Positions 1 through 35,868 of a DNA stretch of 35,868 nucleotides are shown here, piece after piece (within the stretch, counting starts at the first letter, position 1; each line of letters starts with the position of its first letter). The position numbers and the translations under genes were made by a program. Below the pieces are notes generated by a model that saw only the letters and a program-made list of their open reading frames with translations, ran no database searches and was not told the DNA's origin. This DNA comes from an uncultured Pelagibacteraceae bacterium (GTDB lineage Bacteria > Pseudomonadota > Alphaproteobacteria > Pelagibacterales > Pelagibacteraceae): assembly GCA_902525625.1 (NCBI GenBank), contig CABZHM010000013.1, positions 1 through 35,868 of the forward strand, given 5' to 3'.

Positions 1-2
1 TT

Positions 3-854
3 GGATTATTGAATGAAACCTACGAGCAATGGCAGGAATTCAAAAAAAATAGAGTTTCATTGAGTGAAATAGAAATTGAAAAGGTAATAAACTTAAGAAA
101 TAAAGCTAGAGAAAATAAGGATTATAAAGAAGCTGATCGAATTAGAGATGAACTTTCACACAAAGGCGGTTTACATGTATCTGCTGTTCAAAAAGATCCT
201 AAAACTTATGAGCATATAAATCCTGAAGATGTTGGTAATAACAGAAATATTGTTATTTCTGATCAGTCAGGTAAATCAAATATCCTCTCAAGACTTAAAA
301 CAATTGGAATTGATATTAAAGAAGATGATCCTAAAGTTAAAAAATTATTAGAAGAAGTTAAAGATAGGGAGTTCATTGGTTACAGTTATGATGGAGCCGA
401 TGCATCTTTTGAGTTACTGGCTAGAAGAGTAATGGGAGAAATTCCAAGGTATATCTCAATTAAGGAATACGACGTTTCAGTCTCAAAAAACAATCAAGAT
501 AAAATAGTTTCTAAAGCAAAAGCAAAATTAGAAGTCGATGGTGAACAAATAGTCTGCGAAGGTGAGGGTAATGGACCTGTTAATGCTTTAGACAACGCTA
601 TAAGAAGAAATGTTGCAAAGTTAGAAAAATATTCAGAATATTTAAAAGATTTAAAGTTAGTTGACTATAAAGTTAGAATTCTAAATACCGGAACTGAAGC
701 TACTACAAGAGTATCTATTGAAAGCACAGACTCTCGAGGAAAAAATTGGTTTACAATCGGAGTATCACCAAACATAATTGATGCATCATTTAAAGCTCTT
801 ATAGATAGTTTAGATTATAAATTATTTAAGGATAAAGCTCCTGCAAGTAAATAA
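3..854 (+). CDS. CysS C-terminus fused in frame to CimA C-terminal region (chimeric, 5' partial)
   Basis: The reading frame is open to the window edge, so the TTG at 9 need not be a start. Residues 1-49, counted from that TTG, look like the end of cysteinyl-tRNA synthetase: a TYEQW motif, then the helical AR-KDY-EADRIRDEL tail. From about residue 50 (SHKGGLHVSAVQKDP, nt about 156 on) the protein matches the C-terminal part of (R)-citramalate synthase, including the linker and the regulatory LeuA-type domain to the end (HKGG, VGN, SGKSN). The catalytic TIM barrel of CimA, about 300 residues, and the last residues of CysS are missing. A full CimA makes citramalate from pyruvate and acetyl-CoA for isoleucine synthesis. 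This product cannot do that chemistry. It is either a real deletion between adjacent cysS and cimA or an assembly collapse. Confidence 0.8.
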   Translation, partial: GLLNETYEQWQEFKKNRVSLSEIEIEKVINLRNKARENKDYKEADRIRDELSHKGGLHVSAVQKDPKTYEHINPEDVGNNRNIVISDQSGKSNILSRLKTIGIDIKEDDPKVKKLLEEVKDREFIGYSYDGADASFELLARRVMGEIPRYISIKEYDVSVSKNNQDKIVSKAKAKLEVDGEQIVCEGEGNGPVNALDNAIRRNVAKLEKYSEYLKDLKLVDYKVRILNTGTEATTRVSIESTDSRGKNWFTIGVSPNIIDASFKALIDSLDYKLFKDKAPASK

Positions 855-1718
855 ATGAAAATTAAGAAGTTCTCTAAGAAACCTACTGATATTGGAAGTA
901 GGGTAGGAGCAGACCCCGTAGTTTGTTACCCAAATGATACCATAAATAATAATCTTGAAATATTACATGAAGCAAGAAAACATATCAAACAAGTCGATGA
1001 AATTATAATTCCACCAAGAGATGCCAAAACTTTTAATGTTAAATCAGGTAATTTTTTTAGAATAGAAAGTGTTGAGGGTCCACAAGTAGGAGATTTAAAC
1101 ATATTTCAAGCTGATAATTTAAATGAAAAGTTTTATTCTGGAAAAACTAGAGCTCTCTACGGAACACATATTTCAGTCGGAGACAAAATGTTCAGTAGTT
1201 TCCCATATTTAAGATCATTAGCAACAATAACGTGGGATACATTAGATTGGTATGGTTATGATAAAGATGGAGGCTCGGTTCATGATGTTATTGGTACTAG
1301 ATGTGATCCTTATACATATAAACTAACTTCAAACAACGAGTACCATTATTGTTGTCATTCAAATTTAACTAGAGCTTTAGTTAGGGAAAAAAATGTCAAA
1401 TTAGATGAAGCAGAAAAAATTGTACACGATGTATTAAATGTATTTATGCTTACTGGTTTTACCAATGACACTAAGCAATATTTTATGAAATCAAGCCCAG
1501 TAAGACCTGGTGATTATTTAGAATTTTTTGCTGAGACTGATCTACTGGCAGCCTTATCTGCTTGCCCAGGTGGAGACTGTGGATCAGAACATTCGTCGGA
1601 TGTTGCAAAATGTTATCCATTAAAAGTTTCTATTTGGGATGTAGATAAAAAATTTTTGCAAGGCATAACAACTTCTAAGATATCATCTTATAATAGAGAC
1701 CATGGTTTGACTGATTAA
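855..1718 (+). CDS. DUF1989 (urea carboxylase-associated) family protein
   Basis: This 287-aa soluble protein has no signal peptide. The family shows in the IPPRDAKTF-V--G opening (about residues 50-60), the EGPQVGDLN-F segment, and the Cys-rich C-terminal motif SACPGGDCGSEHSSD. Conserved Cys and His residues in this family are thought to bind a metal. Family members often sit beside urea carboxylase or aminomethyltransferase genes. Here no urea gene is present, so the substrate is unknown. The ATG follows the upstream stop codon with no gap, which suggests translational coupling to the CysS/CimA chimera, and trmJ starts 1 bp after its own stop. The family is confident; the function is not. 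Confidence 0.85.
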   Translation: MKIKKFSKKPTDIGSRVGADPVVCYPNDTINNNLEILHEARKHIKQVDEIIIPPRDAKTFNVKSGNFFRIESVEGPQVGDLNIFQADNLNEKFYSGKTRALYGTHISVGDKMFSSFPYLRSLATITWDTLDWYGYDKDGGSVHDVIGTRCDPYTYKLTSNNEYHYCCHSNLTRALVREKNVKLDEAEKIVHDVLNVFMLTGFTNDTKQYFMKSSPVRPGDYLEFFAETDLLAALSACPGGDCGSEHSSDVAKCYPLKVSIWDVDKKFLQGITTSKISSYNRDHGLTD

Positions 1719-1719
1719 C

Positions 1720-2433
1720 ATGTCAAAAAATAATATTTCATTTATTTTATATAATCCTCAATTATCTGAAAATATTGGTGCATGCGCAAGAGCAATTAAA
1801 AACTTTAATTTTAATAAATTACTTTTGATAGATCCAAAAACAATATTTCCAAATGATAAAATTTTAGCAACCTCTGTTGGTGCAAAAGATATAATAAATA
1901 AAAGTAAAGTTTTTAACAATATTGAAAAAGCGTTAGACGATATTGAGATCGTTATAGCTACTTCAGCGAGGTTTAGAAACAAAAACATTAAGCATATCAA
2001 CCTAGAGGATTTAAAAAAGATTGATTATACAAAAAAAATTGGCTTTCTATTTGGTTCCGAAGCTTCAGGATTATCTAATAATGAAATAAGTTACGCTAAT
2101 TACACTTTACAAATTCCAACAAATCCAAAGTTTAAATCATTAAATCTTTCCCATAGTTTAATTATTATAGCTCAAGTTGTCTCTAGTATAATAAGAATGA
2201 AAACTAAGCCGTTTCAGAAGTCAAAAAAAGTTAAATCTGCATCAAAAAAAGAAATTCAGTCAATGATTAACCTCTGTATAAATAATTTAGAAAATATTAA
2301 TTTTTTCAAACCAAAAGAAAAGAAACCCATAATGCTACAGAATTTAAGAAACATTTTTTATAAAATGGAATTATCTGATAAAGAAACACGTATTTTATCA
2401 AGCGTATTTGCAAGTTTGGGTAAAAAACGTTGA
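1720..2433 (+). CDS. trmJ: TrmJ-type SpoU RNA 2'-O-methyltransferase
   Basis: A 237-aa member of the SPOUT (TrmH/SpoU) superfamily, group 1. Motif 1 is seen early (NPQLSENIGACARA), motif 2 as GFLFGSEASGLSN (about residues 108-120) and motif 3 as SLNLSHSLIII (about 140-150). Together these form the knotted SAM-binding site. TrmJ methylates the ribose at position 32 of tRNA anticodon loops, using SAM. The C-terminal tail of about 80 residues fits the TrmJ subgroup, which has a C-terminal helical extension. It lies directly after the DUF1989 gene, probably in the same transcript, and ahead of the rpsD promoter. The exact RNA target is inferred from the family only. Confidence 0.85.
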   Translation: MSKNNISFILYNPQLSENIGACARAIKNFNFNKLLLIDPKTIFPNDKILATSVGAKDIINKSKVFNNIEKALDDIEIVIATSARFRNKNIKHINLEDLKKIDYTKKIGFLFGSEASGLSNNEISYANYTLQIPTNPKFKSLNLSHSLIIIAQVVSSIIRMKTKPFQKSKKVKSASKKEIQSMINLCINNLENINFFKPKEKKPIMLQNLRNIFYKMELSDKETRILSSVFASLGKKR

Positions 2434-2461
2434 TTGACAAAATAATGTGTAAGTTTATAAG
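2434..2461 (+). promoter_or_regulatory. Putative sigma70-type promoter of rpsD
   Basis: A perfect -35 TTGACA (2434-2439) is followed by a 16-bp spacer and a -10 TATAAG (2456-2461). Transcription would start near 2468, leaving a leader of only about 6 nt before the rpsD ATG at 2474. No Shine-Dalgarno is visible there. Confidence 0.55.
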
Positions 2462-2473
2462 ACCCAATATTAA

Positions 2474-3091
2474 ATGACAAAAAGATTAAACTCGAAACAT
2501 AAAGTTGATAGAAGATTAAAAGTAAATCTATGGGGAAGACCCAAAAGTCCTTTTAACACCAGAGCTTATGGACCGGGTCAACATGGTCAAACCAAATCAT
2601 CTAAACCCTCAGACTATGGTATTCAGCTTCAAGCAAAACAAAAATTAAAAGCTTATTATGGCAATATCAATGAAAGACAATTTAGAAATATTTATAAAAA
2701 AGCTAGCATGTTAAAAGGAGATACAAGCGAAAATCTAATTGGTTTGTTAGAAAGAAGACTGGACGCTGTAATTTATAGAGCAAAATTTGCAACAACAATC
2801 TTTTCTGCACGACAACTGATTAATCATGGTCATGTTAAAGTTAATGGAAAAAAAGTAAATATTTCAAGTTATTCGGTGAAAGAGGAAGATTCTATTGAAA
2901 TAAGAGACAAATCAAAACAATTAGCTATCGTTGATATAGCTTTAGCAAATAAAGAAAGAGAAACTCCAGAATATATTCAAATGGACGAAAAGAACAAAAA
3001 ATTTAAATTTATAAGGGTGCCAAAGTTTGAGGAAGTTCCTTATCCAATTGTTATGGAACCAAATCTAGTCATCGAATATTACTCTAGATAG
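2474..3091 (+). CDS. rpsD: 30S ribosomal protein S4
   Basis: At 205 aa this is the usual length for S4, which binds the 16S rRNA 5' domain and helps start small-subunit assembly. The N-terminus carries the S4-family GPGQHG motif. The S4 RNA-binding domain is seen from about residue 95 on ([34 protein letters not shown]). The C-terminus ends with the typical -EYYSR. In this lineage the gene stands alone behind its own promoter rather than in the alpha ribosomal operon. It is convergent with grxD, with two bases between the stop codons. Confidence 0.98.
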
Positions 3092-3109
3092 AATTATTTT
3101 TTATAATTC
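3091..3109. terminator. Possible bidirectional hairpin between convergent rpsD and grxD
   Basis: A perfect 7-bp inverted repeat GAATTAT / ATAATTC with a TTTTT loop overlaps the last base of the rpsD stop and the whole grxD stop. It is all A/T except for one G-C pair and has no long U tract, so it would be a weak terminator. Its symmetry at a convergent junction is the only support. Confidence 0.35.
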
Positions 3110-3426
3110 ACACCTTTATCATCAAAGACTTTTTTTAATTCACCATTTTCATACATTTCTTTAACGATATCACATCCACCAACAAATTCTTTTTTAATAT
3201 ATAATTGTGGTATTGTTGGCCAATCACTGAAAGTCTTTATACCTTCTCTTAAAGATTGATCTTCTAAAACATTAACTCCCTTATATTTTACTTCTAAGAT
3301 TTTAAGTAAATTTGCAACTGCCATTGAAAATCCACATTGTGGAGCATCAGGCGTTCCCTTCATGAATAAACAAACTTCATTATTATCAATATGATTTTGA
3401 ATTAAATTTTTAGTTTGATCATCCAT
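3094..3426 (-). CDS. grxD: Monothiol glutaredoxin (Grx4 family)
   Basis: This 110-aa single-domain glutaredoxin has the CGFS active site at residues 31-34, the mark of monothiol class II glutaredoxins. It also has the glutathione-binding Lys in FMKGT (K23), WPTIPQLYI with the cis-Pro, and GGCDI near the C-terminus. These proteins bind a [2Fe-2S] cluster with glutathione and often pair with BolA proteins in Fe-S trafficking or iron sensing. Here it is the last gene of the pur operon. Its ATG overlaps the bolA stop by one base (TAATG), which fits a Grx-BolA complex. Confidence 0.95.
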   Translation of the reverse strand: MDDQTKNLIQNHIDNNEVCLFMKGTPDAPQCGFSMAVANLLKILEVKYKGVNVLEDQSLREGIKTFSDWPTIPQLYIKKEFVGGCDIVKEMYENGELKKVFDDKGVNYKK

Positions 3427-3656
3427 TATTGCCCTTTTGTTTTTATTGCTAATGCATGCAGTTCATTTCCCATTTTACCCTTTAAGGAATTATATACCAT
3501 TTTGTGTTGTTCAATTTTACTCTTACCATTAAATTGTGATGAAGTAATTGTTGCTGAATAATGATTTCCATCGCCAGCTAAATCTTGTATCTCAATTAGA
3601 GCATCTGGCATAGCTTCCTTAATATGTTTTTCGATTTCTTTTAAATCCATTGCCAT
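3426..3656 (-). CDS. bolA: BolA/IbaG family protein
   Basis: A 76-aa small BolA-fold protein. The pattern DLAGDGNHYSATI (about residues 25-37) and the C-terminal ELHALAIKT segment with conserved His67 are typical. That His, with residues of the loop, can ligate the Fe-S cluster shared with a CGFS glutaredoxin. It starts 2 bp after purL and overlaps grxD by one base. The sequence is closer to the short BolA2/IbaG type than to the 105-aa stress-morphogene BolA of E. coli. ATG codons at residues 1 and 3 are both possible starts. Confidence 0.92.
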   Translation of the reverse strand: MAMDLKEIEKHIKEAMPDALIEIQDLAGDGNHYSATITSSQFNGKSKIEQHKMVYNSLKGKMGNELHALAIKTKGQ

Positions 3657-3658
3657 AA

Positions 3659-5848
3659 TTAATTCATATACTCCTTAAGCCAATTAGTATTATATGATTT
3701 TAATTCGTCAATTGTAACTTTTGTCTTTTGATTAATAATCATGTTTTTGTCGATAATTTTGCCCAATTCATCAAAATGAACAGAGTTTTTGTCTAATATA
3801 CTGATAACCTTTTTTAAATCTTTTGGGTCTATCTCAATTACATATCTTCCTTGATCTTCACAAAACAAGTATTCGATTTCATTCATAAAATATTTAGGTT
3901 TATTAAATTCTATACCTTTATTCCCCTTAATACACATTTTACTTACAGCCGTAATTATTCCACCAATAGAAACATCATGAGCAGTTTTAATAAGATTGTT
4001 TTTAATTAGTTGAAGAATTGATTCACCATTATTTTTTTCATTAAAAAGATTAATTTCAGGAGGTGGTCCATTCTTTTCGTTTAATATGTTTCTTGCAAAA
4101 AGACTTTGATCTAGATGACCTTCGGTTTTACCAATTACTAAAACAAGATTATTTATTTCTTTAAAGTCCATCGTTATCATTTGTTTATAATTTTTCATTA
4201 AACCTACACCACCAATTGAAGGTGTTGGTTTAATTCCAATTTCTTTTGTTTGGTTATAAAACGATACATTTCCAGAGACGACTGGAAATTTCAAATATTC
4301 ACAAGCTTCACCTATTCCTTGAACACATTCAACAAACTCCCCCATGTTTTCTTCTTTCTCTGGACTTCCAAAGTTTAAACAATTCGTTATAGCAATTGGA
4401 GTTGCTCCAACTGAAATAAGATTTCTCCAACTTTCACAAACAACCTGTTTTCCACCTGTTAGAGGATGTGCCCAACAATAAATAGCCGAAGAATCAACTG
4501 TTGCAGCTATTGCCTTGTCAGTTCCGTGAACTCTCACCACACCAGAATCACCACCTGGTTTTTGAATTGTATCTCCCATAACGGTGTGATCATACTGTTG
4601 CCAGATCCATTCTTTACTACAAACATTAGGATTTGATAAAATTTTGCCTAAAACTTCTTTAATTTTAAATTTTTTAAATTCTTCTTTTTTAATTAAATTT
4701 TTTTTAGGTAACTTTGTCTTTTTCCATTTTCGATCATACATTGGGGAATTTTCAACAAGAGTATTAATTGGAATAGTAGCTACTTGTCTTTCATCATAAT
4801 ATAATTCAATATTTTTTGTATTAGTTGTTTTACCAATTATAGCAAAATCTAAGTCCCATTTATCAAATATTTTTTTTGCTAAATCTTCTTTTCCATTTTC
4901 CAAAACAATCAACATTCTTTCTTGGCTTTCAGAAAGCATAATTTCATAAGGTGTCATTTTGCTTTCTCTGCATGGAACCTTATTTAGATTTAATTCGATT
5001 CCTAAATTACCTTTTGAAGCCATTTCGATGCTTGATGATGTAAGACCTGCTGCACCCATGTCTTGTATTGCAATGATTGAGTCACCAGCCATCAATTCTA
5101 GACAAGCTTCAAGTAAAAGTTTTTCTGTAAAAGGATCTCCAACTTGAACAGTTGGTTTTTTTTCCTCTATTTTTTCATCAAAACTAGCTGATGCCATACT
5201 TGCTCCATGAATACCATCTCGCCCTGTTTTTGAACCTACATAAATAACAGGCTTATTAAGACCAGCAGCTTTTGAATAAAAAATTTTGTTTTTCTTAACT
5301 AATCCGAGAGTCATTGCGTTGACTAATATGTTACCATTATAAGAGCTGTCAAAAGAGGTTTGCCCAGCAATAGTCGGCACACCCATGCAATTTCCATAGC
5401 CCCCAATTCCATGAACAACTCCTCTTAAAAGATTTTTTGTTTTTTTATTTTGTGAAGATCCAAAATGAATTGAATTTAAATTTGCAATTGGTCTTGCACC
5501 CATTGTAAAAACATCCCTCATAATACCGCCAACACCAGTTGCTGCTCCTTGATAAGGTTCAATAAAAGATGGATGATTATGACTTTCAATTTTGAAAACT
5601 ATTGCATCTCCGTCTTCAATATCAATCACACCTGCATTTTCTCCTGGTCCTTGAATTACTTTTTCTCCAGAAGTTGGTAGTTTTTTTAAATGAAGTCTTG
5701 AGGACTTATAAGAGCAATGCTCATTCCACATAGCAGAGAAAATTCCGAGTTCAGTAAGATTAGGAACTCTTTTTAATAAATCACAAATTTTTTTATATTC
5801 CTCTTTTTTTAAACCGTGATCTATAGCTATCTGTTCGTTTATTTTCAT
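3659..5848 (-). CDS. purL: Phosphoribosylformylglycinamidine synthase subunit PurL
   Basis: A 729-aa small-type PurL, which works with separate PurS and PurQ. It carries out the ATP-dependent amidation of FGAR to FGAM in the fourth step of purine synthesis. Seen motifs are the N-terminal [10 protein letters not shown] with conserved His44, [21 protein letters not shown] (nucleotide binding and metal), and two AIR-synthase-type halves ([11 protein letters not shown] starting the second, then TAHDVSIGG). The length matches small PurL; the large eukaryote/gamma type is about 1300 aa. The start ATG overlaps the purQ stop as TAATG. Confidence 0.97.
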
Positions 5849-6531
5849 TATCTGATGTTATTTATTAAATTTTTAAAAAAAAAAGATCCATCTTCACCAG
5901 ATAAACTTTTATCTATCATTCTCTCTGGATGGGGCATCATTCCTAAAACATTTTTTTCCTTATTAAAAATACCAGCGATATTCTTTAATGAACCATTTGG
6001 ATTAAATTTTTCCTCAGTTTTTCCATTGTTGTTGCAGTAATAAATAGCTACTTGATTATTATCCTCTATTTCTTTGAGTTGATCATTGGTACAAAAATAA
6101 TTTCCTTCATTGTGAGCAATGTGAAACTCAAATACCTCTTTATTTAAATTTTTGAAATATGGGTTATCTTTGTTATCGATTTTTACAAAAACATTTTTAC
6201 AAATAAATTCTAAATACCTATTTCTTAACAAAACTCCTGGAACCAATCCACTTTCAACTAATATTTGAAAACCATTACAAATCCCCATTACCAAACCACC
6301 CGATTTTGCAAAATTTATTACTGATTGCATTATCTTGGATTTAGAAGCCATGCTTCCACATCTCAAATAATCACCATACGAAAATCCACCTGGAAGTACT
6401 ACCAAATCAGATTTAGGTAATTCATTATCATTATGCCAGACCATTTGATTTTTAAAACCAAACTTATTCAGTGCGACGTGCATATCTCTGTCACAATTTG
6501 AACCTGGAAAAGTAATTACTGCTGATTTCAT
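5848..6531 (-). CDS. purQ: Phosphoribosylformylglycinamidine synthase subunit PurQ (glutaminase)
   Basis: Class I glutamine amidotransferase that supplies ammonia to PurL. Seen are the nucleophile elbow GICNGFQ (Cys85), the oxyanion region [14 protein letters not shown], and the catalytic His/Glu in MMPHPERM near the C-terminus. The frame is open three bases further to a TTG at 6534, but the ATG at 6531 gives the family-typical start [16 protein letters not shown], so I use it (227 aa). It follows the purS stop by three bases (TAATTGATG) and overlaps purL by one base. Confidence 0.96.
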
Positions 6532-6534
6532 CAA

Positions 6535-6777
6535 TTATTGTATCTCAATAATTTTATAATTCTCTATTACAAGATTCGCTAAGAGTTTGTTACACATATC
6601 TTCAACAATTTTTTGAGCCTTTTTTGGATCGTTTTCTTTTACGTCGATCTCAAAATATTTACCTTGTCTTACTTCATTGACATCTTTAAATCCCATTCCA
6701 TCTAAAGTTTTATGTATTACTTTTCCTTGCGGATCCAGAACATCTTTTTTTAAAGTGATAATTGCAGAAACCTTCAT
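6535..6777 (-). CDS. purS: Phosphoribosylformylglycinamidine synthase subunit PurS
   Basis: An 80-aa protein of the usual PurS length, a dimeric adaptor that bridges PurL and PurQ in the small-type FGAM synthase. The opening pattern of strand, [29 protein letters not shown] is diagnostic. It overlaps purC by 4 bases (ATG start inside the purC end) and is followed at once by purQ. That order fits co-translation of the three FGAM synthase parts in the sequence S-Q-L. Confidence 0.95.
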
Positions 6778-7559
6778 TTACTCTTTTTTTTTACTGAAGA
6801 TAATTTTGTAACATTGACTGCAGCAACATTGGATTGTTCATGTAAAATTCCCAGTCTTTTTGCAACTTCAGTATATGCTGGTATTAAATCTCCTAAATCT
6901 TTTCTAAATCTATCTTTATCTAGTTTCTTTTCCGTAATAGAATCCCATAATCGACAAGTATCTGGACTAATTTCATCAGCTAAAATAACTTCATTCTTAC
7001 CGTTTATTTTTATTCTCCCAAATTCAAGTTTAAAGTCTATCAACTTGATACCAACGCCTCTAAACATACCAATCATAAAATCGTTAATTCTTAGGATCAT
7101 TTTCTTTACGTTTTCAATTTCTTTTTTTGAGGCCCATTCAAAAGTATAGATATGATCTTCTGCTACTAAGGGATCACCAAGTTCATCATCTTTCAAACAG
7201 TATTCAATTAGGGGCTCTTTAAGAACTGTTCCATCCTCAATTCCAAGTCTTTTGGTTAAAGAACCGGTAGCAACATTTCTGACAACAAACTCAATTGGAA
7301 TAATTTCTACCAATTTGATTAATTGTTCTCTCATATTTAATCTTTTTACCAAATGATTTTTAATTCCTATTTGAGACAGATTAGAAAGTATGTGCTCTGA
7401 GATACGATTATTTAATACACCTTTACCTTCTATAGTGCTTTTTTTCTGATTATTAAAGGCAGTTGCATCATCTTTAAAATATTGGATAACTAAATTTTTA
7501 TCAGAAGAAGCATAAATGATTTTAGCTTTACCCTCGTATAATTTTTTACCTTTTTTCAT
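6774..7559 (-). CDS. purC: SAICAR synthase
   Basis: A 261-aa phosphoribosylaminoimidazole-succinocarboxamide synthase. It joins aspartate to CAIR with ATP to give SAICAR. Visible signatures are YEGKAKIIY at the N-terminus, DDATAFN, the nucleotide-binding region [12 protein letters not shown] and [14 protein letters not shown]. It is slightly longer than E. coli PurC (237 aa), with an extra Lys-rich C-terminal tail after the VAAVNVTKL stretch. It starts with a one-base TAATG overlap with purB. Confidence 0.96.
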
Positions 7560-8851
7560 TATCTGAATACTCTTCTAAATATTAAGTTCACATTCTTAAA
7601 ATGTTTAGCGTAACTAAAAATTAGTCGTAATTTTTTTGGTGAAATCTTGCTCATTATATATTTGTCGGTCTGAATAACGCTATACAAGTCTAGATTTTCC
7701 ACAAAACATTTTTTTGCATAATTTTGAATCATTCTATAAGATTTTTCTCTACTTAATCCAGTTTTCGTTAATTCTAACATTAATTCTTGAGAAAAAATTA
7801 ATCCTTTTGTTAGATTTAAATTTTGTAACATTTTTTTTGGATAAACAATCATATTATCTAATATATTGGCCAATCTTACCAAAGCGAAATCAAGTGTGAT
7901 GTTTGCGTCTGGTCCGATATTTCTCTCTACACTTGAATGTGAAATATCTCTTTCATGCCATAAAGCAATATTTTCTAAGGCAGGCACAACCGCACTTCTT
8001 ACCATTCTTGATAAGCCTGTGAGATTTTCGCTCAAGATAGGATTTTTTTTATGTGGCATCGCTGAAGATCCTTTTTGATTTTTTGAAAAATATTCTTGTA
8101 ATTCATAGACCTCTGTTCTTTGAAGATGTCTTATTTCTGTTGCAACTCTCTCAATGGATCCAGCTATAATACCTAAGACTGAAAAATAAAATGCATGACG
8201 ATCACGAGGAATTATTTGAGTTGAAATTGGCTCAACCTTTAACCCAAGTTTTTTAGCAACATGTTGTTCGACCTTTGGAGAAATATTTGCAAAAGTTCCA
8301 ACAGCTCCTGATATTGCACATGTAGAAACCTCATTAATTGCATCGATTAATCTTTTTTTATTTCTTTTAAACTCCTCATAAAAAGATGCTAATTTAAGAC
8401 CAAATGTTATTGGTTCAGCATGTATACCGTGACTTCTACCCATACAAGGAGTAAATTTATATTTACGAGCTTGTTTTTTTAGTACTTTTAAAATTTGATC
8501 TAAATCTTTAACAAGAATTTTTCCTGATTGAATCAATTGAATATTAAAACTTGTATCTAAAACATCAGACGATGTCATCCCTTGATGGAGATACCTTGCT
8601 TTAAGACCTGCTTTTTCAGTTACAGACGTCAAAAAAGCAATCACATCATGTTTGACCCGACTTTCTATTTGATGAATTCTCTTTACATTAATTCTTGCTT
8701 TTTTTTTAACCGTTGAAGAAACACCTTTTGGAATTTGGTTTAGCTTCTCCATTGATTGTGCTGCAGCAATTTCTACATCAAGCCAAATCTTATACTTATT
8801 TTGTTCGGACCATATGTCTGTTAATTCTTTACGAGAGTATCTTTTTATCAT
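7559..8851 (-). CDS. purB: Adenylosuccinate lyase
   Basis: A 430-aa lyase of the fumarase/aspartase superfamily. It acts twice in purine synthesis: SAICAR to AICAR, and adenylosuccinate to AMP, releasing fumarate each time. Seen are the N-terminal [20 protein letters not shown], the TSSDVLDT region with conserved active-site Thr/Ser, [11 protein letters not shown] with the catalytic His, and the superfamily signature [11 protein letters not shown]. It lies between map and purC with one-base overlaps at both ends, so PurB and PurC, which act in sequence, are adjacent. Confidence 0.97.
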
Positions 8852-9624
8852 TAATTGTATGGTGGTTTAGAATATCCTTTAGCAGATTCTGTAAAGATTT
8901 CATAACCATTTTCAGTTATTCCTATTGTATGCTCGAATTGTGCAGATAAAGATTTATCTTTTGTAACAGCAGTCCAACCATCGTTTAAAAGTTTTGTCTC
9001 AAATTTTCCAGCATTTATCATTGGCTCTATTGTAAAAGTCATACCTGGCCTTAATTCCATGCCAGTGTTTTTATTACCATAATGTAAAATATTTGGTGCC
9101 TCATGAAACATCGTTCCAATTCCGTGACCACAAAAATCTCTTACAACTGAAAAACCTCGTTCTTCGACATAGGATTGAATTTCATGTCCGATATCACCAA
9201 GTTTAATACCTGGTTTAAGAATTTTAATTGCTTTCATCATTCCTTCGTAAGTAGCATCAATTAAATTACTTAATTTTACCGATGTTTTGCCAACACAAAA
9301 CATTCTACTAGTGTCCCCATAATGATTATCAATGATTGCGGTAACATCGACATTTAAAGCATCACCATCTTGTAAAATTCTATCATCAGAGGGTACACCA
9401 TGACAAACAACATGATTTAAAGAAGTACATAATGATTTTTCAAAACCTCTGTAAAAAAGCGGTGCAGAGTGACCTCCGTTATCTCTTATGAATTCATAGC
9501 CAAGTTTATCTATGTAGCTTGTAGTAACACCCTCTTTGATATTTTCAGTGAGCATGTCTAAAGTTTTTGCAGCAAGATTTCCTGCAACTCTCATTTTTTC
9601 AAACTTTTCAGAATAATTATTCAT
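8851..9624 (-). CDS. map: Type I methionine aminopeptidase
   Basis: A 257-aa dinuclear-metal peptidase that removes the N-terminal Met from new proteins. All five metal ligands can be placed: Asp in LNVDVT, Asp in YGDTSRMF, His in FCGHGIG, Glu in FTIEPM and Glu in QFEHTIGI. The length and absence of an N-terminal extension mark type Ia. Its ATG lies 8 bases inside the end of sfsA, and its stop shares one base with the purB start. This places a protein-maturation enzyme in a purine operon. Confidence 0.97.
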   Translation of the reverse strand: MNNYSEKFEKMRVAGNLAAKTLDMLTENIKEGVTTSYIDKLGYEFIRDNGGHSAPLFYRGFEKSLCTSLNHVVCHGVPSDDRILQDGDALNVDVTAIIDNHYGDTSRMFCVGKTSVKLSNLIDATYEGMMKAIKILKPGIKLGDIGHEIQSYVEERGFSVVRDFCGHGIGTMFHEAPNILHYGNKNTGMELRPGMTFTIEPMINAGKFETKLLNDGWTAVTKDKSLSAQFEHTIGITENGYEIFTESAKGYSKPPYN

Positions 9625-10315
9625 TTATAATTTTTATTTTTTTTTCAATCAAAATTTTTTTTGAACTAATTTTACATCTGTAAGCTAAGAAGTTTACTCC
9701 TGCTTTTTTAGCAACCCGGTAATTATTATAATATTCTGGGTCGATGTCTTTTGCTATTTTAAAGTTTTCCATATTTTGTATTTGCACTAGAAAAATCAAG
9801 TATGTTTTGTAACCTTTTTTTATGGCATCAATAAGGGTGAGTAAATGCCTTGATCCTCTTGAGGTAATTGCATCAGGAAATTCAGCAGTTTTATTATCTC
9901 GAAAAAGCGTTACGTTTTTTACTTCTACAAAGATCTTTTTATTGTTTTTTTCAGCCAAAAAGTCAAATCTTGTCTCTTTATTGAAAAAAACCTCTGGTTT
10001 AATTGTTTCATTATTCTTTAACTCATTAATAAGATTTTTCTCTAGACCATTGTGAACAATTTTGTTAGCTAAATGAGTGTTTACACCTACAAGATTTCCT
10101 TTAGCTTTTAGAATTTGAAGTGTGTATTTCAACTTTCTTTTTGGATCATCATTTTTTAAAAGATAGGCTTCATTTCCCTCATTTAGAAGTCCTTTCATAG
10201 ATCCAGTGTTAGGACAATGTGCCGTAACTACTTGATTATCTAGTTTAACATCAACAAAAAAACGTTTGTATCTTTTGATTAGTTTGCCTTTTATTAAAGA
10301 CTTGGTAAATTCCAT
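9617..10315 (-). CDS. sfsA: SfsA family DNA-binding / sugar fermentation stimulation protein homologue
   Basis: SfsA-family protein with the family opening MEFTKSLIKGKLIKRYKRF, TAHCPNTGSMKGLL (about residues 35-48) and the nuclease-like EVKNVTLF / FPDAITSRGSRHL core. The frame extends 15 bases upstream to 10330, but the ATG at 10315 gives the conserved family N-terminus (232 aa). A TATAAT box sits just before it. The family has an OB-like N-terminus and a PD-(D/E)XK-like core. E. coli SfsA was described as DNA binding, and its true role is unsettled. It is the first gene of the nine-gene minus-strand operon. Confidence 0.9.
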   Translation of the reverse strand: MEFTKSLIKGKLIKRYKRFFVDVKLDNQVVTAHCPNTGSMKGLLNEGNEAYLLKNDDPKRKLKYTLQILKAKGNLVGVNTHLANKIVHNGLEKNLINELKNNETIKPEVFFNKETRFDFLAEKNNKKIFVEVKNVTLFRDNKTAEFPDAITSRGSRHLLTLIDAIKKGYKTYLIFLVQIQNMENFKIAKDIDPEYYNNYRVAKKAGVNFLAYRCKISSKKILIEKKIKIINE

Positions 10316-10321
10316 TTTCAA

Positions 10322-10335
10322 ATTATACATATAAT
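10322..10335. promoter_or_regulatory. Overlapping divergent -10-like boxes between sfsA and the CinA-like gene
   Basis: The 21-bp gap holds TATAAT on the minus strand (10327-10322, six bases before the sfsA ATG) and TATAAT on the plus strand (10330-10335, one base before the plus-strand ATG). The minus box is placed so that transcription would begin at or next to the sfsA ATG, making a leaderless mRNA. The plus box is too close to its ATG to serve the same role. No clear -35 was found for either. Confidence 0.35.
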
Positions 10336-10336
10336 A

Positions 10337-11086
10337 ATGAGTAAAAACAAAAAAGTTAATGCTGCAATTTTGATAATTGGTAATGAAATTTTATCAGGAA
10401 GAACTCAAGACACAAATACGAGCACATTGGCTCTTTGGCTTAATTCAATTGGTATAAAAGTAAATGAAGTAAGAGTTATTCCTGATGTAGAACAAACTAT
10501 CGTTGATACTCTTAATGTTTTAAGAAAATCCAATGATTATGTTTTTACAACTGGAGGGATTGGTCCTACTCATGATGATATTACTGCACAGTCTGTCTCA
10601 AAAACTTTCAATCGAAATTATGAAATACACAAAGAGGCTTTTAAAATTTTAGATTCTTATTACAAAAAAGGAGAATTCAATGAGGGCAGACAAAGAATGG
10701 CATGGATGCCAGAAGATGCAGAATTAATTTTAAATCCAACAAGTGGTGCCCCTGGATTTAGTGTTGAAAATGTATTTTGTCTACCGGGTGTACCATCAAT
10801 AATGAAGTCTATGTTAGGCGGATTGAAGAATAAATTAGCTGGTGGAGAACCAATTTTAAGTCACACAATTAATTTAAGAACAGTTGAAAGTGAAATTGCT
10901 AACTCTTTGATGAAAGTTCAAGATCAAAACCAAGATGTCGAAATTGGAAGTTATCCTTTTTTTCATGCTGGTAAGTTAGGTGTATCGATTGTTTTGAGAT
11001 CCGAAAATCAGTCTAAAATTGACTTTTGCAATACCCAAATTCTAAAATTTATAAAAGAAAAAAATATTGAAATTGTAGAAAGATAA
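10337..11086 (+). CDS. CinA N-terminal / molybdopterin-binding domain protein (COG1058)
   Basis: A 249-aa protein with the MoCF-binding fold: AAILIIGNEILSGRTQDTN at the N-terminus and the binding loop FTTGGIGPTHDDIT (about residues 75-88), then LPGVPSIM. It has only the N-terminal domain of CinA. The C-terminal PncC nicotinamide-nucleotide amidase domain is absent. In related proteins this domain has nucleotide pyrophosphatase activity (ADP-ribose or FAD), so molybdenum cofactor work should not be assumed. The start is 21 bp from divergent sfsA. The downstream gene starts right after its stop. Confidence 0.85.
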   Translation: MSKNKKVNAAILIIGNEILSGRTQDTNTSTLALWLNSIGIKVNEVRVIPDVEQTIVDTLNVLRKSNDYVFTTGGIGPTHDDITAQSVSKTFNRNYEIHKEAFKILDSYYKKGEFNEGRQRMAWMPEDAELILNPTSGAPGFSVENVFCLPGVPSIMKSMLGGLKNKLAGGEPILSHTINLRTVESEIANSLMKVQDQNQDVEIGSYPFFHAGKLGVSIVLRSENQSKIDFCNTQILKFIKEKNIEIVER

Positions 11087-11488
11087 ATGCTTTACTTTGC
11101 TTACGGCAGCAATCTTCACCATATTCAAATGAAAAGAAGATGTAAGGATAGCATTTTTCTAAAAAAAATAGATTTAAAAAATTTTAAATTGACTTTTAGA
11201 AGTAAATATAGAGCAGCTGATATTGAACCTAAAAAAAATTCAATTGTCCCAGGCGGTTTATTTGAAATTTCAAAAAGTGATGAAAAAAAACTAGATATTT
11301 ACGAAGATTTTCCAATTTTATATAAAAAATATTATTTTTTGTATGAAGGTTACAAAGTAATGACTTATACAATGACAAAAAAAACGCCTTTTAGATTTCC
11401 AACAGAAAGATATTTAAATGTAGTCAAGCGTGGGTATAAAGATTGTAAACTTGATTTAAAATATTTAGAAAAAGCTCTAGTAATTTAA
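11087..11488 (+). CDS. Gamma-glutamylcyclotransferase-like (GGCT/AIG2 fold) protein
   Basis: A 133-aa protein. It shows the fold's substrate-loop motif YFAYGSNL at residues 3-10 and the catalytic Glu in LDIYEDFP (about residues 67-74), with the following Tyr-rich stretch. Such enzymes cyclise gamma-glutamyl groups from gamma-Glu-amino acids, glutathione or gamma-Glu-amines into 5-oxoproline. The exact substrate cannot be read from the sequence. It begins directly after the stop of the CinA-like gene, so the two are probably coupled. It is convergent with the ATP-grasp gene 10 bp downstream. Confidence 0.85.
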   Translation: MLYFAYGSNLHHIQMKRRCKDSIFLKKIDLKNFKLTFRSKYRAADIEPKKNSIVPGGLFEISKSDEKKLDIYEDFPILYKKYYFLYEGYKVMTYTMTKKTPFRFPTERYLNVVKRGYKDCKLDLKYLEKALVI

Positions 11489-11498
11489 AATTTATTTT

Positions 11499-12941
11499 TT
11501 AACCAACGATTAAGGTATCCTTAGATCCACCACCCTGTGAACTATTAACTATTGTGCTGCCTTTTCTTAAAGCTACTCTAGTTAGTCCACCTGAAGTTAC
11601 ATAATTTGATTTTCCTGATAAAACGAATGGTCTTAAATCAAGATGTCTCGGCTCGATATCATTATTAGTTATAGTTGGACCAGTTGATAATACTTCTAGT
11701 GGTTGCGCAATAAATTCTCTTGGATTTTTTAAAATTTTCTGTCTTACCTCTTCAATTTCTTTTTTGGGCGCTTTGGGTCCTATCATCAATCCATATCCAC
11801 CCGAGGCGTTTGCTGGTTTTACAACTAACTTAGATAGATTTTCTAAAACATATTTTTTTTGTTGTTTGTCATGGCATAAATATGTTTCAACTTGATTTAA
11901 TATAGGTTGTTCCCCTAGATAATAGATAATCATTTTATTAACAAACGAATAGACAACCTTGTCATCAGCAACACCTGTTCCTATTGCGTTTAAGATACCA
12001 ACATTTTTTTTTAACCAACACTTAAATAAGCCTGGCACTCCAATCAAAGAGTCTTTATTAAAAACTTTAGGATCCAAAAAACTATCGTCAAGTCTTCTAT
12101 ATATACAGTCAACTTTTAGAGGTCCTTTGACAGTTTTCATATAAACATTATCATCTTCAACAAAAAGATCTTTACCCTCTACTAGAGCGATCCCCATTTG
12201 CTCTGCTAAAAATGAGTGTTCAAAGTAAGCCGAGTTATAAATTCCTGGAGTTAAAACAACCATGTGGGGGTTAGCTGTTTTTTTTGGAATACACTCAACC
12301 ATACAATTGTATAATTTATTTGTGTACTGGTGAATTGATGAAACTTTATATCTAGTAAATAGCTCTGGAAAAACATCTCTCATAACCATTCTATTCTCTA
12401 ACATATAAGAAACACCAGATGGTACTCTTAAGTTATCTTCAAGCACTAAATATTCACCATTTTTATTTCTGATTAAATCGATCCCAGATATGTTTGACCA
12501 AGCTTTAAATTTTGGTGAAAAACCTTCGCATTGTTTTACATAATAAGGAGATTTTAAAATTATGTCCTCGGGCACTACTTTATCCTTAAAAATTTTTTTT
12601 TGATTATAAATATCGTCAATAAAAAGATTAAGAGCATTCGCTCTTTGTCTTAAACCTTTTGAAATTTTGTTCCAAGCAAGTTTAGGAATTATTCTTGGGA
12701 TGATATCTAAAGGCCATTTTTTTTCTTCAGCTCTATTATTTGCAGCGTAAACTCTAAAATTTATTCCCCTAGCACTAATCGTACTTTGACAATTTTTTTC
12801 TATTTCTTGTAGTTTTTTTTTGCCATATTTTTCTAGGATACTAGAAATTATAAGTGCATGTTTTCTTAATTTGTTATCCGCTGTAAAATAACCATCATAT
12901 GCATATTTCGCGTTATAATCTTTCCATAATTTAGAGGTCAT
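11499..12941 (-). CDS. Circularly permuted ATP-grasp type 2 protein (COG2308)
   Basis: A 480-aa protein of the DUF404/DUF407 group. The clear motif is LVLEDNLRVPSGVSYMLENR (about residues 168-187), followed by VVLTPG, VDCIYRRLDDSFLDP, GTGVADDKVVYSF and VKPANASGGYG, the ATP-grasp pieces in permuted order. It ends with SGGLTRVALRKGSTIVNSSQGGGSKDT. The length fits the ATP-grasp unit alone, without a fused alpha-E domain. In many bacteria this protein, an alpha-E protein and a transglutaminase-like protein cluster with Anbu and are suggested to make or process a peptide. Here it is divergent from Anbu, 109 bp apart, without the other two. Confidence 0.9.
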   Translation of the reverse strand: MTSKLWKDYNAKYAYDGYFTADNKLRKHALIISSILEKYGKKKLQEIEKNCQSTISARGINFRVYAANNRAEEKKWPLDIIPRIIPKLAWNKISKGLRQRANALNLFIDDIYNQKKIFKDKVVPEDIILKSPYYVKQCEGFSPKFKAWSNISGIDLIRNKNGEYLVLEDNLRVPSGVSYMLENRMVMRDVFPELFTRYKVSSIHQYTNKLYNCMVECIPKKTANPHMVVLTPGIYNSAYFEHSFLAEQMGIALVEGKDLFVEDDNVYMKTVKGPLKVDCIYRRLDDSFLDPKVFNKDSLIGVPGLFKCWLKKNVGILNAIGTGVADDKVVYSFVNKMIIYYLGEQPILNQVETYLCHDKQQKKYVLENLSKLVVKPANASGGYGLMIGPKAPKKEIEEVRQKILKNPREFIAQPLEVLSTGPTITNNDIEPRHLDLRPFVLSGKSNYVTSGGLTRVALRKGSTIVNSSQGGGSKDTLIVG

Positions 12942-13050
12942 TTAATATCTTCAAATTTTAAATTAATTAATTCAATTGTATATTTGTTATACCTGTTATG
13001 TGAGAAATAGATTATACATTAAACAATTTTAAAAATATTGCTTAAAAATA

Positions 13051-13776
13051 ATGACTTATTGTATAGGAATAAAAGCAAATGATGGTCTAGTTTTTGCATC
13101 AGATTCAAGAACTAACGCAGGATTAGATAATGTAAATATTTACACTAAAATGTTTACGTATGATGTTGGTGATAGAACAATAATTATCGTAACCTCTGGA
13201 AATTTAGGTACTTCACAAGCTGTATATAAATCTATTGAAAAAGATTTAGAAGATAAAACTGGAATAATGAATTTAAATACCTGTAAAGATTTTGATCAAA
13301 TAGCCTCTTATGTTGGATCTCTTAACGTTGAACACTCAATGCCAAAAGGAATAAATACTGATACGGTTTTATTAGGATCAACTTTTATAGTTGGCGGACA
13401 AATTAAAGATCAACCGATGCAACTTTATTTAGTTTACCCACAAGGTAATTATATCAAACCAGCAGATAGTAAACCTTATCTAGTAATTGGTGAAGTAAAA
13501 TACGGTAAACCAATTTTAGACAGAGTTATAAAACCTGATGTCTCAATTGGAGATGCCTCTAGATGTGCCCTGATTTCAATTGACTCTACTTTAAAAAGTG
13601 ACTTAACAGTTGGACCACCAATTGACTTCGTGGTTTATAAAAAAAATGAATATAAAATTCTGTCACAAAAATGTTTGAATATTGCTGATGATGAATATTC
13701 TAAAGTATGCAATCAGTGGTCAGATGGCATATTTAAAATTTTTAATTCTTTTCCAAGATTTGATTGGGAAAAGTAA
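13051..13776 (+). CDS. Anbu, proteasome-type N-terminal nucleophile peptidase (COG3484)
   Basis: A 241-aa member of the ancestral beta-subunit (Anbu) family, related to HslV and proteasome beta subunits. The start MTYCIGIKANDGLVFASDSRTNAG is diagnostic. After Met removal Thr1 is the nucleophile, with Asp17 and Lys32 placed like the proteasome catalytic triad (T1, D17, K33). Anbu subunits form open helical dodecamers, and no dedicated ATPase partner is known or seen here. The gene is divergent from the ATP-grasp gene and convergent with the GH13 gene, with one base between stops. Confidence 0.92.
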   Translation: MTYCIGIKANDGLVFASDSRTNAGLDNVNIYTKMFTYDVGDRTIIIVTSGNLGTSQAVYKSIEKDLEDKTGIMNLNTCKDFDQIASYVGSLNVEHSMPKGINTDTVLLGSTFIVGGQIKDQPMQLYLVYPQGNYIKPADSKPYLVIGEVKYGKPILDRVIKPDVSIGDASRCALISIDSTLKSDLTVGPPIDFVVYKKNEYKILSQKCLNIADDEYSKVCNQWSDGIFKIFNSFPRFDWEK

Positions 13777-13777
13777 T

Positions 13778-15502
13778 TTACCTGTTAGAAAGCCAAATTG
13801 TTTGACAGGGATCCAGTTTAATTTTTTTATCAGGTGTAAAAAATATTTTACTTCCTAGTAAGTCTTTATAATTTAAAAACTTTTTACTTAACTTGAAATA
13901 TTGCATTTTCGAGGAGAGATTTGTTAAGCAGATTATTGTTTGCTTTTTATCAATACTTTTTCTTTTAAAAGAAAATATTTTTGGTCCAAGATTGATATTT
14001 TCTCTATCCGCGTTTGGGTGAAATGCTTTTTGTTTTTTTTTGATACTTAATAAATTTGAAATCTTTTTATAAAAATAATTCTCTTTAGAATCTTTATTAT
14101 TAAGTTTGTTTGAAATATTTTTCAAATTCCATTTATATCTATTAACGTCTCGATTATTTCCAGTGATCACAAATTTTGCCTCATCATTAGATGTTCCAAA
14201 CATGGAGTTGAAATAAATCGCTGGGACTCCTTCGAATGCTATCATTATCGAATGAGCGGAAATATATCTTTCAAATGCAAACTTACCATCATCATAATTA
14301 GTTTTTTTTAAAGCATCAAATATAGTTATATTTGCCTCATAAACCTTTTTTGATTTATTATGAATTTTTCTATAAGAAAACTTTGATCCATTTTTCTTTA
14401 ATCTGTTAAGAAATTCTTTTAAGACTTTGTTACTTAATATTCCTTCAGTGGGTCTCATTCCAATTCCATCATGGGATGCAATGAAATTTAAATAACAATT
14501 TCCATTTTTACTTTTTGGAAGTTTTTTACTCCAACTGTAGAGATAGGAGTTATTTTCAAATAAGAAAGCGTGGATTAATAAAGGTGGCAAGGAAAAATTA
14601 TATATCCAGTTAGCTTCATCATTTTTACCAAAATAACTTAAATTTTCTTTTTCAGGCAAGTTTGTTTCTGTAACTATTAAGGTTTGAGTATTAAGTAAGT
14701 CAGAAATGATTCTTAGGAGCTTTATGATTTCATGTGTTTTGTTCAAGTTAATACACTTCGTTCCACTTTCTTTCCAAATATAAGCAATTGCATCTAATCT
14801 AAAAATAGTTACTCCATGATTAATTAGGTTAATCATGATTTTTATAAAGCGTAATAACACTGCTGGGTTTTTAAAATTTAAGTCTAATTGATCTGGACTG
14901 AATGTTCGCCAAAGATAGTCAGTTTTATTAAAGATACCTATTTTTTTTAAAAGTTTATGATCTCTTGGCCTTACAACTTTTGACGTATTAAATTTAGAAT
15001 CTACAGTTAAAAAATAATCTTTACCAGGTTTTTTTGACTTTAAAAAATTTTTAAACCACAAACCTCTCGCCGATGAATGATTAATGACAATATCTGCCAT
15101 CACATCACTTTTTTTTGAAAAACTTTTTATATCCGACCAATTGCCGAGCTTACCATCTATTTTGTAATGATCTTTTACTGCAAAGCCACTATCACTACTT
15201 GAAGGATAAAATGGTAAAAAGTGAACAGTGTTAAAATTTTTACTTAATTTTTTTTGAAAGAAGTTTTCAAATACTTTAATTGAATGTTTTTGATTTTGGG
15301 CAAAAATGCTATCGCCATAGCATATAAGCATTGAAGTTTTTTCAGATATATTCTTTGTCTTTTTTTTATTTTTTTGGTTGAATTGTTTTAAAAGCTGTAT
15401 GACTTCAGTACTATAAAAATTAATATCCTTTTTCTTGCAATGAGCTTGATATATATTATTAATTTTAGAGTAAATCTGTCTTTGGTTTATTTTGGATAAC
15501 AT
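13778..15502 (-). CDS. GH13_18-type glycoside phosphorylase (probable glucosylglycerate phosphorylase, or sucrose phosphorylase)
   Basis: A 574-aa alpha-amylase-superfamily enzyme of the sucrose phosphorylase group. Catalytic residues can be placed: nucleophile D237 in FRLDAIAYIW, acid/base E279 in VTETNLP and transition-state stabiliser D345 in IASHDGIG. The early CYGDSI and LPFYPSSSDSGF motifs are typical of GH13_18. These enzymes split or form a glycosidic bond with phosphate. Because the next two genes upstream make a glycosyl-3-phosphoglycerate and dephosphorylate it, the likely substrate is glucosylglycerate, giving glucose-1-phosphate and glycerate. Sucrose phosphorylase remains possible. 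It overlaps the glycosyltransferase stop by one base (TAATG). Confidence 0.88.
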   Translation of the reverse strand: MLSKINQRQIYSKINNIYQAHCKKKDINFYSTEVIQLLKQFNQKNKKKTKNISEKTSMLICYGDSIFAQNQKHSIKVFENFFQKKLSKNFNTVHFLPFYPSSSDSGFAVKDHYKIDGKLGNWSDIKSFSKKSDVMADIVINHSSARGLWFKNFLKSKKPGKDYFLTVDSKFNTSKVVRPRDHKLLKKIGIFNKTDYLWRTFSPDQLDLNFKNPAVLLRFIKIMINLINHGVTIFRLDAIAYIWKESGTKCINLNKTHEIIKLLRIISDLLNTQTLIVTETNLPEKENLSYFGKNDEANWIYNFSLPPLLIHAFLFENNSYLYSWSKKLPKSKNGNCYLNFIASHDGIGMRPTEGILSNKVLKEFLNRLKKNGSKFSYRKIHNKSKKVYEANITIFDALKKTNYDDGKFAFERYISAHSIMIAFEGVPAIYFNSMFGTSNDEAKFVITGNNRDVNRYKWNLKNISNKLNNKDSKENYFYKKISNLLSIKKKQKAFHPNADRENINLGPKIFSFKRKSIDKKQTIICLTNLSSKMQYFKLSKKFLNYKDLLGSKIFFTPDKKIKLDPCQTIWLSNR

Positions 15503-16722
15503 TAACTATATTTTTTGTTATCCTCATTAACAACTCTTTCTAGCCTTCCTAAAAAATCAGGTATTGCACTTTTTACTCTACTCCACGTAGGTATAAAAGG
15601 TGTATCCATTGGATTAAGAATAAATGCTTCTCCAGCCTTCATTATATTTACAGCAAATAATTCAACAGCTTTTTCTTCTGTATGAGAGTCAAATTTTAAT
15701 CCATTCATGTATGCATCACTTCGATAAATATCAATTAAATCTAAAGCAGATCTATAATAAGTTGCTTTTAGAGATCTAAATTTTTCTCTACTAAATGTAT
15801 TTCCTTGAGTAGCTAATTTTTTAATAAATGTTTTTATTATATCAATTGACATTCTAGATAAACCTTTGGTTTCATCGTCGCTAGATAAAATTTGATGTTT
15901 ATGATCATAAGTATCAGCTAAATCGACCTGACAAATATTTTGCGGTGAAAAACTTCTTTGCATTTCAGATAAAATACCGACTTCAATACCCCAATCAGAA
16001 GATATCCTTAATTCTGGTAAAACATTCCGTCTAAAAGAGAACTCACCAGCCAAAGGATACTTAAAAGACTTCATAAACTCTAAATAGCTACTAGCACCAA
16101 TAGTCTTTTCGAGAGCAGTTAGTAAAGGAAAAACAAGTAATCTTGCAACTCGGCCATTCATTTTTCCGTTAGCAACTCTTGGGTAATATCCTTTACAAAA
16201 TTCAAAGTTAAAAAGAGGGTTTACAACTGGATAAAAAAGTTTAGCTAACATTCTCCTATCATAGGTTTTTATATCGCAATCATGTAAGGCAACAGAACGC
16301 GCAGTATCTCTTGCAATAGACATACCAATACAATACCAAACATTTCTTCCCTTACCGAGTTCACTTGGTGAAAGATCTTTTTTCTTTAATTCTTTATCAA
16401 GTTTTTTTAGTCCAGGTCCATCGTTCCACAAAAGAGAAAAGGGTGCCTTTAGTTTTTTGAAAAACTTCCAAGCTTTTTTTGCTTGATTTTCGTTAGCTTT
16501 ATCAAGACCAACTATAATATGATCTAAATATTTTGTTTTACTAATTTCCTCTACAATATTAGGTAAAGCGTTACCCTCTAGCTCTGAATAAAGACAGGGT
16601 AAAATCAACTCCATTTTTCTTTCTTTAGAAAATTTTAATAAATCTTTTTCAATTTCTGTGGTGGATCTTGTCCCAAAATCATGCAAAGTCGAGATTATTC
16701 CATTTTGAGAAAATTCACTCAT
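15502..16722 (-). CDS. Glucosyl-3-phosphoglycerate synthase-like glycosyltransferase (GpgS type)
   Basis: A 406-aa GT-A glycosyltransferase. The start STLHDFGTR followed by LILPCLYSELEG, the metal-binding HDCDI (the D-x-D equivalent, about residues 172-176) and the acceptor-side GYYPRVANGKMNGRVARL fit the GpgS/MpgS-like group that joins an NDP-sugar to 3-phosphoglycerate. The product is then hydrolysed by the HAD phosphatase encoded just upstream. The outcome is a small anionic compatible solute containing no nitrogen. Whether glucose or mannose is transferred cannot be proven from the sequence. Glucose is favoured by the phosphorylase downstream. Confidence 0.85.
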   Translation of the reverse strand: MSEFSQNGIISTLHDFGTRSTTEIEKDLLKFSKERKMELILPCLYSELEGNALPNIVEEISKTKYLDHIIVGLDKANENQAKKAWKFFKKLKAPFSLLWNDGPGLKKLDKELKKKDLSPSELGKGRNVWYCIGMSIARDTARSVALHDCDIKTYDRRMLAKLFYPVVNPLFNFEFCKGYYPRVANGKMNGRVARLLVFPLLTALEKTIGASSYLEFMKSFKYPLAGEFSFRRNVLPELRISSDWGIEVGILSEMQRSFSPQNICQVDLADTYDHKHQILSSDDETKGLSRMSIDIIKTFIKKLATQGNTFSREKFRSLKATYYRSALDLIDIYRSDAYMNGLKFDSHTEEKAVELFAVNIMKAGEAFILNPMDTPFIPTWSRVKSAIPDFLGRLERVVNEDNKKYS

Positions 16723-16731
16723 AATTTAAGT

Positions 16732-17538
16732 TTAGACATTATGATTTAATTTAGCTAGAGCCATTTTAATCACATCAGCCCAGCCTTCCGGAGATGGTTT
16801 ATTTGAAAATTCAAGGTTATTAATATTAATTTGATCAAGTTTAAACTGATCGTTAAAAACTAAGCAAGGAATATCGCTATTTCTTAGCATATCTAGATCA
16901 TTATAGTTATCGCCAACTGCAATAGTTTTAATCTTATCTTCAGTTTTTTTTAAAATTTTTATGACTTTATTCATAGATTTTACTTTATTAACCTTATCAC
17001 ATAAGTTTGAGACACGTCCACCATCTTGTAAAGTTAAAGAATTATCGTTTAAAATTTTTAATAGTTTATTTTTTTCTGTTTTTTTTCCAATGAATAAAAG
17101 TGGCAAAGTGTAATTTCTACTTAAAACATTTTTGAGTTTGTCATCCTTTTGCCCAAATATTTCCTCTTGTTTTTTTTTAACTAATTTGGAAATTAAAATA
17201 CATTTATTTTTTATTTTTTCAGGAACTTTTAAATTAAAGATTTTCAGCAATTCTTCTTTTTCTCTACTAAGAATTATTTTGTTTGGAAAATTTTTATTTA
17301 TTAAATTTAAACCATGAATTGATGAACCATTTTCTGAAATGTAAGGAAGCTCAACACCCAATTCCTCGTTAAATTTTTCAATTTCTTTTTCAGTTTTGCT
17401 TGAATTTGGAATAATAATAATCCCATTATTCACAAGTTTTCTAATATAAAGTTTGATGGGGTCGAATTTAAAAGTATCTCTATGTAAAAGTGAACCATCT
17501 AAGTCGGTAAAAATCAAAATCGTAATTTTTTTTTTCAT
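16732..17538 (-). CDS. HAD-IIB phosphatase, glucosyl/mannosyl-3-phosphoglycerate phosphatase family
   Basis: A 268-aa HAD hydrolase. Motif I is FTDLDGSLL near residues 10-18 (nucleophile and acid Asp). Motif II is PNSSKTEKE, an IIB cap with SENGSSIHG follows, and motif IV is VGDNYNDLDML (about residues 218-228). This subgroup removes phosphate from mannosyl- or glucosyl-3-phosphoglycerate and resembles YedP. It is first in the three-gene minus-strand operon, followed after 9 bp by the matching synthase. The first codons are very A-rich. Confidence 0.85.
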   Translation of the reverse strand: MKKKITILIFTDLDGSLLHRDTFKFDPIKLYIRKLVNNGIIIIPNSSKTEKEIEKFNEELGVELPYISENGSSIHGLNLINKNFPNKIILSREKEELLKIFNLKVPEKIKNKCILISKLVKKKQEEIFGQKDDKLKNVLSRNYTLPLLFIGKKTEKNKLLKILNDNSLTLQDGGRVSNLCDKVNKVKSMNKVIKILKKTEDKIKTIAVGDNYNDLDMLRNSDIPCLVFNDQFKLDQININNLEFSNKPSPEGWADVIKMALAKLNHNV

Positions 17539-17734
17539 TGCTTAAATTACAATAAATATTTATATAAACACTTCAAAAAGTTAATAAAATAGTAGCTCTT
17601 TTATAAAATTCGACAGAAAAAATAATATTATTAACCATATTATAATTTCTACTTGAGGATGAATTCTACATTTAAATTATATAATGAGACATAGTGCGGT
17701 TTGACTAATTTGTTAGATATTTTTATTAAATTAT
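17539..17734. other. Divergent intergenic region between the osmolyte operon and the cyclase cassette
   Basis: These 196 bp lie between two divergent start codons. They are A+T-rich with no ORF of note. The only clear signal is the plus-strand promoter at its right end, described separately. On the minus strand several TATAAT-like runs lie near 17555-17590, too ambiguous to call. Confidence 0.5.
17701..17729 (+). promoter_or_regulatory. Putative promoter of the sugar-phosphate cyclase gene (leaderless geometry)
   Basis: A -35 TTGACT (17701-17706), a 17-bp spacer and a -10 TATTAA (17724-17729) lie just before the ATG at 17735. The predicted start of transcription falls on or next to the ATG, and no Shine-Dalgarno precedes it, so the mRNA may be leaderless. 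Confidence 0.5.
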
Positions 17735-19474
17735 ATGATTTCTAAATCAATTATTAATTTTTCTGAATATTTTGTTTTAAACTATAAAAACTCCCCAGTT
17801 GATTCAAATTTGATGGAGGATTTTGTAAATAATGATTATTTTAAAAACTTGTTGATAAATTTAACTGAAATAGATCCTTATGATTTTAAGATATCAGATG
17901 AATTTTTTAGATTGAACGCTATTTCTTTATTGCCTCATTTAAGAATACTAAAAACTTCTTTAAATTTGACGACTGAAAGGTTTCTTCTAGAGCTTTCATT
18001 TCTTGTGCAACCTTTTAATAAGCATTTATCAAGTGAATTAAAAATTCTATCTTCAAAAATTAATAATTCTGAGTTTGGAAATGCCAAATTAATATCAAAT
18101 TTACTAACCAGCTCAAAAAGTTTATTTTATAAAAAACTGATTTTAGATTACGAGAAAAAAAATCCTTTAGCTTTATATCCAACCTCGAGTTACAGAAATT
18201 CGTGTGGTCATGTTGTAAGTTCAAACGACTATCAACAGATAGAAGCAACTATGAACCTAAATACTTTCACGTCAATTAAAGTAGAGGAAAATACATTAGA
18301 TATAAATAATTCTCTTTTGAGAGATCAATACAAATCGTTTGGAAGGTGTGTTTGTTTATTAGATCAAAATATTGAGGATAATTATGGACTAGAAATTGAA
18401 AATTATTTCAATCATCATTCAATTGTCTTAGAAAAACTCGTTTATAGAGCTATGGAGGTTGATAAGCATATAAAAAATGTTGAGAAGATAGTAGAGGATT
18501 TTAGAAAACTTGGCGTGAACAGAAATGAACCCATCTTAATAATTGGAGGGGGAGTTATAGGGGATATTGGAGCTTTTGCAGCATCTATTTATCATCGAAG
18601 CACTCCATATATAATGTTGTCAACTTCTGTTGTAAGTGCGATAGATAGTGGACCAAGTCCAAGATCATGTTGTGATGCGGGAGGATTTAAAAACCTTCTA
18701 GGTTCTTTCCATGCTCCAGTTCTTAATATATCTGATAGATCATTCTTTAAAAGTTTAAAAACTTCATGGGTCCGTCATGGTATTGCTGAAATACACAAAA
18801 TGGCAGCAATTAGAGATAAAGAATTATTTAATTTACTTGAGGATACAGGACTTGATTTAATGAAAACACATTTTGGTACAATTAATTGTAATTCCCAAGA
18901 TGAAATAGTTAAAAAATCAAAAAAGATAATTGGTTTATCTTTAAAAAGTTACGTCGAGAGTGAATATGATAATTTACACGAGGTTCACAGTATTAGAGAT
19001 CATGCTTTTGGCCACGGATTAAGTGCAAACTTTGAACTTAAAGCAGGATTATTACATGGTCATGCCATAAGTGTTGAAATGACCTTAAGTTCTTTTATGT
19101 CTTACAAAAGAGGCTGGTTAAGTGAAAAGGATTTGCATAGAATTTTAAAGTTATTTAGCGAATATGAATTGAGTTTATGGCATGACATATTGTTAGATGA
19201 GAAATGCATGAATGAAGGTTTTGATAAAATTCTTCAAAAAAGAGGTGGTAACTTAGCTATCCCAGTTCCAATTGCTATCGGAAAGTGTAAATATATTAAT
19301 GATCTAACCAAGTCTGAATTAAGAGAAATTATTCAAGAATATAAAATAATAGTTTCAAAATACCCCAGAAAAGGATTGGGTGTCGAACCTCTTTGTTCAG
19401 ATGCAGGACTTGAAGATCCGGTTACTGTTTTTAAAGCAGATGAAAATATTGCAAAAGAAGCAAATTTAAATTAA
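17735..19474 (+). CDS. Sugar-phosphate cyclase of the dehydroquinate synthase superfamily (EEVS-like), with extra N-terminal region
   Basis: A 579-aa protein. Residues about 180-480 form a 3-dehydroquinate synthase-like fold: NAD-binding GGGVIGDIGAFAAS (271-284), IDSG (303-306), FKNLLGSFHAP (318-328), and metal ligands E352 (GIAEIHK), H423 (RDHAFGH) and H441 (LHGHA). KN-LG and LHGHA resemble 2-epi-5-epi-valiolone or desmethyl-4-deoxygadusol synthases more than AroB. The usual K-T-G-V-N stretch is replaced by PRSCCDAGG, with R310 in place of Lys and two Cys. An N-terminal stretch of about 170 residues is not found in classical members. Substrate is unknown; a C7 or C6 sugar phosphate turned into a cyclitol or keto-cyclitol is the family expectation. 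A glycosyltransferase-like gene follows after 4 bp. Confidence 0.82.
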   Translation: MISKSIINFSEYFVLNYKNSPVDSNLMEDFVNNDYFKNLLINLTEIDPYDFKISDEFFRLNAISLLPHLRILKTSLNLTTERFLLELSFLVQPFNKHLSSELKILSSKINNSEFGNAKLISNLLTSSKSLFYKKLILDYEKKNPLALYPTSSYRNSCGHVVSSNDYQQIEATMNLNTFTSIKVEENTLDINNSLLRDQYKSFGRCVCLLDQNIEDNYGLEIENYFNHHSIVLEKLVYRAMEVDKHIKNVEKIVEDFRKLGVNRNEPILIIGGGVIGDIGAFAASIYHRSTPYIMLSTSVVSAIDSGPSPRSCCDAGGFKNLLGSFHAPVLNISDRSFFKSLKTSWVRHGIAEIHKMAAIRDKELFNLLEDTGLDLMKTHFGTINCNSQDEIVKKSKKIIGLSLKSYVESEYDNLHEVHSIRDHAFGHGLSANFELKAGLLHGHAISVEMTLSSFMSYKRGWLSEKDLHRILKLFSEYELSLWHDILLDEKCMNEGFDKILQKRGGNLAIPVPIAIGKCKYINDLTKSELREIIQEYKIIVSKYPRKGLGVEPLCSDAGLEDPVTVFKADENIAKEANLN

Positions 19475-19478
19475 TAAA

Positions 19479-20450
19479 ATGCACCAATTTGTAATTCCAA
19501 TTCACCATGTGAATTGGAGTACAAGATCAGTCCTCGAGGGAATTTCTCAAAAATATAAACCAAAACAAATTTTTGTTGTAACGTCGGATCAAGAAATTAA
19601 AATTTTAAAGGAAAAATCTAAGTTCTGGAATATTAAAAATTTAAATTTGTTGAATGAGGATAACTTTTTTTTAGATAAATATAATTTAACAAAAACTGAT
19701 ATCGTTTCACAGATAACTCAAAATAAACCTAATTATTCTCCTGGATGGTTGTACCAACAAATTATTAAATTAGGGGCTAATGATGTTATTGATGAATTAG
19801 AAGATGTTTTTGTAGTATGGGATTCTGATTTACTACCAGTTAGATCTTGGCCAATACTTGATGAAAAAAAAGAAAAATTTGCTTTGTTACAAGATAAATC
19901 ATATGGAAACCAAGATGTTTTAAATTCATGGAAAAATTTAATAATTAATGTATTAGAAATAAACCCTGTCGAAGATATTAGAGGGACATTTACATCACAT
20001 CATATGATTTTTAAAACAAAGTATTTAAAAAGTCTCAAATCAAAATTTAAAGATCACTTCAAATCTGATCAAAATTGGATTAATTTAATAATAAAAGCCA
20101 CAAATATATATGGTTCTTTTGGAGAATATTGGACATATGCTAGTTGGGTAAATCATATAAATAAAAGTGATCTAAATTATTATCCTTATGAAAAATATGG
20201 TTTAACCACTGAAAGATTTTATGATGATGGTAATGGTTTATTTTCAAGAAATTTTAAGAAATTTAGTAATTTTGACGAACAAGAGGACTTTTATCCGTCT
20301 TATTCGTCTATAATAAATTTTATAGATAAAAATTATCAGCAACCTCCGTCCTCTTTATCATTTGAAACGAATATCAGGCACACAAAGAAAAAAGATGAGA
20401 ATATTCACCTTGAGGAAAAAAGATCTATTTGGAGAGAAAAAAGCTTATGA
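19479..20450 (+). CDS. DUF6492-like putative glycosyltransferase
   Basis: A 323-aa soluble protein. The layout is that of a GT-A nucleotide-sugar transferase: a first strand with FVIPIHHVNW, an internal SPGWLYQQIIKLGA (about residues 87-100), an acidic metal motif VVWDSDLLPVR (D115, D117), THHMIF-like SHHMIFK, and FGEYWTYASWV (about 209-220). These fit DUF6492, a group of glycosyltransferase-like proteins. It starts 4 bp after the cyclase, so the two probably act in one pathway, perhaps joining the cyclitol to a sugar. The family call is from memory of motifs. Donor and acceptor are unknown. Confidence 0.6.
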   Translation: MHQFVIPIHHVNWSTRSVLEGISQKYKPKQIFVVTSDQEIKILKEKSKFWNIKNLNLLNEDNFFLDKYNLTKTDIVSQITQNKPNYSPGWLYQQIIKLGANDVIDELEDVFVVWDSDLLPVRSWPILDEKKEKFALLQDKSYGNQDVLNSWKNLIINVLEINPVEDIRGTFTSHHMIFKTKYLKSLKSKFKDHFKSDQNWINLIIKATNIYGSFGEYWTYASWVNHINKSDLNYYPYEKYGLTTERFYDDGNGLFSRNFKKFSNFDEQEDFYPSYSSIINFIDKNYQQPPSSLSFETNIRHTKKKDENIHLEEKRSIWREKSL

Positions 20451-20480
20451 TAATGATTAAAAAATATAAGAAAACTTAAC

Positions 20481-20487
20481 TAGAGGA
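20481..20487 (+). promoter_or_regulatory. Strong ribosome binding site of the 61-aa gene
   Basis: AGAGGAG lies about 7 bases before the ATG at 20495. It is one of the best Shine-Dalgarno sequences in the window, where many genes have none, so high translation of the small protein is likely. Confidence 0.55.
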
Positions 20488-20494
20488 GAAAAAA

Positions 20495-20680
20495 ATGAAA
20501 ATATTAAAAGAATTAGATGATGCAAAATTGGTTATTGTTGATTTAGAGGTAAAGTTAGGGGACAAGTTTAGAAGTGCTCCTACTTTATGTGCAAAGTATA
20601 AAGGAAAAATTATACCACTTAATACCGCTCATGACGGAAGACCAATATTAATGAAGGAAGAAAATTCAATAGAAAACTAA
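20495..20680 (+). CDS. Small 61-aa protein of the cyclase cassette, unknown function
   Basis: Not recognised. It is a 61-aa soluble protein with mixed charge, no membrane segment and a single Cys (in TLCAKYKGK). The predicted pattern is helix, strand (KLVIVDLEV), then a loop with FRSAPTLCAKYKGKIIPL. It has a strong Shine-Dalgarno and lies 44 bp after the glycosyltransferase on the same strand. That spacing is longer than the other gaps in the cassette but shows no clear promoter. It could be a subunit, carrier or regulator for the pathway. The strong ribosome site and clean frame argue that it is real. Confidence 0.6.
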   Translation: MKILKELDDAKLVIVDLEVKLGDKFRSAPTLCAKYKGKIIPLNTAHDGRPILMKEENSIEN

Positions 20681-20797
20681 ATTATAATTGAATAAGTTGG
20701 TATTTACTACTCTAGATGAAGATAATGACCGAAAGTTTATAAGTAAGATATTTCTTTTTTTTATAAAGTGAATTTAATTATTAGTTTGATATTTCTT

Positions 20798-20935
20798 TTA
20801 ATTCAAAAGTTTTTTTTCTTTTTTACTTTTTACTTCATTTTTTTGATCACAATATTTTTTAAAAAAATAAGCTGTTGATACCCCACCAATTAGTAAAAAT
20901 TTTAATATCTTTAATTTAATAAATTTTTTAATCAT
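20798..20935 (-). CDS. 45-aa single-span membrane protein, translationally coupled
   Basis: A short minus-strand frame of 45 codons. Its ATG overlaps the stop of the 69-aa gene as ATGA (ATG at 20935-20933, TGA at 20934-20932). The N-terminus is basic (MIKKFIKLK), followed by a hydrophobic stretch about 16 residues long with two Gly (LLIGGVSTAYFF), then a highly charged Lys-rich tail. This is a typical small membrane peptide with a cytoplasmic tail. No family is recognised. The 4-bp overlap with a second small membrane protein is the main support. Confidence 0.5.
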   Translation of the reverse strand: MIKKFIKLKILKFLLIGGVSTAYFFKKYCDQKNEVKSKKEKKLLN

Positions 20936-21141
20936 GATTTAATATCAAATCTTTCTAATAAAAATTGGATTACTAAATTGTAGACAAATACAAAACAAAA
21001 AATATAAAATAGAAAAATTACTTCTTTAGAATTAAAGAGGTATCCAGTTGCAGTTAACAGCACAAAAAACAGGCTAATTGATACAGCAAGCTTTGCCTGT
21101 GATTTTTTTTTTAAATGAGATTTAACAATATTAAATTTCAT
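20932..21141 (-). CDS. 69-aa two-span membrane protein, unknown function
   Basis: A 69-aa protein with a basic N-terminus (KSHLKKKSQAK) and two hydrophobic segments, about residues 18-36 and 42-61, separated by a short NSKE turn, then a charged tail. Both ends would be cytoplasmic. No family is recognised. It lies on the minus strand between the plus-strand cyclase cassette and the plus-strand autotransporter, 126 bp from the latter's start, so a shared divergent regulatory region is likely. The next frame starts inside its stop codon. Confidence 0.55.
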   Translation of the reverse strand: MKFNIVKSHLKKKSQAKLAVSISLFFVLLTATGYLFNSKEVIFLFYIFCFVFVYNLVIQFLLERFDIKS

Positions 21142-21183
21142 TAAATAATAATAACTATTAAAGATATTTTTTCATCATTATTT

Positions 21184-21212
21184 TTGTCCTACCTAGACAT
21201 TTGAATTATAAT
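21184..21212 (+). promoter_or_regulatory. Putative promoter of the autotransporter gene
   Basis: A -35-like TTGTCC (21184-21189), a 17-bp spacer and a perfect TATAAT (21207-21212). The predicted start near 21219 gives a leader of about 50 nt before the GTG at 21268. Confidence 0.45.
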
Positions 21213-21267
21213 GTTTTAAAATTTTAGCACTCATTTCTTGAATTTTTTGAGGTATTAATGATTAATT

Positions 21268-23385
21268 GTGAAAAGTATTTATAAAATTCATTATATTGTA
21301 TTTTTTTTAGCTTTATTTTTTTCTAAAGCTATAGCGGAGCCAACCTTTGTGCAAAGTAAATTAATTGATGACGAATTTTATTTAGGACTTAACTTTAATA
21401 ATGATGGTACAAAAATGTATACTGTATCAGCTACGGGAACATCAGATGCAGTTATCGAACATATATTAACTACCCCATATGACATTTCAACGGCGACCGT
21501 AAATAATACTAAAATAGTATTTAGAAGTAATAGTAGTACACAAGCAACACAAGTAGTGTTCAATAACGATGGAACAAAAATGTTTATTGTTAACCATGCT
21601 GGTAGAAAGAAAGTAGATTACTACTCACTAAGCACTGCATTTGATGTTTCAACTGCTACATTTGATGGCGAATATTCTATCTCTGGTCAAGAACAAAGAG
21701 CAAATTCAATTGCATTTAATAATGATGGTACCAGAATGTTTATTGCTGGTGTAGGAAATGATTCACAAGTGCGTATTCATGAATATTCACTAAGCACAGG
21801 ATTTGATCTTAGCTCCACAGTTACTCATCTTAATACTGAAGACCTAATTTCTTTTCAAAGTCACATAGATGGAGTTACTTTTAATTACGATGGTACTAAA
21901 ATGTATACCATTACAACAATGAGTGAAGCACAAGATTTGATGTATCAGTTTAAATTAACTACACCTTATGATGTTTCTACTTTATCACTTGAAGGCACCT
22001 ATACTGTAAGTTCTGTTAGTGTAAGTTCAAGAGAAGTTGTGTTTAGTAATGATGGAAGTAAAATGTTTATCATTGATGATGATCCCGATGATCTTGTTAA
22101 TAATAAAGTTCATGAATTTAACCTAAGTTGTAATTGGAGCATAATCGATGGTGCTTGTGATGATCCAATAACTACTTCCGATGGGGGTAAAGATATTTTA
22201 AGCTCAATCGAGTCTCAAACTGCAACAGCAAAACAAATTGCTATTCAAGCAAGTACTCCAGTTCTTAACCGTATGTATTGGTTAAGAAGACATAGAAATA
22301 ATGATCAATTAAGTGATCAAAATATTAGATTAAATTTTTCAAATTCAATGATGGCATCGCTTTCTAACATTATTCCTATATCAAATAAAACAAATGAAGT
22401 TCTAGACAAATTATCAGATGATTGGTCATTTTGGAGTGAGGGTAGTGTAAGTATTGGTAGAACTGGAGATACATCTACTTCATCATCTAAAAAAATTAAT
22501 ACCAAGGGCATTACACTTGGCATGGATAAAAAGATAAGCAAAAATAGATTATATGGTTATGCTCTTAGATTTGGTAATGATGATGTTGATGTCGGCACAT
22601 CTGGGACTAATTTAGATACTGAGTCTTTTAGTTTATCAGTTTATGGGACTTTTCCTCATGATGATGAAAAATTTACTGAAGGCATCATTGGAGTGAGCAC
22701 TTTAAAGACTGATCATGTTAGGAAAGGGGGAGGTAGCACTAGAACAGGAGAAAGAGATGGTGCACAAATATTTGGTTCACTTAACTACTTAACAACATAT
22801 AAAAAAGAAGATTTTAATATTACTCCTAATTTAAGAATTGATTTAAGCTATACAGAATTGTCTAAATATAGAGAAAAAGGCCCTGCAGCTTTAGTTTACA
22901 AAACTCAAACAATTGAAACTGGAATGATATCTGCTGGTTTTACAATAAGTGATATTTTAGATTATAATTCTTTCACGTTCAAACCAAATGGTGGATTAGA
23001 GCTTGGAGTAGATTTTAGTCCGTCTTCAGATGCAACATATCGTTACCTATCGGAAACTACGGAATATACAAAATCTATCGGTCAAGACTCAAAAAATTTA
23101 AGAGCAAATATTGGATTTGATTTAGTAACCGATAATGGTTTTTCTATAATGACTATTTATGAAAGAAATCAAAGTGACAATGCTCATAGCGATACTTTAT
23201 ATTTAGGATTTGGTTATATACCAACAGACAATATTAAATATGCTATGACTTTAGATAATGACAAAGCATCTTTGAGTTATAAGAGAGATTTAAATGGTTT
23301 CGATATCAGAATGAGTTCGAATTATAGCTTGATGAGTCAAATACCTGAATATGGTGCAACCCTAGAAATTGTAAATACATTTTAG
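21268..23385 (+). CDS. Autotransporter with five-repeat propeller-like passenger
   Basis: A 705-aa secreted protein. A signal peptide covers residues 1-23 (cleavage after KAIA). Residues about 24-295 hold five copies of a 45-50-residue repeat with the core F-N-x-DGTKM-(Y/F) and the closing STP/A-(Y/F)-D-(V/I)-ST. This resembles beta-propeller-type repeats common in marine bacterial and phage proteins. A linker helix region (SIESQTATAKQIAIQ) follows. Residues about 385-705 look like a 12-strand autotransporter barrel (DDWSFWSEGSVSIGR start, alternating strands, final Phe). It should reach the outer membrane through Sec and BAM and expose the repeats. The start is GTG; the nearby ATG at 21258 is out of frame and stops quickly. 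Confidence 0.85.
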   Translation: MKSIYKIHYIVFFLALFFSKAIAEPTFVQSKLIDDEFYLGLNFNNDGTKMYTVSATGTSDAVIEHILTTPYDISTATVNNTKIVFRSNSSTQATQVVFNNDGTKMFIVNHAGRKKVDYYSLSTAFDVSTATFDGEYSISGQEQRANSIAFNNDGTRMFIAGVGNDSQVRIHEYSLSTGFDLSSTVTHLNTEDLISFQSHIDGVTFNYDGTKMYTITTMSEAQDLMYQFKLTTPYDVSTLSLEGTYTVSSVSVSSREVVFSNDGSKMFIIDDDPDDLVNNKVHEFNLSCNWSIIDGACDDPITTSDGGKDILSSIESQTATAKQIAIQASTPVLNRMYWLRRHRNNDQLSDQNIRLNFSNSMMASLSNIIPISNKTNEVLDKLSDDWSFWSEGSVSIGRTGDTSTSSSKKINTKGITLGMDKKISKNRLYGYALRFGNDDVDVGTSGTNLDTESFSLSVYGTFPHDDEKFTEGIIGVSTLKTDHVRKGGGSTRTGERDGAQIFGSLNYLTTYKKEDFNITPNLRIDLSYTELSKYREKGPAALVYKTQTIETGMISAGFTISDILDYNSFTFKPNGGLELGVDFSPSSDATYRYLSETTEYTKSIGQDSKNLRANIGFDLVTDNGFSIMTIYERNQSDNAHSDTLYLGFGYIPTDNIKYAMTLDNDKASLSYKRDLNGFDIRMSSNYSLMSQIPEYGATLEIVNTF

Positions 23386-23446
23386 TAAATTTAACCAAAA
23401 CTCTATAGGATAAAATGGGATAACTAGAACTAGACTAGAACCTGGG

Positions 23447-23565
23447 GAGATAAAATAAAAAAAATTTACTTATTCATCTTGTTCAATTATAAATATTGGC
23501 ATAAACACTCATGAAATTCATTAATGCCCTCGTGGTGAAATTGGTAGACACAAAGGACTTAAAAT
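23447..23565 (+). repeat. Left copy of 119-bp direct repeat (attL-like)
   Basis: Matches 27988-28106 at an offset of exactly 4541 bp. The first 70 bp are identical, then a 9-bp block differs at 4 positions, then 40 bp are identical. The last 40 bp are the 5' half of tRNA-Leu(UAA), ending in the anticodon loop. After that the two copies diverge completely. Confidence 0.9.
23526..23565 (+). pseudogene. tRNA-Leu(UAA) 5' fragment
   Basis: Forty bases identical to the start of the intact tRNA-Leu at 28067: acceptor 5' strand GCCCTCG, the whole D arm, anticodon 5' stem and loop CTTAAAA. The 3' strand of the anticodon stem, variable arm, T arm and acceptor 3' strand are missing. It cannot form a tRNA. 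It marks the host-side half of a split attachment site. Confidence 0.88.
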
Positions 23566-23587
23566 AGTTTGAATTGAGGAATTTTAG

Positions 23588-23616
23588 AGTCTCTAATAGT
23601 CTCTAATAGTCTTAAT
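23588..23616 (+). repeat. 10-bp tandem repeat, three units
   Basis: AGTCTCTAAT at 23588-23597 and 23598-23607, then a degenerate AGTCTTAAT at 23608-23616. A 10-bp period places each unit on the same DNA face, as expected for a bound protein array next to the tRNA breakpoint. Confidence 0.7.
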
Positions 23617-23690
23617 CCTTTATAATCCCTTAATTTTTTAAATCATTAGATTGCTTTTATTGGAAAATATGAATAATAAATTTTGTCAAA

Positions 23691-23710
23691 CTAGGATCTG
23701 CCTAGGATCT
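23691..23710 (+). repeat. Paired CTAGGATCT site, left arm
   Basis: CTAGGATCT at 23691-23699 and 23702-23710, an 11-bp period. The same pair with the same spacing recurs at 27965. It could be an arm-type integrase site. It also overlaps the -35 region of the promoter before the PrsW gene, so an operator role is also possible. Confidence 0.55.
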
Positions 23711-23737
23711 GGACATTAAATATAATATTATAGTTTA

Positions 23738-24427
23738 ATGGAAACACTTCTCATAACCATAGTTCCCTCAATATTAATCTTATTATTTTTTGTTTTTTCA
23801 GACAGATTTAAAGAACCAAAAAAAATAATCATTATTACTTTTTTGTTTGGAATTTTGATTACTATACCAGCAGGATATTTGAATGATTTTATTTTGGACA
23901 CTTTTGAAACAGAAAGTGAATTGAATAATGCTTTATTAGGAGGTTTTTTTGCTGGAGGGCTTGTTGAAGAAACTCTTAAATTTTTGGTTTTATATTTTTA
24001 CATATTAAAAGAGAAAGCTTTTAATGAACCAATGGATGCGATAGTTTATGGAACTGTTGTCTCATTAGGTTTTGCTACTCTAGAAAATTATGATTACGTT
24101 TATAGATTGGCTGGATATTATGGGCTACAACCAATTGATGTGGCATATGCAAGATCATATTCAGCTATACCTTTACATGCTCTTTGCGGAGTTATTATGG
24201 GTTTTTATTTTGGAATGTATGCTTTTGTGTCCGGTGGAAAAAATTTAAGCTTAGCTCTTATAGTTCCATATATAATTCATGGATCTTATAATTTTTTAGT
24301 TTCATTTCCTAATTACTATTTCTTAGGTGTATTATTAATTGCACTTATTTTTAGTATATTTTTGTATAAAAATGTAAGAGAGTCTCAGAAATTAAAAAAA
24401 AAAGAGCATGAAGAAAAAATTATTTAG
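23738..24427 (+). CDS. PrsW family glutamic-type intramembrane protease
   Basis: A 229-aa polytopic membrane protein with about seven or eight hydrophobic segments. The catalytic motifs of the PrsW family are all present: EETLK (E77, E78), ATLENYDY with E116, PLHALCG with H147 and IIHGSYN with H181. PrsW of Bacillus cleaves an anti-sigma factor within the membrane. Other family members have unknown targets. No sigma or anti-sigma factor is next to it here. Its end overlaps the next gene by 20 bases, and it leads a four-gene membrane operon inside the tRNA-Leu island. A TATAAT box lies 11 bp before the ATG. Confidence 0.85.
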   Translation: METLLITIVPSILILLFFVFSDRFKEPKKIIIITFLFGILITIPAGYLNDFILDTFETESELNNALLGGFFAGGLVEETLKFLVLYFYILKEKAFNEPMDAIVYGTVVSLGFATLENYDYVYRLAGYYGLQPIDVAYARSYSAIPLHALCGVIMGFYFGMYAFVSGGKNLSLALIVPYIIHGSYNFLVSFPNYYFLGVLLIALIFSIFLYKNVRESQKLKKKEHEEKII

Positions 24428-25472
24428 TTTTTTATTATTATTATATTTTTCATTAAGCTCATTAGCTCTCTCAATTGAGTACGTAAATAGTAGTAAACAT
24501 TGGTCCCTTATTAAGAACGGGCCAGTAACCATAGATCAAGCTGTAAAAATGTTTTTTGAGGGAAGAAAAATAGATAAATATGAGGGTGTTTGGACAGAGT
24601 CAAATTGGGGAATTGTTGCTATTGTTAAAGATGGAACAAATAGATATCAAAAGTATGTAATTGACGTTGGCTATCCATACTTAAATGGAACTCTAGAAAC
24701 AACATACTACAAAACCGCTAATCCCTCTCATCTAACTTTCTTTACCCGAATAACGTGGAAAAATGGAAATAATTATAAATATGCAACTTCCATGGGGGAC
24801 TTGTACTATAAAAGCAGTAATACACTTGAAAGGAATATAAATCAATATGCATCGAATCCTTATGGTACATTCACAAGGAATTGGCCATTAGACTATTATA
24901 AATACAATCAACAATTTGTTAAAACAACAGATAATAAAAAAAAAGAACCAAAAAAAGAAGTAATCAATCAAGAAAAACCAAAGAAGAAATATGATCGTTA
25001 CGCACCAAAAACAAATTATAAGAATTATTGGTGGGTATTAATTCTTTTAGCTTTGGGTGCTTTTTTTCTTTATACAAAAACAGTTCCTAAACCAAAAAAA
25101 ATAAAAAGGGTAACTAAAAGTAAGCCAACTGGTTTTAAAAAAGATTTAATCAATTATTGGGAAGGTAGAGTTTCTTATGGTTTTAGTTATTGGGTATGTC
25201 TTACAATAATAGGTACTCTAATCGCTTTACCATCATTATATTTTTTTACTGATCAATTCATTGATAGTGCAAGTGGAATAGTTCTTCTAATATTAATTAT
25301 TTATGCTTTATTTGTTATTGTATCTCAAATTTATCTAATTGTCGGTACATGGAGAAGTGCAGAATTTTATAAGGCACAAAAGAGAAAATTAAAACAAAGT
25401 TTGATTTGGGGTTATCTTGGCCAGATAAGCATAGTTCTATCAGTAATAAGAAAATTCGCAGAATTCTTTTAA
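24408..25472 (+). CDS. Membrane protein with signal peptide and extracytoplasmic domain, unknown function
   Basis: A 354-aa protein, family not recognised. A signal peptide or first anchor covers about residues 1-22. A Trp/Tyr-rich extracytoplasmic domain runs from about 23 to 170, then a Lys/Pro-rich linker (about 175-203). Membrane segments lie at about 208-224, 261-281 and 290-313, and the tail ends after IVGTWRSAEFYKAQKR. The C-terminal YWEGRVSYGFSYW - VGTWRSA--Y pattern recurs, from memory, in uncharacterised bacterial membrane proteins. The start lies 20 bases inside the PrsW gene, and the next gene begins right after its stop. It could be a substrate or partner of the protease, with the linker or first transmembrane helix as the cleaved part. 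That is inference. Confidence 0.65.
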   Translation: MKKKLFSFLLLLYFSLSSLALSIEYVNSSKHWSLIKNGPVTIDQAVKMFFEGRKIDKYEGVWTESNWGIVAIVKDGTNRYQKYVIDVGYPYLNGTLETTYYKTANPSHLTFFTRITWKNGNNYKYATSMGDLYYKSSNTLERNINQYASNPYGTFTRNWPLDYYKYNQQFVKTTDNKKKEPKKEVINQEKPKKKYDRYAPKTNYKNYWWVLILLALGAFFLYTKTVPKPKKIKRVTKSKPTGFKKDLINYWEGRVSYGFSYWVCLTIIGTLIALPSLYFFTDQFIDSASGIVLLILIIYALFVIVSQIYLIVGTWRSAEFYKAQKRKLKQSLIWGYLGQISIVLSVIRKFAEFF

Positions 25473-26237
25473 ATGATAAGAACTTTTTTAATAAAGAATT
25501 TATTAACAACTTCTAAAAAGAGTAAAAAAAAACTAAAATTTGTTGCTGAATTTTCAATTTTTTTAATTATAGCAGCACTAATTTCGTCAGCAATATCAAT
25601 TTATTTTGAAAGCAGAATTTCAAAATATACTAACCAATTATCAGCTTTAGAATTTGAGGAACTTAAAATTCAAGAATGGTTAAATGAATCAGCAACATAT
25701 AATTTAGAAAATAGAGACAATAAATTTATTTATATGATCACTTCTGATAATGAGATTATTTCTATTAGCAAAGCACGATATTATTTTCATCTTTTATCAT
25801 GGTATCCTGTAACTGTTGATCTAGCTCTTCAAGATGCTCTTGTGGTGGGGAATGATGAACTAAGAAAAAAACATCAAATTAAAAAAAAAATCAAAGATAA
25901 CAATCTTATTATGGAATATGTGAGAGAAATTTTAAAAGATATAGATGATGAAGACGAATTTACCGAAAAAAAAGATATTAAATTTCAAGAGGATTATTTT
26001 GCAAAAAAAAACCATAAAGAAATTTTTAACAAACTTGATCAGTCGGAAGAATTGATGATGCAAGTCGGATTATATTTTCAGGATTACAACAATGTTATCG
26101 ATGGAAATAAAATTAAACTTTATGAAAAAGTTAAAGAAGATACGAAATTATCTACAAGATTAATTTTATTTGCATTTTTATTACAATTATTCATATTTAT
26201 AATAGTTCAAATATTTGAATTGAGAGAACTAAAATGA
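25473..26237 (+). CDS. Two-span membrane protein with helical extracytoplasmic domain, unknown function
   Basis: A 254-aa protein, not recognised. A basic N-terminus (KKSKKKLK) precedes a membrane segment at about 24-45. Then comes a charged, helix-rich region of about 180 residues and a second membrane segment at about 229-248, ending in a six-residue tail. This is the layout of a sensor ligand-binding module between two helices, but without any output domain (no HAMP, kinase or GGDEF). Its ATG follows the previous stop with no gap, and its stop region overlaps the next gene by 4 bases. Confidence 0.6.
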   Translation: MIRTFLIKNLLTTSKKSKKKLKFVAEFSIFLIIAALISSAISIYFESRISKYTNQLSALEFEELKIQEWLNESATYNLENRDNKFIYMITSDNEIISISKARYYFHLLSWYPVTVDLALQDALVVGNDELRKKHQIKKKIKDNNLIMEYVREILKDIDDEDEFTEKKDIKFQEDYFAKKNHKEIFNKLDQSEELMMQVGLYFQDYNNVIDGNKIKLYEKVKEDTKLSTRLILFAFLLQLFIFIIVQIFELRELK

Positions 26238-27058
26238 GAAGAGGTTCTCTAAAAAGATTTTCATGGATTATGGTTTTATTAGCTGGGTTATTTCAGGTAC
26301 TCACTCTAATACTGGACCAAATTGTTATACAAAAACAAGACGAAAACAGACGAATGACCTTTGAAAGATCAAGCTCATTGGAAAAAAGAAATTTATTATT
26401 AAACACTAATAATAGAGTTGTTACTTCTTATAAAAGCAATGATTTTTTGGTTTTTATACTTTCCTCTTCAAATATTTCTCAAAAAAAAAAAGATTATTTA
26501 TACTTTTCAGGATTATTTGATCAAACAAGACTCATGGAGGATATATTTAGAGATGAGTATATAAAAAAAATCTTTTCAAAAAAAACCTTAAGAGCATACA
26601 ATAGAGATCTAAATCCAGATTCTGAATTTAAAAATTATAATTATATAGAGTACTTTAATATTTTAATAAAAGATAATCATGAAACCTCAGAGGAAATTAA
26701 TGAAAATTTTTCAAGAAATTCAGAATATTATTATGTTGATGGAGAAATACTTACTTTAGATGATGGAAGAAAATTAAAAACCTCAGAAGTGATTCAATCT
26801 TATGTACAACATAATATTTATTATCTAGACGAATTTAATAGAGCTGTATTAGAAGAATTAATTTCTTTAGAAAACAAAATTCGTTTAATAAATGAGGACC
26901 TTTATGAAAATAATTCATCGAGACAAATTTATCTTTTAAGTGGTGTATCAACCCAACTTTTAAGTTTGTTTTTTTTACTATTACTCTTTAGAGATTTATT
27001 AATCATACCTAAAAAAATTAAAAAATCTTTTTTTAAATTGACTGATAAAATCTCGTAA
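26234..27058 (+). CDS. Two-span membrane protein, sister layout to the gene before it, unknown function
   Basis: A 274-aa protein, not recognised. It repeats the topology of its neighbour: membrane segment at about 9-29, a helical charged region of about 200 residues, a second membrane segment at about 232-252, and a short basic cytoplasmic tail (KKIKKSFFKLTDK). Sequence identity with the neighbour is too low to see by eye. The ATG overlaps the previous stop as ATGA, so the two are coupled and may form a heteromer. It closes the four-gene membrane operon. The next gene is 78 bp away. Confidence 0.6.
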   Translation: MRRGSLKRFSWIMVLLAGLFQVLTLILDQIVIQKQDENRRMTFERSSSLEKRNLLLNTNNRVVTSYKSNDFLVFILSSSNISQKKKDYLYFSGLFDQTRLMEDIFRDEYIKKIFSKKTLRAYNRDLNPDSEFKNYNYIEYFNILIKDNHETSEEINENFSRNSEYYYVDGEILTLDDGRKLKTSEVIQSYVQHNIYYLDEFNRAVLEELISLENKIRLINEDLYENNSSRQIYLLSGVSTQLLSLFFLLLLFRDLLIIPKKIKKSFFKLTDKIS

Positions 27059-27136
27059 TTTTGAGATAATTTTAAAGATTTATAGCAACATTTAAAATAG
27101 GCTAGAACATTAGAAGATAAAACTATATCATAATTT

Positions 27137-27583
27137 ATGGGATTTTTATCAGCATTCTCAAACTTTGGTTCTATTGGATCAACGTCAAAATGGGCTATTA
27201 AAATGTACGATGAAATTAAGTCCAAAAATAAAAAATTAAAACCAAATGAAATATTTTTAAAAATGATACAAATTCGATATTCAAGTTCTCCACTAGGAAA
27301 TAATGAATATGGATTAGATTTTACGCAGCACATGTTGGATTATTCAAAACAAATGCCAGGTATTGCTGGTCTAGTTATTGAAATTTTAAATGTAGAGGCC
27401 GAACTTTATAAAAATGAACCTAAATTTATAGGTGAAATGATTAAGCCAATTTTTAATAAGTTGGAGGACACTGATCTTACAAACAAAGAAAAGTATGGAC
27501 ATTTAAAAAAAGCTCCGGGTGGGTATGACTCAACTTGGTCAACACATATATATAATTTTATTAGCAGAGTATCTGGTAGATAA
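27137..27583 (+). CDS. 148-aa protein of unknown function
   Basis: Not recognised. It is a soluble, mostly helical protein, with a Gly/Ser-rich first 15 residues (GFLSAFSNFGSIGSTSKWA) and then charged helices. A conserved-looking C-terminal segment reads LKKAPGGYDSTWSTHIYNF. There is no signal peptide and no Cys. It lies within the island, 78 bp after the membrane operon and 16 bp before the zinc-ribbon gene, so those two small genes probably form their own unit. No function is proposed. Confidence 0.5.
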   Translation: MGFLSAFSNFGSIGSTSKWAIKMYDEIKSKNKKLKPNEIFLKMIQIRYSSSPLGNNEYGLDFTQHMLDYSKQMPGIAGLVIEILNVEAELYKNEPKFIGEMIKPIFNKLEDTDLTNKEKYGHLKKAPGGYDSTWSTHIYNFISRVSGR

Positions 27584-27599
27584 GTAAAAAAACTACTAA

Positions 27600-27941
27600 A
27601 TGAATAAAAATGAACAATATAATATCAAAAATTTATTTTGTCCAAAATGTAATATTTTAGAAGACACAGCGACAGTTAATACAAGAGAGAGTTCAACTTT
27701 GGTTATAGTTAAATCTAATTCAGGACCTTTAAATTTTCAAGGATATGAATTTTATTCTATCATTTGTTTTAAATGTAAAAATATTACTTTAATTGCGATA
27801 GATCCAAAAAATGAAAAATTCTTTAGATTTGTTGAAATAAACAAAGCTACTGAGCTTGATATTAGTACAGCAAAAATGATCACAAGGGCTTTGGGAGACA
27901 CTAAAACAAATGAAAGATTGGATAAATTTTTTGATATTTAA
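27600..27941 (+). CDS. 113-aa zinc-ribbon-like protein, unknown function
   Basis: A 113-aa protein with two Cys pairs, CPKC near residues 14-17 and CFKC near residues 56-59, spaced as a zinc ribbon around a beta-rich stretch. The C-terminal half is helical and charged (ISTAKMITRALGDTKTNERL). No known family was recognised. It is the last gene of the island, 46 bp before the right-arm repeat region. A nucleic-acid-binding or regulatory role is plausible for a zinc ribbon but not shown. Confidence 0.55.
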   Translation: MNKNEQYNIKNLFCPKCNILEDTATVNTRESSTLVIVKSNSGPLNFQGYEFYSIICFKCKNITLIAIDPKNEKFFRFVEINKATELDISTAKMITRALGDTKTNERLDKFFDI

Positions 27942-27964
27942 AGTTAAAAGATTTTATAGGATAA

Positions 27965-27984
27965 CTAGGATCTCTCTAGGATCT
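27965..27984 (+). repeat. Paired CTAGGATCT site, right arm
   Basis: CTAGGATCT at 27965-27973 and 27976-27984, the same 11-bp period as at 23691. It sits 102 bp before the intact tRNA-Leu. The left repeat has a diverged pair (CTAGAAC-type at 23424 and 23435) at the same distance from its tRNA fragment. Confidence 0.55.
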
Positions 27985-27987
27985 AGA

Positions 27988-28106
27988 GAGATAAAATAAA
28001 AAAAATTTACTTATTCATCTTGTTCAATTATAAATATTGGCATAAACACTCATGAAAATAACTCATGCCCTCGTGGTGAAATTGGTAGACACAAAGGACT
28101 TAAAAT
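27988..28106 (+). repeat. Right copy of 119-bp direct repeat (attR-like), includes promoter and 5' half of tRNA-Leu
   Basis: Partner of 23447-23565. It covers the 79 bp upstream of tRNA-Leu and the first 40 bp of the gene, and then continues into the native 3' half. The upstream part must contain whatever drives tRNA-Leu and nadK. TTGTTC and TAAACA, 17 bp apart (about 28020-28048), could be the promoter. Confidence 0.88.
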
Positions 28107-28152
28107 CCTTGCCGCTTGCGGAGTGCCAGTTCGAGTCTGGCCGAGGGCACCA
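28067..28152 (+). tRNA. tRNA-Leu(UAA)
   Basis: 86 nt with encoded CCA. Acceptor stem GCCCTCG / CGAGGGC, anticodon stem AAGGA / TCCTT with loop CTTAAAA (anticodon TAA), a long variable arm (class II, GCCGCTTGCGG) and T arm GCCAG-TTCGAGT-CTGGC. It reads the UUA leucine codon, very common in this A+T-rich genome. The anticodon loop is the breakpoint of the flanking repeat. Confidence 0.96.
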
Positions 28153-28158
28153 TTTAGG

Positions 28159-28929
28159 ATGAGTAAAATAAAGATTATTTCAGATAAAAATCATGATTCT
28201 ATAAGAATTAAAAAGTTACTTTCAAAAATTATACAAAATAGCAAATTAAGAAAATCTAATATCTCAATAGTTATAGGTGGAGATGGTTTTATGCTACAAA
28301 CTTTGAAAAAAAACCAAAATTCTAAAAAAATTTTTTATGGCATTAATTCAGGAAATTATGGTTTCTTAATGAATAAGTTTTCATCAAAAAATATTATAAA
28401 GAATTTGTCAAAAGCAAAGATGATTTCTATTTCACCTATAGAAATGACAGTAACCAACAGTAGTAATTTAAAAAAAAAGCATATTGCTATTAATGAAGTT
28501 TCAATTTTAAGACAAAGTAGACAAGCAGCATCACTATCAATATCTCAGGGTGCTAAATCAATCATCAAAAGATTAGTTTCTGATGGAGTGTTAGTATCTA
28601 CGCCAGCAGGTAGCACAGCTTATAATCTTTCAGTTCATGGACCAATTTTAAACCTTAATTCAAAAAAGTTATCTATTTCTCCTATTAGTCCTTTTAGACC
28701 CAGAAGATGGAAAGGGAAAATTATAAATGATAATTCAAAAATCATTATAAAAAATCTTAATTCAAAAAAAAGACCTGTAAGTGCAGTCGCTGATAATATA
28801 GAGGTGAGAAACGCTAAGAGTATAATAATAAAAACTAATAAAAAAATTAAGTTTAATCTTTTATATGACCAAAATAATAGCCTCCAAAAAAAAATTAAAA
28901 TTGAACAATTAAGACGGGAAACTTATTGA
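28159..28929 (+). CDS. nadK: NAD kinase
   Basis: A 256-aa enzyme that phosphorylates NAD to NADP with ATP. Seen are the GGDG motif (IVIGGDGFMLQTL, about residues 43-55), NEVSILRQ with substrate-binding Asn-Glu, and the Gly-rich region VLVSTPAGSTAYNLSVHGP. The frame is open back into the tRNA gene to 28123, but the ATG at 28159 gives the proper N-terminus (MSKIKIISDK) and clears the tRNA. The start lies only 6 bases after the tRNA-Leu CCA, so nadK is probably transcribed with the tRNA and released by processing. Confidence 0.94.
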   Translation: MSKIKIISDKNHDSIRIKKLLSKIIQNSKLRKSNISIVIGGDGFMLQTLKKNQNSKKIFYGINSGNYGFLMNKFSSKNIIKNLSKAKMISISPIEMTVTNSSNLKKKHIAINEVSILRQSRQAASLSISQGAKSIIKRLVSDGVLVSTPAGSTAYNLSVHGPILNLNSKKLSISPISPFRPRRWKGKIINDNSKIIIKNLNSKKRPVSAVADNIEVRNAKSIIIKTNKKIKFNLLYDQNNSLQKKIKIEQLRRETY

Positions 28930-29005
28930 TGGTGCCCCCGCACGGACTCGAACCGCGGACCTATTGATTACAAATCAATTGCTCTACCAGCTGAGCTACA
29001 AGGGC
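28930..29005 (-). tRNA. tRNA-Thr(UGU)
   Basis: 76 nt with encoded CCA on the minus strand. Acceptor 5' GCCCTTG pairs with 3' CGGGGGC (two G-U pairs). Anticodon loop TTTGTAA gives anticodon TGT, and the T loop is TTCGAGT. It is convergent with nadK, with no spacer beyond the nadK stop codon. Confidence 0.95.
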
Positions 29006-29034
29006 ATGGGCAATAGTTATTAATAATTCTTAAT

Positions 29035-29781
29035 TTAATCAACTCTTTTTTTTATGTAATTTAAATAATGGAATACAATAGCAGCACTATTTGAGATATT
29101 TAGACTTTCCACTTTGTTATCAATACCTATCTTTACTAAAAAATCTGCATATTTTGATGTGTGTTGGTGCATTCCAAATCCCTCCGAGCCAAATAAAAGA
29201 ACAATATTCCCTTTCCAATCTATTTTTGTAAAATCTTTATTAGCGTCCCCATCAAAACCATAAACCCAAAAATTTTTATCTTTAAGATTTTTTAAAGTAG
29301 AATTAATATTAGATACTTCAAAAATATTCATATACTCAATAGCCCCGCTCGAAGCTTTGTACATAAGTTTACTTTCACGTGGATAATGTCTTTCTTTAAT
29401 TATAATCCCATCAATGTTAAAAGAAGTTGCGCTTCTAATTAAAGCTCCTATATTTCTGGGGTCAGTTACCTCATCTAAACAAACTAAAGTAATATTTTCT
29501 TTTTTTTTTATGAATTCTTTAAGTATTGGCTTTTCTAAGTGCTCTATTTCAGCAACATACCCTTGATGCAGTAAATTTTCTCTAGTGCTATACTTGTCTA
29601 ATTCTTTTTTGGTCTTAAAATAAATCTTAACTTTATCCAAAAGATTTTTGTTTGGATTTTTTCTATGAATATTTTTTTTACTTTCCTCTGTTAAAAAAAC
29701 TTTTAGCACCTTTCTTTTTGGGTTTTTTAGAGCCTCTACTACTGCATGTTGTCCCACAATAAAAAATGATGATTTACTCAT
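29035..29781 (-). CDS. rlmB: 23S rRNA 2'-O-ribose methyltransferase, RlmB type (SpoU/TrmH)
   Basis: A 248-aa SPOUT methyltransferase with an N-terminal substrate-binding domain (SFFIVGQHAVVEALKNPKR) and a C-terminal knot. Motif 1 is LDEVTDPRNIGALIRSA, motif 2 VLLFGSEGFGMHQ and motif 3 VESLNISNSAAIVFHY. RlmB methylates G2251 in the 23S rRNA P loop. The open frame runs on to 29892, but those 37 extra codons are basic and hydrophobic with no family match. The ATG at 29781 gives the usual N-terminus. Another TrmH-family target cannot be excluded. Confidence 0.9.
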   Translation of the reverse strand: MSKSSFFIVGQHAVVEALKNPKRKVLKVFLTEESKKNIHRKNPNKNLLDKVKIYFKTKKELDKYSTRENLLHQGYVAEIEHLEKPILKEFIKKKENITLVCLDEVTDPRNIGALIRSATSFNIDGIIIKERHYPRESKLMYKASSGAIEYMNIFEVSNINSTLKNLKDKNFWVYGFDGDANKDFTKIDWKGNIVLLFGSEGFGMHQHTSKYADFLVKIGIDNKVESLNISNSAAIVFHYLNYIKKRVD

Positions 29782-29910
29782 AAATATCTCATATTTTACA
29801 CGTTTTTTTCGATATTTTCTCATTAAATCACGTGTTGCATTTGCATAAATAAAATATATAAAACGCATGTTGTTTAAAGCTTTATTGAACATGAGGACAC
29901 TCCCCCTAAG

Positions 29911-29996
29911 GGAGGGGTTCCAGAGCGGTCAAATGGGGCGGGCTGTAAACCCGTTGACTTCGGTCTTCGAAAGTTCGAATCTTTCCCCCTCCACCA
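29911..29996 (+). tRNA. tRNA-Tyr(GUA)
   Basis: 86 nt with encoded CCA. Acceptor GGAGGGG / CCCCTCC, anticodon in CTGTAAA (GTA), long variable arm of class II, T loop TTCGAAT. It is followed by tRNA-Gly and tuf, a widespread bacterial order. Confidence 0.96.
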
Positions 29997-30042
29997 TTCA
30001 ATGAAATTTTTGACAATACTGGAGTGTTATTCTTGGGTTTGT

Positions 30043-30116
30043 GCGGGTGTAGTTCAATGGTAGAACGCTAGCCTTCCAAGCTGGATGTAAGGGTTCGATT
30101 CCCTTTACCCGCTCCA
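30043..30116 (+). tRNA. tRNA-Gly(UCC)
   Basis: 74 nt with encoded CCA. Acceptor GCGGGTG / TACCCGC, anticodon loop CTTCCAA (TCC), T loop TTCGATT. It lies 33 bp before the tuf start, probably in one transcript with tRNA-Tyr and tuf. A TTGACA at 30010-30015 precedes it, but no good -10 follows at the right distance. Confidence 0.96.
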
Positions 30117-30149
30117 AGAAATATAAAAATTAAAATTGAGGTAAAAGTA

Positions 30150-31340
30150 ATGTCAAAAGAAAAATTTGTAAGAAATAAACCACATTGTAATATTGGTACT
30201 ATTGGACATGTCGATCACGGTAAAACAACTCTAACAGCAGCTATTACAAAAGTTTTAGCAGAGACTGGTGGAGCAACAGCAATCGCTTACGACCAAATTG
30301 ATAAAGCTCCTGAAGAAAAAGAGAGAGGAATTACTATATCAACTGCACACGTAGAATACGAGACAGAAAAAAGACACTATGCACACGTTGATTGCCCAGG
30401 TCACGCTGACTATGTAAAAAATATGATTACAGGAGCTGCTCAAATGGATGGAGCAATACTTGTTGTAAACGCAGCAGATGGTCCAATGCCACAAACAAGG
30501 GAGCATATTCTTTTAGCAAGACAAGTCGGTGTTCCGGCAATAGTTGTTTATTTAAACAAAGTTGATCAGGTAGATGACAAAGAAATGATAGATTTAGTTG
30601 AGGAAGAAATAAAAGAGCTTCTTACATCCTATAAATTCCCAGGAGACAAAACTCCCATTGCGAAAGGTTCTGCACTTGCAGCTGTTGAAGGTAGAGATGA
30701 AGAAATTGGAAAAAAATCTATTTTGGAATTAATGAAAAATGTTGATGAGTTCATTCCACAACCTGATAGACCGAAAGATAAAGATTTTTTAATGCCTGTT
30801 GAAGATGTATTTTCAATTTCAGGAAGAGGAACAGTTGTTACAGGAAGAGTTGAATCAGGCATAATTAAAACTGGAGATGAAATTGAAATAGTAGGTATAA
30901 GAGAAACTAAAAAGTCAGTTTGTACAGGAGTCGAAATGTTTAGAAAACTTTTAGATTCTGGTGAAGCTGGTGATAATATAGGTGTTCTGCTTAGAGGTGT
31001 TGAGAGAACCGATGTTGAAAGAGGTCAAGTTTTATGTAAGGCTGGCTCAGTAACACCACATACAAAGTTTGAGGCACAAGCATATGTTCTAAAAAAAGAA
31101 GAGGGAGGCAGACATACTCCTTTTTTTACAAAATATAGACCCCAGTTTTATTTTAGAACAACCGATGTAACAGGAGAAGTTGAATTACCTGCAGGTACTG
31201 AAATGGTAATGCCAGGTGATGATGCTAAGTTTACAGTAAAATTAATTACTCCAATCGCAATGTCAGAAAAACTAAACTTTGCTATTCGAGAAGGAGGAAG
31301 AACTGTAGGAGCTGGAGTAGTAACTAAAATTTTAGAGTAA
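30150..31340 (+). CDS. tuf: Translation elongation factor Tu
   Basis: A 396-aa GTPase that delivers aminoacyl-tRNA to the ribosome. G1 GHVDHGKT (residues 19-26), the switch region [15 protein letters not shown]3 DCPGH (about 81-85) and G4 NKVD (about 136-139) are all intact. Domains 2 and 3 follow with [12 protein letters not shown] and [13 protein letters not shown]. The ribosome site GAGGT lies about 8 bp before the ATG. It is placed between tRNA-Gly and tRNA-Trp, the classical tufB context. Confidence 0.99.
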
Positions 31341-31349
31341 ACACTATAT

Positions 31350-31425
31350 AGGAGTGTAGCTCAATTGGTAGAGCGCCGGTCTCCAAAACCGGAGGCTGAG
31401 GGTTCGAGTCCCTCCGCTCCTGCCA
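31350..31425 (+). tRNA. tRNA-Trp(CCA)
   Basis: 76 nt with encoded CCA. Acceptor AGGAGTG / CGCTCCT, anticodon loop TCTCCAAAA region with anticodon CCA, D arm TAGCTCAATTGGTAGAG and T loop TTCGAGT. It sits 9 bp after tuf and 15 bp before secE, so tuf, tRNA-Trp and secE are probably co-transcribed. Confidence 0.96.
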
Positions 31426-31440
31426 ATATTAGATAATAAA

Positions 31441-31632
31441 ATGAAAAACCCAATTAAATTTATACAGGAAGTTAAACAAGAGGCTTTTAAAGTTACATGG
31501 CCAACTGGAAAAGAAACTTTACAAGGGGCTCTGATGGTCACTCTTATGGCGATAGCAATGTCTTTGTTTTTTCTTTTATTAGATCAAGTTCTTAAATTTT
31601 TTTTAGATTTATTACTTAAGGTGAGCATTTAA
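31441..31632 (+). CDS. secE: Preprotein translocase subunit SecE
   Basis: A 63-aa single-span SecE of the short type. The amphipathic N-terminal part FIQEVKQEAFKVTWPTGKET carries the conserved W-P motif that contacts SecY. One transmembrane helix follows at about residues 30-58. It is essential for protein export as part of SecYEG. Its stop overlaps the nusG start by one base (TAATG). Confidence 0.95.
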   Translation: MKNPIKFIQEVKQEAFKVTWPTGKETLQGALMVTLMAIAMSLFFLLLDQVLKFFLDLLLKVSI

Positions 31633-32162
31633 TGAAAAACTGGTACATAGTGCAATCTCATTCAAGTTTTGAAAATAAGGTAGCTGGGTTAATAAAAGAG
31701 GAGGCTGACAAAGCAAAGATTTCTGAAAAATTTGAGGAGATTATTGTCCCAACTCATGATGTCACTGAAGTTAAGAGAGGAAAAAGAATACAAAGAAAAA
31801 AAAAGTATTTTCCTGGGTATGTTTTAATAAAAAGTGAAATGGATAATAATATTTATCACATGATTAAAAGTATTAAGAGAGTGAGTGGTTTTTTAGGTAC
31901 AAAAGGTATGCCAGTTCCTGTATCAGATAAGGAAATAGAAAAAATACTTGGACAAATAAAGGATGGTGTAGCCCAACCAAAATCTGGCATAGAGTACAAC
32001 GTAGGAGAAAAGGTTCAGGTTGTTGATGGACCTTTTGCTTCTTTTAGTGGAATGGTGGAAGAAATTGATGAGGAAAAATCAAGACTTAAAGTCTCAGTTT
32101 CAATTTTTGGAAGACCAACACCAGTAGATTTGGAATATAACCAAGTGGAGAAGGTAAGTTAA
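31632..32162 (+). CDS. nusG: Transcription termination/antitermination factor NusG
   Basis: A 176-aa protein with an N-terminal NGN domain ([18 protein letters not shown] at the start, then [15 protein letters not shown]), which binds RNA polymerase. The C-terminal KOW domain starts near residue 124 ([23 protein letters not shown]) and binds Rho or S10. The length is normal. It overlaps secE and rplK by one base each, which fits tight coupling of the operon. Confidence 0.97.
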
Positions 32163-32593
32163 TGGCAGCAAAAAAAGAAATAAGTGGATTTATAAAATTA
32201 CAAATTAAAGGTGGTCAAGCAAACCCAGCACCGCCTGTCGGACCAGCTTTAGGTCAGCGGGGTGTGAACATAATGGAATTTTGCAAAGCTTTTAATGATA
32301 AAACAAAATCTTTAGCAGGTAAACCAGTTCCAGTTGAGATAACAGTTTACAAAGATAAAAAGTTTGATTTTAAAATAAAATCTCCACCAGCATCTTATTT
32401 TATTAGAGAAGCTGCTAAATTAAAAAGTGGTTCACAAGAGCCTGGAAGAACTATTGTTGCTACAATAACAAAAAAGCAAGCTGAGGAAATTGCTAAACAA
32501 AAAATGAATGATTTAAATGCACTAAATTTAGAGGAAGCGGTTAAAATTATTGCAGGTTCTGCAAGATCAATGGGAATTGAGGTTAAAGATTAA
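32162..32593 (+). CDS. rplK: 50S ribosomal protein L11
   Basis: A 143-aa L11 of standard length. The N-terminal domain has [29 protein letters not shown], the factor-interacting Pro-rich region, and the C-terminal 23S rRNA-binding domain ends with [12 protein letters not shown]11 forms the GTPase-associated centre with L10 and L12, encoded downstream. It has one-base overlaps with nusG and rplA. Confidence 0.98.
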
Positions 32594-33282
32594 TGACCTC
32601 AAAAAGATATAAAAAACTACCAGTAAAAACTATAGATTTACCAGCTGAGTCTATAGACAAACTGCTTTCTGTAGTTAAAAAAAATTGTACAACTAAGTTT
32701 GATGAGTCTGTTGATTTGAGTTTTAAAATAAATAATAAGCAAAAAAAAAATGAAATTAATATTAGAACTGTAGTAAATTTACCAGGAGGTACTGGAAAAA
32801 AAGTTAAAGTTGCAATTGTTTGTGAGGAGGCAAAATCATCAGAGGCAAAATCAGCAGGGGCAGATATTGTTGGAGGTGATGATTTTATTGAAAAGATTAA
32901 AACTGGCGAAATGAGTTTTGAAAAATTAATTTGTACACCTACTATGATGGTTAAACTCTCAAAATTAGGAAAAATTTTAGGTCCAAAAGGTTTGATGCCT
33001 AACCCAAAATTAGGTTCTGTTACAGATGATTTAAAAAAAGCTATCAAAGATGCAAAATCTGGACAAGTAGAAATTAGAAATGATAAAGATGGAAATATTG
33101 GTGTCAGTATCGGAAAAAAGTCTTTCACCGATGAAAAATTAATAAAAAATTTCAATGTAATTTTAGAAACCCTTGAAAAAGAAAAATCGAATAACACTGT
33201 AAAAGGTGATTTAATTCGATCAGCATTTATCACCTCAACAATGGGTGTTTCATATAAACTCAAACTTGGAAAAAGTTTTTAA
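32593..33282 (+). CDS. rplA: 50S ribosomal protein L1
   Basis: A 229-aa L1, the protein of the mobile L1 stalk near the E site. Seen are the N-terminal part with Lys-rich KRYKKLP, the central GGDDFIEKIKTGEMSFEKLICTP, the signature GKILGPKGLMPNPKLGSVT (about residues 130-148) and a C-terminal YKLKL. In other bacteria L1 represses its own operon by binding a leader hairpin. The leader was not clearly visible here. It overlaps rplK by one base, and rplJ follows after 2 bp. Confidence 0.98.
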   Translation: MTSKRYKKLPVKTIDLPAESIDKLLSVVKKNCTTKFDESVDLSFKINNKQKKNEINIRTVVNLPGGTGKKVKVAIVCEEAKSSEAKSAGADIVGGDDFIEKIKTGEMSFEKLICTPTMMVKLSKLGKILGPKGLMPNPKLGSVTDDLKKAIKDAKSGQVEIRNDKDGNIGVSIGKKSFTDEKLIKNFNVILETLEKEKSNNTVKGDLIRSAFITSTMGVSYKLKLGKSF

Positions 33283-33284
33283 TT

Positions 33285-33806
33285 ATGATGAATAAAGAAC
33301 AAAAAAAAAATTATATAACTGAAATGACTACACAGTTTGAAAATAGCAAAGCGATCTTAGTTACACATTATCAAGGCTTAACAATGTCTCAACTTGATGA
33401 TTTAAGATTACAGATGAGAGAACATGGTATCATTTTCAAAATTACAAAAAATAGAATTACAAAATTAGCTTTAGAAAAAACTAGGTGTAAGGACTTATCA
33501 AAATTATTTACAGGTCCAACGGCTGTAGCTTTCGGAGAAGATGCTATCATGTCGGCCAGAATTTTATCAAAATTTTCTAAAGATAACGAGAATCTAAAAC
33601 TTATTGGGGGAATGATGGATAATGAGGTTTTGGATCAAGCTGGAGTATTAAATGTTGCAAATCTACCAACTTTAGATGAAGCAAGAGCTAATATTGTGGG
33701 TATTTTGAATGCCTCTGCTTCAAAATTGGTGAGTATTTTGCTTGCACGATCGGAAAAAATGAGTAGTTTACCATCAGAAATTTCTGAAACTAAACCTAGA
33801 GAGTAG
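33285..33806 (+). CDS. rplJ: 50S ribosomal protein L10
   Basis: A 173-aa L10, the stalk base that binds L12 dimers and L11 rRNA. The N-terminal rRNA-binding domain has [18 protein letters not shown] and [12 protein letters not shown], and the C-terminal helix binds L12 dimers. Two ATG codons in a row (33285 and 33288) make the exact start uncertain by one residue. Only 2 bp separate it from rplA, so the long L10 leader known in enterobacteria is absent. Confidence 0.97.
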
Positions 33807-33811
33807 ATTAT

Positions 33812-34177
33812 ATGCCAGACCTAAATAAAATTATTGAAGATTTATCGAGCTTGACAGTTGCTGAAGCTGCTGAGCTATCAAAACAATTAGAGGAAAAGTG
33901 GGGTGTTACCCCAATGACTGCAGCAGCACCAGTAGCAGCTGGAGGTGCAGCGGCGGCAGAAGAAAAGGATGATTTTTCAATCATGCTTGTTTCTGCTGGA
34001 GATAAAAAGATCAACGTCATAAAAGAAGTGAGAGCGGCAACATCACTAGGCTTAAAAGAAGCAAAAGACCTTGTTGAGGGTGCACCTAAAGAAGTTAAAG
34101 CAGGTGTGCCAAAAAAAGAAGCTGAAGAAATAAAAGCTAAGTTGGAAGCTGCAGGCGCAAAAGTAGAACTTAAGTAA
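33812..34177 (+). CDS. rplL: 50S ribosomal protein L7/L12
   Basis: A 121-aa L12 with an N-terminal dimer domain ([29 protein letters not shown]), an Ala-rich hinge ([17 protein letters not shown], about residues 33-50) and a C-terminal factor-binding domain ([22 protein letters not shown]). Codon use in the hinge is unusually GC-rich because of the Ala run. It starts 5 bp after rplJ. A 55-bp gap precedes rpoB. Confidence 0.98.
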
Positions 34178-34196
34178 TTTAAAAGGATTTTTTAAA
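34178..34196 (+). terminator. Weak A/T hairpin in the rplL-rpoB gap (possible attenuator)
   Basis: TTTAAAA (34178-34184) and TTTTAAA (34190-34196) form a 7-bp A/T stem around GGATT directly after the rplL stop. In many bacteria an attenuator or RNase III site lies here. All pairs are A-U, so only partial effect is expected. Confidence 0.25.
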
Positions 34197-34232
34197 TGCT
34201 GGTTAACTAGTTTAATCAGTATTGAAATATAA

Positions 34233-35868
34233 ATGCAAATATCTTTTACAGAAAAGAAAAATATTAGAAAGAGTTTTGGCAAGTTAAAAGAAAGCCTATC
34301 TATACCTAATTTGATTGAAGTTCAAAAAAATTCATATGATGAACTGACATATTTTAATCCAGAGGCGGGAGATTTAGCAAAAGGATTTGACAGAGTTTTT
34401 AAAAGCATATTTCCAATTGAGGATCTGAATGACAAAGCAACTTTGGAGTATGTCTTTTATAGATTAGAGAAGCCAAAATTTGATGTTGAAGAGTGCATAG
34501 CAAGAGGTTTAACTTACTCATCTGCATTAAAATGTACTCTAAGATTAGTTGTTTATGAAATAGACCAAGAAAATAATACAAAAGATATTCTCTCAGCTAA
34601 AGAGCAGGAAGTTTATATGGGTGAAGTCCCGATGATGACTAATAGTGGAACTTTTATAACTAATGGAGTCCAAAGAGTAGTTGTAAATCAAATGCATAGA
34701 AGCCCAGGTGTATTTTTTGATCATGACAAAGGAAAAACGCATGCCAGCGGTAAATTATTATTTAATTGCAGAGTAATTCCTAACAGGGGGTCATGGTTAG
34801 ATTTTGAATATGATGTTAAAGATTTTTTATATTTTAAAATTGATAGAAAAAAAAAGATACTTGCTTCTACTTTGTTGCTTGCGCTTGGTTTTTCTAAATC
34901 TGAAATTGCAAATGAGTTTTATGATAAAGAAAAATTTTCTTACGATACGAAAACTGAAAAATGGAAAACAAAATTTGACCCAGAGAATTATAAATCAAAA
35001 AATTTTTCAGAGGAAGTTGTAGATGCAAAAACTGGTAAAGTAGTAATTCAATTAGGTGAAAAAATAAATTTTCTAAATGCAAAAAAATTATTTAATGATG
35101 GTCTTAAAGATATATTTGTTTCAAAGGAGTCTTTATATGGGAAATTTCTTCATACTGATATTAATATTAACAATGGAGATGAGAGTGAAAATTTTAAAAT
35201 AGGTACTGAGTTAAATGAGACGATTATTGATAAGCTTCTTGAAGCAAAAATATATTCATTAGATATTTCAAAAACAAATTCTATTAACAAAGGACCCTAT
35301 ATACTCACAACAATTTTAAATGATAAGAATAATACTAGAGATGAGGCTATTACCGAAATTTATAAAATGCTAAGACCGGGAGAGCCTCCAACAATTGAAA
35401 TTGCAACACAAATCTTTAATAACTTATTTTTTAGCTCTGATAGATATGACCTTTCTGACGTTGGAAGAGTAAAAATGAATTCTAGATTAAATTTAGAATG
35501 CTCGGATAAAATTACCATCTTGAGGAACGATGATATCATTGCAATTATACATAAAATGTTAGAACTAAGAGATGGTAAGGATGAAGTTGATGACATAGAT
35601 CATTTAGGTAATAGAAGAGTGAGATCGGTTGGAGAGTTAGTTGAAAATCAAGCAAGAATTGGTGTTTATAGGATGGAAAGAGCTATCAAAGAAAAAATGA
35701 CTACATTAGATGTTGAGTCTGCAATGCCTCAAGATTTAATTAACGCAAAACCATTGACAGTTTCCTTGAAAGACTTCTTTGCGAGCTCCCAACTTTCACA
35801 GTTTATGGATCAAACAAATCCACTATCTGAAATAACTCACAAAAGACGTGTATCTGCTTTAGGACCTG
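34233..35868 (+). CDS. rpoB: DNA-directed RNA polymerase subunit beta (5' part, cut by window end)
   Basis: The frame starts at the ATG at 34233 and stays open to the window end (545 full codons), about 40% of a normal RpoB. Seen are the N-terminal SFGKLKESLSIPNLIEVQKNSYDEL, the VYMGEVPMMTNSGTFITNGVQRVVVNQMHRSPGV block, FDHDKGKTHASGK, and near the edge the rifampicin-region SSQLSQFMDQTNPLSEITHKRRVSALGP. The Asp and His positions typical of rifampicin-sensitive enzymes (FMDQ, THKRR) are present. It continues the rplKAJL-rpoBC operon. Confidence 0.98.
   Translation, partial: MQISFTEKKNIRKSFGKLKESLSIPNLIEVQKNSYDELTYFNPEAGDLAKGFDRVFKSIFPIEDLNDKATLEYVFYRLEKPKFDVEECIARGLTYSSALKCTLRLVVYEIDQENNTKDILSAKEQEVYMGEVPMMTNSGTFITNGVQRVVVNQMHRSPGVFFDHDKGKTHASGKLLFNCRVIPNRGSWLDFEYDVKDFLYFKIDRKKKILASTLLLALGFSKSEIANEFYDKEKFSYDTKTEKWKTKFDPENYKSKNFSEEVVDAKTGKVVIQLGEKINFLNAKKLFNDGLKDIFVSKESLYGKFLHTDININNGDESENFKIGTELNETIIDKLLEAKIYSLDISKTNSINKGPYILTTILNDKNNTRDEAITEIYKMLRPGEPPTIEIATQIFNNLFFSSDRYDLSDVGRVKMNSRLNLECSDKITILRNDDIIAIIHKMLELRDGKDEVDDIDHLGNRRVRSVGELVENQARIGVYRMERAIKEKMTTLDVESAMPQDLINAKPLTVSLKDFFASSQLSQFMDQTNPLSEITHKRRVSALGP

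What the first reader, a model, noticed from the sequence alone, without database searches (positions are those of the whole stretch)
17735..19474. Sugar-phosphate cyclase with altered active-site loop and a long N-terminal addition
The metal ligands and NAD site of the dehydroquinate synthase superfamily are intact, and KN-LG and LHGHA point to the EEVS/DDGS side. But the usual K-T-G loop reads PRSCCDAGG (R310, C312, C313), and about 170 extra residues precede the fold. This combination does not match the characterised AroB, EEVS, DDGS, DOI synthase or aminoDHQ synthase patterns I know. It could be a new cyclase class making an unknown cyclitol in a streamlined ocean bacterium.
Basis: partly seen in the sequence, partly recalled or inferred. 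Interest (0 to 1): 0.75.

Follow-up and report, generated by a model that had tools for sequence, protein, structure and literature searches.

The report
Divergent sunscreen-core cyclase in SAR11 bacteria
This gene of an abundant ocean bacterium (SAR11) encodes an unusual long version of the enzyme that builds the core of microbial sunscreens; it is paired with a probable sugar-attaching enzyme instead of the usual sunscreen genes, so the bacterium may make an undescribed protective compound.

Summary
In detail: 17735-19474 (+) is an intact 579-aa sugar-phosphate cyclase with about 165 extra N-terminal residues and the loop PRSCCDAGG. A wholly new cyclase class is not supported. The core is sister to the characterised cyanobacterial DDGS/MysA (support 100/99) and shares two residues found, among the sequences compared, only there (Ala424; His443 in LHGH). 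The nearest relatives outside SAR11 (47% identical for the complete one, same extension, loop PRTCCDGFG) head complete mysA-mysB-mysC-mysD-HAD clusters in two alphaproteobacteria. [quoted passage not shown] What stays unusual is the SAR11 setting. All 13 carriers tested lack mysC, and in every locus read the cyclase is followed at once by a DUF6492 gene with a WDSD motif, probably a glycosyltransferase. SAR11 copies also replace GHTWSP at the active site with GHGLSA. Best reading: SAR11 converts sedoheptulose 7-phosphate to demethyl-4-deoxygadusol or a close analogue, which the partner glycosylates. The product is untested. No paper linking SAR11 with MAA synthesis turned up in the library searched.

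The parts
17735..19474 (+). Long-form DDGS/MysA-like sugar-phosphate cyclase, 579 aa
   Evidence: Pfam DHQ_synthase and DHQS_C; closest PDB chain 5tpr (DDGS), 7.5e-70; sister to DDGS, 100/99
17735..18229 (+). N-terminal extension (residues 1-165), predicted mostly helical at low confidence, ending in the conserved motif E..NP.(A/S)L(Y/F)PTS.YR.S.G...S
   Evidence: Present in G412, G601, G1259 homologues; no Pfam match; model; dN/dS 0.05-0.22
18659..18685 (+). Substrate-loop PRSCCDAGG (residues 309-317): Arg310 at the position of AroB/DDGS/EEVS Lys, Cys312-Cys313-Asp314
   Evidence: Alignment and site table; invariant in SAR11; PRTCCDG(F/H)G in G601, G1259, G412
18788..18790 (+). Metal ligand Glu352
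   Evidence: Alignment to AroB/DDGS/ValA
19004..19006 (+). Ala424: DDGS-type residue (Asp in the EEVS-type sequences, Asn in AroB)
19013..19015 (+). Metal ligand His427
19016..19027 (+). Gly428-Leu-Ser-Ala431: SAR11-only change of the TWSP found in DDGS and in the G412/G601/G1259 homologues
19055..19063 (+). Metal ligand His441 and DDGS-type His443 (LHGH; all EEVS-type and AroB sequences compared have Glu there)
19238..19240 (+). Lys502 at the site that is Thr in DDGS and His in ValA; Lys in the whole long clade
19385..19432 (+). C-terminal tail EPLCSDAGLEDPVTVF specific to the long clade
19479..20450 (+). DUF6492 protein (323 aa), 4 bases after the cyclase; probable GT-A-like glycosyltransferase (inference)
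   Evidence: PF20102 6.1e-12; immediately after the cyclase in all 23 loci listed; 1:1 with the cyclase in 151 genomes
19818..19829 (+). WDSD motif of the DUF6492 protein (WDAD in some), DxD-like

Best explanation
The gene encodes a long-form DDGS/MysA-type sedoheptulose-7-phosphate cyclase. By homology it binds NAD+ and a divalent metal (E352, H427, H441), oxidises sedoheptulose 7-phosphate, eliminates phosphate, reduces, closes the ring by aldol addition, then dehydrates and tautomerises to demethyl-4-deoxygadusol (DDG) or a close analogue. Arg310 most likely takes over substrate contact from the usual Lys. The N-terminal region probably belongs to folding or assembly and possibly shapes the active-site entrance. 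In SAR11 the product is not sent into the mysB-mysC-mysD route but is most likely glycosylated by the adjoining DUF6492 enzyme to a UV-absorbing, antioxidant or osmoprotective solute. Shown here: homology, active-site residues, tree position, cluster context in the relatives, fixed pairing with DUF6492, absence of mysC, purifying selection. Inferred: substrate, product, glycosylation, physiological role.
For: Best PDB match is DDGS 5tpr (239 bits) before ValA (157 bits) and AroB. Tree: long clade plus DDGS 100/99, all EEVS-type and AroB sequences outside. Ala424 and His443 shared only with DDGS. 47% identity over 550 residues, N-terminal part included, to a cyclase (G601) followed by mysB (48%), mysC (42%) and mysD (40%) homologues of Nostoc sp. 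HK-01 and a HAD gene. A second genome (G1259) has the same order. HAD and TauD/TfdA genes in MAA clusters of Pseudomonadota are described in PMC11888242. The Nostoc HK-01 record has the same mysABCD set with a short DDGS. DUF6492 follows the cyclase in every SAR11 locus read. dN/dS is far below 1 for both genes. Photolyase-related genes lie near the cyclase in G412 and G601.
Against: No long-form member has been assayed as far as I could find. Arg310, Cys312/313, Asp314 and Lys502 lie at or next to substrate-contacting positions, and SAR11 further changes TWSP to GLSA, so the product could differ from DDG. The stem of the long clade is long (1.33 changes per site). SAR11 carriers lack mysC; the O-methyltransferase found in them is a general SAR11 gene. 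The glycosyltransferase reading of DUF6492 rests on a short motif and a weak model; a profile search of the PDB found nothing credible. The cyclase model is too poor (pLDDT 43.6) to inspect the loop.
Confidence: 0.62

Rival explanations
1. A separate cyclase class in SAR11: the ancestor was DDGS/MysA, but the SAR11 enzyme (GLSA, CCDAGG) now makes a different cyclitol, which DUF6492 modifies.
For: SAR11-only substitutions at the active site, invariant in 23 copies; different gene partner and no mysB-mysC-mysD; separate branch of length 0.46.
Against: G412 has the DUF6492 pairing but keeps TWSP and CCDGHG, so the partner change came without those substitutions. Ala424 and His443 stay DDGS-like.
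Confidence: 0.22
2. An EEVS-type enzyme (sedoheptulose 7-phosphate to 2-epi-5-epi-valiolone) feeding a pseudo-sugar pathway.
For: ValA is the second-best PDB match; a glycosyltransferase-like partner would fit a pseudo-sugar.
Against: The EEVS-type Asp, His and LHGE positions read Ala424, Lys502 and LHGH; the tree places EEVS-type sequences outside; close relatives head MAA clusters.
Confidence: 0.08
3. An inactivated or non-catalytic cyclase kept for another role.
For: Loss of the near-universal Lys at position 310 and altered loop.
Against: Metal ligands, NAD site, K319-N320 and K355 intact; strong purifying selection; the same Lys-to-Arg change in members that head complete MAA clusters.
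Confidence: 0.05

Closest known systems
Cyanobacterial DDGS/MysA (Anabaena variabilis, PDB 5tpr; Nostoc sp. HK-01)
   Same: Catalytic core, metal and NAD residues, Ala at the 268-type site, LHGH, sister position in the tree; 34-35% identity
   Different: About 405-410 aa, no N-terminal extension; loop IKVAVNHRK with Lys and Asn; Thr where the long clade has Lys; followed by mysB-mysC
Long-form MysA of alphaproteobacterial MAA clusters
   Same: 47% identity (G601) including the N-terminal region; Arg-x-Cys-Cys-Asp loop, Lys502, C-terminal tail
   Different: Set in mysABCD-HAD clusters; keep GHTWSP and CCDGFG; no DUF6492 found (G601)
EEVS (ValA, PDB 4p53)
   Same: Superfamily, probably the same substrate
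   Different: Asp and His fingerprint residues, LHGE, KTG loop, no extension; 29% identity
AroB 3-dehydroquinate synthase
   Same: Fold, metal and NAD residues; the genome has its own AroB
   Different: 23% identity, KTG loop, Asn, Glu in place of His443; outside the S7P-cyclase group

Membership tests
DHQS/sugar-phosphate-cyclase superfamily | DHQ_synthase fold domains, three metal ligands, NAD site | tested here: met
   Pfam; residues
DDGS/MysA | Groups with characterised DDGS apart from EEVS and AroB | tested here: met
   Tree 100/99; few reference sequences, DOIS, EVS and aminoDHQS not included
DDGS/MysA | Ala (not Asp or Asn) at the 268-type site | tested here: met
   Ala424
DDGS/MysA | Thr at the second fingerprint site (347-type; site assignment from memory of Kean et al. 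2014 and the alignment) | tested here: not met
   Lys502, also Lys in all long-clade members
DDGS/MysA | Lys in the substrate loop | tested here: not met
   Arg310; Lys in every sequence outside the long clade
DDGS/MysA | Gene linked to mysB and mysC | tested here: not met
   Not in SAR11; met for the relatives G601 and G1259
DDGS/MysA | Converts sedoheptulose 7-phosphate to demethyl-4-deoxygadusol | not testable with these tools
   Needs an assay
EEVS | Asp and His fingerprint residues | tested here: not met
   Ala424, Lys502
AroB (NCBIfam TIGR01357) | Score above the curated cut-off (305 bits) | tested here: not met
   148.4 bits
GT-A glycosyltransferase (the DUF6492 partner) | GT-A fold and DxD motif | tested here: inconclusive
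   WDSD/WDAD motif; alpha/beta start but model mean pLDDT 43.7; no PDB profile match

The most novel reading that the evidence does not exclude
A lineage within SAR11 makes a previously undescribed glycosylated gadusol-like or other cyclitol sunscreen or solute through a two-gene pathway (divergent long-form cyclase plus DUF6492 glycosyltransferase), with an active site altered enough to give a product other than demethyl-4-deoxygadusol.
Probability: 0.25. Interest if true: 0.85.

Novelty: new variant of a known kind. Interest (0 to 1): 0.58.

Why it matters
SAR11 is one of the most abundant groups of bacteria in the sea, and I found no report of a sunscreen-core cyclase there. If the pair makes a DDG-derived glycoside, streamlined ocean heterotrophs would be a source of UV-absorbing dissolved compounds. 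The long Arg/Cys/Cys clade also breaks the fingerprint used to tell DDGS from EEVS, which matters for genome mining of MAA clusters.

Tried and rejected
Structure prediction of the cyclase (pLDDT 43.6) and of DUF6492 (43.7) failed because only near-identical SAR11 rows were admissible, so no fold search was run on them. Two scans of viral contigs gave no relative. Phage records held only weak AroB-like matches. A PDB profile search with DUF6492 found nothing credible. Literature searches for SAR11 or Pelagibacter with mycosporine gave no paper with either term in its title or abstract (hits not opened); DUF6492 gave none. The papers that I remember as describing the DDGS/EEVS fingerprint sites and the C7-cyclitol synthase survey are not held. 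Actinobacterial MysA could not be reached for comparison. I considered that the neighbouring glucosylglycerate genes (GpgS, GpgP) form one pathway with the cyclase and rejected it as required: they are missing next to the pair in L050, L051, L055 and L074.

Full report
Observation. The window is contig C13 of a 1.06-Mb genome. The cyclase gene matched 25 further loci, all labelled Pelagibacteraceae, so the host is SAR11. The ORF 17735-19474 (+) gives 579 residues with DHQ_synthase and DHQS_C domains. The metal ligands (E352, H427, H441), NAD-site residues, K319-N320 and K355 are present. The region before about residue 165 is extra relative to AroB, DDGS and EEVS and matches no Pfam family. 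It is not a mis-called start: relatives of 577-583 aa keep it, and it evolves under purifying selection (dN/dS 0.05-0.22, against about 0.03-0.06 for the core). Within SAR11 the loop is invariant.

Placement. phmmer ranks Anabaena DDGS (5tpr, 239 bits) first, then the EEVS ValA (4p53, 157 bits), then AroB. A maximum-likelihood tree of the core puts the long form as sister to DDGS with support 100/99; EEVS-type and AroB sequences lie outside. The tree has 20 rows and lacks DOIS, EVS and aminoDHQS, and the long clade has a long stem (1.33), so it shows the side of the superfamily rather than the exact branching order. The site table agrees: Ala424 and His443 are shared only with DDGS among the sequences compared. 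The long clade has its own marks: Arg310 (Lys elsewhere), Cys312-Cys313-Asp314, Lys502, and a C-terminal tail.

Context in relatives. Two alphaproteobacterial genomes outside SAR11 carry the long form. In G601 (L073) the cyclase (47% identical over 550 residues, N-terminal part included) is followed by an O-methyltransferase, an ATP-grasp protein, a D-Ala-D-Ala-ligase-like protein and a HAD hydrolase. The first three are 48, 42 and 40% identical to the corresponding genes of the Nostoc sp. HK-01 cluster, whose own cyclase is a short DDGS. G1259 has the same order, with its cyclase split over two contig ends, and a TauD/TfdA-like gene upstream. HAD and TauD/TfdA genes have been reported as conserved in MAA clusters of Pseudomonadota, Actinomycetota and Bacillota but not of cyanobacteria (PMC11888242). 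That those clusters make MAAs is inference from gene content.

Context in SAR11. The cyclase is rare in SAR11: 5 of 151 genomes sampled from the genus and 11 long forms, one of them partial, among 397 genomes of the order. The 13 carriers tested have no mysC homologue. The O-methyltransferase match in them is a short, general SAR11 gene, found in 40 of 51 genus genomes and in all 8 of high quality. The fixed partner is DUF6492: it follows the cyclase in all 23 loci listed, occurs in the same 5 of 151 genomes and no others, is also next to the 53%-identical cyclase of G412, and is under purifying selection. The surrounding genes vary: a glucosylglycerate set (GpgS, GpgP, a sucrose-phosphorylase-like gene) lies beside the pair in most loci and is absent in others; in some an ABC transporter set lies between. 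The pair thus behaves as a two-gene unit. The DUF6492 protein has an invariant WD(S/A)D motif, typical of GT-A glycosyltransferases as I know them, but the model is weak and no PDB profile match supports it.

SAR11-specific change. All SAR11 copies of the window's type read GHGLSA where DDGS and the G412, G601 and G1259 enzymes read GHTWSP, and CCDAGG where the latter three read CCDG(F/H)G. G412 has the DUF6492 partner with the unchanged active site, so the partner was acquired without, and probably before, these substitutions. They leave room for a changed product in SAR11, which only an assay can settle.

Mechanism. DDGS is reported to turn sedoheptulose 7-phosphate into desmethyl-4-deoxygadusol by dephosphorylation, aldol condensation, enolisation, dehydration, reduction and tautomerisation (PMC4426668). 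With the catalytic residues intact, the same course is the most likely one here. Glycosylation of MAAs by a dedicated glycosyltransferase is known from Nostoc (MysG1; PMC11378024), which makes a sugar-bearing gadusol derivative plausible, but in SAR11 it is a proposal.

Verdict. Real, conserved and intact; a new variant of DDGS/MysA rather than a new class; set in an undescribed two-gene SAR11 arrangement whose product is unknown. Confidence 0.62 for DDG-type chemistry.

Noticed in passing
window 13778-17538 (-): Divergent glucosylglycerate-type set: GpgP-like phosphatase, GpgS-like synthase (NF040724 356 bits, cut-off 700) and a sucrose-phosphorylase-like enzyme, probably for a compatible solute.
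   Followed up: partly
L048 2878-7873; L053 838-4658: In some SAR11 loci a sugar-type ABC transporter set (binding protein, two permeases, and in L048 an ATPase) lies between GpgP and the cyclase.
   Followed up: no
L073 6962-8482; L072 2414-3904: Deoxyribodipyrimidine photolyase-related (DPRP) genes near the long-form cyclase in two distant genomes, a hint of a UV-linked role.
   Followed up: no
L099 5654-6502; L098 11459-11998: TauD/TfdA-like dioxygenase genes near the split MAA cluster of G1259, as described for other MAA clusters of Pseudomonadota.
   Followed up: no
L054 8001-9722: One SAR11 copy of the cyclase reads with one internal stop codon: sequencing error or decay.
   Followed up: no
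G000:C2:57516-57893 (-): The general SAR11 O-methyltransferase of the window's own genome has one internal TAG.
   Followed up: no
window 20495-20680 (+): A 61-aa ORF after DUF6492 that recurs at 92-98% identity in only some loci (L038, L041, L046, L052), on the opposite strand in L038.
   Followed up: no
window 28067-28149 (+): A tRNA match overlaps the listed GTG start of the ORF at 28123, so that ORF probably starts later; five tRNAs lie within 28067-31422.
   Followed up: no
window 21268-23385 (+): Autotransporter beta-domain protein with a beta-propeller-like N-terminal part downstream of the pair, present in only part of the loci.
   Followed up: no
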